Assembly: GCF_000758325.1 (NCBI RefSeq)
Contig: NZ_CP009459.1
Span: 1,860,001-1,924,000 of the forward strand
DNA length: 64,000 bases
From: Cedecea neteri
GTDB taxonomy: Bacteria > Pseudomonadota > Gammaproteobacteria > Enterobacterales > Enterobacteriaceae
Reading direction: 5' to 3'
The notes under the pieces were generated by a model that was not told the origin of the DNA, ran no database searches, and saw nothing but the letters and a program-made list of their open reading frames with translations. Positions 1-64,000 of this stretch are shown here, one piece after another. Position 1 is the stretch's first letter. Each line of letters opens with the position of its first letter. The position numbers were made by a program, and so were the translations under genes.

Positions 1-175
1 GCGGTCATCACCTGCGAAGTTTTTCCAACAGTACTTTGCCGCAACACAGTTTGTTTGCTCTGGATGGCTGGCTCGCCTGACGGTGGAGCAAAGACTAAGG
101 ATGCTCGAAGACTTGATGCAGTGGGAGGTTACAACCCCGATGCCCGAGAACGCCAACGCGCCGACTCATGTGTGA
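1..175 (+). CDS. sgrT: SgrT peptide, start codon cut by window edge
   Basis: Reading from base 2 gives 57 codons and a TGA at 173-175; base 1 is G and would be the last base of an ATG lying mostly outside. The peptide begins RSSPAKFFQQYF and contains RLRMLEDLMQWE, which resembles the E. coli SgrT core. SgrT blocks glucose uptake by acting on the transporter PtsG, in parallel with the base-pairing function of its own RNA. The inferred 58 residues exceed the 43 of E. coli SgrT. The extra C-terminal tail (after MQWE) runs into the ptsG-pairing region, and the stop codon lies within it. Confidence 0.8.
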   Translation, partial: RSSPAKFFQQYFAATQFVCSGWLARLTVEQRLRMLEDLMQWEVTTPMPENANAPTHV

Positions 176-227
176 CTGAGTATTGGTGCTTTTCACCGGC
201 CAGCAGCTGTTTACTGCTGGCTTTTTT
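1..227 (+). ncRNA. sgrS: SgrS small RNA, 3' part (5' end outside window)
   Basis: SgrS is the Hfq-binding RNA made during glucose-phosphate stress; it pairs with ptsG mRNA and also encodes the peptide SgrT. The recognisable part is the 3' region: the stretch around 168-190 contains GTGTGACTGAGTATTGGTG, the conserved segment that pairs with the ptsG ribosome-binding region, followed by a GC hairpin and a T run ending near 227. The position just upstream of setA and on the same strand matches E. coli. The 5' end, the promoter and the divergent regulator gene sgrR would lie to the left of the window. Confidence 0.9.
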
Positions 228-228
228 C
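199..228 (+). terminator. SgrS intrinsic terminator
   Basis: Stem GCCAGCAG (199-206) pairs with CTGCTGGC (214-221) and is followed by six T. This is the Hfq-type 3' end of SgrS. Some read-through is expected to feed setA 60 bases downstream. Confidence 0.9.
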
Positions 229-287
229 GTTTAATCTTTACGCATTTAACAAATACCTCGGACTACATCTCCTTTTAAGGACATTCC

Positions 288-1466
288 ATGCTCTGGTTTT
301 TGACCCGCGCACGCCGTTTTAACCCTGTATACGCCGCCTTTATGGCCGTCTCTTTTATGATTGGCGTGGCCGGGGCGCTACAAGCTCCGACGCTTAGCCT
401 CTTTTTAACTCGAGAAGTCGAAGTGAGGCCGTTTTGGGTAGGTTTGTTTTATACCGTGAATGCGATTGCCGGGATTGGCGTCAGTTTGCTGCTGGCCAAA
501 AGGTCGGACAGTCGGGGCGACCGGCGCAGGCTGATTATGGTGTGCTGCGTGATGGCGGTGGCAAACAGCGTTCTTTTTGCCTTCAATCGTCATTATCTGA
601 CGCTGATTACGCTTGGCGTGATGTTTGCTTCGGTAGCCAATACAGCAATGCCGCAGATCTTTGCCCTGGCGCGTGAATACGCCGATCGTTCCGCCCGTGA
701 AGTCGTGATGTTTAGCTCGATCATGCGTGCGCAACTTTCTTTGGCGTGGGTTATCGGGCCGCCGCTCTCTTTTATGCTGGCGCTGAAATACGGCTTTACC
801 ACAATGTTCCTTATCGCTGCCGGAATATTTGTCATTTCACTGGCGCTGATTATTTTCGCGTTGCCGTCCGTGCCGAGAGTTGAACAGCCCGCAGAGGTGG
901 CGATAACGCAGGTCAGCGGCTGGAAAGACAGCAATGTACGGATGCTGTTTATCGCCTCAATGCTGATGTGGACCTGCAACACCATGTACATCATCGATAT
1001 GCCGCTGTGGATAAGCCAGGATCTCGGGCTGCCGGATGAGCTGGCGGGATTATTAATGGGCACGGCGGCAGGACTGGAGATCCCCGCGATGATCCTCGCT
1101 GGCTACTACGTGAAGCGCTTTGGAAAACGTAACATGATGGTCGCGGCCGTGGCTGCGGGTGTCCTGTTTTATGTCGGGCTGACCCTGTTTCACTCTAAAG
1201 CGGCGCTGGTGGTCTTACAGTTGTTCAATGCGGTGTTTATCGGGATCATCGCCGGGATAGGTATGCTGTGGTTCCAGGATTTGATGCCGGGAAGGCCCGG
1301 TTCTGCGACGACGTTATTCACCAACAGTATTTCAACGGGCGTGATTCTGGCCGGGATACTGCAAGGGGCGCTGGCAGAAGGTTTTGGTCACTATTCCGTT
1401 TACTGGCTGATGGCGGCGCTTGCGGTGGTCGCGCTGTTCCTGACTAGCCGGGTTAAGAACGTTTAA
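288..1466 (+). CDS. setA: Sugar efflux transporter SetA
   Basis: A 392-residue inner-membrane protein of the major facilitator superfamily with about twelve hydrophobic segments; the length equals that of E. coli SetA. SetA exports glucose, lactose and some glycosides and IPTG-like analogues, and helps during phosphosugar stress. Conserved stretches include GVAGALQAPTLSLFL near the N-terminus, FALAREYADRSAREVVMFSS in the middle and GMLWFQDLMPGR near the C-terminus. It directly follows sgrS, as in E. coli, where sgrS and setA are cotranscribed under SgrR. A perfect hairpin follows the stop and separates it from the convergent leu operon. Confidence 0.96.
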   Translation: MLWFLTRARRFNPVYAAFMAVSFMIGVAGALQAPTLSLFLTREVEVRPFWVGLFYTVNAIAGIGVSLLLAKRSDSRGDRRRLIMVCCVMAVANSVLFAFNRHYLTLITLGVMFASVANTAMPQIFALAREYADRSAREVVMFSSIMRAQLSLAWVIGPPLSFMLALKYGFTTMFLIAAGIFVISLALIIFALPSVPRVEQPAEVAITQVSGWKDSNVRMLFIASMLMWTCNTMYIIDMPLWISQDLGLPDELAGLLMGTAAGLEIPAMILAGYYVKRFGKRNMMVAAVAAGVLFYVGLTLFHSKAALVVLQLFNAVFIGIIAGIGMLWFQDLMPGRPGSATTLFTNSISTGVILAGILQGALAEGFGHYSVYWLMAALAVVALFLTSRVKNV

Positions 1467-1469
1467 GAG

Positions 1470-1497
1470 TTTCCCCTCTCATGGGTGAGAGGGGAAA
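1470..1497. terminator. Hairpin between convergent setA and leuD
   Basis: TTTCCCCTCTCA (1470-1481) is perfectly complementary to TGAGAGGGGAAA (1486-1497), with a 4-base loop. Neither strand has a long T run after the stem, so it may work as a weak bidirectional terminator or as an mRNA 3'-end stabiliser. Confidence 0.6.
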
Positions 1498-1502
1498 ATG
1501 TA

Positions 1503-2108
1503 CTACCGCATAAATGCCGGCAGTTTTTGCTCGTAGCCAGAAATAGCGGCTTCGTGCTGCAGCGTCAGGCCGATGCTGTCCAGGCCGTTCAACATGCAGT
1601 GACGGCGGAAGCTATCCAGCTCAAAGGTATAACGCTTCTCGCCCGCCTGAACCGTCTGGGCTTCCAGGTCGACGACAAACTTAATGCCAGGCTGGGCGTC
1701 GACCAGTTTGAACAACTCATCCACCTGCTCATCGCTCAAGATAACCGGCAACAGCTGGTTATTAAACGAGTTGCCGTAGAAAATGTCCGCAAAGCTTGGC
1801 GCAATCACCACTTTGAAACCGTAGTCGGTTAATGCCCACGGGGCGTGCTCGCGAGATGAACCGCAGCCGAAGTTTTCGCGCGCCAGCAGAATTGAGGCAC
1901 CTTTAAATTCCGGGTAGTTCAGCACGAATTCCGGGTTAGGGACTTGTCCTGCATCGTCCAGAAAACGCCAGTCGTTAAACAGATGTGCGCCAAAACCGGT
2001 ACGGGTGACCTTCTGCAAAAACTGCTTCGGGATAATGGCATCGGTATCGACGTTCGCCGCATCCAGCGGAACGACCAGGCCGGTATGTTGGATAAATTTC
2101 TCTGCCAT
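1503..2108 (-). CDS. leuD: 3-isopropylmalate dehydratase small subunit
   Basis: A 201-residue small (swivel-domain) subunit of isopropylmalate isomerase, which with LeuC converts 2-isopropylmalate to 3-isopropylmalate in leucine synthesis. The N-terminal motif [11 protein letters not shown] and the [13 protein letters not shown] motif, typical of the aconitase swivel domain, are visible. It is the last gene of the minus-strand leuLABCD operon; its start lies 11 bases after the leuC stop, which suggests translational coupling. Confidence 0.97.
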
Positions 2109-2119
2109 GGTGGTTCCTC

Positions 2120-3520
2120 TTATTTCAGTGTACGAATATCGGCGAAATGACCGGAAACGGCGGCTGCGGCTGCCATCGCCGGGCTGACCAGGTGAGTACG
2201 CCCACCGCGGCCCTGACGGCCTTCAAAGTTACGGTTGCTGGTGGAGGCGCAACGCTCGCCAGGATTCAGGCGGTCGTTGTTCATGGCCAGGCACATGGAG
2301 CAACCCGGCAAACGCCACTCAAAACCGGCTTCGATAAAGATCTTATCCAGCCCTTCAGACTCGGCCTGAGCTTTTACCGGTCCGGAGCCTGGCACAACCA
2401 TAGCTAACACGCCAGGCGCGACTTTGCGGCCTTTGGCGACTTCAGCTGCTGCACGCAGGTCTTCGATACGTGAGTTGGTGCAGGAGCCGATAAATACTTT
2501 ATCAATAGCCACTTCGGTCAGCGGGATACCTGGTTTCAGGCCCATGTAAGCCAGCGCTTTTTCTGCCGATGCACGCTCAACCGGATCGCTGAAAGATTCT
2601 GGGTTAGGGATATTGTCGGTAACAGAAATCACCTGGCCTGGGTTGGTTCCCCAGGTCACTTGCGGAGCAATGTCGGCGGCGTCTAAGGTGACGATAGTGT
2701 CAAATTTCGCGCCTTCGTCGGTGTTGAAGGTTTTCCAGTACTCGACGGCTTCATCCCAGTCAGCCCCTTTTGGCGCATGCAGACGGCCTTTTACATATTC
2801 GAAGGTGGTTTCATCCGGCGCAACAATCCCGGCTTTTGCCCCCATTTCGATAGCCATGTTGCACAGCGTCATGCGACCTTCCATGCTCAGCGCACGAATA
2901 GCATCGCCGCAGAATTCAACCACGTGACCGGTGCCGCCTGCGCTGCCGGTTTTGCCGATGATGGCAAGCACGATATCTTTGGCCGTGATCCCCGAAGCTG
3001 CCTTGCCCTGAACTTCAATTTTCATGGTTTTCGCGCGACCCTGTTTCAGGGTCTGCGTTGCCAGGACATGCTCAACTTCGGAAGTCCCAATCCCAAAAGC
3101 CAGCGCGCCGAATGCGCCGTGAGTCGCGGTATGGGAGTCGCCGCACACGATGGTCATGCCCGGCAGGGTGATCCCTTGTTCAGGCCCCATAACGTGAACG
3201 ATGCCCTGATAAGGGTGATTCAAATCGTACAGCTCAACGCCAAACTCTTTGCAGTTCTTCATCAGTTCCTGCATCTGAATACGGGCCATCTCGCCGGAGG
3301 CGTTGATGTCCTTAGTTTGGGTCGACACGTTATGGTCCATCGTGGCGAAGGTTTTCCCCGGTTGGCGAACCGGGCGGCCATGGGCACGCAATCCGTCAAA
3401 GGCCTGCGGGGAAGTCACTTCATGCACCAGATGGCGATCGATATACAGCAGCGGTGTCTCTTCCGGGGCTTCATACACGACGTGGGCGTCGTATAACTTC
3501 TGATATAAAGTTCTGGCCAT
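2120..3520 (-). CDS. leuC: 3-isopropylmalate dehydratase large subunit
   Basis: A 466-residue aconitase-family catalytic subunit carrying a [4Fe-4S] cluster. The three cluster cysteines are in SCTNSR (about residue 347) and GCSMC (about 407 and 410). The substrate-binding [12 protein letters not shown] motif lies near residue 130. It works as a heterodimer with LeuD in leucine synthesis in the cytoplasm. The length equals that of E. coli LeuC. The start is 2 bases after the leuB stop. Confidence 0.97.
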
Positions 3521-3522
3521 GA

Positions 3523-6191
<2,669 letters not shown>

Positions 6192-6233
6192 GGTTCGGTC
6201 CTTTATCTCTTTGGGTGCCTTCGCGACGAGCAT

Positions 6234-6264
6234 AAAAAAACCCGCGCATTGGCGCGGGTTTTTT
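6234..6264 (-). terminator. leu operon attenuator terminator
   Basis: On the minus strand the stem CCCGCGC / GCGCGGG (6252-6258 and 6241-6247, loop CAAT) is followed by seven T (6240-6234). It lies between the leuL stop and leuA. It is the transcription attenuator: ribosome stalling on the leucine codons of leuL would favour an antiterminator fold and let transcription continue into leuABCD. Confidence 0.93.
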
Positions 6265-6281
6265 CTGTCTGGAGGCTTGAA

Positions 6282-6365
6282 TCAACGCTGATTGTCGCCC
6301 ACCAGTCTACCGCGCAAATAAGATGCGTTTAGTAGTAGACCAAGTAGGCGGACGGTGCGATTCAT
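6282..6365 (-). CDS. leuL: leu operon leader peptide
   Basis: A 27-codon ORF, MNRTVRLLGLLLNASYLRGR followed by LVGDNQR, starting at ATG 6365 and ending at TGA 6282-6284. Five of residues 7-12 are leucine, coded CTA CTT (Gly) CTA CTA CTA; CTA is a rare codon. This is the leucine-sensing control peptide of the attenuator immediately downstream. It is similar in length and codon strategy to the 28-residue E. coli LeuL but diverged in sequence at both ends, as is normal for a leader peptide. Confidence 0.93.
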   Translation of the reverse strand: MNRTVRLLGLLLNASYLRGRLVGDNQR

Positions 6366-6399
6366 GTTTCAAGCCCTGTGCAATTTCGTGATGTATTTA

Positions 6400-6428
6400 T
6401 TGGTACTTGATCTCAACGCAGGTGTCAA
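6400..6428 (-). promoter_or_regulatory. Probable leu operon promoter
   Basis: On the minus strand a perfect -35 box TTGACA (6428-6423) lies 17 bases before TACCAA (6405-6400), a poor -10. The start of leuL is about 35 bases further on. The -35 is clear; the -10 assignment is tentative. The classical enterobacterial leu promoter is also weak at -10 and supercoiling-sensitive. Confidence 0.6.
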
Positions 6429-6806
6429 CCTTTAGGCAGGATGGGTGAGCATTGGGTCGACGGGTTAGTTGTGTTTGTTCAGTGAAAGATGCCGAGAAAG
6501 TGCCTTTTCTTAATATATTAATTAATATTAAAGATCACAATATCGTCTGATAATAGGCTGAATTTAAAAATTTATCTTATGAGCATGATAGAACTGATGT
6601 ATTGTTCCTGGTATGACATGTTTTTTATTATTAGCTAAATGCGTTACAGGTTTTTATCTGGCGATTTTGGGAGGTTTTTTATTACTTCAATTATAAGTGT
6701 TCTGGTTAACTGAATCGTTATAAAAGATGTTTGCCTGATAAATATTAAGATGGAATTTGCAACTTATGCATTGTGGAATGGACTTCAATTCATTACTGGA
6801 GTAAAC
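6429..6806. other. AT-rich divergent region between leu operon and leuO
   Basis: This stretch is markedly AT-rich, especially 6500-6760, unlike the GC-balanced coding neighbours. In E. coli the leuO upstream region is a known H-NS silencing tract, and the skewed composition here fits that; I see no ORF. A GGAG ribosome-binding site (6798-6801) precedes leuO. Confidence 0.7.
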
Positions 6807-7751
6807 ATGGAACATAAAATAAATAAGAGTCGGGAGACTCTGGATGCAATAAAACCTCGACTACGTAATGTAGACCTAAACCTGCTGACTGTTTTTGATA
6901 CGGTGATGAGAGCACAAAGTATTACCGGTGCCGCCAGGCTGTTGGGGATGTCTCAGCCTGCCGTCAGCAACGCCGTGTCCCGGTTGAAAATGACCTTTAA
7001 CGATGAGTTATTTGTTCGCAATGGGCGGAATATACAGGCAACAGCCAGAGCGGTTCAGCTTTATGACGTGATTCGTGACGCCTTACAGATGGTCCAGAAT
7101 GAGCTACCGGAAGGGGACTTTGATCCTCTGAGGAGCAAGCGGCAGTTTACGCTTTGCGTTGCCAGTCCTTTGGACAGTAAAATAATGTCACGTATTTTAG
7201 ATACTATGAAATATACGGTGCCGAATGTTCAATTAATTTTCAAATCTTATTTCAATGAAGATATTGAGCGGCAGTTGCGCTATCAGGAAGTTGATTTTTT
7301 GATTTGTTATGATGAAATCTCGCGGCCTGAGTTTAAAAAAATCCCACTGTTTGAGGATGAAATAGTTTTAGTCACTGGTCAGGATCATCCTGGTTTTTTT
7401 TCTCCGCTAACGACGCGTGATTTCTATAATCAGCAACATGCGGTGGCTTCCCCTGAATGCTTTGGTTCCTTCAGTTCGCCATGGTATGACACGTTGAATA
7501 AGCAAAACGCTATTGTCTACCTGGGAATGACAATGACCTGTGTATTAAACGTGGTTTCACAAACACGGCTGGTGGCTGTTACACCACGCTGGTTTGTTGA
7601 TAGTGTTCCTAATGAATTGAATCTAAGAGTGTTTCCTGTGCCTTTTATCAAAAGGCAGCGTACTTGTTATTTATCCTGGTATGGCTCAGCCGGGCAAGAC
7701 AAGGGGCATTTGTGGATGCAAAATCAGATAGCAAAAAGCTTATGTCAATAA
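6807..7751 (+). CDS. leuO: LysR-type global regulator LeuO
   Basis: A 314-residue LysR-family transcription factor: a winged helix-turn-helix at about residues 20-85 (VDLNLLTVFD, followed by SITGAARLLGMSQPAVSNAV) and a C-terminal effector-binding domain. LeuO counteracts H-NS and controls stress, bgl/cas-type and porin genes. The ATG at 6807 has a GGAG Shine-Dalgarno five bases upstream and gives exactly the E. coli length; an in-frame ATG 19 codons upstream is less likely. The central and C-terminal parts look more diverged from E. coli than neighbouring proteins, and the gene is AT-richer than its surroundings. Confidence 0.93.
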   Translation: MEHKINKSRETLDAIKPRLRNVDLNLLTVFDTVMRAQSITGAARLLGMSQPAVSNAVSRLKMTFNDELFVRNGRNIQATARAVQLYDVIRDALQMVQNELPEGDFDPLRSKRQFTLCVASPLDSKIMSRILDTMKYTVPNVQLIFKSYFNEDIERQLRYQEVDFLICYDEISRPEFKKIPLFEDEIVLVTGQDHPGFFSPLTTRDFYNQQHAVASPECFGSFSSPWYDTLNKQNAIVYLGMTMTCVLNVVSQTRLVAVTPRWFVDSVPNELNLRVFPVPFIKRQRTCYLSWYGSAGQDKGHLWMQNQIAKSLCQ

Positions 7752-8156
7752 CGTTACCAGTATTATGGAATCTCGGGCCTAAACAGCCCATTTTCACTTT
7801 CTTATGTAAGAAGGGCAGTATTTTGTACTTTAGCATTTTCTGGTGGCCCCTCCCTCACAGCGTATTAATTCTAAATTAATACATAATGCACTGTGTTTAC
7901 CCGCATCTTTGGCATATTTGTCATTAGTCACCCTCTCTATTTAGTCGATCGCTCCGCTATGCCTGATTTTTATAGAGGTGAGTGCAATTTCTTCTCTTCA
8001 GGTTGCTCTGGCGGGCAATTGCCTGACGGATCTTGAGCGGTTATGTTAATGGGCTAAACCTATAAAAATGATACAGGCAGAGACACAACCTGTCGCAACG
8101 ACGGTGCGGAAATGACTTCTGCATGCGGTCAAAAACGTGAGCCTGGAGGCAAAACC
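7752..8156 (+). promoter_or_regulatory. ilvIH upstream regulatory region
   Basis: About 400 bases without a convincing gene. In E. coli the equivalent region holds the ilvIH promoter with many Lrp sites; the AT-rich stretches here (for example 7860-7900) are compatible, but I could not pick individual Lrp boxes with confidence. A short AT-rich inverted repeat (ATTAATTCTAAATTAAT, 7864-7880) is visible. Confidence 0.45.
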
Positions 8157-9881
8157 ATGGAGATGTTGTCAGGAGCCGAGATGGTCGTCCGGTCGTTAAT
8201 CGATCAGGGCGTAAAGCAGGTATTCGGCTATCCGGGAGGCGCAGTACTCGATATTTACGATGCGCTTCATACTATGGGTGGGATCGATCATGTGCTTGTG
8301 CGCCATGAACAGGCTGCCGTGCATATGGCCGACGGCCTGGCGCGTGCTACGGGGGAAACCGGCGTTGTGCTGGTGACTTCAGGACCTGGTGCTACAAATG
8401 CTATTACCGGCATCGCAACCGCCTATATGGATTCTATTCCGATGGTTGTGTTGTCCGGGCAGGTCGCAACTTCATTGATTGGTTACGACGCCTTTCAGGA
8501 ATGCGATATGGTCGGTATCTCCCGACCTGTCGTTAAACATAGCTTCCTGGTGAAACAGGTCGAGGACATTCCGGGTATTATCAAAAAGGCCTTCTGGCTT
8601 GCTTCCAGCGGCCGTCCGGGACCTGTTGTGGTCGATTTACCCAAAGACATCATGAGTCCGCTGAATAAGCTGCCGTATGCCTGGCCAGATGCTGTCAGTA
8701 TGCGCTCTTACAACCCAACGACGCAGGGCCACAAAGGGCAGATCAAGCGCGCCCTGCAGACGCTGATTGCGGCTAAAAAACCGGTGATGTATGTAGGTGG
8801 CGGGGCGATCAATTCAGCCTGCGAAACAGAATTGTTGACGCTTGCTGAAAAGCTCAATATTCCGGTTGTCTCATCGCTGATGGGACTGGGTGCATTCCCG
8901 GCTACACATCGGCAGTCGCTGGGTATGCTGGGCATGCACGGCACCTACGAAGCCAACATGACGATGCATTATTCGGACGTTATCTTTGCCGTTGGCGTTC
9001 GCTTTGATGACCGAACCACTAACAATCTCGCTAAGTATTGCCCGAATGCGACGGTGTTGCATATTGACATCGACCCTACGTCTATCTCCAAAACAGTAGC
9101 GGCGGATATCCCTATTGTGGGGGATGCGCGTCAAGCTCTGGCACAAATGCTGGACTTGCTTGCTCAGGAAGACATTCAGCAATCCGGGGATGATATTCGG
9201 GACTGGTGGCAACAGATTGAACAGTGGCGTGCTCGTCACTGCCTTGAGTTCGATCGCCATAGCCAGGCTATCAAGCCGCAGGCTGTTATTGAAACCGCTT
9301 ATCGCCTGACGAACGGTGATGCTTATGTCACCTCCGATGTGGGCCAGCACCAAATGTTTGCCGCACTTTATTATCCATTCGATAAACCACGCCGTTGGAT
9401 AAATTCCGGTGGTTTAGGCACCATGGGCTTCGGTCTTCCTGCCGCGCTTGGCGTGAAGATGGCATTGCCGGATGAGACGGTCATTTGCGTTACCGGTGAC
9501 GGCAGTATCCAGATGAATATTCAGGAGCTTTCCACCGCACTGCAGTACGGCTTGTCGGTTCTGGTTTTGAACCTTAACAACCGCTACCTCGGCATGGTGA
9601 AACAGTGGCAGGACATGATTTACTCGGGCCGTCACTCTCAGTCTTATATGGAGTCGCTCCCGGACTTTGTTCGCCTGGCTGAAGCTTATGGCCACGTGGG
9701 GATTAGTATCACTAAGCCAGAAGAACTGGAAAGCAAACTTGCCGAAGCGCTGGAAACCGTGCGCGGCGGGCGACTTGTGTTTGTCGATGTAACAGTTGAC
9801 GGTACTGAACACGTTTATCCGATGCAGATTCGCGGTGGCGGTATGGATGAAATGTGGCTAAGCAAAACGGAGAGAACCTGA
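8157..9881 (+). CDS. ilvI: Acetolactate synthase III large subunit
   Basis: A 574-residue thiamine diphosphate enzyme that makes acetolactate or acetohydroxybutyrate, the first common step of valine, isoleucine and leucine synthesis. The N-terminal ThDP domain carries the catalytic glutamate in [12 protein letters not shown], the middle domain binds FAD, and the C-terminal ThDP domain has the [11 protein letters not shown] cofactor motif. The start at 8157 ([10 protein letters not shown]), preceded by GGAGG, gives the E. coli length; an in-frame ATG at 8112 would add 15 residues of no known homology. It is followed after two bases by the regulatory subunit ilvH. Confidence 0.96.
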
Positions 9882-9883
9882 TT

Positions 9884-10375
9884 ATGCGCCGGATATTATC
9901 TGTATTACTGGAAAATGAATCAGGTGCGCTGTCCCGGGTTATTGGTCTGTTTTCCCAGCGCGGTTACAACATTGAAAGCCTTACCGTAGCGCCTACGGAC
10001 GATCCCACGCTTTCCCGTATGACTATCCAAACCGTGGGTGATGAGAAGGTACTGGAACAGATTGAGAAGCAACTGCATAAGCTGGTGGATGTGTTACGCG
10101 TCAGCGAGCTGGGGCAGGGGGCCTACGTTGAGCGTGAAATCATGTTGGTGAAAGTGCAGGCCAGCGGATACGGTCGAGAAGAGGTGAAGCGCAGCGCGGA
10201 AATTTTCCGTGGGCAAATCATTGATGTGACGCCAACGCTTTACACCGTCCAACTTGCCGGCACCAGCGATAAACTCAACGCGTTTCTTGATACGATCCGC
10301 GACGTTGCCAAAATCGTCGAAGTGGCCCGTTCGGGCATTGTTGGCGTTTCGCGCGGCGATAAGATCATGCGCTAG
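9884..10375 (+). CDS. ilvH: Acetolactate synthase III small regulatory subunit
   Basis: A 163-residue subunit with an N-terminal ACT domain ([26 protein letters not shown], residues about 6-32) that binds valine and confers feedback inhibition on IlvI, and a C-terminal domain that activates the catalytic subunit. ATG at 9884 lies two bases after the ilvI stop and gives the same length as E. coli IlvH. A strong intrinsic terminator follows at 10400. Confidence 0.96.
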
Positions 10376-10382
10376 TCACTAA

Positions 10383-10398
10383 TGTGATCTAATTCACA
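10383..10398. promoter_or_regulatory. CRP-like operator between ilvH and cra
   Basis: TGTGATCTAATTCACA matches the cAMP-CRP core TGTGA-N6-TCACA at all ten fixed positions. It sits between the ilvH stop and its terminator hairpin, about 160 bases before the cra start codon. It could activate or tune cra at a distance, or be fortuitous. Confidence 0.6.
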
Positions 10399-10399
10399 T

Positions 10400-10428
10400 G
10401 CCCGGCAATCACCGCCGGGCTTTTTTTT
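10400..10428 (+). terminator. ilvIH intrinsic terminator
   Basis: Stem GCCCGGC (10400-10406) pairs with GCCGGGC (10414-10420), 7-base loop, followed by eight T. Confidence 0.93.
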
Positions 10429-10551
10429 GCAAATTAGAAAACAACTCCCCGCAAAAGCGGTTGCCGGAGTTATTATTCTGCGCTTAGATGTGAATGTCGT
10501 TAACCATAGCCAGGGCATGGTTATGGATCACCTGGAGAGTAAGGGGCTACA

Positions 10552-11556
10552 GTGAAATTGGATGAAATCGCGCGTCTGGCTGGCGTGTCGCGCACCACGG
10601 CAAGCTATGTTATCAACGGAAAAGCAAAACAGTATCGCGTCAGCGATAAAACCGTTGAGAAAGTCATGGCGGTGGTACGTGAGCATAACTACCACCCTAA
10701 TGCGGTAGCCGCCGGGCTACGTGCAGGACGCACGCGTTCTATCGGGCTGGTGATCCCAGACCTGGAAAACACCAGCTACACCCGTATAGCAAATTACCTT
10801 GAGCGTCAGGCTCGCCAGCGCGGCTATCAGTTGCTGATCGCTTGCTCTGAGGATCAACCCGACAACGAAATGCGCTGTATTGAACACCTTCTGCAGCGGC
10901 AGGTTGATGCCATTATTGTGTCTACCTCGTTGCCGCCGGAGCATCCTTTTTATCAGCGTTGGGCAAACGATTCGTTCCCGATTATTGCGCTCGACCGTGC
11001 GTTAGATCGCGAACACTTCACCAGCGTTGTCGGTGCCGATCAGGACGATGCAGAAATGCTGGCTGAAGAGCTGCGGAAATTCCCCGGTGAAAATATCCTT
11101 TATCTCGGTGCGTTACCTGAACTGTCCGTGAGCTTCCTGCGTGAGCAAGGGTTCCGTACTGCCTGGAAAGACGATCCTCGTACCGTCAATTATCTCTACG
11201 CTAACAGCTATGAGCGTGAGGCTGCCGCTCAGCTTTTTGAAAAGTGGCTGGAAACTCACGAGATGCCTGATGCGCTGTACACAACCTCCTTCGCACTGCT
11301 GCAGGGTGTTATGGATGTCACGCTGCGCCGTCAGGGGCGGCTGCCTTCGGAGTTGGCGATAGCCACCTTTGGCGATCATGAGCTGCTGGATTTCCTGCAG
11401 TGTCCGGTATTAGCGGTGGCACAGCGTCACCGCGATGTTGCTGAGCGTGTGCTGGAACTGGTGCTGGCAAGCCTTGATGAGCCGCGTAAGCCGAAGCCTG
11501 GGTTAACCCGAATTCGCCGCAATCTTTATCGCCGGGGTAGCTTAAGTCGTTACTGA
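10552..11556 (+). CDS. cra: Catabolite repressor/activator Cra (FruR)
   Basis: A 334-residue LacI-family regulator with a GTG start, the same length as E. coli Cra. The N-terminal helix-turn-helix is in [20 protein letters not shown], and the hinge [11 protein letters not shown] is followed by a periplasmic-binding-like effector domain. Cra senses fructose-1-phosphate/fructose-1,6-bisphosphate and directs carbon flow, repressing glycolytic genes and activating gluconeogenic and TCA genes. It is a single-gene unit. Confidence 0.96.
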
Positions 11557-12027
11557 TAAAGAGATCATTATCAGCCACTTAAAGTTAATTAAGATTTTTC
11601 CCGTATATTTACCCTTATTTTTTAAGGCAATTAATTAGGCGGGAAAAATCGGGTAAAAAAATCCCCATCGAGAAATAAATCTCTTCTTTGTATTATTTTG
11701 TTACACACCCGCTGTTAAGAAATGTTGGATTATTAATCATTAGCAACCTCTCTTTACGTCTGTCTTGCGCAGAGCCAGCGCCAGACGGGCATCTGGCGCT
11801 GTTCACTCGCTTTGAAATACCTTAAAATGCCGCCCGCGTCGCAAACTGGGTACTTAATATTTCTCCTGACAAGTATTCGGTCGTTTTAACGCTGTTGATG
11901 TTTATTGGTCTTTTTCTTTCAAATATTCATAACGTTAATTTTGCCTCGCTATTGCGGGCTTTTTCACGCCAGCCATTTATCAATCGCTTAGGCGCGGGAA
12001 TTTATTCCCGTAAGCGGCCTGGCTGGC
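11557..12027. other. Intergenic region between cra and mraZ
   Basis: About 470 bases without a supported gene. It holds an AT-rich first half and a strong 9-bp hairpin, AGCGCCAGA (11777-11785) / TCTGGCGCT (11792-11800), with no T run after it. A 62-codon ORF at 11895-12083 overlaps the mraZ promoter and lacks a ribosome-binding site, so I do not call it. Confidence 0.6.
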
Positions 12028-12057
12028 TTGACAAGGTTTTCCTCCCCTCCGTAAACT
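12028..12057 (+). promoter_or_regulatory. Pmra, main upstream promoter of the dcw cluster
   Basis: Consensus -35 TTGACA (12028-12033) and -10 TAAACT (12052-12057) with an 18-base spacer, 61 bases before mraZ. Bases CTTGACAAG and CTCCGTAAACTCCTTT look the same as the mapped E. coli Pmra. It drives mraZ through at least ftsW and contributes to ftsZ expression. Confidence 0.88.
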
Positions 12058-12065
12058 CCTTTATG

Positions 12066-12098
12066 TGGGAATTTGTGGGTTAAAGTGGTGAAATGGGT
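12066..12098 (+). promoter_or_regulatory. MraZ operator repeats
   Basis: TGGGA (12066), TGGGT (12076) and TGGTG (12086) recur every 10 bases, with a further TGGGT at 12094. MraZ is known to bind such direct repeats in its own leader and to repress the dcw operon. The third repeat deviates from TGGG, which the nearby fourth copy may compensate. Confidence 0.8.
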
Positions 12099-12118
12099 CA
12101 TTAAAGGGTGAGGCTGGC

Positions 12119-12577
12119 ATGTTCCGTGGGGCAACGTTAGTCAATCTCGACAGCAAGGGGCGGCTTGCCGTACCTACCCGTTACAGGGAAAAGCTGATCG
12201 AAACCTCAGAAGGTCAGATGGTTTGTACCATCGACATCCATCACCCCTGCCTGCTGCTTTATACCGTTCCTGAGTGGGAAATCATTGAACAAAAGCTTGC
12301 CCGTCTGTCGAGCATGAACCCCGCAGAACGCCGCGTACAGCGTCTGTTATTAGGGCATGCCAGTGAATGTCAGATGGATAACGCCGGGCGATTGCTGCTG
12401 GCGCCCGTTTTACGGCAGCACGCCGGGCTTACCAAAGAAGTTATGCTGGTCGGCCAGTTCAATAAGTTTGAGCTGTGGGATGAAGCGACCTGGCATCAAC
12501 AGGTCAAGGAAGATATCGACGCTGAGCAGGGTTCGACAAACACCTTGTCGGATCGTCTGCAGGACTTGTCACTTTAG
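12119..12577 (+). CDS. mraZ: Transcriptional regulator MraZ
   Basis: A 152-residue protein of two AbrB/SpoVT-like double-psi barrels forming a ring-shaped oligomer that binds the TGGGA-type repeats just upstream and represses the cluster. Each half carries a [13 protein letters not shown]-like motif ([15 protein letters not shown] in the second half), characteristic of the family. It is the first gene of the division/wall operon; rsmH begins 3 bases after the stop. Confidence 0.96.
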
Positions 12578-12579
12578 AA

Positions 12580-13521
12580 ATGATGGAAAATTTTAAACAC
12601 ACTACGGTGCTGCTGGACGAGGCCGTAAATGGCCTGAATATTCGTCCCGACGGCATCTACATTGATGGCACTTTTGGTCGCGGTGGCCATTCACGCCTGA
12701 TTCTGTCCCAGCTCGGTGAGCAAGGACGGCTGCTGGCGATCGACCGCGATCCGCAGGCGATTGCTGCGGCTGCCGCTATCGATGACCCACGCTTCTCCAT
12801 CATTCATGGCCCATTCTCTGCGCTTGCAGATTACGCACGTGAGCGCGAACTGGACGGCAAGATCGACGGCATTTTGCTGGATCTCGGCGTCTCTTCTCCT
12901 CAACTGGATGATGCAGAACGTGGTTTCTCGTTTATGCGTGATGGGCCGCTGGATATGCGTATGGACCCAACGCGAGGTCAATCCGCTGCCCAATGGCTGA
13001 TGACGGCGGAAGAAGCCGATATTGCCTGGGTTATTAAAACCTTTGGTGAAGAACGTTTTGGTAAGCGCATTGCACGCGCCATCGTGGAGCGTAACCGCGA
13101 AGAGCCGATGACGCGTACCAAAGAGCTGGCGGCCGTCGTCTCTGCCGCTATGCCGGTTAAAGATAAATTCAAACACCCGGCAACCCGAACGTTTCAGGCC
13201 ATCCGGATCTGGATCAACAGCGAGCTGGATGAAATTGAAAAAGCGCTGAATGGCTCGCTGGAGGCGTTATCTCCCGGCGGTCGGTTATCGATCATCAGCT
13301 TCCATTCTCTGGAAGATCGCATTGTTAAACGCTTCATGCGTGAAAACAGCCGGGGGCCACAGGTCCCAGCTGGTTTACCGATGACGGAAGCACAATTGAA
13401 TAAGCTGGGCGGTCGCCAGTTGAAGGCGCTAGGTAAGCTGATGCCAGGTGAAGAAGAAGTGGCGGAAAATCCACGCGCCCGTAGTTCTGTTTTGCGTATT
13501 GCGGAGAGGACTAACGCATGA
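12580..13521 (+). CDS. rsmH: 16S rRNA (cytosine-1402-N4)-methyltransferase
   Basis: A 313-residue S-adenosylmethionine methyltransferase (MraW) that makes N4-methylcytidine at 16S rRNA position 1402 in the ribosomal P site. The SAM-binding region [11 protein letters not shown] lies at residues 28-38; other conserved stretches are [14 protein letters not shown] and [15 protein letters not shown]. The length is as in E. coli. It starts [15 protein letters not shown]; either of two adjacent ATGs is possible. The stop overlaps the ftsL start by 4 bases (ATGA). Confidence 0.96.
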
Positions 13522-13880
13522 TCAATCGGGTGACAGAAACCCTCAGCAGAGTGACGCAGCTCGGCAGCAACGAGCGACATGCGTTGCCTGCCGTGATTGG
13601 TGGCGATCTTCTGCGCCATGGGAAACTGGCACTTTGCTTGTTCGTTGCCATTATCGTGACCGCGGTTTCCGTGGTCACAACGGCGCACCATACCCGTCTG
13701 CTTACCGCACAGCGTGAGCAGATGGTACTCGAACGTGATGCGCTGGATATTGAATGGCGCAACCTGATTCTTGAAGAAAACGCGCTCGGCGATCATAGCC
13801 GGGTAGAAAGGATCGCGACGGAGAAGCTGCAACTGCAGCATGTCGATCCTTCACAGGAAAACATCGTAGTTCAGCAATAA
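13518..13880 (+). CDS. ftsL: Cell division protein FtsL
   Basis: A 120-residue bitopic membrane protein: about 37 cytoplasmic residues, one membrane segment ([17 protein letters not shown], about 38-57), then a periplasmic leucine-zipper-like coiled coil ([20 protein letters not shown]). It forms the FtsQLB complex that passes the signal to activate FtsWI at the septum. The E. coli protein is 121 residues. It lies in the dcw cluster between rsmH (4-base overlap) and ftsI. Confidence 0.96.
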
Positions 13881-13895
13881 GGAATCGTGCGGCAG

Positions 13896-15662
13896 ATGAG
13901 AGCAGCGGCAAAAACGCTTAAACCAAAACGTCAGGAAGAACAGGCCAACTTTGTGAGTTGGCGTTTTGCGTTGCTCTGCGGTTGCATTCTGTTGGCGCTG
14001 GCTTTCCTTCTGGGCCGTGTCGCCTGGCTGCAAATCATTAATCCGGACATGCTGGTACGTCAGGGTGACATGCGTTCACTGCGCGTACAGGAGGTCTCTA
14101 CCTCCCGCGGCATGATAAGCGATCGCGCGGGACGCCCTCTTGCAGTTAGCGTGCCGGTAAATGCCGTTTGGGCTGACCCGAAAGAATTGCATGATGCTGG
14201 CGGAGTGACGCTGGATAACCGCTGGAAGGCGCTGGCAGATGCACTAAAAATTCCTCTCGACCAGCTTTCATCTCGCGTGAACAGTAATCCCAATGGGCGG
14301 TTTATTTATCTCGCGCGTCAGGTTAACCCGGATATTGGCGATTACATCAAAAAGCTTAAGCTTCCGGGAATTCACCTGCGGCAGGAGTCTCGTCGCTACT
14401 ATCCATCCGGCGAAGTGACCGCTCACCTCATCGGCTTCACCAACGTGGACAGCGAAGGGATCGAGGGGGTGGAAAAAAGCTTTGATAAATGGCTCACCGG
14501 TCAGCCTGGCGAGCGCATTGTGCGTAAAGATCGCTACGGGCGCGTTATCGAAGACATTTCCTCTACCGACAGCCAGGCCGCCCATAACCTGGCTTTGAGC
14601 ATTGATGAACGCCTGCAGGCGCTGGTTTACCGTGAACTGAATAACGCCGTTGCCTTCAACAAAGCCGAATCGGGCAGCGCTGTTTTGGTTGATGTGAACA
14701 CTGGTGAAGTCCTGGCGATGGCGAACAGCCCGTCCTACAACCCGAATAATCTGACCGGCACGGCAAAAGACGTAATGCGTAACCGTACCATCACCGACGT
14801 CTTCGAACCGGGTTCCACCGTTAAGCCAATGGTGGTGATGACCGCGCTGCAGCGGGGTGTGGTGAATGAAAATACCGTACTGAATACGATTCCGTACCGC
14901 ATTAATGGTCATGAGATCAAAGATGTGGCGCGGTACAGCGAATTGACCCTTACCGGGGTATTACAGAAGTCGAGTAACGTCGGTGTTTCTAAGCTGGCGT
15001 TAGCGATGCCCTCCTCAGCGTTGGTAGATACTTACTCACGTTTTGGACTGGGAAAAGCGACCAATTTGGGGTTGGTCGGGGAACGCAGTGGCTTATATCC
15101 TCAAAAACAACGGTGGTCTGACATAGAGAGGGCCACCTTCTCTTTCGGCTATGGGCTAATGGTAACCCCGTTACAGTTAGCGCGAGTCTACGCAACGATC
15201 GGCAGCTACGGCATTTATCGGCCGCTGTCGATAACCAAAGTTGACCCGCCGGTTCCCGGCGAGCGTATCTTTGCTGAATCAACCGTCCGCACCGTGGTGC
15301 ACATGATGGAAAGCGTGGCGCTGCCCGGCGGCGGCGGCGTGAAGGCGGCCATTAAGGGCTACCGTATTGCGATTAAAACCGGTACTGCGAAAAAAGTCGG
15401 GCCGGACGGTAAGTACATCAACAAATACATTGCTTACACCGCAGGCGTTGCGCCAGCCAGCCAGCCGCGATTTGCGCTGGTGGTGGTTATCAATGACCCG
15501 CAGGGCGGTAAGTATTACGGCGGTGCCGTATCTGCACCTGTGTTCGGTGCCATCATGGGCGGCGTACTGCGCACCATGAACATCGAGCCGGATGCGCTGG
15601 CAACCGGTGAGAAAAGCGAATTTGTAATTAATCAGAAAGAGGCATCAGGTGGCAGATCGTAA
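13896..15662 (+). CDS. ftsI: Septal peptidoglycan transpeptidase FtsI (PBP3)
   Basis: A 588-residue class B penicillin-binding protein that crosslinks septal peptidoglycan, paired with FtsW. It has a short cytoplasmic tail, one membrane segment ([22 protein letters not shown]), a pedestal domain, and a transpeptidase domain with the SXXK serine (GSTVK, Ser307), SSN (about 359-361) and KTGT (about 494-497) motifs. ATG at 13896 gives the E. coli length; a GTG three codons upstream (13887) sits closer to the AAGGA sequence and cannot be excluded. The 3' end overlaps murE by 14 bases. Confidence 0.95.
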
Positions 15663-17136
15663 TTTGAGCGACCTTCTTGCTCCGTGGGTAGCCGGGCTAC
15701 CTGCGAGAGCGCTGCGAGAGATGACACTCGACAGTCGCGTGGCGGCTGCGGGCGATCTTTTTGTGGCCGTGGTCGGTCATCAGGCGGACGGGCGTCGTTA
15801 TATCCCGCAGGCGATAGCACAGGGTGTGGCTGCCGTGATCGCAGAAGCGGACGGTGAAGCGGCGGATGGTGAAGTCCGCGAAATGCACGGCGTACCGGTC
15901 ATTTACCTGAGCCAACTGCATCAACGGCTGTCTGCGCTGGCTGGCCGTTTCTATCATCAGCCTTCTGAATCCTTACGTCTGGTTGGTGTCACCGGCACCA
16001 ACGGCAAAACGACAACGACTCAACTGCTGGCACAGTGGGCGCAGCTGTTGGGTGAAACCGGTGCCGTGATGGGGACCGTAGGCAATGGCCTGCTCGGGCA
16101 GGTTGTGCCGACAGAAAATACCACGGGCTCTGCGGTAGACGTGCAGCACGTGCTGGCGAGCCTGAAGACTCAAGGCGCAACCTTTGGCGCCATGGAAGTT
16201 TCATCTCATGGTTTGGTTCAGCACCGCGTGGCGGCTCTGAAGTTTGCTGCGTCGGTGTTTACCAATTTAAGCCGCGATCACCTTGATTATCACGGTGACA
16301 TGGCGAATTACGAAGCCGCTAAGTGGCTGTTGTTTTCCGAGCATGACTGCGGTCAGGCGATCATCAACGCCGATGACGAAGTGGGTCACCGCTGGCTGGC
16401 GCGCCTGCCGGATGCCGTAGCGGTCACCATGGAAAATAACCTTGAGCCGGGGGGGCATGGGCGCTGGCTGAAAGCTGATGAAGTGGTTTATCACGATGGT
16501 GGGGCGACGATTCGCTTCAGCTCATCGTGGGGCAATGGCGAAATTGAAAGCCGGCTGATGGGCGCGTTTAACGTCAGTAACCTGCTGTTGGCTTTAGCCA
16601 CGCTGCTGGCGCTGGGTTATCCGCTCGAAGCATTAATTGAAACTGGCTCACGTCTGCAACCTGTTTGTGGGCGAATGGAAGTGTTCAGCTCTGCCGGCAA
16701 ACCGACCGTGGTTGTGGATTATGCCCACACGCCGGATGCGCTTGAAAAAGCGCTACAGGCAGCTCGCCTGCACTGTTCCGGCAAACTGTGGTGTGTATTC
16801 GGCTGCGGCGGCGACCGCGATAAAGGTAAGCGGCCAATTATGGGCGGTATTGCCGAGCAATATGCCGATGTGGTGGTGGTGACCGACGACAACCCACGCA
16901 CTGAAGAACCGAAGGCCATTGTCGACGATATCCTGACCGGTATGCTGGATGCTGGCCGCGCGCACGTTGTACTGGGCCGCGCAGAAGCGGTGACCAACGC
17001 GATTATGCAGGCCAAAGAAAATGATGTGGTTCTGCTGGCGGGTAAAGGCCACGAGGACTATCAGATTGTTGGCAACCGTCGTCTGGATTACTCCGACCGC
17101 GTCACCGCAGCGCGTCTGCTAGGAGTTGTGGCATGA
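15649..17136 (+). CDS. murE: UDP-MurNAc-tripeptide synthetase (meso-DAP adding)
   Basis: A 495-residue Mur ligase that adds meso-diaminopimelate to UDP-MurNAc-L-Ala-D-Glu using ATP. The P-loop [12 protein letters not shown] lies near residue 110; the DNPRTEEP motif that selects diaminopimelate is near residue 413. It uses a GTG start lying inside the last codons of ftsI, as in E. coli, so its translation is probably coupled. The murF ATG overlaps its stop by 4 bases. Confidence 0.96.
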
Positions 17137-18491
17137 TTCGCGTCTCCCTGAAGCAACTGGCATCCATTCTTAATGGGCAGCTACATGGCGCAGACGCGGA
17201 CATTATTGATGTCACAACGGATACCCGTAAGCTGACAGCTGGCTGTCTGTTTGTTGCGCTGAAAGGCGAACGTTTTGATGCCCATGACTTTGCCGCCGAT
17301 GCGGTGAAAGGCGGGGCAGGCGCGTTACTGGTTAGCCGCAAGCTTGATATTGATGTTCCCCAATTGGTTGTGGCCGATACCCGCCTTGCATTTGGCGAAC
17401 TAGGCGCGTGGGTTCGCCAGCAGGTGCCTACTCGCGTTGTGGCGCTAACCGGCTCTTCCGGCAAAACCTCCGTGAAGGAAATGGCGGCATCTATTCTGCG
17501 CCAGTGCGGCAACACGCTTTATACCGCTGGCAACCTGAATAACGATATTGGCGTGCCAATGACGCTGCTGCGCCTGACGCCGGAATACGATTATGCCGTT
17601 ATCGAACTGGGTGCAAATCACCAGGGCGAAATTGCCTGGACCGTAGGTTTGACACGGCCAGAAGCTGCGCTGGTGAATAACCTGGCGGCCGCGCATCTTG
17701 AAGGGTTTGGTTCCCTGGCCGGTGTGGCGAAAGCCAAAGGCGAGATCTTTACCGGCCTCGCGGCAAACGGCACGGCGATCCTTAACGCAGATAACAACGA
17801 CTGGCTGAACTGGCAGGCGATCATTGGCGATCGCAAAACCTGGCGGTTCTCGCCCAACGCGGCAGGAAGCGATTTCACCGCGACGAATATCCATATTACC
17901 TCCCACGGTACCGAATTCACTCTGCATACGCCTCAAGGCGATGTTGATGTCGTGCTGCCGTTGCCGGGTCGTCACAATATTGCTAACTCGCTGGCGGCTA
18001 CCGCATTAGCGATGGCCGTTGGCGCGCCGCTCGAAGCCGTAAAAGCAGGGCTTGCTGAGCTTAAAGCCGTACCGGGCCGCCTTTTCCCTATCCAGCTTGC
18101 AGAGAATCAGCTGCTGCTGGACGACAGCTACAACGCTAACGTGGGTTCAATGACCGCGGCGGCGCAGGTTCTGTCAGAAATGCCGGGTTACCGCGTGATG
18201 GTCGTTGGCGACATGGGCGAGCTGGGTGATGAAGCTGAAGCCTGCCATCGTCAGGTGGGGGAAGCGGCAAAAGCTGCAGGTATTGACCGTGTTTTGAGCG
18301 TCGGCGTGTTAAGCAAGACGCTGAGTGACGCATCAGAAGTTGGTGAACATTTTGCCGATAAACAGGCCGTGGTCGCGCGTTTGAAAGCGCTTATCGCGGA
18401 ACATTCAATTTTAACCATTTTGGTGAAAGGTTCACGTAGTGCGGCCATGGAAGAGGTGGTTCGCGCATTACAGGAGAAACAAGCATGCTAG
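17133..18491 (+). CDS. murF: UDP-MurNAc-tripeptide:D-Ala-D-Ala ligase
   Basis: A 452-residue cytoplasmic Mur ligase that completes the UDP-MurNAc-pentapeptide by adding D-Ala-D-Ala made by Ddl. ATP-binding loop [13 protein letters not shown] is near residue 105; the C-terminal Mur ligase domain carries [11 protein letters not shown]. It overlaps murE (4 bases) and mraY (7 bases), which favours coupled translation. The length equals that of E. coli MurF. Confidence 0.96.
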
Positions 18492-19567
18492 TTTGGCTGG
18501 CCGAACATTTGGTCAAATATTATTCCGGCTTTAACGTCTTTTCCTATCTGACGTTTCGCGCCATCGTCAGCCTGCTGACCGCTCTGTTTATCTCCCTGTG
18601 GATGGGCCCGCGGATGATCGCGCGTTTACAGCAACTCTCCTTCGGACAGGTTGTGCGTAACGATGGCCCGGAGTCGCACTTTAGCAAGAAAGGAACGCCA
18701 ACCATGGGCGGGATCATGATCCTGACCGCCATTGTGGTGTCCGTGCTGATGTGGGCTTATCCCTCTAACCCTTACGTCTGGTGCGTGCTGTTCGTGCTGA
18801 TAGGCTTCGGCATCGTTGGCTTTGTCGATGACTATCGCAAGGTGGTTCGTAAGGACACCAAAGGTCTGATTGCTCGCTGGAAATACTTCTGGATGTCGGT
18901 GATTGCGCTGGTTGTTGCTTTCACTATGTACGCCGCTGGAAAAGGGACGCCTGCAACCGAACTGGTTGTGCCGTTCTTCAAGGATGTGATGCCACAGCTT
19001 GGCCTGTTCTACGTGCTGCTTGCGTACTTCGTTATTGTCGGTACCGGTAATGCGGTCAACCTGACCGATGGCCTTGATGGCCTGGCGATTATGCCGACCG
19101 TGTTTGTTGCCGCTGGTTTTGCACTGGTGGCATGGGCGACAGGGAACATGAACTTTGCGGGCTACCTGCACATTCCTTACCTGCGCCATGCGGGTGAACT
19201 GGTCATCGTCTGTACGGCGATTGTCGGCGCAGGCCTGGGCTTCCTGTGGTTCAACACTTACCCGGCTCAGGTCTTCATGGGCGACGTTGGCTCGTTGGCT
19301 CTTGGCGGGGCTCTGGGGACTATCGCAGTGCTACTGCGTCAGGAGTTCCTGCTGGTGATTATGGGGGGCGTGTTTGTCGTTGAAACGCTATCGGTGATCC
19401 TGCAGGTGGGCTCATTCAAGCTCAGAGGGCAGCGTATCTTCCGTATGGCGCCCATTCACCATCACTATGAATTGAAAGGCTGGCCGGAGCCGCGCGTGAT
19501 TGTGCGCTTCTGGATTATTTCGCTGATGCTGGTGCTGATTGGCCTGGCTACGCTGAAGGTTCGCTAA
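18485..19567 (+). CDS. mraY: Phospho-MurNAc-pentapeptide transferase
   Basis: A 360-residue integral membrane enzyme (about ten membrane segments) that transfers phospho-MurNAc-pentapeptide to undecaprenyl phosphate, forming lipid I. The family's aspartate motifs are visible: [17 protein letters not shown] and [10 protein letters not shown], plus the [11 protein letters not shown] loop. It lies between murF and murD; the stop is 2 bases before the murD ATG. Confidence 0.97.
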
Positions 19568-19569
19568 AC

Positions 19570-20886
19570 ATGGCAGATTACCAGGGTAAAAACGTTGTCA
19601 TCATTGGACTGGGCCTGACGGGCCTGTCCTGCGTGGATTTCTTTATTGCGCGCGGCATTACGCCACGCGTAATGGATTCCCGTATCTCCCCTCCTGGTCT
19701 TGATAAGTTGCCTGAGAACGTTGATCGCCATACCGGTTCGCTGAATGAGGACTGGTTGCTGGCGGCGGATTTAATTATTGCCAGTCCTGGCGTGGCGCTT
19801 GCTACTCCAGCCTTGAGCGCGGCGGTTGATGCCGGGGTTGAGGTCATTGGTGATATTGAGCTGTTTTGCCGTGAGGCCCAGGCTCCGATTGTCGCGATTA
19901 CCGGCTCCAACGGGAAAAGTACCGTAACCACCCTGGTGGGAGAGATGGCGAAAGCCGCTGGTGTGAATGTGGGCGTTGGCGGAAATATTGGTCTACCGGC
20001 GCTGATGCTGCTGGACAAAGGCTGTGAGCTTTATGTTCTTGAGCTATCGAGCTTCCAGTTGGAAACTACCCATAGTTTGAAAGCGGCGGCGGCGACCGTT
20101 CTGAACGTGACTGAAGATCATATGGATCGCTATCCGTTTGGGATGCAGCAGTATCGTGCGGCAAAACTGAGTATTTATGAAAATGCCAAAGTTTGCGTGG
20201 TCAACGCAGATGACGCGCTGACGATGCCGGTACGCGGCGCGGACGAGCGCTGTATCAGTTTCGGTGTGGATGTCGGCGATTATCATCTTAATCGCCAGCA
20301 GGGTGACACCTGGCTGCGGGTGAAGGGGGAGAAAATCCTCAACACCAAAGAAATGAAACTGGTTGGGCAGCATAACTACACCAACGCGCTGGCTGCGCTG
20401 GCGCTGGCGGATGCGGTGAATCTGCCTCGTTCCAGCAGCCTGAAAGCGTTGACCACCTATACTGGCCTGGCTCATCGCTTCCAACTGGCCTGGGAACGTA
20501 ATGGCGTTCGCTGGATTAACGACTCTAAAGCCACCAACGTCGGCAGTACTGAAGCCGCGCTAAATGGCCTGCATGTGGAAGGGACGCTGCATTTGCTGTT
20601 AGGCGGCGACGGCAAGTCTGCCGACTTCTCACCTTTAGCTCGCTATCTGCAAGGTGATCGCGTTCGCCTGTACTGCTTTGGTCGCGACGGTGCTGAACTG
20701 GCTGAGTTACGCCCGGATATTGCCGAGCAGACAGAAACCATGGAACAGGCGATGAAGCTGGCCGCGGGCCGAGTGGAATCTGGCGATATGGTACTGCTCT
20801 CTCCAGCCTGTGCCAGCCTCGATCAGTTTAAAAACTTTGAACAGCGCGGTGACATGTTTACTCAATTAGCGAAGGAGCTAGGCTGA
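19570..20886 (+). CDS. murD: UDP-MurNAc-L-alanine:D-glutamate ligase
   Basis: A 438-residue Mur ligase that adds D-glutamate to UDP-MurNAc-L-Ala in the cytoplasm. It starts with a Rossmann-like UDP-binding region ([16 protein letters not shown]), has the ATP P-loop [14 protein letters not shown] near residue 110 and the C-terminal domain motif [15 protein letters not shown]. The stop overlaps the ftsW start by one base (TGATG). Confidence 0.97.
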
Positions 20887-22130
20887 TGCGTTTATCTCTC
20901 CCTCGCCTTCGCGTCCCCCGCATTCCAGGATTTGGTATCCTGGCCTGGGTCGCTTCGGCGTTAAAAGGGTGGGTAATGGGTTCCCGCGAGGCCGACGCCA
21001 ACAGCATGGTGCTGTATGACCGCACGCTGCTTTGGCTAACCTTAGGCCTGGCCGCGATCGGTTTTATTATGGTGACCTCGGCGTCGATGCCGGTAGGCCA
21101 GCGTCTGGCAAACGATCCGTTCCTGTTTGCCAAACGCGACGGGCTCTACATCATTGTTGCGTTTGTGCTGGCGATGGTGACGCTGCGTTTGCCGATGGAT
21201 TTCTGGCAGCGCCACAGTACGGCCATGCTGCTGGCTTCGATCGTGATGCTGCTGATTGTACTGGTCGTCGGTAGCTCGGTTAACGGGGCATCGCGCTGGA
21301 TTGCTTTCGGCCCGCTGCGTATTCAGCCCGCAGAGTTTTCCAAGCTGTCACTGTTCTGTTATCTCGCAAACTACCTTGTGCGCAAGGTGGATGAAGTTCG
21401 AAATAACCTGCGCGGCTTCCTGAAGCCAATGGGCGTAATTCTGGTGATGGCCGTCCTGCTGCTGGCCCAGCCAGACCTTGGTACCGTAGTTGTGCTGTTT
21501 GTCACTACGCTGGCAATGTTGTTCCTCGCGGGAGCAAAACTGTGGCAGTTTATCGCGATCATCGGGATGGGGATCTCGGCGGTTATCCTGTTGATCCTCG
21601 CTGAGCCTTACCGTATTCGCCGCGTAACGTCGTTCTGGAACCCGTGGGAAGATCCATTCGGCAGCGGCTACCAGTTAACGCAATCACTGATGGCTTTTGG
21701 GCGCGGTGAATTGTGGGGACAAGGGCTGGGGAACTCGGTGCAGAAGCTGGAATATCTGCCCGAAGCACACACTGACTTTATCTTCTCGATCATCGGTGAG
21801 GAGCTGGGATATATCGGTGTGGTGCTTGCACTTTTGATGGTATTCTTCGTCGCTTTTCGCGCGATGTCCATCGGCAAACGTGCGCTGGAATTGGATCAGC
21901 GTTTCTCCGGTTTCCTGGCATGTTCTATCGGGATCTGGTTTAGCTTCCAGGCGCTGGTTAACGTTGGTGCTGCGGCGGGGATGTTGCCCACTAAAGGCCT
22001 GACGCTGCCGCTTATCAGTTACGGCGGTTCCAGCCTGCTGATTATGTCCACGGCAATCATGCTGCTGTTGAGAATAGATTATGAAACGCGTCTGGCTAAG
22101 GCTCAGGCGTTTACACGGAGTGCCAAATGA
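20886..22130 (+). CDS. ftsW: Septal peptidoglycan polymerase FtsW
   Basis: A 414-residue SEDS-family glycosyltransferase with ten expected membrane segments; with FtsI it builds septal glycan strands from lipid II. Conserved SEDS stretches include [22 protein letters not shown]-like [10 protein letters not shown] and the late loop [19 protein letters not shown]. It sits between murD (1-base overlap) and murG (4-base overlap). The length equals that of E. coli FtsW. Confidence 0.97.
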
Positions 22131-23194
22131 CGGGCAAAGCGAAGCGATTGATGGTGATGGCGGGTGGTACAGGTGGGCATGTTTTCCCAGGCCTGGCCGT
22201 TGCCCATCACCTTCAGGCGGAAGGGTGGGATATTCGCTGGCTTGGTACTGCGGACCGTATGGAAGCCGATCTGGTGCCGAAAAACGGGATTGAGATCGAC
22301 TTTATCCGTATTTCTGGCCTGCGCGGTAAGGGCCTAAAGGCCTTGTTGATGGCTCCTGTGCGTATTTTTAACGCGTGGCGCCAGGCTCGCGCCATCATGA
22401 AAGCGTGGAAGCCGGATGTAGTGCTGGGCATGGGCGGCTATGTTTCCGGGCCTGGTGGCCTGGCTGCGTGGTCTCTTGGCATTCCGGTTGTCTTGCATGA
22501 ACAGAACGGCATTGCCGGTCTGACGAATAAATGGTTGGCAAAGATCGCCACCAAGGTAATGCAAGCCTTTCCTGGCGCATTCCCTAAAGCGGACGTGGTT
22601 GGCAACCCGGTGCGGACAGATGTGCTTGCTTTACCGCTTCCGCAAGTGCGTTTTACCGGAAGAGAAGGCCCGGTTCGCGTGCTGGTTGTTGGTGGATCTC
22701 AGGGCGCTCGAGTGTTGAACCAAACCATGCCGCAGGCTGCTGGGCGTTTAGGTGAATCCGTGACTATCTGGCACCAAACCGGAAAGGGCGGCCAGGCAGT
22801 TGTGCAGCAGGCTTACGCTGAAGCAGGACAGCCTCAGCACAAGGTCACCGAGTTTATTGATGATATGGCAGCAGCCTACGAATGGGCTGATGTTGTGGTC
22901 TGTCGCTCCGGGGCATTAACCGTGAGTGAAATCGCGGCTGCAGGGTTACCAGCCTTGTTCGTTCCTTTCCAGCACAAAGATCGGCAGCAGTACTGGAATG
23001 CCCTGCCGCTTGAAAAGGCAGGCGCTGCGAAAATACTGGAGCAACCGCAGTTTACCGTGGATGCCGTTACCCGTACCCTGGCCGGGTGGGACAGAGCAAC
23101 GCTGCTGGCAATGGCCGAGCGAGCGCGAGCTGCCTCCATTCCTGATGCAACTGAACGTGTAGCAAACGAAGTCAGCGCCGCAGCGCGCGCGTAA
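22127..23194 (+). CDS. murG: Lipid II synthase MurG
   Basis: A 355-residue membrane-associated GT28 glycosyltransferase that adds GlcNAc from UDP-GlcNAc to lipid I to form lipid II. The N-terminal glycine-rich loop [16 protein letters not shown] is typical, as are [11 protein letters not shown] and [13 protein letters not shown]. The C-terminal donor site has [17 protein letters not shown]. It starts at ATG overlapping the ftsW stop; a gap of 70 bases follows before murC. Confidence 0.97.
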
Positions 23195-23264
23195 TACTTG
23201 TGGGTGGCAAATTGTCGCCCGTAAATTTGATGTAATGGCGGCATGCCGCTTGCAGGTTTAGAGA

Positions 23265-24740
23265 ATGAATACACAACAACTGGCGAAACTGCGTTCAATT
23301 GTGCCCGAGATGCGTCGCGTCCGGCACATTCACTTTGTTGGCATCGGCGGCGCCGGTATGGGCGGTATTGCTGAAGTATTGGCTAATGAAGGCTACCAGA
23401 TCAGCGGCTCCGATCTGGCACCGAACCCGGTCACGCAGCAGTTGTCGGCACTGGGTGCCACGATTTATTTCAACCATCGCCCGGAAAACGTGCGCGATGC
23501 AAGCGTGGTTGTTGTTTCTACGGCAATTTCTGCGGATAACCCGGAAATTGTTGCTGCCCATGAAGCACGTATTCCGGTCATCCGCCGTGCTGAAATGCTG
23601 GCTGAATTGATGCGTTTCCGTCACGGCATTGCGATTGCGGGGACGCATGGCAAAACCACGACAACGGCGATGGTATCGAGCATTTATGCCGAAGCGGGCC
23701 TGGACCCAACGTTTGTAAATGGTGGGCTGGTGAAAGCCGCAGGTGTCCATGCTCGTCTGGGCAACAGCCGCTACCTGATTGCAGAGGCTGACGAAAGCGA
23801 TGCTTCGTTCCTGCACCTGCAGCCGATGGTCTCAATTGTGACCAATATCGAAGCCGATCACATGGATACTTACCAGGGCGACTTCGAAAATTTAAAGCAG
23901 ACGTTTATTAATTTCCTGCACAACTTGCCGTTTTATGGACGTGCGGTGATGTGCGTAGACGATCCGGTGATTCGTGAGCTTCTGCCGCGCGTGGGCCGTC
24001 AAATCACCACATATGGCTTTAGCGACGATGCAGATGTCCGCGTTGAAAATTATCAGCAGAAAGGCGCTCAGGGCTTTTTCACCATCGTGCGCCAGGACAA
24101 GCCTGAGATGCATGTGGTGCTGAATGCACCTGGCCGTCACAACGCACTGAATGCAGCTGCCGCTGTTGCCGTTGCGACGGAAGAGGGTATCGAAGACGAT
24201 GCTATTTTGCGTGCGCTGGAAAGTTTCCAGGGGACGGGGCGTCGTTTCGATTTCCTGGGCGAATATCCGCTGGCGCCGGTAAATGGCAAAGCGGGCACCG
24301 CTATGCTGGTGGACGACTATGGCCACCACCCAACGGAAGTGGATGCCACCATTAAGGCAGCGCGCGCAGGCTGGCCAGATAAGAATCTGGTGATGATTTT
24401 CCAGCCGCACCGCTATACACGTACGCGTGATTTGTATGATGACTTTGCTGGAGTGCTGTCCCAGGTTGACTCCCTGGTGATGCTGGAGGTTTATCCCGCA
24501 GGTGAAGCACCTATCCCAGGAGCGGATAGCCGTTCTTTATGCCGCACTATTCGCGGCCGTGGCAAAGTTGATCCAATTTTGGTTTCCGATCACGCGGAAG
24601 TGGCGGAAATTTTAGCCCCTGTGTTGACGGGAAATGATTTGATCCTCGTTCAAGGTGCCGGGAATATCGGCAAAATCGCCCGAAACCTGGCTGAAATCAA
24701 ATTGCAGCCTCAAACTAAAGAGGAAGGGCGTCATGGCTGA
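23265..24740 (+). CDS. murC: UDP-MurNAc:L-alanine ligase
   Basis: A 491-residue Mur ligase catalysing the first amino acid addition, L-alanine onto UDP-MurNAc. The UDP-binding loop [17 protein letters not shown] is near residue 25, the ATP P-loop [12 protein letters not shown] near residue 125, and [16 protein letters not shown] near residue 345. The 3' end overlaps the ddlB start by 8 bases. The length equals that of E. coli MurC. Confidence 0.97.
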
Positions 24741-25653
24741 TAAGATCGCCGTTCTTCTGGGAGGAACCTCTGCTGAGCGCGAGGTTTCTCTGCAATCCGG
24801 CAGCGCGGTGCTGGCGGGATTAAAAGAAGCGGGTATTGATGCGCATGCTTTTGATCCACAAAACGAGTCTGTACTTGAGCTAAAGGCTCAGGGTTTTGAC
24901 AAGGTTTTTATCGCGCTGCACGGTCGCGGTGGTGAAGACGGGACGTTGCAAGGGCTATTGGAGTTCCTTCAACTGCCTTATACCGGTAGTGGTGTTATGG
25001 CCTCGGCGATAACGATGGATAAGCTGCGCAGCAAACTGCTGTGGCAGGGAGCAGGTTTACCCGTTGCGCCATGGGTTGCCGTCAATCGTCAGGATTTCGC
25101 AGCAGGCCTGAGCGCAGCGCTGGTTGAGCGTATTACTGCATTAGGTTTGCCGGTTATCGTCAAGCCGAGCCGTGAAGGTTCCAGCGTAGGTATGTCTAAG
25201 GTGGACAGCGTAGATGTGCTGCCAGCCGCGCTTGAACTGGCCTTTGAGCATGACGAAGAAGTGCTGATTGAAAAATGGTTGAGTGGCCCGGAGTATACGG
25301 TTGCGATTTTAGGCGAGGAAATTTTACCGTCTATTCGCATCCAACCCGCTGGAACCTTCTATGATTATGAGGCGAAGTATCTCTCTGATGAAACTCAATA
25401 TTTCTGCCCTGGCGGATTAATTGAACAAAGAGAGCAGGAATTGCAGGCATTAGTTCTGCAGGCCTGGCAGATTCTCGGCTGTAGCGGCTGGGGCCGGGTC
25501 GATGTGATGCTGGATAGCGATGGTCAGTTTTACCTGTTAGAAGTGAATACTTCTCCGGGGATGACCAGCCACAGCCTGGTGCCGATGGCGGCTCGCCAGG
25601 CAGGGATGAGCTTCTCACAATTAGTTGTACGTATTTTGGAACTGGCGGACTGA
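24733..25653 (+). CDS. ddlB: D-alanine:D-alanine ligase B
   Basis: A 306-residue ATP-grasp enzyme that makes D-Ala-D-Ala for MurF. It starts [23 protein letters not shown], and shows [33 protein letters not shown] and [17 protein letters not shown] 24733 gives the E. coli length; the longer in-frame reading back to 24655 lies inside murC and is a shadow. The ftsQ ATG follows the stop after one base. In E. coli, ftsQ promoters lie inside this gene. Confidence 0.96.
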
Positions 25654-25654
25654 T

Positions 25655-26491
25655 ATGTCGCAGGCTGCACTGAATGCGCGTAATCGTGCCGAGGAAAATG
25701 CCAGCGCTCGGCGCAGCAACGGGTCCCGCCTGGCAGGGATGATTTTCCTGTGTGCGGTACTGTTGAGCGTGTTTATCGGCGGTTGGATTGTGGTGGGCTG
25801 GATGGAAGATGCCCAGCGTTTACCACTCTCCAGGCTGGTGGTGACCGGGGAGCGGCACTACACACGTAATGATGATATACGCCAGTCGATTCTGGCCCTG
25901 GGGCCTCCGGGTACTTTTATGACCCAGGATGTGAATATCATCCAACAGCAGATAGAACGCTTGCCCTGGATCAAGCAGGCAAGCGTTAGAAAGCAGTGGC
26001 CGGACGAATTGAAGATTCATCTGGTTGAATATGTGCCGATAGCACGTTGGAATGACCAGCATATGGTTGACGCAGAGGGAAATTCCTTCAGCGTACCAGC
26101 AGAACGCACCAGCAAGCAGACTTTGCCAATGCTTTCCGGCCCGGAAGGCAGCGAAAATGAAGTTCTGCAAGGTTACCGTGACATGGGCATGGTGCTGGCA
26201 AAGGATAAATTTACGTTGAAACAAGCGGCTATGACCGCTCGCCGCTCCTGGCAGTTGACGCTGAATAACGGAATTAAGCTCAACCTTGGTCGGGGCGACA
26301 CGATGAAACGTCTGGATCGTTTTGTAGAACTGTACCCGGTTCTGCAGCAGCAGGCGCAGGCTGATAACAAACGGATCAGTTATGTCGACCTGCGATACGA
26401 TTCAGGCGCCGCGGTAGGTTGGGAGGCACTTCCTCCTCCGGTACCTAATCCGAATCAGCAACAGAATCAGGCACAGGCAGAACAACAATGA
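25655..26491 (+). CDS. ftsQ: Cell division protein FtsQ
   Basis: A 278-residue bitopic protein: basic cytoplasmic tail, one membrane segment ([22 protein letters not shown], about 28-49), a periplasmic POTRA domain ([19 protein letters not shown]) and the beta domain that binds FtsB/FtsL. The start at 25655 (MSQAALNAR) lies two bases past the ddlB TGA. The C-terminus is a Gln/Asn/Pro-rich tail, slightly longer than the 276-residue E. coli protein. The stop overlaps ftsA by 4 bases. Confidence 0.96.
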
Positions 26492-27744
26492 TCAAGGCGA
26501 CGGACAGAAAACTGGTAGTTGGACTGGAGATTGGCACCGCGAAGGTTGCCGCTTTAGTAGGGGAAGTTCTGCCCGACGGTATGGTCAATATTATTGGCGT
26601 GGGGAGTTGCCCTTCGCGTGGTATGGACAAAGGCGGAGTAAACGACCTCGAGTCGGTGGTTAAATGTGTTCAACGGGCGATTGACCAGGCTGAATTGATG
26701 GCAGACTGCCAGATATCTTCAGTTTATCTGGCGCTGTCCGGCAAGCATATCAGCTGCCAAAACGAGATAGGCATGGTGCCGATTTCGGAAGAGGAAGTGA
26801 CGCAGGAAGATGTTGAAAATGTGGTGCATACGGCAAAATCAGTGCGTGTTCGCGATGAACACCGCGTTCTGCATGTGATTCCACAGGAATACGCTATTGA
26901 TTACCAGGAAGGGATCAAAAATCCGGTAGGCCTGTCCGGTGTCCGTATGCAGGCCAAAGTGCATCTGATTACCTGCCATAACGATATGGCGAAAAACATC
27001 GTTAAAGCGGTTGAACGTTGTGGTTTGAAAGTTGACCAATTAATTTTCGCCGGTCTGGCCGCAAGCTATGCGGTACTGACCGAAGATGAACGCGAGCTGG
27101 GTGTCTGTGTTGTAGACATCGGTGGTGGTACCATGGACATGGCGGTGTATACCGGCGGTGCGCTGCGCCACACCAAAGTTATCCCTTATGCAGGGAACGT
27201 GGTCACCAGCGATATCGCCTACGCCTTCGGGACGCCACCGAGCGATGCGGAGGCTATTAAAGTTCGCCATGGTTGTGCCCTGGGATCTATCGTCGGTAAA
27301 GACGAGAACGTTGAAGTTCCTAGCGTAGGTGGACGTCCGCCGCGCAGCCTTCAGCGTCAGACGCTGGCCGAAGTGATTGAGCCTCGCTACACAGAGCTGC
27401 TCAACCTGGTCAACGAAGAGATTTTGCAGTTACAGGAACAGCTTCGCCAGCAGGGTGTGAAACACCACCTGGCGGCGGGGATTGTGTTAACCGGCGGCGC
27501 GGCACAAATTGAAGGCCTGGCAGCCTGTGCTCAGCGTGTGTTCCATACGCAGGTGCGTATCGGCCAGCCGTTGAATATTACTGGCCTTACTGATTATGCC
27601 CAGGAGTCGTATTACTCGACCGCAGTAGGGTTGCTGCACTACGGGAAAGAATCACATCTCAGTGGTGAAGCTGAAGTGGAAAAAAGGACCTCTGTTGGCT
27701 CATGGTTTAAGCGACTGAACAGCTGGCTGAGAAAAGAATTTTAA
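26488..27744 (+). CDS. ftsA: Cell division protein FtsA
   Basis: A 418-residue actin-like ATPase that tethers FtsZ to the membrane and recruits later division proteins. Actin-fold motifs [35 protein letters not shown] and [14 protein letters not shown] are present, and a C-terminal amphipathic membrane helix ([14 protein letters not shown]) ends the protein. It is near-identical in sequence to E. coli FtsA but two residues shorter, in the linker just before the helix ([11 protein letters not shown]). Confidence 0.97.
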
Positions 27745-27807
27745 TTTTTATAAGAGACCGGAGACAATTAGCGGTCTCAGGCGACAGGCACAAAACGGAG
27801 AGAAACT

Positions 27808-28959
27808 ATGTTTGAACCTATGGAACTGACCAACGACGCGGTGATTAAAGTCATCGGCGTCGGTGGCGGCGGCGGTAATGCCGTTGAACACATGGTGCGT
27901 GAGCGCATCGAAGGCGTTGAATTCTTTGCGGTTAACACTGACGCTCAGGCACTGCGTAAAACCGCTGTCGGCCAGACGATCCAGATCGGTAATGGGATCA
28001 CTAAAGGTCTGGGCGCAGGCGCAAATCCAGAAGTGGGTCGTAACGCGGCGGAAGAAGACCGTGAAGCATTACGCGCTGCGCTGGACGGGGCAGACATGGT
28101 GTTTATCGCTGCTGGTATGGGCGGTGGTACCGGTACGGGTGCTGCTCCTGTTGTTGCCGAAGTAGCTAAAGATTTGGGTATCCTGACTGTTGCCGTCGTG
28201 ACTAAGCCTTTCAACTTTGAAGGCAAGAAGCGTATGGCTTTCGCGGAGCAGGGTATCGCCGAGCTGTCCAAGCACGTTGACTCCTTGATCACTATTCCGA
28301 ATGACAAGCTGCTGAAAGTACTGGGTCGCGGCATTTCTCTGCTTGACGCATTTGGTGCGGCAAACGACGTATTGAAAGGCGCTGTGCAGGGTATTGCCGA
28401 GCTGATTACCCGTCCGGGCCTCATGAACGTTGACTTCGCGGACGTGCGTACAGTGATGTCTGAAATGGGCTACGCCATGATGGGATCCGGCGTTGCCAGC
28501 GGCGAAGACCGCGCTGAAGAAGCAGCAGAAATGGCTATCTCCAGCCCACTGCTGGAAGATATCGACCTGTCTGGTGCTCGTGGCGTGCTGGTTAACATTA
28601 CCGCTGGCTTCGACCTGCGTCTGGATGAGTTCGAAACCGTGGGTAACACCATTCGTGCGTTCGCGTCTGACAATGCAACTGTGGTTATCGGTACCTCTCT
28701 GGATCCAGAGATGAACGACGAACTGCGCGTAACTGTTGTTGCTACTGGGATCGGCATGGACAAACGTCCTGAGATCACCCTGGTGACTAACAAGCAGGTA
28801 CAGCAGCCGGTGATGGATCGCTACCAGCAGCACGGTATGGCTCCGCTGACGCAAGAGCAAAAGCCGGCCGCTAAAGTGGTAAACGACAATACACCGCAGA
28901 CGGCGAAAGAGCCTGATTATCTGGATATTCCAGCGTTCCTGCGTAAGCAAGCTGATTAA
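27808..28959 (+). CDS. ftsZ: Tubulin-like division GTPase FtsZ
   Basis: A 383-residue GTPase that polymerises into the Z ring. The tubulin signature [14 protein letters not shown] lies near residue 104; [15 protein letters not shown] near residue 15 binds nucleotide; the T7 loop [11 protein letters not shown] is near residue 207. The conserved C-terminal peptide [15 protein letters not shown] binds FtsA, ZipA and ZapD (also encoded in this window). The 63-base gap from ftsA holds a GGAGA ribosome-binding site (27798-27802). Confidence 0.98.
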
Positions 28960-29018
28960 GAATAAACCGGAAGTTGGGAATATTCGCTCTTTGTGCTAAA
29001 CTGGCCTGCCGTTAGTGA

Positions 29019-29978
<960 letters not shown>

Positions 29979-29986
29979 CGCTTAAA

Positions 29987-30502
29987 TTAGCGATTACGAC
30001 TGGTTTTGCTGGTACCCTCTCCGGCCAGTGAAGCCAGTCGTTCTATTGTTGCTCTTAATTTCTCCGGGCTACGTTTAGCCACCTCTCTCAACACTTCAGC
30101 ACTCTGCTTACTCAGTTGACGATTAACTTCGTATTTCTCAGTCCCTGTTTGAGTGGCGTTTTCTTGAACAAATTCCTGCCCTTTTACCGCCAGCGAAGGA
30201 TTAATCCTGATGTCGATTGATGTCAATGATGGTAATATTTGGGCGCGTAATGCACTCAGCAGCGTGGCTTGTTCATAGCGTAAGCGCATCAGCCAGCTGG
30301 CATTTGCGGTTTCAAGGACGAGAATGCCCTGACGGAAGTTAGCCACCCGGCACCAGGGATGCAGTGGAGCAGGCAAAATGCCTTTCACTGCCCGGTTAAG
30401 GCGTAGCAGAGCAACGGCACGTTGTTGCACGTTTTGCAGCATGCTTTCCTGACCGGCATCGTCAAATAGATTTTCTAAAGATTGCGGGCGACTGTCGCGC
30501 AT
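29987..30502 (-). CDS. dciA: DUF721/DciA-like protein
   Basis: A 171-residue protein starting MRDSRPQSLENLFDD. The first ~100 residues fit the DUF721 (DciA) domain: LLRLNRAVKGILP, HPWCRVANFRQGILVLETANASWLMRLRY, then RAQILPSLTSIDIRINPSL. The C-terminal 65 residues are polar, with a predicted-helical stretch (NRQLSKQSAEVLREVAKRS). DciA loads or stimulates the replicative helicase in most bacteria; E. coli uses phage-derived DnaC instead. It lies minus-strand between lpxC and secM, where E. coli K-12 has only a short spacer. The domain is recognised from memory; whether it acts on DnaB here is unknown. Confidence 0.75.
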   Translation of the reverse strand: MRDSRPQSLENLFDDAGQESMLQNVQQRAVALLRLNRAVKGILPAPLHPWCRVANFRQGILVLETANASWLMRLRYEQATLLSALRAQILPSLTSIDIRINPSLAVKGQEFVQENATQTGTEKYEVNRQLSKQSAEVLREVAKRSPEKLRATIERLASLAGEGTSKTSRNR

Positions 30503-30524
30503 ACATTAAGCTCCGGCGGAAAAA

Positions 30525-31031
30525 GTGATTGGTATTCTAAATCGTTGGCGACAATTTGGCAGACGTTATTTCTGGCCGCATCTCCTGTTGGGGATGGTCG
30601 CGGCGAGTTTTGGCATGCCTGCGCTCAACGGTAACACAGAAACCGGCGTGCCCGCTGAAGCTTCCGCCAGCCGTCACGATTCGGCACGGCAACTGCGTTT
30701 TGATAGCCTTGTTCAACTGCAAGAAAGCACTCGCCGTCCTTCCTTTAGTGTGGACTATTGGCACCAGCATGCAATCCGCACCGTTATCCGTCATCTTTCC
30801 TTTGCTATGGCACCTCAGGCTTTGCCTGTTGCACAGGAAAGCGTGCCGCTTCAGGCACAACACCTTGCCCTGCTGGACACGCTTAGCGCGCTGTTAACGC
30901 AGGAAAGTAAACCTCCCGTTATTGTCCGCCAGACAGCGTTTAGGGCATCTCCTGTAGGAGACGTTTTCAGCACCGTAGTGTGGATCCGTCAGGTACAGGG
31001 CATCCGCGCTGGCCCGCTTTGCCTCAGCTAA
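30525..31031 (+). CDS. secM: Secretion monitor SecM
   Basis: A 168-residue arrest peptide with GTG start. The N-terminus is a long signal sequence ([21 protein letters not shown]) with conserved [23 protein letters not shown] and [19 protein letters not shown] blocks. The C-terminal motif [17 protein letters not shown] (residues 148-164) keeps all the critical arrest residues F-x4-WI-x4-GIRAGP. Ribosome stalling there opens the secA ribosome-binding site when export is poor. The region between LLTQE and the motif differs in length and sequence from E. coli (170 residues). secA starts 63 bases later. Confidence 0.95.
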
Positions 31032-31094
31032 TTCATCTTCCAGACTAACAACAATTTATTGACCGTACTGACGGCAGGCGTTTGAGAATTTATT

Positions 31095-33800
31095 ATGCTA
31101 ATCAAATTATTAACTAAAGTTTTCGGTAGTCGTAACGATCGTACACTGCGCCGCATGCGCAAAGTTGTTTCCGTGATCAACAGCATGGAACCGCAGATGG
31201 AAAAGCTCACGGATGATGAGCTGAAGGCTAAAACCGGTGAGTTCCGCGCGCGCCTGGAAAAAGGTGAAGTGCTGGAAAACCTGATCCCGGAAGCTTTCGC
31301 CGTTGTTCGTGAAGCAAGTAAGCGCGTCTTCGGTATGCGTCACTTCGACGTGCAGCTGTTGGGCGGCATGGTCCTGAACGATCGCTGCATCGCGGAAATG
31401 CGTACTGGTGAAGGTAAAACCCTGACGGCTACGCTGCCAGCTTATCTAAACGCACTGAGCGGCAAAGGCGTGCACGTTGTTACCGTGAACGACTATCTGG
31501 CCCAGCGTGACGCCGAAAACAACCGCCCACTGTTTGAATATCTGGGACTGAGCGTAGGTATTAACCTGCCAGGCATGCCAGCGCCAGCTAAGCGTGAAGC
31601 TTACGCAGCAGACATCACCTACGGCACCAACAACGAATACGGTTTCGACTACCTCCGCGACAACATGGCTTTCAGTCCTGAAGAGCGCGTGCAGCGCAAG
31701 CTTCACTATGCGCTGGTGGATGAAGTTGACTCCATTCTGATCGACGAAGCGCGTACGCCGCTGATCATCTCCGGCCCGGCGGAAGACAGCTCTGAGCTGT
31801 ACAAACGCGTGAACAAAATCATTCCGCACCTGATGCGTCAGGAAAAAGAAGACTCCGATACCTTCCAGGGTGAAGGCCACTTCTCGGTGGATGAAAAATC
31901 TCGCCAGGTTAACCTGACCGAACGTGGTCTGGTGCTGATTGAAGAGCTGCTGGTGCAAGAAGGCATGATGGAAGAGGGCGAGTCGCTGTACTCACCAGCC
32001 AACATCATGCTGATGCACCACGTGACCGCGGCACTTCGCGCTCATGCGCTGTTCACCCGCGACGTTGACTACATCGTTAAAGATGGCGAAGTCATCATCG
32101 TTGACGAACACACGGGCCGTACCATGCAGGGGCGCCGTTGGTCAGATGGTCTTCATCAGGCCGTTGAAGCGAAAGAAGGCGTCGAGATTCAGAATGAAAA
32201 CCAGACGCTGGCGTCTATCACCTTCCAGAACTACTTCCGCCTTTACGAGAAGCTGGCGGGGATGACCGGTACCGCAGACACCGAAGCGTTTGAATTTAGC
32301 TCCATTTATAAGCTCGATACCATTGTTGTGCCGACCAACCGCCCAATGATCCGTAAAGATATGCCGGATCTGGTCTACATGACCGAACTGGATAAAATCG
32401 GCGCAATTATCGAAGACATTAAAGAACGTACCGCGAACGGCCAACCCGTTCTGGTCGGGACCATCTCCATTGAGAAATCTGAAGTGGTTTCTCATGAGCT
32501 GACCAAAGCCGGTATTAAGCACAACGTACTGAACGCTAAGTTCCACGCCAACGAAGCGGCTATCGTTGCTCAGGCGGGTTACCCAGCTGCAGTGACCATC
32601 GCAACGAACATGGCGGGTCGTGGTACGGATATTGTCCTGGGTGGTAGCTGGCAGGAAGAGATTGCCGAGCTGGATGAGCCAACGCCAGAACAAATTGCTC
32701 AGATCAAAGCGGACTGGAAGGTTCGCCACGACGCAGTACTGGCTTCTGGCGGTCTACATATTATCGGTACCGAGCGTCATGAGTCCCGTCGTATCGATAA
32801 CCAGCTGCGCGGTCGTTCTGGCCGTCAGGGCGATGCCGGTTCTTCCCGTTTCTACCTGTCGATGGAAGATGCCCTGATGCGTATCTTCGCCTCAGATCGC
32901 GTATCCAATATGATGCGTAAACTGGGCATGAAGCCGGGTGAGGCTATTGAGCACCCTTGGGTAACCAAGGCGATTGCCAACGCACAGCGTAAAGTTGAAA
33001 GCCGTAACTTTGATATTCGTAAACAGCTGCTGGAATACGATGACGTTGCGAACGATCAGCGCCGCGCTATTTATACCCAGCGTAATGAGCTGCTCGACGT
33101 TACCGACGTGAGCGAAACCATCGCCAGCATTCGTGAAGACGTCTTCAAAGTCACCATCGATGCGCATATTCCGCCTCAGTCTCTGGAAGAAATGTGGGAT
33201 GTAGAAGGTCTGGAAGAACGCCTGAAAAACGACTTTGATCTCGAGATGCCAATCAAAGAATGGCTGGATAAGGAACCAGAGCTGCACGAAGAAACGCTGC
33301 GTGAGCGTATTCTGCAGACGGCGATTGAACTTTATCAGCGTAAAGAAGAAGTTGTTGGTGCGGAAATGATGCGCCACTTCGAAAAAGGCGTGATGCTGCA
33401 AACGCTGGATTCCCTGTGGAAAGAGCACCTGGCGGCAATGGATTACCTGCGTCAGGGGATCCACCTGCGCGGTTATGCGCAGAAAGATCCGAAGCAGGAA
33501 TACAAGCGTGAATCCTTCTCTATGTTTGCCGCGATGCTGGAGTCACTGAAATATGAAGTGATCAGCACCCTGAGCAAAGTCCAGGTACGCCTGCCGGAAG
33601 AAGTTGAAGCGATGGAACAACAGCGTCGTGAAGAGGCTGAACGTCTGGCACGTATGCAGCAGCTTAGCCATGTCGATGATGAAACTCAGGCCGCACAGGC
33701 GCTGGCAGCGGAAACAGGCGATCGTAAAGTGGGTCGCAACGATCCTTGCCCTTGCGGTTCCGGTAAAAAATACAAACAGTGCCATGGCCGTCTGAGCTAA
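31095..33800 (+). CDS. secA: Preprotein translocase ATPase SecA
   Basis: A 901-residue motor that pushes preproteins through SecYEG. Walker [15 protein letters not shown] is near residue 102 and the [15 protein letters not shown] Walker B region near 207; the second nucleotide domain has [13 protein letters not shown] and [15 protein letters not shown]. The C-terminal zinc finger [13 protein letters not shown] binds SecB. The weak ribosome-binding site before ATG 31095 and the upstream secM fit translational control by arrest. The length equals that of E. coli SecA. Confidence 0.98.
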
Positions 33801-33817
33801 GGTCTGACAAAATCGAA

Positions 33818-33843
33818 AAGGCGCAGCTTGCTGCGCCTTTTTT
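33818..33843 (+). terminator. secA intrinsic terminator
   Basis: Stem AAGGCGCAG (33818-33826) with CTGCGCCTT (33831-33839), loop CTTG, then T run to 33843. It ends only 20 bases before mutT, so mutT is probably expressed by read-through or its own weak start. Confidence 0.85.
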
Positions 33844-33862
33844 ACGCATGGAGTTTGAGAAT

Positions 33863-34252
33863 ATGAAGCAACTGCAAATCGCCGTCGGCATTATCCGTAA
33901 TCAGCAGGGTGAAATTTTTATCACGCAGCGCGCAGCCGATGCGCACATGGCGAATAAATGGGAATTCCCCGGTGGGAAGATTGAGGCCGGGGAGTCCCCG
34001 GAACAGGCCGTTATCCGGGAATTACAGGAAGAAACCGGTATTGTGGTGCAAAGTGCCAGCCTGTTTGAAACCCTGGAGTACCAGTTCCCGGATCGTCATA
34101 TTTCCCTGTGGTTTTATCTGATCGAGAGCTGGGCAGGAGAGCCCTGGGGCAAAGAAGGGCAACCCGGGCGTTGGGTTGCTCAGGAGGAGCTCAATGTCAG
34201 CGAGTTTCCGCCAGCCAACGAGCCCGTTATTTTAAAACTGCTGAACGCTTAG
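33863..34252 (+). CDS. mutT: 8-oxo-dGTP diphosphatase MutT
   Basis: A 129-residue Nudix hydrolase that removes 8-oxo-dGTP and prevents A:T to C:G transversions. The Nudix box [23 protein letters not shown] lies at about residues 37-59 with all catalytic glutamates. ATG 33863 ([11 protein letters not shown]) gives the E. coli length; longer in-frame readings start inside secA or its terminator. The 3' end overlaps the convergent yacG stop by 4 bases. Confidence 0.96.
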
Positions 34253-34446
34253 CGTTCCTGTTCTTCGCTCCAGCCCTCGCTTTCAGAAAGGTCGCCGCTG
34301 CTGGGAATACGTTTTTCCTCTGCGGCCCATTCTCCAAGGTCTATAAGCTGGCAGCGTTTGCTGCAGAACGGCCGGTAAGGGCTGCTCTCGTTCCAGATAA
34401 CGGCTTTACCGCAGCCCGGGCAATTGACGATGGTCTCTTCGCTCAT
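34249..34446 (-). CDS. yacG: DNA gyrase inhibitor YacG
   Basis: A 65-residue zinc protein with the four-cysteine site CPGC-x15-CSKRC (Cys9, 12, 28, 32) and the invariant core [25 protein letters not shown]. YacG binds the GyrB C-terminal region and inhibits gyrase in E. coli. It is the last gene of the minus-strand set coaE-zapD-yacG, 9 bases after zapD. The length equals the E. coli protein. Confidence 0.95.
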
Positions 34447-34455
34447 TTTTATTCC

Positions 34456-35199
34456 TTAGCAACAGGCCAGCTCAAAGTCGAGGCGTTCTGGCACCAGGCC
34501 ATTTTCTGAATCCAGCGGCATAAACCGAATCGCAAAGCGGCTTTTATGGCCGGATATCTGCGGATAAAGCTGGTCGCCAAGAGTGAGATGTAGGCGAAGC
34601 AGGTCGGCATCATCGCCGTTGTCCTGATAGAACCCATTGAGGCTGGTTTGTTTACGAAACGGTGCAGAATTACGGATGATGTCCAGCAGAAGGTCGAGTG
34701 ACTGTTTTACTGGCTCGAGACTGTTTAGCCAAAAACTGACCTGAGCATCACGTTGTTCCTGCGGCAGATAAAGCCAAATATGCAGCGTAGGCAGGTCGAA
34801 GCTACAGCAGCCGCCTGGGATGCTAAGCCGCTGGCGTACCAGTGCAATTAGGCGATCCTCTCGCAGAATTTGCCCGATGCGCGGCGCGGCCATTAACACG
34901 CTGCCGCAGCTCTCCAACTGGCTTCGGAGTGAGTCGATGCGCTGCATATCAACCCCCGGGACTTCTGACCAGCTCAGCAATTTACGCTGCTGACGGCCTA
35001 TCTCTTTGAGAATATCTGTGCGAATTTCGCCCCTTTCAAACACATCCAGTAAGTCACCGACATTACGAAAAAAATGCAGCGCCTTTGCGCTGTCATTGAT
35101 AGGAAGTGCTGACTGCATCTGTTGGATCAAAAACTCAATACGCAGCCATGTGCGCATTTTCTCATTCAATGGGTGTTCGAAAAGAACCTGAGTGTTCAT
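34456..35199 (-). CDS. zapD: Z-ring associated protein ZapD
   Basis: A 247-residue protein (formerly YacF) that bundles FtsZ filaments by binding the FtsZ C-terminal peptide. Conserved blocks include [20 protein letters not shown] at the N-terminus and [14 protein letters not shown] and [15 protein letters not shown] further on. I chose ATG 35199 (MNTQ), which overlaps the coaE stop by one base and gives the E. coli length; the adjacent ATG at 35202 would add one Met. Confidence 0.95.
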
Positions 35200-35819
35200 C
35201 ATTCTGCTTCCTGTTGTGCGGCCAGACTAGCCAGTTTCAGGTACTGGCGATGCAGGCGGTCAACATGCACGACAACGTCCTGGGGACTGCCGTCATTATT
35301 AATTACATCATCTGCCACGGCGAGGCGAGCTTCCCGGGAGGCCTGAGCGTCCAGAATCTGCTGGGCGTGCTCGCGGGAAACATTGTCCCGCAGCATAGTA
35401 CGCGCAATCTGGGTCTCGGGGGAAACATCCACCACTAAAATCCGGTCCGCCTTTTGTTGCAGATTATTTTCTACCAACAGAGGGACTACCCATAACACGT
35501 AAGGTGATGTAGCTCGGGCAATCTCATCACGGGTTCGCTGCTGGATAATCGGATGTAGCAGGTTATTAACCCATTGCTTTTGCTGCGGGGAGCTGAAGAT
35601 CGTTTCTCTCAACGCTCGGCGGTTTAAAGAACCATCTTCCAGAAGGATCTCTGGGCCAAAATGTTGAGAAATGAGAGCTAACGCACGTTGGCCAGGCTCA
35701 ACAACCTGACGGGCAATCACATCTGCATCGATGACGGTGACTCCAGCGTGGGAAAAGGCTTCGGCGACGGTACTTTTACCACTGCCAATGCCACCCGTAA
35801 GTGCAACCGTGTAAACCAT
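35199..35819 (-). CDS. coaE: Dephospho-CoA kinase
   Basis: A 206-residue P-loop kinase that phosphorylates dephospho-CoA, the last step of coenzyme A synthesis. Walker [15 protein letters not shown] is at residues 9-22; [13 protein letters not shown] and LHPIIQQR are conserved. It is the first gene of the coaE-zapD-yacG operon and its stop is fused to the zapD start. Confidence 0.96.
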
Positions 35820-35990
35820 AGATAAGCGATCCTGATGCTATATTTATCAATAAGATAAAGACATTTCTGCAACGTGATTCTAAGTGAGTTTGCATCACAT
35901 AAAAATCTGATATTCGCCCTCTGAGGGCCTTTTACCGTTTACCAGGTAAATTTAAACGATTGTAGCGTAAAAAAGTCGGTTTTCGCAGTC
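35820..35990. other. Divergent spacer between coaE and guaC
   Basis: No gene is visible. It contains a small stem GCCCT-CTG-AGGGC followed by four T on the plus strand (about 35916-35933) and an AT-rich stretch around 35940-35970. The coaE promoter on the minus strand must lie here but I cannot place it. Confidence 0.5.
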
Positions 35991-36018
35991 TTGCGGAGTC
36001 ATTATTACTGCGTATGAT
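35991..36018 (+). promoter_or_regulatory. Probable guaC promoter
   Basis: TTGCGG (35991-35996) and TATGAT (36013-36018) with a 16-base spacer. The start would be near 36025, leaving a 5' leader of about 180 bases before guaC, unusually long for an enzyme gene. Confidence 0.7.
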
Positions 36019-36204
36019 AGCGTCACTGGAGTTGGCTGTTGTTTGCTCGTTTTACTTTAAACCACAGGTACGTTTAGCGTGCTTGCTCACCCCAGTGTCT
36101 GATTTTGTCCCTCTGGGTTTGGGCTTACCGCTGTACTGTGTCTTGAGTAATGAAGAGCCTACCGCCGATCGCGTTCATCGCCATTCGACCCAGGGATCTG
36201 CATC

Positions 36205-37248
36205 ATGCGTATTGAAGAAGATTTGAAGTTAGGTTTTAAAGACGTTTTAATCCGCCCAAAACGCTCCACCCTCAAAAGCCGTTCAGACGTTGAGCTGGAA
36301 CGTCAATTCACATTCAAGCATTCCGGTATCACGTGGTCTGGCGTCCCTATTATTGCTGCCAATATGGACACCGTAGGCACATTCGCGATGGCGCAGGCGC
36401 TGGCCTCATTCGACATTCTTACCGCCGTGCACAAACACTACTCTGTAGAAGAGTGGAGCAACTTTATTCGTTCCGTGCCTGAAAGCCAGCTGCGCCATAT
36501 CATGGTCTCAACCGGCACTTCTGATGCAGATTTTGCCAAAACTAAGCAGATTCTGGATCTGACTCCTGCGCTGAAGTTTATCTGCATCGACGTGGCGAAC
36601 GGTTACTCTGAGCACTTCACCCAGTTCGTCAGCAAAGCCCGAGAAGCATGGCCTGATAAAGTTATCTGTGCTGGTAACGTGGTTACCGGTGAAATGTGTG
36701 AAGAACTGATCTTGTCCGGGGCCGATATCGTGAAAGTGGGCATTGGCCCCGGCTCTGTATGCACCACGCGCGTTAAAACCGGCGTGGGCTATCCTCAGCT
36801 TTCCGCCGTCATTGAATGTGCTGATGCAGCTCACGGTTTAGGCGGCCAGATCGTCAGCGACGGTGGCTGTACTGTGCCGGGCGATGTGGCTAAAGCCTTT
36901 GGTGGTGGCGCTGACTTCGTTATGCTGGGCGGTATGCTGGCAGGGCATGAAGAAAGCGGCGGTACCGTTGTCGAACAGGATGGCGAGAAGTTTATGCTGT
37001 TCTACGGCATGAGTTCCGAGTCTGCCATGACCCGTCACGTAGGCGGTGTTGCGCAGTACCGTGCCGCAGAAGGAAAAACCGTTAAGCTGCCTCTGCGAGG
37101 GCCGGTGGAAAATACCGCTCGCGATATTCTTGGTGGCCTGCGTTCTGCCTGTACCTATGTAGGTGCCTCTCGCCTTAAAGAGCTAACTAAACGCACAACT
37201 TTCATCCGCGTTGCGGAACAGGAAAACCGCGTTTTCAATAGCCTCTGA
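36205..37248 (+). CDS. guaC: GMP reductase
   Basis: A 347-residue TIM-barrel enzyme that reductively deaminates GMP to IMP with NADPH, allowing guanine to feed adenine nucleotide pools. The catalytic loop [15 protein letters not shown] contains the active cysteine (near residue 186), and KVGIGPGS binds phosphate. The length equals that of E. coli GuaC. It is a single-gene unit with a long leader; convergent hofC ends 29 bases after its stop. Confidence 0.97.
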
Positions 37249-37277
37249 TGAGCATCGATGGCGCAGCTCAGGCTGCG

Positions 37278-38486
37278 TCATCCTCCTCCGCCCATGGCAT
37301 CCCCCATCTGGAAAATAGGCAGATACATGGCTATCACCAGCGTGCCAATGATCAAGCCAATGAACAGCATCATGACTGGCTCCAGCGTGGCGGCAAGATT
37401 TTCAGCCAGCTCCTGCGTTTTCTCATAATGCCAGCGCGCCAGGCGCTCAAGCATCAGATCCAGAGAACCGGATTCTTCACCAATTCGAACCAACTGTTGG
37501 CAAAGTGGTGTGAAATACCCCGACTGCTCCAACGCCTGCCATAGGGGCTTTCCCTCGGAAACCCGATCGCGTACATCAGTAATTTGCCGTTGCCAGAACG
37601 TCTGGGTCAGCGTTTTTTCAACCGCCTCAAGACCCTGTAACAGGGGAACGCCAGAGTGCTGAGACAGCGTCAGTACGGTAAAGATCTGGCTGAGTAACTG
37701 GCCTCGCCTCAAGGGAGCAATGACCGGTATTTTTAACAGCAGTAATTGTTCTTTTTCTCGAACGACGGGTTGGGTGCGGCGAAGCCACCAACCTATAACG
37801 GCTAAGAGCATAGCGGTTAAAACCCACCATCCCCCTTGGGACGTTGCCCACTCTGAAATACTCATAACGGCCTGAGTAATCGCGGGCAGAGGTGCGTTAA
37901 AAGAACGATAGATATTGGCAAACTCAGGCAGAACAAACCCAACCATACCTGTGGTGACCAGCAGTGCAACAATCAAAATAAAGGCCGGATAACGCAGGGC
38001 TTTCACGACCTTTTTGGTGAGTTGGTATTGTTGTTCTTGTTGTTCGGCTAGCCGCTGGCAGCACTCTGCCAGCCTTCCCGTTAGCTCTCCGGTATGCAGT
38101 AATGCAATAAACAGAGGTGGGAATATATGGGGCCATTGCTTAAGTGCTTCGGAAAACGGTATGCCCTGCGCTACCTGTCGCTCTATGTGTTGTAATAATG
38201 CAGACCATGCAGGTTTTGGATGCTGGCGGGCTATGAGCAACAGCGCGTCAGTTAAGGCGATACCTGCATGGAGCAGCGCTGCAAGTTGCCGGACAAAGTC
38301 AATTTTGTGCTGAATATGCCAACAGGATCTTCCTGACAGCGATGATTTTTTAACGGACAGGAGCTGAAGTTGCTGCTGAGCAAGCTCCTCCTCAAGAGAA
38401 GCGTACTCGCCGGCAAGCGACTCACCGCTCTTTAGTTGACCTTCGTGGTCTATGGCTTCCCAGCGCCAAAGCAGTGGTTTAGGCAT
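37278..38486 (-). CDS. hofC: Type IV pilus/type II secretion inner membrane protein HofC
   Basis: A 402-residue GspF/PilC-family platform protein with the two repeated cytoplasmic halves (FVRQLAALLHAGIALTDAL and FTVLTLSQHSGVPLLQGL) and three membrane segments (ALRYPAFILIVALLVTTGMVGFVLP; WWVLTAMLLAVIGWWL; the C-terminal MLFIGLIIGTLVIAMYLPIF). It would anchor pilin assembly with HofB. The ATG at 38486 overlaps the hofB stop by 8 bases; a GTG three codons upstream is an alternative. It is the last gene of the operon ppdD-hofB-hofC. Confidence 0.93.
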   Translation of the reverse strand: MPKPLLWRWEAIDHEGQLKSGESLAGEYASLEEELAQQQLQLLSVKKSSLSGRSCWHIQHKIDFVRQLAALLHAGIALTDALLLIARQHPKPAWSALLQHIERQVAQGIPFSEALKQWPHIFPPLFIALLHTGELTGRLAECCQRLAEQQEQQYQLTKKVVKALRYPAFILIVALLVTTGMVGFVLPEFANIYRSFNAPLPAITQAVMSISEWATSQGGWWVLTAMLLAVIGWWLRRTQPVVREKEQLLLLKIPVIAPLRRGQLLSQIFTVLTLSQHSGVPLLQGLEAVEKTLTQTFWQRQITDVRDRVSEGKPLWQALEQSGYFTPLCQQLVRIGEESGSLDLMLERLARWHYEKTQELAENLAATLEPVMMLFIGLIIGTLVIAMYLPIFQMGDAMGGGG

Positions 38487-39858
38487 GTGGCACACCTAGC
38501 ACACGATAAATCTCCGCCAGCGTCGTATGACCTTGCTCTACGGCGACGCAGCCACTTTCGAAGAGCGTGCTCATCCCTTGCTCTCTGGCGAGCCTTTCAA
38601 TGTTACTTGCGGGTTCTCCTTGCGTGATGGCTTGCCTTAGACCGGCGGATAGAGGCAGGATTTCAAATAACGCTGTTCGTCCATAATACCCTCCGTAGCA
38701 ACGTTCACATCCTGTCGCATGCCAATTGGGCAGCGAGGAAGACCAAATGTGCCCTGGTAATGTTATGGCGGGTTCGTGGTTTGTTCTGCAATGAGGACAA
38801 AGTTTTCTCACCAGCCTTTGAGCCACGATGATATTCACGGCAGACGCGATCATCCAGCGAGGGATGGCTATTTGCTCCAGGCGGACAAGTGTTTCAACGG
38901 TGGAGTTGGTGTGCAGCGTCGATAAAACCAGGTGCCCGGTCTGGGCAGCTTTGATGGCAATTTCTGCCGTTTCGCCATCCCTGATTTCACCGACCATAAT
39001 AACGTCAGGATCCTGCCTCAGTAATGCGCGCAGGACGTGCTGAAAGGTGAGACCTGCCTTAGGGTTTATTTGCGTCTGATTCAGTCCTTCTTGCGGGATT
39101 TCTATCGGGTCTTCTACGCTACAGACGTTGATACCCGGTTGGTTAAGCGCAGACAGGGCGCTATACAGCGTAATGGTTTTTCCGCTCCCTGTAGGACCGG
39201 TTACCAGAATCATGCCCTGTGGGGCCTGGAGCGATTGCTGAAGCCGTTTTTTTTCATCCTCTGTCATACCCAGAGAATGGATGTCCATATGTTGTTTACC
39301 CTGCTGAAGAAGCCGTAAAACGACCTTCTCGCCGTATCGGCAGGGCAGCGTCGAGACGCGAAATGAAGCTTTCACCTCCTCGGTAAGATAGTCCATTTGT
39401 CCATCCTGCGGCAGCCGCTTTTCCGCGATATCCAGGTTAGCCAGAATTTTTAGCCTTGCTGTGACGGGGGCGGCCATTGCCTGAGGCAGTAGCGGTTGAC
39501 ATTGCAGCACGCCATCAATGCGAAGCCGAATTCGATAGGCATTCTCAAAGGGCTCAAAATGGATATCGGATGCACGCTGCTGTACTGCGGCGGCAAGCGT
39601 TGTATTCAAAAGTGCGACCACTGAACTGCTGCGATCGTGCTCCGAAGGTTGGGAAGGCTCCAGCGTTTGCCATTTCTCGAGCCGTTCAATGGGCCAGATC
39701 TCTACATCAATGTGTTTATCGCAAAGAAAACGGAGCGCCTCGTACATTTGCTCGTTTGGGGCTTCAACCGCAGCAATTCGTACCGCATCAGACGTTTCCT
39801 CTATCAGTATGGCGTTGTAGTGCTGGCATAGGGCGTTAAGCTGTTCTTTTGTGCTCAT
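38479..39858 (-). CDS. hofB: Type IV pilus assembly ATPase HofB
   Basis: A 459-residue GspE/PilB-type ATPase. Walker A GPTGSGKTITLYSAL, the Asp box VEDPIEIPQEGLNQTQINPKAGL, Walker B DPDVIMVGEIRD and the His box TGHLVLSTLHTNS are complete, as is the zinc tetracysteine CPHC ... CERC. Nothing suggests inactivation. It powers pilin polymerisation in related systems; in E. coli K-12 the hof genes are poorly expressed. The ATG overlaps the ppdD stop by 4 bases. Confidence 0.95.
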   Translation of the reverse strand: MSTKEQLNALCQHYNAILIEETSDAVRIAAVEAPNEQMYEALRFLCDKHIDVEIWPIERLEKWQTLEPSQPSEHDRSSSVVALLNTTLAAAVQQRASDIHFEPFENAYRIRLRIDGVLQCQPLLPQAMAAPVTARLKILANLDIAEKRLPQDGQMDYLTEEVKASFRVSTLPCRYGEKVVLRLLQQGKQHMDIHSLGMTEDEKKRLQQSLQAPQGMILVTGPTGSGKTITLYSALSALNQPGINVCSVEDPIEIPQEGLNQTQINPKAGLTFQHVLRALLRQDPDVIMVGEIRDGETAEIAIKAAQTGHLVLSTLHTNSTVETLVRLEQIAIPRWMIASAVNIIVAQRLVRKLCPHCRTNHEPAITLPGHIWSSSLPNWHATGCERCYGGYYGRTALFEILPLSAGLRQAITQGEPASNIERLAREQGMSTLFESGCVAVEQGHTTLAEIYRVLGVPHA

Positions 39859-40310
39859 TTACCAGCCCTCGCTTGCGTTTCGTTAAAGCGGAATACATCT
39901 TCACAGGCTTGTTTTAGCGGCGAGCCATTTTCAGCATTACAGACCCTTGTCCAGCCGGTTACGCCGCTCGCGTCGTTCCACTGAGGGGTGAACGTTACTG
40001 CCAGCCCGTTCAGTGATTCCTGGCCGTTGAGCGTCACAATCCCGCTGGCAACGCTCATTGAACTGATATAGCGCGTCGTTTTGGTTTCAGCGATGCCGTT
40101 ACTGCCGGCATTGCAACCGGAGATCCCTCCGCGCTCAATGGCGCAAAGCTCGACGCCGGTACGATAGGGCAGGAAGGTTTGCAGCATATCGGTCAACGCT
40201 GCTTTACGAAGGTAGTTTTGATATCCAGGAATGCCGATGGCGCTCAGAATGGCGATGATGCCTATCACCACCATGAGTTCGATTAGCGTAAATCCTTTTT
40301 GCTTGTTCAT
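39855..40310 (-). CDS. ppdD: Prepilin PpdD (type IV major pilin)
   Basis: A 151-residue type IVa prepilin. The short leader MNKQKG is followed by the cleavage site and the pilin helix FTLIELMVVIGIIAILSAIG, including Glu5. Four cysteines (ELCAIE, GCNAG, RVCNAE, QACEDVF) allow two disulphides, with the C-terminal D-region loop. E. coli PpdD has 146 residues. ATG 40310 is chosen because a longer reading would put 17 residues before the prepilin leader. It heads the ppdD-hofB-hofC operon; the prepilin peptidase is not in this window. Confidence 0.95.
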   Translation of the reverse strand: MNKQKGFTLIELMVVIGIIAILSAIGIPGYQNYLRKAALTDMLQTFLPYRTGVELCAIERGGISGCNAGSNGIAETKTTRYISSMSVASGIVTLNGQESLNGLAVTFTPQWNDASGVTGWTRVCNAENGSPLKQACEDVFRFNETQARAGK

Positions 40311-40494
40311 CTGTCGCTCCTTTTGGTTAGAGAGCAACACTGTGCTGAACAGGTTAAGCAATAGCGAACAGGGAAACGGGGATTCGCGAAATGCCTTCCG
40401 CGTTAGTTAATGCAGTTGTATGTATCGACAATCAAAATGGAAGTCAGTACGCAAAAAGCGGGCGCAGCACGGGCTGGCCCGCCGTGGTGTTGCA

Positions 40495-41424
<930 letters not shown>

Positions 41425-41468
41425 CTACTCTGAAGCGACTTCAAGTACCACTCTAAGGAGAACCTCTC

Positions 41469-42032
41469 ATGCAGCTTAAAGACGGCTGGCTGGTGGGGGT
41501 AAAACATCTGCCATCCCCGCATTGTGACGGCCGACCGGAAGAGGAAAATCCCTCGTTGCTGGTGGTGCACAATATTAGTTTGCCGCCGGGGGAGTTCGGT
41601 GGCCCATGGATTGATGCGTTATTTGCCGGAACGCTCGATCCTGCCGCGCACCCTTACTTTGCCGGTATTTCGCATTTGCGCGTGTCAGCCCATTGTCTGA
41701 TTCGCCGGGACGGCGAAATTGTTCAGTACGTCCCTTTCGATAAACGAGCCTGGCATGCGGGCGTCTCAAGCTATCAGGGCAGAGAAAAGTGCAACGACTT
41801 TTCTATCGGTATTGAGCTGGAAGGTACCGATACGCTGGCCTATACCGACGCTCAATATGAACAGCTCAGCGTTTTAGCTAACTTACTGATTCAACACTAT
41901 CCTGATATGGCGAAACACATGACGGGCCACAGCGATATAGCGCCCGGTCGGAAGACCGACCCTGGCCCTTCGTTTGACTGGCCGCGCTTTTTGGGTGCGG
42001 TTGAAGAGGCAACTGACAAGGAGAGCACATGA
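41469..42032 (+). CDS. ampD: 1,6-anhydro-MurNAc-L-alanine amidase AmpD
   Basis: A 187-residue cytoplasmic zinc amidase that cleaves anhydromuropeptides during wall recycling; its loss derepresses AmpR-controlled ampC beta-lactamases. Zinc ligands His34 (VVHNIS), His154 and Asp164 ([19 protein letters not shown]) are all present, so it should be active. GGAGAA precedes the ATG. The stop overlaps ampE by 4 bases. Confidence 0.96.
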
Positions 42033-42883
42033 CCCTGTTTACCCTGCTGTTAGTCCTGATGAGCGAGCGATTGTTCAAAATGGGCGAACACTGGCAGTTA
42101 GATCACCGTCTTGAAGTCCTGTTTGGGCGGGTTAAGCATTTTTCTCTGTTAAGAACGCTGCTAATGACCGCTGCATTTATGGCTGTGGTTTTCCTGATTC
42201 TTCGTGCTTTGCATGGGTTACTGTTTAACGTCCCGCTGCTGGTGTTCTGGATTGCGCTGGGTGTGCTTTGCATCGGGGCCGGGCAGGTCAGGCTGCATTA
42301 CCATTCGTACCTTAAAGCCGCCAGCCATGATGATGAACATGCCCGTGACGCAATGGCTGCAGAGCTTACTTTGATTCATGGTGTTCCGCCTGAGTGCAGC
42401 GAGCGCGAATACCTGCGTGAGTTACAAAACGCGTTGCTGTGGATTAACTTCCGCTTCTATCTTGCGCCGCTGTTTTGGTTTGTGGTGGGTGGAACATGGG
42501 GGCCGGTTACGCTCGCGGGGTATGCTTTCCTGCGGGCATGGCAAACCTGGCTTGCGCGACACCATACGCCGCATGAGCGCTTGCTCTCGGGAATTGACGG
42601 CACTCTTCATATTCTTGACTGGGTGCCCGTACGTTTGGTGGGTGTCGCTTATGCCCTGTTGGGCCACGGCGAGCGAGCGCTTCCCGCGTGGTTTGCTTCT
42701 CTTGCCGACAGGCATACTTCTCAGTACCAGGTTCTGACACAGCTGGCGCAGTACTCGCTGGCGAGAGAACCCCATCAGGATAAGATGAAAACGCCGAAAG
42801 CTGCGGTATCGCTGGCGAAGAAGATTTCATTGGTGATTGTGGCGGTTGTGGCGTTACTGACGATTTACGGGACTTTGGTCTAG
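42029..42883 (+). CDS. ampE: Inner membrane protein AmpE
   Basis: A 284-residue membrane protein with about four hydrophobic segments ([49 protein letters not shown], and the C-terminal [19 protein letters not shown]). It is of the AmpE/CobD-like superfamily. It was described with AmpD as a possible sensor in beta-lactamase induction, but its biochemical role is not established. The length equals that of E. coli AmpE. A bidirectional terminator follows. Confidence 0.94.
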
Positions 42884-42898
42884 ATAGGAAGGCTTGTA

Positions 42899-42932
42899 AC
42901 AAAACGCCCCGCATTTGCGGGGCGTTTTTTTT
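42899..42932. terminator. Bidirectional terminator between ampE and aroP
   Basis: Stem CGCCCCGC (42905-42912) with GCGGGGCG (42917-42924), flanked by an A run on the left and eight T on the right; it serves ampDE on the plus strand and aroP on the minus strand. Confidence 0.92.
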
Positions 42933-42933
42933 A

Positions 42934-44304
42934 TCAGGCTTTTACAGCCTTCAGGTTCTTCTGCTTCAGGAAATAACCGACGCCCAGAATCGCAATCCAC
43001 ACTGGGATCAGGTAAACCGAGATGGCCATACCCGGGGTTATCAGCATGATGACCAGTACGCCAACCATAAACAGCAGGCAGACCCAGTTTCCTAATGGAT
43101 AGAACAGGGCAGGGAAGCGGGTTTTCACCCCTTGCTGCTGCTTGGCGCGACGGAATTTCATGTGCGCCAGGCTGATCATCGCCCAGTTGATCACCAGGGC
43201 GGAGACGACCAGTGCCATCAACAGGCCGAAAGCGGATTCCGGTGCCAGGTAGTTAATCAGCACGCAAAGGGCGGTAAAGCCTGCGGAAACCAGAATCGTG
43301 TTCACCGGCACACCACGTTTATCGACGCTTTTCAGCATCTTCGGCGCGTTGCCCTGCTGTGCCAGGCCGAACAACATGCGGCTGTTGCAGTATACGCAGC
43401 TGTTGTAAACCGACAGAGCTGCGGTGAGCACCACGATATTCAGGGCGTTGGCCACGAAGGTATCGCCCAGCTCATGGAAGATCAGAACGAACGGGCTAGT
43501 GTCTGCGGTGACGCGAGTCCACGGCAGCAGAGACAGCAGAATCGCCAGCGAACCCACATAGAAAATCAGAATACGGTAGATAACCTGGTTGGTTGCTTTT
43601 GGAATGCTCACTTCTGGGTTGTCTGCTTCGGCGGCGGTAATACCGACCAGCTCAAGCCCGCCGAAGGAGAACATAATGATCGCCATCATCATGACCAGCC
43701 CGGTAATACCGTGCGGCAGGAAGCCGCCCTGATCCCAGAGGTTACTGACGGATGCCTGTGGACCACCGTTGCCGCTAAAGAGCAACCAGCCGCCGAACAG
43801 GATCATGGCGATAACCGCCACCACTTTAATGATGGCGAACCAGAACTCCATCTCGCCAAAGACTTTAACGTTAGTTAAGTTGATGGCGTTGATAGCGATG
43901 AAGAACACCGCCGCCGTGGCCCAGGTTGGGATCTCCGGCCACCAGAACTGGATGTATTTGCCGACGGCCGTCAGTTCAGCCATGGCGACCAGAACGTAGA
44001 GTACCCAGTAGTTCCAGCCTGAAGCGAAGCCCGCGAAACCACCCCAGTACTTATAAGCAAAATGGCTGAAGGAACCGGCTACCGGCTCCTCAACGACCAT
44101 TTCACCCAGCTGGCGCATAATTAAAAAAGCGATAAACCCGGCGATAGCATAGCCGAGAATAATTGCCGGACCTGCGGACTGGATGACGGATGCGCTGCCC
44201 AGAAACAGGCCCGTCCCGATAGCTCCACCCAGCGCGATAAGCTGAATATGACGGTTTTTGAGACCGCGCTTCAGCGTGTCGCCGTGCTGTTGACCTTCCA
44301 TCAT
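42934..44304 (-). CDS. aroP: Aromatic amino acid permease AroP
   Basis: A 456-residue APC-superfamily symporter with twelve expected membrane segments that imports phenylalanine, tyrosine and tryptophan. The N-terminal signature LKRGLKNRHIQLIALGGAIGTGLFLGSAS and the GELVGITAAEADNPE-like loop (here FGGLELVGITAAEADNPE) are typical. E. coli AroP has 457 residues. Two adjacent ATGs (44304, 44301) are possible. It is divergent from pdhR; in E. coli it is repressed by TyrR. Confidence 0.95.
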   Translation of the reverse strand: MMEGQQHGDTLKRGLKNRHIQLIALGGAIGTGLFLGSASVIQSAGPAIILGYAIAGFIAFLIMRQLGEMVVEEPVAGSFSHFAYKYWGGFAGFASGWNYWVLYVLVAMAELTAVGKYIQFWWPEIPTWATAAVFFIAINAINLTNVKVFGEMEFWFAIIKVVAVIAMILFGGWLLFSGNGGPQASVSNLWDQGGFLPHGITGLVMMMAIIMFSFGGLELVGITAAEADNPEVSIPKATNQVIYRILIFYVGSLAILLSLLPWTRVTADTSPFVLIFHELGDTFVANALNIVVLTAALSVYNSCVYCNSRMLFGLAQQGNAPKMLKSVDKRGVPVNTILVSAGFTALCVLINYLAPESAFGLLMALVVSALVINWAMISLAHMKFRRAKQQQGVKTRFPALFYPLGNWVCLLFMVGVLVIMLITPGMAISVYLIPVWIAILGVGYFLKQKNLKAVKA

Positions 44305-44793
44305 GTAACCTCGTAGTGGTTAATGTCTGCGCTACATTGACGCGGATGTAATTGTTGTATTCCGTAATGTGTAGTCTTTTTTTTACGGTTATCAATTATG
44401 AATTTTGCGGATAGGGCTACCGCATCGCAAAGAATAGTGTTAAGCGCTGGCCTTTGCACCTGCTTTCTGCCACTGCTCTGACGAGTTGGGCAAAAAGAAA
44501 CCATTTGTAAAAAAGAGGGGAGGACAAGGTGAGTCAGGAATACTTCTTGAGCGGCCGTTTTGCGTCACAAAAATGACATACATTCACCTCGTCTTTCGGT
44601 TGTTTTTGAAAAATATATCGTTTCATAAACGTTAACTTACCGCTTTGTGGGTAAACGTGAGTTAGTGCCCAGGTTATGGTTTTGAAAAGCCCTTCTTTTG
44701 TTATTGTTAAAATGTGCCTGCTTTCATGATTTCAATCAAAACCAATATGGACAGAAGGTGAATACTTTGTTACTTTTAGCCTCACGAACGTGA
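44305..44793. promoter_or_regulatory. Divergent aroP-pdhR control region
   Basis: About 490 bases without a supported gene. In E. coli the corresponding region carries TyrR boxes for aroP and the long pdh promoter region. I see scattered TGTAAA/TTTACG half-sites (for example TTTACG at 44389-44394, TGTAAA at 44505-44510) but no complete TyrR box I would defend. Confidence 0.5.
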
Positions 44794-44810
44794 AATTGGT
44801 CTTACCAATT
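44794..44810 (+). promoter_or_regulatory. PdhR operator
   Basis: AATTGGTCTTACCAATT is a near-perfect palindrome matching the PdhR consensus ATTGGT-N3-ACCAAT, 32 bases before the pdhR start. PdhR bound here represses pdhR-aceEF-lpd until pyruvate releases it. Confidence 0.93.
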
Positions 44811-44841
44811 GACTCCGGGCTAATGGCAGAGATAGGGAACG

Positions 44842-45606
44842 ATGGCCTACAGCAAAATCCGCCAACCAAAATTATCCGATGTGATAGAGCAGCAGCTGGA
44901 GTTTCTCATCCTTGAGGGCACTCTACGCCCGGGCGAAAAACTTCCACCTGAACGCGAACTGGCGAAACAATTTGATGTTTCCCGTCCTTCGCTGCGCGAG
45001 GCCATCCAGCGTCTCGAGGCCAAGGGTTTGCTGCTTCGTCGCCAGGGCGGCGGTACTTTTGTCCAGAACAGCCTTTGGCAGAGCCTGAGCGACCCGCTGG
45101 TCGAACTGCTCTCAGACCATCCCGAATCCCAGTTTGATCTGCTTGAAACCCGCCATGCACTTGAAGGCATTGCTGCTTATTATGCGGCACTGCGCGGAAC
45201 CGAAGAAGATCTCTCGCGCATTGGTGATTGCCATATTGCCATCCAGCAGGCTCAGGAGTCCGGTGATTTAGACGCCGAAGCCGATGCCGTCATGCAGTAT
45301 CAAATTGCCGTAACCGAAGCCGCGCATAATGTTGTGCTTCTTCATTTATTGCGCTGCATGGAGCCTATGCTCGAACAGAACGTTCGCCAGAATTTTGAAT
45401 TGCTCTACGCGCGCCGTGAGATGTTGGCGCAAGTGAGCAGCCATCGCGCCAGCATTTTTGAGGCGATTATGGCTCGCCAGCCGGAGCAGGCGCGCGAAGC
45501 GTCGCACCGTCACCTGGCGTTTATTGAGGAAATATTGCTGGATCGCAGCCGTGAGCAGAGCCGTCGTGAGCGCTCTCTCCGTCTCCTTCAGCAACGTAAG
45601 GATTAA
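44842..45606 (+). CDS. pdhR: Pyruvate dehydrogenase complex repressor PdhR
   Basis: A 254-residue GntR/FadR-family repressor. The N-terminal winged helix ([52 protein letters not shown] in the family, residues about 9-66) is complete; the C-terminal all-helical domain binds pyruvate. It autoregulates through the operator at 44794 and represses the downstream aceE-aceF-lpd genes. The length equals that of E. coli PdhR. Confidence 0.97.
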
Positions 45607-45640
45607 GCGCCAAACTTTAGAGCGCGGCAACTAAACACAG

Positions 45641-45710
45641 AACCTGTCTTATTGCGTTCTTCGCTTCAGTTGCCCGAATTGATTCGGGCAAGAGCGCAAT
45701 GGGACAGGTT
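45641..45710 (+). promoter_or_regulatory. Long two-tier hairpin in the pdhR-aceE spacer
   Basis: The arm 45641-45661 pairs with 45690-45710: 21 positions with matches or G-U pairs at nearly all, reading AACCTGTC ... GACAGGTT at the base. Inside is a second hairpin, TTGCCCGAA (45670-45678) with TTCGGGCAA (45683-45691). No T run follows, so it is not a simple terminator. It lies 42 bases before aceE and would be in the aceE leader, or act as processing signal between pdhR and aceE messages. Confidence 0.8.
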
Positions 45711-45751
45711 CCAGATAAATCAACGTATTAGACAGATAAGGAATACCCCCC

Positions 45752-48415
45752 ATGTCAGAACGTTTCCCAAATGACGTGGATCCGATTGAAACTCGCGACT
45801 GGCTACAGGCGATCGAATCGGTTATCCGTGAAGAAGGTGTTGAGCGTGCACAGTATCTGATCGATCAGCTGCTGTCCGAAGCCAGCAAAGGCGGCGTGAA
45901 AGTCGCTGCTTCTGCAGGTGCTCGCAACTATGTGAACACCATTGCCGTTGAAGACGAACCGGAATACCCGGGCAATCTGGATCTGGAACGCCGTATCCGT
46001 TCTGCTATCCGCTGGAACGCCATCATGACCGTTCTGCGCGCATCCAAGAAAGATCTGGAACTGGGCGGCCACATGGCATCCTTCCAGTCTTCTGCGACCG
46101 TTTACGAAGTGTGCTTCAACCACTTCTTCCGTGCAGCCAACGAGAAAGACGGCGGCGATCTGGTGTACTTCCAGGGCCACATCTCTCCAGGCATCTATGC
46201 ACGTGCTTTCCTTGAAGGCCGCCTGACCGAAGAGCAAATGAACAATTTCCGTCAGGAAGTTCACGGTAAAGGTCTGTCTTCTTACCCGCACCCTAAACTG
46301 ATGCCAGAATTCTGGCAGTTCCCGACCGTTTCCATGGGTCTGGGCCCAATCGGTGCGATCTACCAGGCTAAATTCCTGAAGTATCTGGAACACCGTGGCC
46401 TGAAAGACACCTCCGAGCAAACCGTTTACGCCTTCCTGGGCGACGGTGAAATGGATGAGCCAGAATCTAAAGGTGCGATCACCATCGCAACCCGTGAGAA
46501 GCTGGACAACCTGTGCTTCATCATCAACTGTAACCTGCAGCGTCTGGATGGTCCGGTCACCGGTAACGGCAAGATCATCAACGAACTGGAAGGCATCTTC
46601 AGCGGTGCTGGCTGGAACGTTATCAAAGTGATGTGGGGCGGTCGTTGGGATGAGCTGCTGCGTAAAGACACCAGCGGTAAACTGATCCAACTGATGAACG
46701 AAACCGTTGACGGTGACTACCAGACCTTCAAATCCAAAGACGGTGCGTACGTTCGTGAGCACTTCTTCGGCAAATACCCTGAAACCGCAGCGCTGGTTGC
46801 AGACTGGACTGATGAGCAGATCTGGGCCCTGAACCGCGGTGGTCACGATCCGAAGAAAGTCTACGCTGCACTGAAAAAAGCGCAGGAAACCAAAGGTAAA
46901 GCGACCGTTATCCTGGCCCACACCATCAAAGGTTACGGCATGGGCGATACCGCAGAAGGTAAAAACATCGCTCACCAGGTGAAGAAAATGAACATGGACG
47001 GCGTGCGTTACATCCGCGACCGTTTCAACGTGCCAGTGACCGATGAGCAGGTAGAAAACCTGTCTTACATCACCTTCCCTGAAGGCACTGAAGAGCACAA
47101 GTACCTGCACGAACGTCGTCAGGCGCTGAAAGGCTACCTGCCTGCTCGTCAGCCTAACTTCTCCGAAAAACTGGAACTGCCTGCGCTGGAAGACTTCTCT
47201 CAGCTGCTGGAAGAGCAGAACAAAGAGATCTCCACCACCATCGCCTTCGTTCGTGCCCTGAACGTAATGCTGAAGAACCCGTCTATCAAAGACCGTCTGG
47301 TTCCAATCATCGCCGATGAAGCGCGTACCTTTGGTATGGAAGGTCTGTTCCGTCAGATCGGTATCTACAGCCCGAACGGCCAGCAGTACACCCCGCAGGA
47401 CCGTGAGCAGGTTGCATACTATAAAGAAGACGAGAAAGGTCAGATTCTGCAGGAAGGGATCAACGAACTGGGTGCAGGCGCATCCTGGCTGGCGGCTGCG
47501 ACGTCTTACAGCACCAACAACCTGCCGATGATTCCGTTCTACATCTACTATTCCATGTTCGGTTTCCAGCGTATCGGTGACCTGTGCTGGCAGGCTGGCG
47601 ACCAACAGGCTCGCGGCTTCCTGGTCGGCGGGACTTCCGGTCGTACGACCCTGAACGGTGAAGGTCTGCAGCACGAAGATGGTCACAGCCACATTCAGTC
47701 TCTGACTATTCCTAACTGTATCTCTTACGACCCGTCTTACGCGTACGAAGTGGCAGTCATCATGCACGACGGTCTGACCCGTATGTACGGTGAAGCACAA
47801 GAGAACATTTACTACTACATCACCACCCTGAACGAAAACTACCACATGCCGGCTATGCCAGCAGGTGCCGAGGAAGGTATCCGTAAAGGTATCTACAAAC
47901 TCGAAACTGTTGCAGGTAGCAAAGGTAAAGTTCAGCTGCTGGGCTCCGGTTCTATCCTGCGTCACGTGCGTGAAGCAGCACAGATCCTGGCGAACGACTA
48001 CGGCGTGGGCTCTGACGTGTACAGCGTAACCTCCTTCACCGAACTGGCACGTGATGGCCAGGATTGTGAGCGCTGGAACATGCTGCACCCAATGGAAACT
48101 CCGCGCGTACCTTACATCGCTCAGGTGATGAACGACGCTCCAGCGGTTGCTTCTACTGACTATATGAAACTGTTCGCTGAGCAGGTTCGTACTTACGTAC
48201 CAGCGGATGATTATCGCGTACTGGGCACCGACGGCTTCGGTCGTTCTGACAGCCGCGAAAACCTGCGTCACCACTTCGAAGTTGATGCTTCTTACGTGGT
48301 CGTAGCAGCCCTGGGCGAACTGGCTAAACGTGGCGAAATCGATAAGAAAGTGGTTGCTGACGCAATTACCAAATTCAACATCGATGCAGAAAAAGTTAAC
48401 CCGCGTCTGGCGTAA
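45752..48415 (+). CDS. aceE: Pyruvate dehydrogenase E1 component
   Basis: An 887-residue homodimeric thiamine diphosphate enzyme that decarboxylates pyruvate and acetylates the lipoyl groups of AceF. The ThDP motif [32 protein letters not shown] lies near residues 230-261. ATG 45752 has an AAGGA-type site (45738-45742). Codon use is strongly biased as expected for a very highly expressed gene. It is followed by aceF after 14 bases. Confidence 0.98.
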
Positions 48416-48429
48416 GAGGTAAAGAGACA

Positions 48430-50319
48430 ATGGCTATCGAAATCAAAGTACCAGACATCGGCGCTGATGAAGTTGAAATCACCGAGATTCTGGTCAAAGT
48501 TGGCGACAAAGTTGAAGCTGAACAGTCGCTGATCACTGTAGAAGGCGATAAAGCCTCTATGGAAGTTCCGTCTCCACAGGCAGGCGTCGTGAAAGAGATC
48601 AAAGTCTCTGTCGGCGACAAAACCGAGACCGGCAAACTGATCATGATTTTCGATTCCGCCGAAGGTGCAGCAGCCGCTGCACCTGCTAAGGCAGAAGAGA
48701 AGAAAGAAGCCGCTCCGGCCGCAGCACCTGCTGCCGCGAGCGCAAAAGACGTTAACGTGCCAGACATCGGCGGTGACGAAGTAGAAGTTACCGAGATCAT
48801 GGTTAAAGTGGGCGACACCGTTGCCGCTGAACAGTCTCTGATCACCGTAGAAGGCGATAAAGCTTCTATGGAAGTCCCTGCTCCGTTCGCGGGCGTGGTG
48901 AAAGAGATCAAAATCAGCACCGGCGACAAAGTGTCTACCGGCTCTCTGATCATGGTCTTCGAAGTGGCGGGTGCCGCATCTGCTGCCGCTCCGGCACAGG
49001 CTGCTGCTCCGGCTGCTGCCGCAGCACCTGCGGCTTCCGGCTCTAAAGACGTTAACGTCCCGGACATCGGCGGTGATGAAGTTGAAGTCACTGAAGTGAT
49101 GGTCAAAGTGGGCGACAAAGTTGCCGCTGAGCAGTCACTGATCACCGTAGAAGGCGACAAAGCTTCCATGGAAGTGCCTGCGCCATTCGCCGGTACCGTG
49201 AAAGAAATCAAAATCAGCACCGGCGACAAAGTGTCTACCGGCTCCCTGATCATGGTCTTCGAAGTAGAAGGCGCTGCGCCTGCTGCGGCTCCAACGGCTG
49301 CTGCACCAGCTCCAGCCGCTGCGGCACCAGCCCCGGCAGCTAAAGCCGCTGCACCTGCTGCTAAAGCAGAAGGTAAATCTGAGTTCGCTGAAAACGACGC
49401 GTACGTTCATGCGACTCCGCTGATTCGCCGTCTGGCTCGCGAGTTCGGCGTTAACCTGGCGAAAGTGAAAGGCACCGGCCGTAAAGGTCGTATCCTGCGC
49501 GAAGACGTTCAGGCTTACGTGAAAGACGCTGTTAAGCGCGCGGAAGCAGCTCCGGCTGCGACCGGCGGCGGTCTGCCAGGCATGCTGCCATGGCCGAAAG
49601 TAGATTTCAGCAAGTTCGGCGAAATCGAAGAAGTGGAAATGGGCCGCATCCAGAAAATCTCTGGTGCTAACCTGAGCCGTAACTGGGTGATGATCCCGCA
49701 CGTTACCCACTTCGACAAAACCGATATCACCGATCTGGAAGCGTTCCGTAAGCAGCAGAACGACGAAGCCGCCAAGCGTAAGCTGGACGTGAAGTTCACT
49801 CCTGTAGTGTTCATCATGAAAGCCGTTGCGGCTGCGCTGGAGCAGATGCCTCGCTTCAACAGCTCCCTGTCCGAAGATGGCCAGAAGCTGACGCTGAAAA
49901 AATACATCAACATCGGTGTGGCGGTTGATACCCCGAATGGTCTGGTTGTTCCAGTCTTCAAAGACGTGAACAAGAAGAGCATCACCGAGCTGTCTCGCGA
50001 ACTGATGGCTATCTCCAAGAAAGCTCGCGACGGCAAGCTGACCGCTGGCGAAATGCAGGGCGGCTGCTTCACCATCTCCAGCCTGGGCGGTATCGGGACA
50101 ACTCACTTCGCGCCGATCGTTAACGCGCCAGAAGTGGCTATCCTGGGTGTCTCCAAGTCTGCGATGGAGCCGGTCTGGAACGGTAAAGAGTTCACGCCGC
50201 GTCTGATGATGCCGATGTCTCTTTCCTTCGATCACCGCGTAATCGACGGCGCTGATGGGGCTCGCTTCATCACCATCATCAACAACATGTTGTCTGATAT
50301 TCGCCGCCTGGTGATGTAA
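48430..50319 (+). CDS. aceF: Pyruvate dehydrogenase E2, dihydrolipoamide acetyltransferase
   Basis: A 629-residue core of the complex. Three tandem lipoyl domains each carry the [11 protein letters not shown] motif (lipoyl lysines about 41, 144, 246), joined by Ala/Pro-rich linkers. A peripheral-subunit-binding domain ([20 protein letters not shown], about 326-365) binds E1/E3, and a C-terminal acetyltransferase domain ends with [15 protein letters not shown] (catalytic His and Asp). E. coli AceF has 630 residues. The lipoyl repeats are also direct DNA repeats, a possible site for recombination. Confidence 0.98.
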
Positions 50320-50322
50320 TTG

Positions 50323-50350
50323 AAAAGCCGGCCAATCGGCCGGCTTTTTT
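50323..50350 (+). terminator. aceEF intrinsic terminator
   Basis: Stem AAAAGCCGGCC with GGCCGGCTTTT (50323-50333 / 50338-50348), loop AATC, T run to 50350. It partly separates lpd from the pdhR-aceEF message. Confidence 0.92.
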
Positions 50351-50416
50351 CTGGTAATCTCATGGTGTTTGTGAGGTTATTGGCGAAAGCGACAATTCGT
50401 GAGCCGTTTGTTGTTT

Positions 50417-50436
50417 CAAAATTGTTAACAATTTTG
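50417..50436. promoter_or_regulatory. 20-bp perfect palindrome upstream of lpd
   Basis: CAAAATTGTTAACAATTTTG is a perfect 20-base palindrome, 58 bases before the lpd start codon, in the region where the separate lpd promoter lies in E. coli. It could be an operator for a dimeric regulator or overlap the -35 region; I cannot name the factor. Confidence 0.6.
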
Positions 50437-50494
50437 TAAACTGCGGGCGGATAGAACGACCCGGTGGACGACGGGTATAAATTAAGAGGTCATG

Positions 50495-51919
50495 ATGAGC
50501 ACAGAAATCAAAACTCAGGTCGTAGTACTTGGGGCAGGCCCGGCAGGTTACTCCGCAGCATTCCGCGCCGCGGATTTAGGTCTGGAAACCGTCATCGTAG
50601 AGCGTTACAGCACCCTTGGTGGTGTTTGTCTGAACGTCGGCTGTATCCCTTCTAAAGCGCTGCTGCACGTTGCTAAAGTTATTGAAGAAGCAAAAGCACT
50701 GGCCGAACACGGCATCGTTTTCGGTGAGCCGAAAACCGATATCGACAAAATTCGTACCTGGAAAGAGAAAGTTATCACTCAGCTGACCGGCGGCCTGGCA
50801 GGTATGGCCAAAGGCCGTAAAGTGAAAGTGGTAAACGGTCTGGGTAAATTCACCGGGGCTAACACCCTGGAAGTGGAAGGCGAAAACGGTAAAACCGTGA
50901 TCAACTTCGACAACGCTATCATCGCGGCGGGTTCCCGTCCGATCGAGCTGCCGTTCATTCCTCATGAAGATCCACGCGTGTGGGATTCCACAGATGCGCT
51001 GGAGCTGAAATCCGTACCTAAACGCCTGCTGGTAATGGGTGGCGGTATCATCGGTCTGGAAATGGGCACCGTATACCATGCGCTGGGTTCAGACATTGAC
51101 GTGGTTGAAATGTTCGACCAGGTTATCCCGGCTGCAGACAAAGACATCGTTAAAGTCTTCACCAAACGCATCAGCAAGAAATTCAACCTGATGCTGGAAA
51201 CCAAAGTGACTGCCGTTGAAGCGAAAGAAGACGGCATCTACGTTTCCATGGAAGGCAAAAAAGCCCCTGCAGAACCACAGCGTTACGACGCGGTTCTGGT
51301 GGCTATCGGCCGCGTGCCGAACGGTAAAAACCTTGATGCAGGCAAAGCCGGCGTTGAAGTTGACGACCGTGGCTTTATCCGCGTTGACAAACAGCTGCGC
51401 ACCAACGTGCCACACATCTTTGCTATCGGCGACATCGTCGGTCAGCCAATGCTGGCACACAAAGGTGTTCACGAAGGCCACGTTGCCGCAGAAGTTATCG
51501 CCGGGATGAAGCACTACTTCGATCCGAAAGTGATCCCATCTATCGCTTACACCGAGCCAGAAGTTGCATGGGTTGGTCTGACTGAGAAAGAAGCGAAAGA
51601 GAAAGGCATCAGCTACGAAACCGCCACCTTCCCGTGGGCTGCTTCTGGCCGTGCTATCGCTTCCGACTGCGCAGACGGTATGACCAAGCTTATCTTCGAC
51701 AAAGAGACTCACCGCGTTATCGGTGGGGCGATTGTCGGGACCAACGGCGGCGAGCTGCTGGGCGAAATCGGTCTGGCTATCGAGATGGGCTGTGACGCAG
51801 AAGACATCGCGCTCACCATCCACGCTCACCCGACGCTGCACGAATCCGTTGGCCTGGCGGCTGAAGTATTCGAAGGCAGCATCACCGACCTGCCAAACGC
51901 TAAAGCGAAGAAAAAGTAA
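50495..51919 (+). CDS. lpd: Dihydrolipoamide dehydrogenase (E3)
   Basis: A 474-residue FAD/NAD disulphide oxidoreductase shared by the pyruvate, 2-oxoglutarate and glycine cleavage complexes. FAD motif VVVLGAGPAGYSAAF is at residues 9-23, the redox pair GGVCLNVGC is Cys45/Cys50, the NAD motif MGGGIIGLEMGT is near residue 182, and the C-terminal HAHPTLHE holds the catalytic His. ATG 50495 (MSTEIKTQ) is chosen over the preceding ATG (50492) to match the E. coli length. AAGAGGT precedes the start. Confidence 0.97.
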   Translation: MSTEIKTQVVVLGAGPAGYSAAFRAADLGLETVIVERYSTLGGVCLNVGCIPSKALLHVAKVIEEAKALAEHGIVFGEPKTDIDKIRTWKEKVITQLTGGLAGMAKGRKVKVVNGLGKFTGANTLEVEGENGKTVINFDNAIIAAGSRPIELPFIPHEDPRVWDSTDALELKSVPKRLLVMGGGIIGLEMGTVYHALGSDIDVVEMFDQVIPAADKDIVKVFTKRISKKFNLMLETKVTAVEAKEDGIYVSMEGKKAPAEPQRYDAVLVAIGRVPNGKNLDAGKAGVEVDDRGFIRVDKQLRTNVPHIFAIGDIVGQPMLAHKGVHEGHVAAEVIAGMKHYFDPKVIPSIAYTEPEVAWVGLTEKEAKEKGISYETATFPWAASGRAIASDCADGMTKLIFDKETHRVIGGAIVGTNGGELLGEIGLAIEMGCDAEDIALTIHAHPTLHESVGLAAEVFEGSITDLPNAKAKKK

Positions 51920-51938
51920 CTTTCAGCGTTTGATAAAG

Positions 51939-51962
51939 CGGCCCTTTGGGGCCGTTTTTTTT
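51939..51962 (+). terminator. lpd intrinsic terminator
   Basis: Stem CGGCCC (51939-51944) with GGGCCG (51949-51954), loop TTTG, followed by eight T. Confidence 0.9.
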
Positions 51963-51967
51963 GCCCG

Positions 51968-51992
51968 TAAAAGGCCGCCCTTACGAGCGGCC
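51968..51992 (-). terminator. Terminator of the minus-strand small-peptide RNA
   Basis: On the minus strand GGCCGC (51992-51987) pairs with GCGGCC (51978-51973) and is followed by TTTTA (51972-51968). It lies just past the stop of the 39-codon ORF. The T run is short, so termination may be incomplete. Confidence 0.65.
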
Positions 51993-51998
51993 AGTAGC

Positions 51999-52118
51999 TT
52001 AATTGCCCAGGTTCAAAACGAACTGAACGGTAATGTCTGAAATATTCCAGCCACCCTGGCTCAGCGAAAGCAGTGAACCTAACAACAGAAGCAGCGCGTA
52101 CAGCAAACGCATTTCCAT
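51999..52118 (-). CDS. Small hydrophobic peptide, candidate type I toxin (39 aa)
   Basis: An ORF from ATG 52118 to TAA 51999-52001. The peptide starts MEMRLLYALLLLLGSLLSLS and ends QGGWNISDITVQFVLNLGN: a short charged start, a 15-residue leucine-rich hydrophobic stretch like a signal peptide or membrane anchor, then a polar/amphipathic tail. A second in-frame ATG (52112) would give 37 residues. AAAGGG lies 10 bases upstream of ATG 52118. It has its own promoter about 220 bases upstream and a terminator just behind it. I do not recognise the protein with certainty; layout and size resemble TimP (the RyfA-encoded toxin of Salmonella) or TisB-like peptides. A toxic role is inferred, not shown. 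Confidence 0.6.
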   Translation of the reverse strand: MEMRLLYALLLLLGSLLSLSQGGWNISDITVQFVLNLGN

Positions 52119-52182
52119 TGCGTGTATACCCTTTGGGCTACGGCGATCCCTTCTTCACCGGGAAAGGCAGAATCAGGCAAGT

Positions 52183-52198
52183 GTTTGAGGCTTGCCAC
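52183..52198 (-). promoter_or_regulatory. Predicted sRNA target site in the small-peptide mRNA leader
   Basis: The minus-strand RNA here is complementary over 16 consecutive bases (15 Watson-Crick, one G-U) to bases 52400-52415 of the divergent small RNA. It lies 65-80 bases before the ATG, clear of the ribosome-binding site, as expected for control through an upstream ribosome standby or folding site. Confidence 0.6.
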
Positions 52199-52308
52199 GT
52201 AGAGCGGTTGAGCTGCTCCCTGGCCCGGTGACTGGCTGCTACACCAGCGAAGCAGGCCAGACTCAAGGTTACGGTAAATAGCTTCTTCGACAAATCAACG
52301 TGTTAAGT

Positions 52309-52337
52309 TTGCAGTGAGTTACATTAATTTTTATAAG
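52309..52337 (+). promoter_or_regulatory. Promoter of the plus-strand small RNA
   Basis: -35 TTGCAG (52309-52314), 17-base spacer, -10 TATAAG (52332-52337). The predicted start is about 52344. The -10 bases are shared with the minus-strand promoter. Confidence 0.7.
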
Positions 52338-52357
52338 CCTGTACGCAAAAAATACAA
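52330..52357 (-). promoter_or_regulatory. Promoter of the minus-strand small-peptide mRNA
   Basis: On the minus strand -35 TTGTAT (52357-52352), 16-base spacer, -10 TATAAA (52335-52330). The predicted start is about 52323, giving a leader of roughly 205 bases. It overlaps the plus-strand promoter, so the two probably compete for RNA polymerase. Confidence 0.62.
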
Positions 52358-52484
52358 TTCATCTTGCTGTGATTCATTTTCAAATGCAGAATAGACAGCG
52401 TTTGGGGCTTGCCACAAAACATTTCCTTTCATCGTGTGCTACCACTTTGTCAGGGCAAACGAACCGCCGAAAGGCGGTTTTTTT
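52344..52484 (+). ncRNA. Candidate antitoxin-type small RNA
   Basis: A stretch of about 141 bases bounded by a good promoter and a strong terminator, with no ORF that I can support. It contains GTTTGGGGCTTGCCAC (52400-52415), which can pair with the leader of the divergent peptide mRNA; the flanking GCAGAAT (52386-52392) is also shared with the opposite strand of that leader (52167-52173). The T-rich 3' end would suit Hfq. Expression is predicted only. Confidence 0.62.
52462..52484 (+). terminator. Intrinsic terminator of the plus-strand small RNA
   Basis: AACCGCC (52462-52468) pairs with GGCGGTT (52473-52479) across a GAAA tetraloop, then T to 52484. No annotated gene lies upstream on this strand after the lpd terminator, so it points to an unannotated transcript. 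Confidence 0.9.
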
Positions 52485-52566
52485 GTGTCTGAAGGTCATA
52501 TCAAAAAGTAATCTATTCCCCCTTAACGATTCAGCAAAGTTTTAATGTTGCTTTTTTGTAAACAGA

Positions 52567-52595
52567 TTAACACCCCCTGAAAATCCTGCTATGCT
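52567..52595 (+). promoter_or_regulatory. Probable acnB promoter
   Basis: TTAACA (52567-52572) and TATGCT (52590-52595), 17-base spacer, giving a start near 52602 and a leader of about 100 bases. The leader ends in a GAGGAG ribosome-binding site (52685-52690). Confidence 0.72.
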
Positions 52596-52700
52596 GCCCG
52601 ACGCGGTACCGGGCATTTACCCTACAAACTGCTGTCTCACAGGAGCGTGAAGAGAGAGATCCGGTAGCGCCAAATGACAATGAGAGCGAGGAGAACCGTC

Positions 52701-55298
52701 GTGCTAGAAGATTACCGTAAGCACGTAGCTGAACGTGCCGCAGAAGGGATTGTTCCAAAACCCTTAGATGCCACTCAAATGGCCGCACTGGTTGAGCTGC
52801 TGAAAAACCCACCAGCAGGTGAAGAAGCATTTCTGTTAGATCTGATTACTAACCGTGTACCGCCGGGCGTTGATGAAGCCGCCTACGTGAAAGCCGGTTT
52901 CCTTGCAGCCATTGCCAAAGGCGATGCCACATCCCCGCTGATTTCCCCTGAAAAAGCCGTTGAACTGCTGGGCACCATGCAGGGTGGCTACAACATTCAT
53001 CCGCTGATTGACGCGCTGGATAACGAAAAGCTGGCACCGATTGCCGCCAAAGCGCTGTCCCACACGCTGCTGATGTTTGATAACTTCTACGACGTGGAAG
53101 AGAAAGCCAAAGCGGGTAACACCTACGCTCAGCAAGTGCTGAAGTCCTGGTCCGAAGCCGAATGGTTCCTGTCTCGCCCTAAACTGGCCGAGAAAATCAC
53201 CGTTACCGTCTTTAAAGTTACCGGTGAAACTAACACCGATGACCTGTCTCCGGCGCCGGACGCATGGTCCCGCCCGGATATCCCTCTACACGCCCTGGCG
53301 ATGCTGAAAAACGCCCGCGAAGGTATTGAGCCGGATCAAGCTGGCGTGATCGGCCCGATCAAGCAGATTGAAGCGCTGCAGAAAAAAGGTTTCCCGCTGG
53401 CCTACGTGGGCGACGTTGTGGGCACCGGTTCTTCCCGTAAATCTGCCACCAACTCTGTGCTGTGGTTCATGGGTGACGATATTCCGAACGTGCCGAACAA
53501 GCGTGGCGGCGGCGTTGTGCTGGGTGGAAAAATCGCCCCAATCTTCTTCAACACCATGGAAGATGCTGGCGCCCTGCCGATCGAAGTTGACGTTAACGAT
53601 CTGAATATGGGCGATGTGATCGACATTTACCCGTATAAAGGCGAAGTGCGTAATCACGAAACCGACGCGGTGATCGCTAACTTTGAACTGAAAACCGACG
53701 TGCTGCTGGACGAAGTGCGCGCCGGCGGCCGTATTCCGCTGATCATCGGCCGCGGTCTGACGACCAAAGCGCGCGAAGCGCTCAGCCTGCCGCATAGCGA
53801 CGTATTTGTTCAGGCGAAAGATGTTGCCGCCAGCACCCGTGGTTACTCACTGGCGCAGAAAATGGTTGGCCGCGCCTGTGGTGTGGAAGGTATTCGCCCT
53901 GGCGCTTACTGCGAACCGAAAATGACTTCCGTAGGTTCTCAGGACACCACCGGGCCAATGACCCGTGATGAGCTGAAAGACCTTGCCTGCCTTGGTTTCT
54001 CTGCGGATCTGGTCATGCAGTCCTTCTGCCACACCGCGGCTTATCCTAAGCCGGTGGACGTGACAACGCACCACACTCTGCCTGACTTCATCATGAACCG
54101 TGGCGGCGTGTCTCTGCGTCCGGGCGATGGCGTTATTCACTCATGGCTGAACCGCATGCTACTGCCGGATACTGTCGGCACCGGTGGTGACTCCCACACC
54201 CGTTTCCCTATCGGGATTTCCTTCCCGGCGGGTTCTGGTCTGGTAGCGTTTGCCGCAGCGACCGGCGTTATGCCGCTGGATATGCCTGAGTCCGTGCTGG
54301 TTCGCTTTAAAGGCGAAATGCAGCCGGGTATTACCCTGCGTGATTTGGTACATGCGATCCCGCTGTACGCGATCAAACAGGGCCTGCTGACCGTAGAGAA
54401 GAAAGGTAAGAAAAACATCTTCTCTGGCCGTATCCTGGAAATCGAAGGCCTGCCGACGCTGAAAGTTGAGCAGGCGTTTGAGCTGACCGATGCTTCCGCA
54501 GAGCGTTCTGCCGCAGGTTGCACCATTAAGCTGGATCGCGAGCCAATCGAAGAGTACCTGAATTCCAACATCGTGCTGCTGAAGTGGATGATTGCCGAAG
54601 GTTACGGCGACCGTCGTACGCTTGAGCGCCGTATTCAGGGCATGGAAAAATGGCTGGCAGATCCGCAGCTGATGGAAGCCGACGCTGATGCAGAATATGC
54701 GGCAGTGATCGACATCGATCTGAACGATATCAAAGAGCCAATCCTCTGTGCGCCAAACGACCCGGACGATGCTCGCCTGCTGTCCGACGTGGCCGGGGAG
54801 AAGATCGACGAAGTGTTTATCGGTTCCTGCATGACCAACATCGGTCACTTCCGTGCCGCCGGTAAACTGCTGGACAGCCACAAAGGTCAGCTGCCAACTC
54901 GCCTGTGGGTGGCGCCGCCAACCCGTATGGACGCGGCTCAGCTGACGGAAGAAGGCTACTACAGCGTGTTCGGTAAGAGCGGCGCGCGTATCGAAATTCC
55001 AGGCTGCTCTCTGTGCATGGGTAACCAGGCGCGTGTGGCAGATGGTGCGACGGTCGTGTCGACTTCAACCCGTAACTTCCCGAACCGTTTGGGAACCGGC
55101 GCGAATGTCTTCCTGGCGTCTGCTGAGCTGGCGGCTGTGGCTTCCCTGCTGGGCAAGCTGCCAACCCCGGACGAATATCAGACCTTCATGACTCAGGTTG
55201 ATAAAACGGCGGTAGACACTTATCGCTACCTGAACTTTGACCAGCTGTCTCAGTACACCGAGAAAGCGGACGGCGTCATCTTCCAGACCGCCGTTTAA
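52701..55298 (+). CDS. acnB: Aconitate hydratase B
   Basis: An 865-residue bifunctional aconitase/2-methylisocitrate dehydratase, the main TCA-cycle aconitase during growth; the apo-protein also binds mRNA. Order: HEAT-like helical domain (about 1-160), swivel domain ([19 protein letters not shown]), then three catalytic domains with cluster cysteines in GSCMTN (about 710) and PGCSLCMG (about 769 and 772). I chose GTG 52701 (then [15 protein letters not shown]), with GAGGAG upstream, which gives the E. coli length; an ATG nine codons earlier overlaps this ribosome-binding site. Confidence 0.95.
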
Positions 55299-55308
55299 AA
55301 GCCAAATA

Positions 55309-55358
55309 CCCTCACTCTGCGTTCTCCCTCTCCCTTTGGGAGAGGGCCGGGGTGAGGG
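55309..55358. repeat. Nested inverted repeat after acnB
   Basis: Outer arms CCCTCAC (55309-55315) and GTGAGGG (55352-55358) enclose CCCTCTCCC (55326-55334) and GGGAGAGGG (55338-55346). This style of 'CCCTCTCCC-x3-GGGAGAGGGCCGGGGTGAGGG' element is, from memory, a common intergenic repeat in several enterobacteria and other Gammaproteobacteria. No T run follows; it may end or protect the acnB message. Confidence 0.75.
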
Positions 55359-55493
55359 CTCCAGACCACTCTGCATTTCTCCTTTTTATTTCTCGTCCTT
55401 CTACTCGCCACGCTGTTTTCCCCTGACTTTGCTGCGATAATTAAGCCTATAGGCGTGGGTGAGGATTTCCCCCGCGATGTAGAGGAAACAGCG

Positions 55494-55856
55494 ATGGACT
55501 ATGAATTTCTGCGTGACATCACCGGTATGGTGAAGGTGCGTATGTCAATGGGGCACGAGGTTGTCGGCCACTGGTTTAATGAGGAAGTGAAGGGTAACCT
55601 GGCGCTTCTGGATGAGGTCGAGCAGGCCGTGCTTTCCGTGAAAGGCAGCGAGCGTCAGTGGCAGCGTGCCGGGCATGAATATACCCTGTGGCTGGACGAG
55701 GAAGAGGTGATCGTCCGGGCTAACCAGCTGGAAATCTCCGGGGATGAGATGGAAGAGGGGATGAGCTACTACGACGAAGAAAGCCTTTCTTTTTGCGGCG
55801 TAGAGGACTTCCTGCAGGTGGTACACGCTTACCGGGAGTTTCTGCAGCAGCGTTAA
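55494..55856 (+). CDS. yacL: UPF0231 family protein YacL
   Basis: A 120-residue acidic protein of unknown function. It starts [32 protein letters not shown] and ends with [22 protein letters not shown], matching E. coli YacL along its length. ATG 55494 is chosen over an in-frame ATG 13 codons upstream, because it gives the E. coli length. It follows acnB, as in E. coli. No motif reveals a function. Confidence 0.93.
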
Positions 55857-55900
55857 CTCTCTGGAGCCAATAGCGCCCCACGTTGTTTGGTCTTAGAGCC

Positions 55901-55924
55901 AATGACCGTGGTTACACGGTCATT
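55901..55924. terminator. Hairpin between yacL and yacC
   Basis: AATGACCGTG (55901-55910) pairs with CACGGTCATT (55915-55924), loop GTTA, followed by ATTTAA. It lies in the 92-base gap between two convergent genes, where E. coli K-12 carries speE-speD. Confidence 0.7.
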
Positions 55925-55948
55925 ATTTAAGGCTCGGCGGGGAAAACG

Positions 55949-56296
55949 TTATTTAACGTAGGCCAGCAGGCTTAAGGAATCGCGCGCCAGAGATTTGCAT
56001 TTTGTTGCCGTGGGGATGGCAATACCGCTTAAATCTTTGTAGCTGTCTTCACCCAATGCTTTCATGTTCCAGCTATCGTAGTTGCTGAGATCCCATTGAT
56101 TTTGTTGGGCAAAAAATACCAGAGCGCGTCGGATCTGGCCGTTAGGGAGGTTTTGGTAGCCACAATCATTTTTTAAGAACACAAATACCGCAGTCAGATC
56201 GGCCATATCTTCTGCTTCAGACTCACTCAGCGCCAGGCTGCTGGTAGAAAAAGCCAGCAAAATGCCCAGTAATAACGCCCTAACTCCCATCTTCAT
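55949..56296 (-). CDS. yacC: YacC, PulS/OutS (pilotin) family protein
   Basis: A 115-residue exported protein: a signal peptide (MKMGVRALLLGILLAFSTSSLALS) followed by the conserved ESEAEDMADLTAVFVFLKNDCGYQNLPNGQIRRALV domain of the type II secretion pilotin family. There is no lipobox cysteine, so it is probably periplasmic rather than a lipoprotein. The two cysteines (NDCGYQ and ATKCKSL) could form a disulphide. ATG 56296 gives the E. coli length; a start 4 codons upstream is possible. Its secretion partner is unknown. Confidence 0.92.
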   Translation of the reverse strand: MKMGVRALLLGILLAFSTSSLALSESEAEDMADLTAVFVFLKNDCGYQNLPNGQIRRALVFFAQQNQWDLSNYDSWNMKALGEDSYKDLSGIAIPTATKCKSLARDSLSLLAYVK

Positions 56297-56376
56297 CACG
56301 TCTACCACTTTTTCTCAGATACGAAACGTTAACACAGTTAAATGGGCATCGACGATATTTATTATGAGCTTAAAAC

Positions 56377-56407
56377 TTGACCTTACCGTTAGGGAAAGGT
56401 TTATGCT
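56377..56407 (+). promoter_or_regulatory. CueR-type copper promoter of cueO
   Basis: -35 TTGACC (56377-56382) and -10 TATGCT (56402-56407) are separated by 19 bases, the long spacer typical of MerR-family activators. ACCTTACC (56380-56387) and GGGAAAGGT (56392-56400) form the dyad of a CueR box. It predicts copper-induced expression of cueO. Confidence 0.9.
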
Positions 56408-56440
56408 CGCCGACAAGTATGCCAACTAAAGGAATTGACT

Positions 56441-58033
56441 ATGCATCGCCGTAATTTTTTAAAATATACCGCGGCGCTGGGGGCTTTCAGCGCGCTGCCA
56501 CTCTGGAGCCGTGCCGCGCTGGCGGCCGATCGTCCGGCGTTGCCTATCCCACCTTTGCTTGCCCCGGATGCTAAAAATAGCATTCGCCTCACCGTAAACG
56601 CAGGAAAGAGCGTTTTTGCCGGGAAATCTGCCACAACCTGGGGCTATAACGGCACTTTGCTTGGCCCGGCGTTAAAGTTAACGCAAGGGGAAGCGGTCAC
56701 GGTCGATATTCATAATAACCTGGCAGAAGAAACCACGCTGCACTGGCATGGGCTTGAGGTTGGCGGTGAAGTCGATGGCGGCCCGCAGGGCGTTATTGCC
56801 GCCGGTGCAAAACGCAGCGTCACCTTCACACCGCAGCAGCGTGCGGCGACCTGCTGGTTCCACCCGCATCAGCATGGTAAAACCGGGCATCAGGTGGCCA
56901 TGGGGCTCGGTGGCCTCGTATTGATTGAAGATAACGAAAGTGCCCAACTGATGCTGCCGAAGCAGTGGGGCATCGACGATATCCCGCTGATTATCCAGGA
57001 TAAGCGTTTCGGTAAGGACGGTGAGATTGACTACCAGCTGGACGTCATGAGCGCGGCCGTAGGCTGGTTTGGCGACACGCTGCTGTGCAACGGCGCAGTT
57101 TATCCCCAGCACACCAATCCGCGCGGCTGGCTGCGCCTGCGTTTGCTTAACGGCTGTAATGCCCGCTCGTTGAACATTGCCGCCAGCGACAATCGCCCGC
57201 TCTACGTCATCGCCAGCGACGGCGGACTGCTGGCCGAGCCAGTCAAAGTCACGGAGCTGGAAATTCTGATGGGGGAACGGTTCGAGGTGCTGGTCGATAC
57301 CCGTGACGGCAAGCCTTTTGATATCGTCACGCTGCCGGTGAAGCAAATGGGTATGACCGTGGCGCCTTTCGACAAACCTGCTCCGGTGGTTCGCATTCAG
57401 CCGCTGATTATCGCAGCCTCTGGCACGTTGCCGGACAAACTGGTCAACGTGCCTGCGCTCCCGTCGCTGGAAGGCGCAACTGAACGCTGGCTGCAACTGA
57501 TGATGGACCCGATGCTCGACATGATGGGCATGCAGGCGCTGATGGACAAATACGGCATGCAGGCGATGGCGGGCATGTCGATGGAAGGCCACGGCGATAT
57601 GGGCAATATGGATCATGGCAACATGAAAAATATGAACCACGGCAGCATGGGGAATATGAATCATGGCGGTATGAGCCACGGATTTGATTTCCACAATACC
57701 AACAAAATCAACGGGAAAGCTTTCGATATGGCGACCCCAGCGTTTGCTGCACAAAAAGGGAAATACGAGAAGTGGACGATATCCGGGGAAGGCGACATGA
57801 TGCTGCACCCGTTCCATATTCACGGCACCCAGTTCCGTATCCTGTCTGAAAACGGTAAACCGGTGGCGGCACATCGCCAGGGCTGGAAAGACACGGTGAA
57901 GGTGGAAGGCGCGCGCAGCGAGGTGCTGGTGAAGTTTGACCATGCAGCACCAAAGGAGGCGGCCTATATGGCGCACTGTCATCTGCTGGAGCATGAAGAT
58001 ACCGGCATGATGCTCGGTTTTACCGTCGCGTAA
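56441..58033 (+). CDS. cueO: Multicopper oxidase CueO
   Basis: A 530-residue periplasmic cuprous oxidase protecting against copper. The Tat signal peptide [28 protein letters not shown] has the twin arginines. Copper ligand motifs are [26 protein letters not shown] and the C-terminal [13 protein letters not shown]. The Met/His-rich insert over the T1 site (about residues 350-410) has repeated MGNM-x-HGNM/MNHG units and accounts for most of the 14 extra residues over E. coli (516). ATG 56441 has AAAGGA upstream. The gene sits under a CueR-type promoter. Confidence 0.96.
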
Positions 58034-58064
58034 AAAAAAGAGCGGGTGGCCTGAGCCACCCGCT
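58033..58064 (-). terminator. gcd terminator
   Basis: On the minus strand AGCGGGTGGC (58064-58055) pairs with GCCACCCGCT (58050-58041) and is followed by a run of T (58039-58033). It is also a stem for the cueO message, but there it lacks a T run. Confidence 0.9.
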
Positions 58065-58082
58065 ATGCGTTACAGCAATGAG

Positions 58083-60473
58083 TTACTTCGCGTCGTCCGG
58101 CAGAGCGTACGCCACAATATAATCCCCCATCTTGGTGCCAAAGGAGCCATGGCCGCCTGCGGAAATCACCACATACTGCTTGCCGTTAACTTCATACGTC
58201 ATCGGTGTAGCCTGCCCACCGGCTGGCAGACGTGCTTCCCACAGCTGTTTCCCGTTACGCATATCAAACGCGCGCAGGTAGTTATCTGCGGTGGCACCAA
58301 TAAACATTACGTTACCGGCGGTGGAGATTGGGCCGCCCAGCATTGGCATCCCCATGCGGAATTTCATTGGAATACCGGTTGGGAACGGCATGCTGTCTTC
58401 CACGGTACCAATACGTTTCTTCCACACGATTTCGTTGGTTTTCAGGTCAACGCCAGAGATGTAGCCCCAGGCTGGCTGTTTGCACGGCAGGCCGAGCGGC
58501 GACAGGAACGGGTTGAGCGTAACGCCATACGGCACGCCGTACTGCGGCTGAACGCCGGATTCCGTGCCTGAACCTTTCGCGTCTTTTGGTGGTTCCATTG
58601 GGTTACCTGGTCCGCGTGGAATCAGCTTAGACACGAACGGCAGCGCCATTGGGTTGGTCATCGCGACCTGATTATTCGGGTCAACGGAGATCCCGCCCCA
58701 CTCGAACATCCCCAGGTTGCCAGGGAACACCAGCGTCCCTTTCTCTGAAGGCGGGGTGAAGATGCCTTCATAGCGCATGCTGTGGAACATGACGCGGCAG
58801 ACCAACTGATCGAACATGGTCGCGCCCCACATATCCGCCCCGCTCAGATCTTTCTTCGGACGGAAGGTCAGCTCGGAGAATGGCTGGGTAGGGGAAACAT
58901 GGTCGCCTTTGGCGGCACCTTGCGGAACAGGCTGCTCCGGGGCTGGCACCACTAATTTACCGTCGCGTCGGTCCAGCACAAAGATGTTGCCGGTTTTAGC
59001 GGGAGCGTAGACAACCGGCACCTTGTTGCCGTTCTTATCGGTGATATCCGCCAGCGTTGGCTGGGCAGGCATGTCCATGTCCCACAGGTCGTGGTGAACG
59101 GTCTGATAGGACCAGGCCAGCTTACCGGTGCTGGCATTCAGCGCGACGATGCTGCTGGCGTAACGTTCCTGCTCAGGTGTGCGGTTGCCGCCCCAGATGT
59201 CCGGCGTGGTCACGCCCATCGGCAGGTAAACCAGATCCAGTTTTGCGTCATACGCCGCCGGAGCCCAAGAGTTCGGCGAGTTCAGCGTGTAATGATGCTC
59301 ATCATCCGGAATAGCGTTTGGATCTTTCGCGCCTGGGTCAAATGCCCACAACAGTTTACCGGTATTAACATCAAAACCACGAATAACGCCGGAAGGCTCA
59401 CGGGTAGAGAAGTTGTCGGTCACTGCGCCGGCAATCACAATCACCTTGTCGGTGACGATAGGCGGTGAGGTCGGCTCATACATGCCCGGCGTGGTCACCG
59501 GCTGGTTGGTCTGCAGGTTCAGAATACCTTTGTTCGCAAAGCTCTCACACAGCTTGCCGGTATCGGCGTTAAGCGCGAACAGGCGGCCATCGTTCACCGG
59601 CAGAATGATGCGGCGAGGGCAGTCGGCCACAACATCCGCAGAAGCGTTATCTGCGGTGGCTTCGTGGTAAGAAACGCCACGGCAGGTCACGTGCTGGAAC
59701 GAAGGGTCAGTATTTAGCTGGGGGTCAAACTTCCACTTTTCTTTCCCGGTAGAGGCATCCAGCGCGAACAGCTGCTGGTGCGCGGTGCACAGGTAAAGCA
59801 TGTCGCGGATTTTGATCGGGGTGACTTCGTTGGTGATTTCACCCGGGTCGGTAGCACGCTTCACGTCGCCGGTCTGGAAGCGCCAGGCTTCCTTCAACTG
59901 ACCCACGTTTTGCGTGGTGATCTGCTTGAGCGGAGAGAAACGCTGCCCTTCCTGATTGCGGCCATAAGCTGGCCAGTCGGCATCAGGAATGGAAGACTCA
60001 GCCGCAGTGGTGGCGTTATCCAGATTCAGCGTACCGTTGATCTCTTGCGGGTCGTTAAAGCCCGCCCAGACTAGCACAACGGCGGTAATCAGCAGGGAAA
60101 CCACCAGCGATGCCGCCGCGCCGCTTGCTGGAATCACCAGGCGGCGAGACACAAACGGCAGCAGAAGCCAGACGCCGAAGAAGACAAGCACGTCGCAGCG
60201 TGGCGTCAGCGCCCAGAAGTCGAAGCCGACCTCCCAGACGCCCCAGGCCATCGTACACAGCAGCAGTGCCGCGTAGAGCCAAAGCGCAGAAGCTTTGCTC
60301 TTCCACAGCAGCCAGGCGACGCCGAGCATCACCAGGCCGGCGATCGGGTAGTACCACGACCCGCCGATAGCCACTAACCATATCCCGCCAAAGAGTAAAT
60401 AGAGCCCGCAAATTACAGCGAAGAGGGCTGAGAGGGTCACAAATAGTTGCGATCCGGTTTTATTTATTTTCAC
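58083..60473 (-). CDS. gcd: Quinoprotein glucose dehydrogenase
   Basis: A 796-residue membrane enzyme that uses PQQ to oxidise glucose to gluconolactone in the periplasm, passing electrons to ubiquinone. The first ~140 residues hold five membrane segments; the rest is an eight-bladed PQQ propeller (DWPAYGRNQEGQRFSPL, CRGVSYHEA, WDMDMPAQPTLADI, GQATPMTYEVNGKQYVVISAGGHGSFGT). I chose GTG 60473 (KINKTGSQLF follows), which gives the E. coli length; ATG 60488 would add 5 residues. No PQQ synthesis genes are in this window. A CRP site lies 53-68 bases upstream. Confidence 0.94.
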   Translation of the reverse strand: MKINKTGSQLFVTLSALFAVICGLYLLFGGIWLVAIGGSWYYPIAGLVMLGVAWLLWKSKASALWLYAALLLCTMAWGVWEVGFDFWALTPRCDVLVFFGVWLLLPFVSRRLVIPASGAAASLVVSLLITAVVLVWAGFNDPQEINGTLNLDNATTAAESSIPDADWPAYGRNQEGQRFSPLKQITTQNVGQLKEAWRFQTGDVKRATDPGEITNEVTPIKIRDMLYLCTAHQQLFALDASTGKEKWKFDPQLNTDPSFQHVTCRGVSYHEATADNASADVVADCPRRIILPVNDGRLFALNADTGKLCESFANKGILNLQTNQPVTTPGMYEPTSPPIVTDKVIVIAGAVTDNFSTREPSGVIRGFDVNTGKLLWAFDPGAKDPNAIPDDEHHYTLNSPNSWAPAAYDAKLDLVYLPMGVTTPDIWGGNRTPEQERYASSIVALNASTGKLAWSYQTVHHDLWDMDMPAQPTLADITDKNGNKVPVVYAPAKTGNIFVLDRRDGKLVVPAPEQPVPQGAAKGDHVSPTQPFSELTFRPKKDLSGADMWGATMFDQLVCRVMFHSMRYEGIFTPPSEKGTLVFPGNLGMFEWGGISVDPNNQVAMTNPMALPFVSKLIPRGPGNPMEPPKDAKGSGTESGVQPQYGVPYGVTLNPFLSPLGLPCKQPAWGYISGVDLKTNEIVWKKRIGTVEDSMPFPTGIPMKFRMGMPMLGGPISTAGNVMFIGATADNYLRAFDMRNGKQLWEARLPAGGQATPMTYEVNGKQYVVISAGGHGSFGTKMGDYIVAYALPDDAK

Positions 60474-60525
60474 AATTATCACACTCATAAAGGTTTGATA
60501 GCATTTAATTATAGTTATTAACAAG

Positions 60526-60541
60526 TGTGATGGTTGTCACA
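60526..60541. promoter_or_regulatory. CRP operator between gcd and hpt
   Basis: TGTGATGGTTGTCACA matches TGTGA-N6-TCACA at all fixed positions. cAMP-CRP is known to repress gcd in E. coli, and this position, about 60 bases before the gcd start codon, fits. It may also influence hpt on the other side. Confidence 0.82.
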
Positions 60542-60583
60542 TTTATGGCTTTTTTTTGAAGTGGGGATGTGAAGGCGATTTGC

Positions 60584-60592
60584 TGGTATACT
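60584..60592 (+). promoter_or_regulatory. Extended -10 promoter of hpt
   Basis: TGGTATACT is an extended -10 element (TG-N-TATACT); no good -35 is visible at the right distance. The start would be near 60600, leaving about 70 bases of leader. Confidence 0.7.
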
Positions 60593-60669
60593 CCACGCCT
60601 CAATATTTTGTGTTGGCTGCAGGTGAACCAGCATTAAATGATTTGTTTTTAAATCATATGGTTAGAGAT

Positions 60670-61206
60670 ATGAAACATACTGTTGAAGTGATGATCCCGG
60701 AAGCGGAGATCAAAGCCCGTGTCGCTGAGTTGGGTCGTCAAATCACCGAACACTATCGCGACAGCGGCAGTGACATGGTGCTGGTAGGTCTGCTGCGTGG
60801 GTCATTTATGTTTATGGCGGATCTGTGCCGTGAAGTTCAGGTTTCCCATGAAGTCGATTTTATGACCGCATCAAGCTACGGCAGCGGCATGTCCACCACT
60901 CGCGACGTGAAGATCCTGAAAGATCTGGATGAAGACATTCGCGGGAAAGATGTGCTGATCGTGGAAGATATCATCGACTCCGGCAACACCCTGAGCAAAG
61001 TGCGCGAGATCCTGAGCCTGCGTGAACCAAAATCTCTGGCCATTTGTACGCTACTGGACAAACCGACTCGCCGCGAAGTGAATGTTAACGTTGAATACGT
61101 TGGCTTCTCTATTCCAGACGAATTCGTCGTTGGCTACGGCATCGACTATGCCCAGCGCTATCGCCACCTGCCGTTCGTTGGCAAAGTGGTAATGCTGGAC
61201 GAGTAA
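60670..61206 (+). CDS. hpt: Hypoxanthine phosphoribosyltransferase
   Basis: A 178-residue purine salvage enzyme converting hypoxanthine (and guanine weakly) with PRPP to IMP. The PRPP motif [14 protein letters not shown] is at about residues 98-111. ATG 60670 ([13 protein letters not shown]) is chosen; another ATG four codons upstream (60658) gives the 182-residue form also used in annotations. It is divergent from gcd and convergent with can. Confidence 0.95.
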
Positions 61207-61225
61207 TCAATCGTCGCAAGCTAAC

Positions 61226-61252
61226 AAAAAAGGGCCTTAAAAGGCCCTTTTT
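61226..61252. terminator. Bidirectional terminator between hpt and can
   Basis: AGGGCCT (61231-61237) pairs with AGGCCCT (61242-61248); an A run precedes and a T run follows, so it can end transcripts from both sides. Confidence 0.9.
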
Positions 61253-61272
61253 GCTATCCACTTTTCGCGGAA

Positions 61273-61953
61273 TTATTGAGAAGCTGCGCGATTCCGGTGG
61301 CTATGGTGGGTATTCTTCAGGTTGGCTATGCCGCTGCGGTAACCTTGCTCTAGTGACTCGCGGCTGGTGGCGGTCACTTCAAGGTCGCGCAGGCGCCCAT
61401 CGTGAATACCGTAGACCCAGCCGTGAACCGTGACTTTCTGGCCGCGCTTCCAGGCAGACTGCATGATGGTGGAATGGCCGATGTTGTACACCTGCTCCAT
61501 GACGTTCAATTCACAGAGCGTGTCCATCCGCTGTTCCGGTGCCAGTTCCCCTAAGAGCGAACTATGCTTGAACCACAGGTCGCGAATGTGCAGCAGCCAG
61601 TTGTTAATTAGGCCCAGCTCCGGGTTTTCGACCGCAGCCTGAACGCCACCGCAGCCGTAGTGGCCGCAGATAATAATGTGCTCAACTTCAAGGACGTCTA
61701 CGGCATATTGCACAACGGAAAGGCAATTCAGATCGGTATGAACAACCAGGTTCGCCACGTTACGGTGAACAAAGAGTTCGCCTGGCTCCAGGCCGGTAAG
61801 TCGTTCGGCGGGAACACGGCTGTCGGAGCAGCCAATCCAGAGAAAGCGGGGTTTTTGTGCCTGGGCAAGTCTTTCGAAGAAACCGGGGTCTTCCTCAACC
61901 AGCATTTTTGACCAAAGTTCATTATTGCTGATAAGGGAATCAATGTCTTTCAT
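61273..61953 (-). CDS. can: Beta-class carbonic anhydrase Can
   Basis: A 226-residue beta-carbonic anhydrase, needed for bicarbonate supply in ordinary air. Zinc ligands Cys42 and Asp44 are in [10 protein letters not shown], and His98 and Cys101 in [10 protein letters not shown]. The C-terminus ([31 protein letters not shown] in sequence) is six residues longer than the 220 of E. coli Can. It is divergent from yadG. Confidence 0.96.
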
Positions 61954-62050
61954 GTGAGGTTAACGCCTGTCACCCGAGAAGTGCGATGGGGTAATATAGG
62001 GTAACTCTACGAATTTTCAAACAAGTACCGAATAAGGTAAGCGAATATCC

Positions 62051-62977
62051 ATGACAATTGCATTGGAACTGGAACAGTTAACGAAAACCTATCCCGGCGG
62101 CGTCCAGGCGCTACGCGGGATAGATCTTCGCGTTGAAGCGGGTGATTTCTATGCGCTGCTCGGCCCTAACGGTGCGGGAAAATCCACCACCATCGGTATC
62201 ATCAGCTCGCTGGTGAATAAAACCTCCGGCCGCGTGCGGGTGTTTGGCTACGATCTGCAAAAAGACGTGGTCAACGCCAAACGCCAGCTTGGTCTGGTTC
62301 CGCAGGAATTCAACTTCAACCCGTTTGAAACGGTGCAGCAAATCGTCGTGCACCAGGCTGGCTACTACGGCGTTGAGCGCAGCGAAGCGATAGCGCGCAG
62401 CGAAAAGTATTTAAAACAGCTCGATCTGTGGGAAAAACGCAACGAACGTGCCCGTATGTTATCCGGGGGGATGAAGCGCCGCCTGATGATTGCCCGTGCG
62501 TTAATGCACGAACCTAAGCTACTGATTCTGGATGAACCAACCGCTGGCGTAGACATCGAGCTGCGCCGTTCTATGTGGGGCTTCCTGAAAGATCTCAACG
62601 ACAAAGGCACCACCATTATTTTGACCACCCACTATCTGGAAGAAGCCGAAATGCTGTGCCGTAACATCGGCATTATCCAGCGTGGCGAGCTGGTGGAAAA
62701 TACCTCGATGAAGTCGCTACTTTCCAAGCTGAAATCAGAAACCTTCATCCTGGATTTGGCCCCTAAAAGTCCACTACCTAAGCTGGATGGCTATCAGTAT
62801 CGGCTGGTGGATACGTCCACGCTGGAAGTTGAAGTGCTGCGTGAACAGGGGATTAACAGTGTGTTTAGCCAGCTAAGCGCGCAGGGGATTCAGGTGCAAA
62901 GTATGCGTAACAAAGCTAACCGTCTCGAAGAGTTGTTCGTGACGCTGGTAAACGGTAAACAAGGGGATCAGGCATGA
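62051..62977 (+). CDS. yadG: ABC transporter ATPase YadG
   Basis: A 308-residue ABC-2 type ATPase: Walker A LLGPNGAGKSTTIG (about residues 36-49), signature LSGGMKRRLMIARAL, Walker B LLILDEPTAGVDIE and the H-loop TTHYLEEAE. It pairs with the permease YadH, whose ATG overlaps its stop by 4 bases. The substrate is unknown. The length equals the E. coli protein. Confidence 0.95.
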   Translation: MTIALELEQLTKTYPGGVQALRGIDLRVEAGDFYALLGPNGAGKSTTIGIISSLVNKTSGRVRVFGYDLQKDVVNAKRQLGLVPQEFNFNPFETVQQIVVHQAGYYGVERSEAIARSEKYLKQLDLWEKRNERARMLSGGMKRRLMIARALMHEPKLLILDEPTAGVDIELRRSMWGFLKDLNDKGTTIILTTHYLEEAEMLCRNIGIIQRGELVENTSMKSLLSKLKSETFILDLAPKSPLPKLDGYQYRLVDTSTLEVEVLREQGINSVFSQLSAQGIQVQSMRNKANRLEELFVTLVNGKQGDQA

Positions 62978-63744
62978 TGCAGCTGTACTGGGTGGCGCTG
63001 AAAAGCATCTGGACCAAAGAGGTTCACCGCTTCGCCCGTATCTGGATCCAGACGCTGGTTCCACCGGTCATCACCATGACCCTTTATTTCATTATCTTTG
63101 GGAACCTGATTGGCTCGCGTATCGGCGAAATGCACGGCTTCACCTACATGCAGTTCATCGTGCCGGGCCTGATCATGATGGCGGTGATCACTAACGCCTA
63201 TGCCAACGTTGCTTCGTCGTTCTTCAGCGCGAAGTTCCAGCGCAATATCGAAGAGCTGCTGGTGGCGCCGGTACCCACGCACGTGATCATCGCGGGCTAT
63301 GTTGGCGGTGGAGTCGCGCGTGGACTGTGCGTGGGTATTCTGGTCACGGCGGTGTCCCTGTTCTTCGTCCCATTCCAGGTGCATTCCTGGCTGTTCGTGG
63401 CGTTGACACTGGTACTGACGGCTATTTTGTTCTCGCTGGCCGGTCTGCTGAACGCCGTCTTTGCCAAAACGTTCGATGATATCAGCCTGATCCCGACCTT
63501 CGTGCTGACGCCGCTGACCTATCTGGGCGGGGTGTTTTATTCCCTGACCCTGCTGCCGCCTTTCTGGCAGGCTCTCTCGCACCTGAACCCAATCGTCTAC
63601 ATGATTAGCGGCTTCCGTTTTGGTTTCCTGGGCATTACCGATGTGCCATTGGTGACCACCGTCGGCGTGCTGGCAATCTTTATCGTCGTGTTTTACCTGC
63701 TGTGCTGGTATCTCATCCAGCGTGGCCGCGGATTGCGCACCTGA
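62974..63744 (+). CDS. yadH: ABC-2 type permease YadH
   Basis: A 256-residue membrane protein with about six membrane segments (for example VPPVITMTLYFIIFGNLIG, QFIVPGLIMMAVIT, LFVALTLVLTAILFSLAGLL, LAIFIVVFYLLCWYLI) and the ABC-2 signature region FDDISLIPTFVLTPLTYLGGVFYSLTLLPP. It forms an exporter of unknown substrate with YadG. Confidence 0.95.
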   Translation: MMQLYWVALKSIWTKEVHRFARIWIQTLVPPVITMTLYFIIFGNLIGSRIGEMHGFTYMQFIVPGLIMMAVITNAYANVASSFFSAKFQRNIEELLVAPVPTHVIIAGYVGGGVARGLCVGILVTAVSLFFVPFQVHSWLFVALTLVLTAILFSLAGLLNAVFAKTFDDISLIPTFVLTPLTYLGGVFYSLTLLPPFWQALSHLNPIVYMISGFRFGFLGITDVPLVTTVGVLAIFIVVFYLLCWYLIQRGRGLRT

Positions 63745-63756
63745 TTATCCCTTCTT

Positions 63757-63783
63757 AAATCCCCCTCTTTAGGGGGATTTTTC
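63757..63783 (+). terminator. yadGH intrinsic terminator
   Basis: AAATCCCCCT (63757-63766) pairs with AGGGGGATTT (63771-63780), loop CTTT, followed by a short T run. Confidence 0.9.
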
Positions 63784-63860
63784 TTACGCCAAATTGATAC
63801 GCATCAGGCTACTTATTCAGCGTTCTGGCACACTGTCGCTCCATAAACAGGAGAGACTTT

Positions 63861-64000
63861 ATGCTTGGCTGGGTCATTGCCGGACACGACGACTACGCAC
63901 AAAAGATACTGGATGCTCTCGAGCAGCGTTTTGGGCCACAGCCTCAGTGCTGTGCGGTGAATTTCTGGCACGGGTTAAGTACCAATATGCTTAGCCGGAT
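63861..64000 (+). CDS. yadI: PTS EIIA component YadI, cut by window end
   Basis: The first 46 codons of a mannose-family PTS EIIA domain protein: MLGWVIAGHDDYAQKILDAL, then AVNFWHGLSTNMLSR. The histidine at position 9 is where EIIA-Man proteins carry the phosphorylated His. GGAGAG lies 6 bases upstream of the ATG. It follows yadGH as in E. coli. The rest lies beyond base 64000. Confidence 0.9.
   Translation, partial: MLGWVIAGHDDYAQKILDALEQRFGPQPQCCAVNFWHGLSTNMLSR

Follow-up and report, generated by a model that had tools for sequence, protein, structure and literature searches.

The closest described system to the locus reported here is TimP/TimR of Salmonella, in which ryfA codes for the 38-aa protein TimP, which resides in the inner membrane and is toxic on overexpression, and a divergent sRNA, TimR, represses it via an 18-nt antisense stretch in the timP leader (Andresen et al. 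2020, PMC7667032). In that work, the timP homologues in all species analysed are stated to have a flanking TimR-like sequence, and for that reason a further homologue is to be expected. The leader is described as having four stem-loops, of which SL4 lies over the Shine–Dalgarno sequence and SL2 is bound by TimR; a seven-pair pseudoknot between SL1 and SL3 is reported to be needed if the mRNA is to be translated and TimR is to bind efficiently (Eleftheraki and Holmqvist 2024, PMC11228461). TisB/IstR-1 and ZorO/OrzO have a similar general design, i.e. a divergent sRNA whose pairing site on the mRNA of a small membrane toxin lies at a long distance 5′ of a concealed ribosome site (PMC7667032). 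At the level of titles and abstract openings, the papers searched included none that describes a timPR next to acnB.

We have analysed a window of 64,000 nucleotides from Cedecea neteri (NZ_CP009459.1, positions 1,860,001 to 1,924,000; coordinates below count from its first letter), and we propose, with a probability of roughly 0.9, that the region between lpd and acnB is a divergent timPR type I toxin–antitoxin locus that works through the leader, pseudoknot and TimR mechanism set out below. A type I module at this site had been suggested by the initial annotation and is the best-supported reading, the family being TimP/TimR (the timP mRNA is ryfA). Of the three likenesses offered at that time, the one to TimP/TimR stands, and those to TisB/IstR and ZorO/OrzO are analogies only, not signs of relationship. 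Judged by homology and architecture, the C. neteri copy is a genuine, unannotated and divergent timPR. It adds one branch to a family already described and is not a new kind of system.

The features common to this locus and to TimP/TimR of Salmonella Typhimurium and E. coli K-12 are numerous: divergent genes, a leader of ∼140 nt, a possible signal sequence at the N-terminus, a GGWNIS region (found in several canonical TimPs), a TimR 5′ end that is antisense to SL2, a seven-pair SL1–SL3 pseudoknot, a hairpin over the Shine–Dalgarno region and a 3′ hairpin. The annotated TimR of K-12 pairs by nt 1 to 19 with leader nt 64-82, and the C. neteri TimR likewise pairs by its 5′ end. There are also differences. 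Canonical timPR, including that of K-12 itself, sits between sseA and sseB, whereas the C. neteri copy lies beside acnB; its peptide starts MEMR with two conserved ATGs, whereas canonical peptides start MKR; it falls below the Rfam and NCBIfam cut-offs; its predicted transcript starts are ∼140 nt apart, compared with 400 for the annotated ends in K-12; and its branch carries an extra conserved TGnAA-N5-TGnAA element. In what follows, "C. neteri type" denotes TimP or timPR of the MEMR kind found at this locus, as distinct from the canonical MKR kind.

The 39-codon hydrophobic ORF reported earlier at 52118-51999 (minus strand) is present in the sequence, and its predicted TimP-like product is MEMRLLYALLLLLGSLLSLSQGGWNISDITVQFVLNLGN. 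A second in-frame ATG at 52112 would give a product of 37 aa; both ATGs (52118 and 52112) are conserved in the aligned homologues, and they fall at +142 and +148 counted from the predicted transcript start at 52259. By its hydropathy, the N-terminus may be a signal sequence (mean of 2.23 for residues 5-20), and both the start region and the GGWNIS motif are conserved. The proposed comparison of synonymous and nonsynonymous changes revealed purifying selection across related genomes: among 15 distinct 117-nt ORFs, taken from 18 after leaving out one that is frameshifted (L017), one that is shorter (L060) and one that is identical to another (L048, identical to L051), the NG86 dN/dS has a median of 0.22 and a maximum of 0.66 and is below 1 in 104/104 usable pairs (105 pairs in all, one with dS = 0), these pairs not being independent. 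Single-base codon differences in the reading frame number 907 synonymous to 444 nonsynonymous, compared with 157/1011 and 197/977 in the two alternative frames, again as pairwise counts that are not independent.

These numbers bear on the strongest rival explanation, namely that the minus-strand RNA is mainly a trans-acting regulatory sRNA (RyfA) to which the peptide is secondary. The peptide has indeed been reported to be dispensable for ryfA phenotypes in E. coli (PMC13188913); however, a codon-level constraint that holds in every usable pair, a synonymous excess confined to one frame, and a conserved start region and GGWNIS motif all argue against this explanation at the present locus, where we consider it distinctly unlikely.

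In the timPR reading, the ORF would be carried on a ryfA-like timP mRNA running from a predicted start near 52259 to its terminator (51968..52259, minus strand), an assignment that draws on the Rfam match described below and on a conserved −10 element. The predicted −10, TAACCT at 52266..52271 (minus strand; TAnnnT in homologues), was recognized by column conservation and is absent from the simple promoter scan, and the predicted start coincides with the first position of the ryfA model. The leader is therefore put at ∼141 bases by conservation, not at the ∼205 bases first suggested. The C. neteri leader folds into four stem-loops, all on the minus strand: SL1 (52220..52260); SL2 (52196-52176), which together with the TimR target GTGGCAAGCCTCAAAC (52198-52183) occupies 52176..52198; SL3 (52144..52175), supported by the fold and by module comparison; and SL4, GTAGCCCAAAGGGTATAC (52124..52141), which in the C. 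neteri fold holds the Shine–Dalgarno-like sequence AAGGG (52133-52129) and which varies between genera. The predicted pseudoknot is formed by CACCGGG on the SL1 side (52224..52230) and CCCGGTG on the SL3 side (52156..52162). An alternative long-range stem, in which CGTAG at 52142-52138 pairs with CTACG at 52202-52198, co-varies. This stem involves the foot of SL4 and may correspond to an alternative fold of those put forward for timP.

How well are these elements supported by comparison? Over 21 modules (L094 replacing L017, and without L079 and L081), 95.6% of the cells in SL2, SL3, the long-range stem and the pseudoknot are standard pairs, a figure that drops to 26.5-50.2% when the partners are slid by 1-3 columns out of the true register. 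Two-sided changes occur in 5 pairs, located in SL2, SL3 and the long-range stem. In 500 column shuffles, neither the percentage paired nor the covariation score was ever reached, the number of cells with a two-sided change was reached by 1 and the number of such pairs by 17, and the number of pair types was reached by 488. The pseudoknot is paired in 98.6% of cells with one-sided changes only. In SL1, 97.8% of cells are paired and no two-sided changes were found, and 447/500 column shuffles do as well; SL1 and the pseudoknot are thus conserved rather than proven by covariation. At the 3′ end, the minus-strand terminator claimed earlier holds up as a G+C-rich hairpin (∼51992-51973) followed by four T, a terminator-like feature (51969..51992) that aligns with the 3′ hairpin of ryfA and that is not among the calls of the terminator scan.

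On the plus strand, a TimR-like antitoxin sRNA of ∼87 nt is predicted at 52398..52485, with the antisense bases (52400-52415) close to its 5′ end; this assignment follows from the pairing and from the layout of K-12 TimR. The plus-strand terminator that had been noted before was found at 52461-52485 both by sequence and by the terminator scan. The predicted timR promoter, TTGCTG-17-CAGAAT (52364..52392), rests on conserved −35 and −10 columns and is absent from the simple scan. Across 18 aligned modules, the conserved promoter elements are the timP −10 (52271-52266, minus strand) and the timR −35/−10 (52364-52369 and 52387-52392, plus strand); the alignment of homologues used for promoter inspection left out L015, L018 and L040-L042. 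These candidates replace the two promoters of the initial annotation (52357-52330 on the minus strand and 52309-52337 on the plus strand), which are missing from the simple scan and whose hexamers, on inspection of the −10 elements, are not kept in homologues; the earlier pair may still provide extra starts, and the conserved candidates are themselves poor sigma-70 matches that are likewise unlisted by the simple scan. The plus-strand RNA is accordingly shortened from ∼141 to ∼87 bases, as conservation puts its start near 52398, and the predicted starts place the pairing stretch at the 5′ end of the sRNA, as with K-12 TimR.

The 16-base pairing reported earlier is borne out: 52400-52415 of the plus RNA forms 16 continuous pairs with 52198-52183 of the peptide mRNA leader, i.e. 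with leader nt 62-77, compared with a longest run of 15 and a mean of 9.8 in 500 dinucleotide shuffles of the leader. Among the 15 distinct modules of the 18, cognate TimR–leader duplexes have a mean energy of −28.0 kcal/mol (−33.0 to −20.3), compared with a mean of −16.4 for all other combinations, and the cognate pairing sum was reached by 0/20,000 permutations, a procedure that ignores relatedness. Every leader (15/15) pairs best with its own TimR, and 12/15 TimRs pair best with their own leader, ties being allowed in both cases; of the three exceptions, L057 and L050 prefer the leader of a close relative and L065 prefers the L051 and L062 leaders. By these comparisons, TimR and the leader target site change together across modules.

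The assignment to the TimP family was also examined with RNA and protein models. With the Rfam RyfA model, as had been proposed, a full-length minus-strand match to ryfA (RF00126) is obtained at 52260-51969 (model 1-296 of 296, E 1e-4), its score of 28.3 bits being below Rfam's own gathering threshold of 80. It is the best ryfA match in the whole genome (E 4.6e-5); weak matches elsewhere in that genome, the next best with an E of 0.1, were taken as chance. Members of the clade score up to 45.2 bits. The NCBIfam TimP model NF040796 gives no match to the C. neteri peptide at E up to 1, whereas two canonical TimPs match it at 49.5 and 45.0 bits (cut-off 45), and Pfam at E up to 1 matches neither the C. 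neteri peptide nor either canonical TimP. By hhalign, 8 peptides of the C. neteri type align with 10 canonical TimPs at 96.7% probability and E 3.7e-10 over 35 columns, a value that comes from a single comparison of two short, partly hydrophobic profiles. The locus has been overlooked by annotation because it lies below the Rfam cut-off and is missed by the NCBIfam TimP model; we treat NF040796 as too narrow and therefore file the peptide as a divergent member, a filing that is based on the profile match plus architecture and for which both curated thresholds fail. The case for homology comprises the profile–profile match, the GGWNIS motif, the leader with its SL2, SL3 and pseudoknot, and the divergent sRNA that pairs with SL2 by its 5′ end.

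Could the locus instead belong to a different type I family, such as TisB/IstR, ZorO/OrzO, Ibs or Ldr, and merely resemble timPR? The general anatomy, with its divergent sRNA, long leader, upstream pairing site and hydrophobic peptide, is common to several such systems, but at E up to 1 a scan of positions 51000-53500 with 4227 Rfam families gives ryfA and no other match, the peptide matches the TimP profile, and the sRNA pairs by its 5′ end with a leader that has the seven-pair SL1–SL3 pseudoknot published for timP (PMC11228461); we regard this possibility as very improbable. A chance ORF accompanied by chance hairpins in an ordinary intergenic gap can be dismissed as next to impossible, for while the numbers of promoter-like (2, compared with 0.9 in shuffles) and terminator-like (3, compared with 1.9) sequences in 51500-52900 are near expectation, the codon constraint and the antisense pairing that co-varies across genera are not what such a gap would give, and a sibling genome that is without the module has a clean gap.

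The timPR module thus identified has relatives within the genus and in other genomes of the family, as the proposed peptide search established. The peptide occurs in 7/8 genomes of the genus (one of the seven, G192, holding a truncated remnant) and in 16/198 genomes of the family (E up to 0.01); a profile of 14 TimPs of both the C. neteri and canonical types finds matches in 56/392 family genomes (E up to 0.001), and ryfA matches are present in 34/198 family genomes (E up to 0.01), 18 of them exceeding the cut-off. A DNA pattern scan, which may omit records near C. neteri's own genome, returned 10 records with the C. neteri type: Enterobacter pulveris DSM 19144, Enterobacter chuandaensis, Cedecea sulfonylureivorans, two Atlantibacter, Trabulsiella odontotermitis, Lelliottia sp., Enterobacteriaceae bacterium LSJC7, Enterobacter sp. 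Cy-643 and Enterobacteriaceae bacterium RIT693. Enterobacter pulveris belongs to Franconibacter. Searches for a second copy of the peptide in the same genome (E up to 10), for a mobile origin among plasmid and phage collections (peptide, E up to 0.01) and for the module DNA in E. coli genomes (E up to 1e-5) gave no match.

The genomic setting is constant on one side. acnB adjoins all 17 aligned loci of the C. neteri type and all 6 further ones, and the opposite flank is lpd or, in several genera, yacH. The suggestion that yacH replaces the module in E. coli K-12 is right insofar as yacH does occupy that interval in K-12, but several other genera carry yacH and timPR together. In other genera, the gap from lpd to acnB can also hold TimP-like ORFs of the MKR/MKG type (L040-L042, L093, L095), and thus the site hosts more than one branch of the family. 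Weak ryfA matches adjoin lpd in other genomes as well, e.g. in L054.

Tandem copies allow the antisense codes of neighboring modules to be compared. In G188, two modules of the C. neteri type (L023 and L009) lie 526 bases apart with differing codes, and their cognate duplexes (−29.4 and −25.6 kcal/mol) are more stable than the crossed ones (−13.9 and −18.3). The codes of the MKG-type tandem in G341 (L095) have partly diverged, with cognate energies of −40.0 and −35.1 and crossed energies of −26.9 and −32.3 kcal/mol. In the G115 tandem (L096), both leaders share one site, with which the TimR of the first copy forms a run of 18 bases and the stretch upstream of the second copy a run of just 10; in the G295 tandem (L097), the runs are 23 bases in one copy and just 11 in the other. 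Cognate and crossed pairing thus indicate diverged codes in 2/4 tandem pairs (G188 and G341), and each of the remaining pairs may have lost one of its antisense sites. Two side observations may be added. G188 has a further TimP copy on another contig, and in K-12 the interval between timR and ryfA (L069, 2957-3355) contains, by eye, what look like vestiges of another timP 5′ end and another timR, as a collapsed tandem duplication would leave.

Several genomes appear to record stages of decay. A natural empty site is found in G198 (L072), a member of the same genus, where the T-run of the lpd terminator joins the sequence that follows the timR terminator. G192 (L071), also of this genus, is without the bases matching 52054-52217, i.e. 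most of the leader and the start of the ORF, and has kept timR. In E. pulveris (G099), timP is frameshifted (possibly a draft-assembly error) and timR is present; the ORF of the congener G215 is intact. An intact timP with timR missing was not found among the 18 aligned modules, a set that was not gathered to find such cases. Loss in this order would be expected of a toxin that is costly to its host.

Between the two predicted promoters lies the direct repeat TGnAA-N5-TGnAA (52309..52323, minus strand), a candidate response-regulator site. It is in the same place within one base in 16/18 modules, compared with a mean of 0.1 and a maximum of 2 in shuffled sets, a contrast that overstates the case because this alignment also served to choose the pattern and because the modules are related and the shuffles ignore relatedness. 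For the 23 other ryfA-match loci examined, some of which are weak or chance matches, the 130 bases upstream lack the core pattern G.AA-N6-G.AA. The repeat resembles sites of the OmpR/CpxR type, the CpxR box being GTAAA-N5-GTAAA with half-sites 10 bases apart. A CpxR box scored by consensus in single sequences was rejected: the best scores were 7-8 of 10, compared with shuffled means of 6.5-7.3, and the result is not significant overall, as few of the 18 are uncommon in 200 shuffles (lowest 11 and 20 of 200); of the signals at this site, the strong one is the fixed position of the repeat. It is a tentative and rather doubtful idea that the repeat binds an envelope-stress regulator of the OmpR/CpxR type and that the acnB-side branch has its own transcriptional switch. 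In the Salmonella study, TimP activates a Cpx reporter and its toxicity is independent of CpxR (PMC7667032); given that activation, a regulator site, if true, would loop membrane damage to toxin control. A second conserved block, plus-strand GTACGCAAAA at 52341-52350, precedes the predicted timR start by ∼50 bases.

Taken with the Salmonella work, these features suggest how the locus would operate. The mRNA, read leftward from ∼52259, would fold into a leader of four stem-loops with the ribosome site hidden in SL4, and, by analogy with Salmonella timP, the SL1–SL3 pseudoknot would make it translatable, the product being a 37-39 aa inner-membrane peptide that is membrane-damaging when abundant. 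The divergent ∼87-nt sRNA, read rightward from ∼52398, would pair by its first ∼18 nt with SL2 and upset the pseudoknot, whereupon translation would be blocked. The ORF constraint, the leader elements, the co-varying pairing and the homology to TimP come from the sequence itself. From that same Salmonella work, we infer transcription, toxicity, membrane location and pseudoknot-dependent translation at the C. neteri locus; for the 39-aa peptide in particular, toxicity is suggested by homology.

The locus has several implications for the TimP/TimR family. Current Rfam and NCBIfam cut-offs miss a branch of it that sits beside acnB in genera such as Cedecea, Trabulsiella, Atlantibacter and Lelliottia, and the natural series within that branch, from intact modules through a broken toxin with the antitoxin kept to an empty site and to tandem copies whose codes diverge, allows one to read how a type I pair evolves. 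The codon-level constraint speaks to the open dispute over whether ryfA acts through its peptide. Additionally, the conserved element between the promoters is a candidate trigger that can be put to the test, and a site of the OmpR/CpxR type, if true, would supply the missing natural trigger of timPR.
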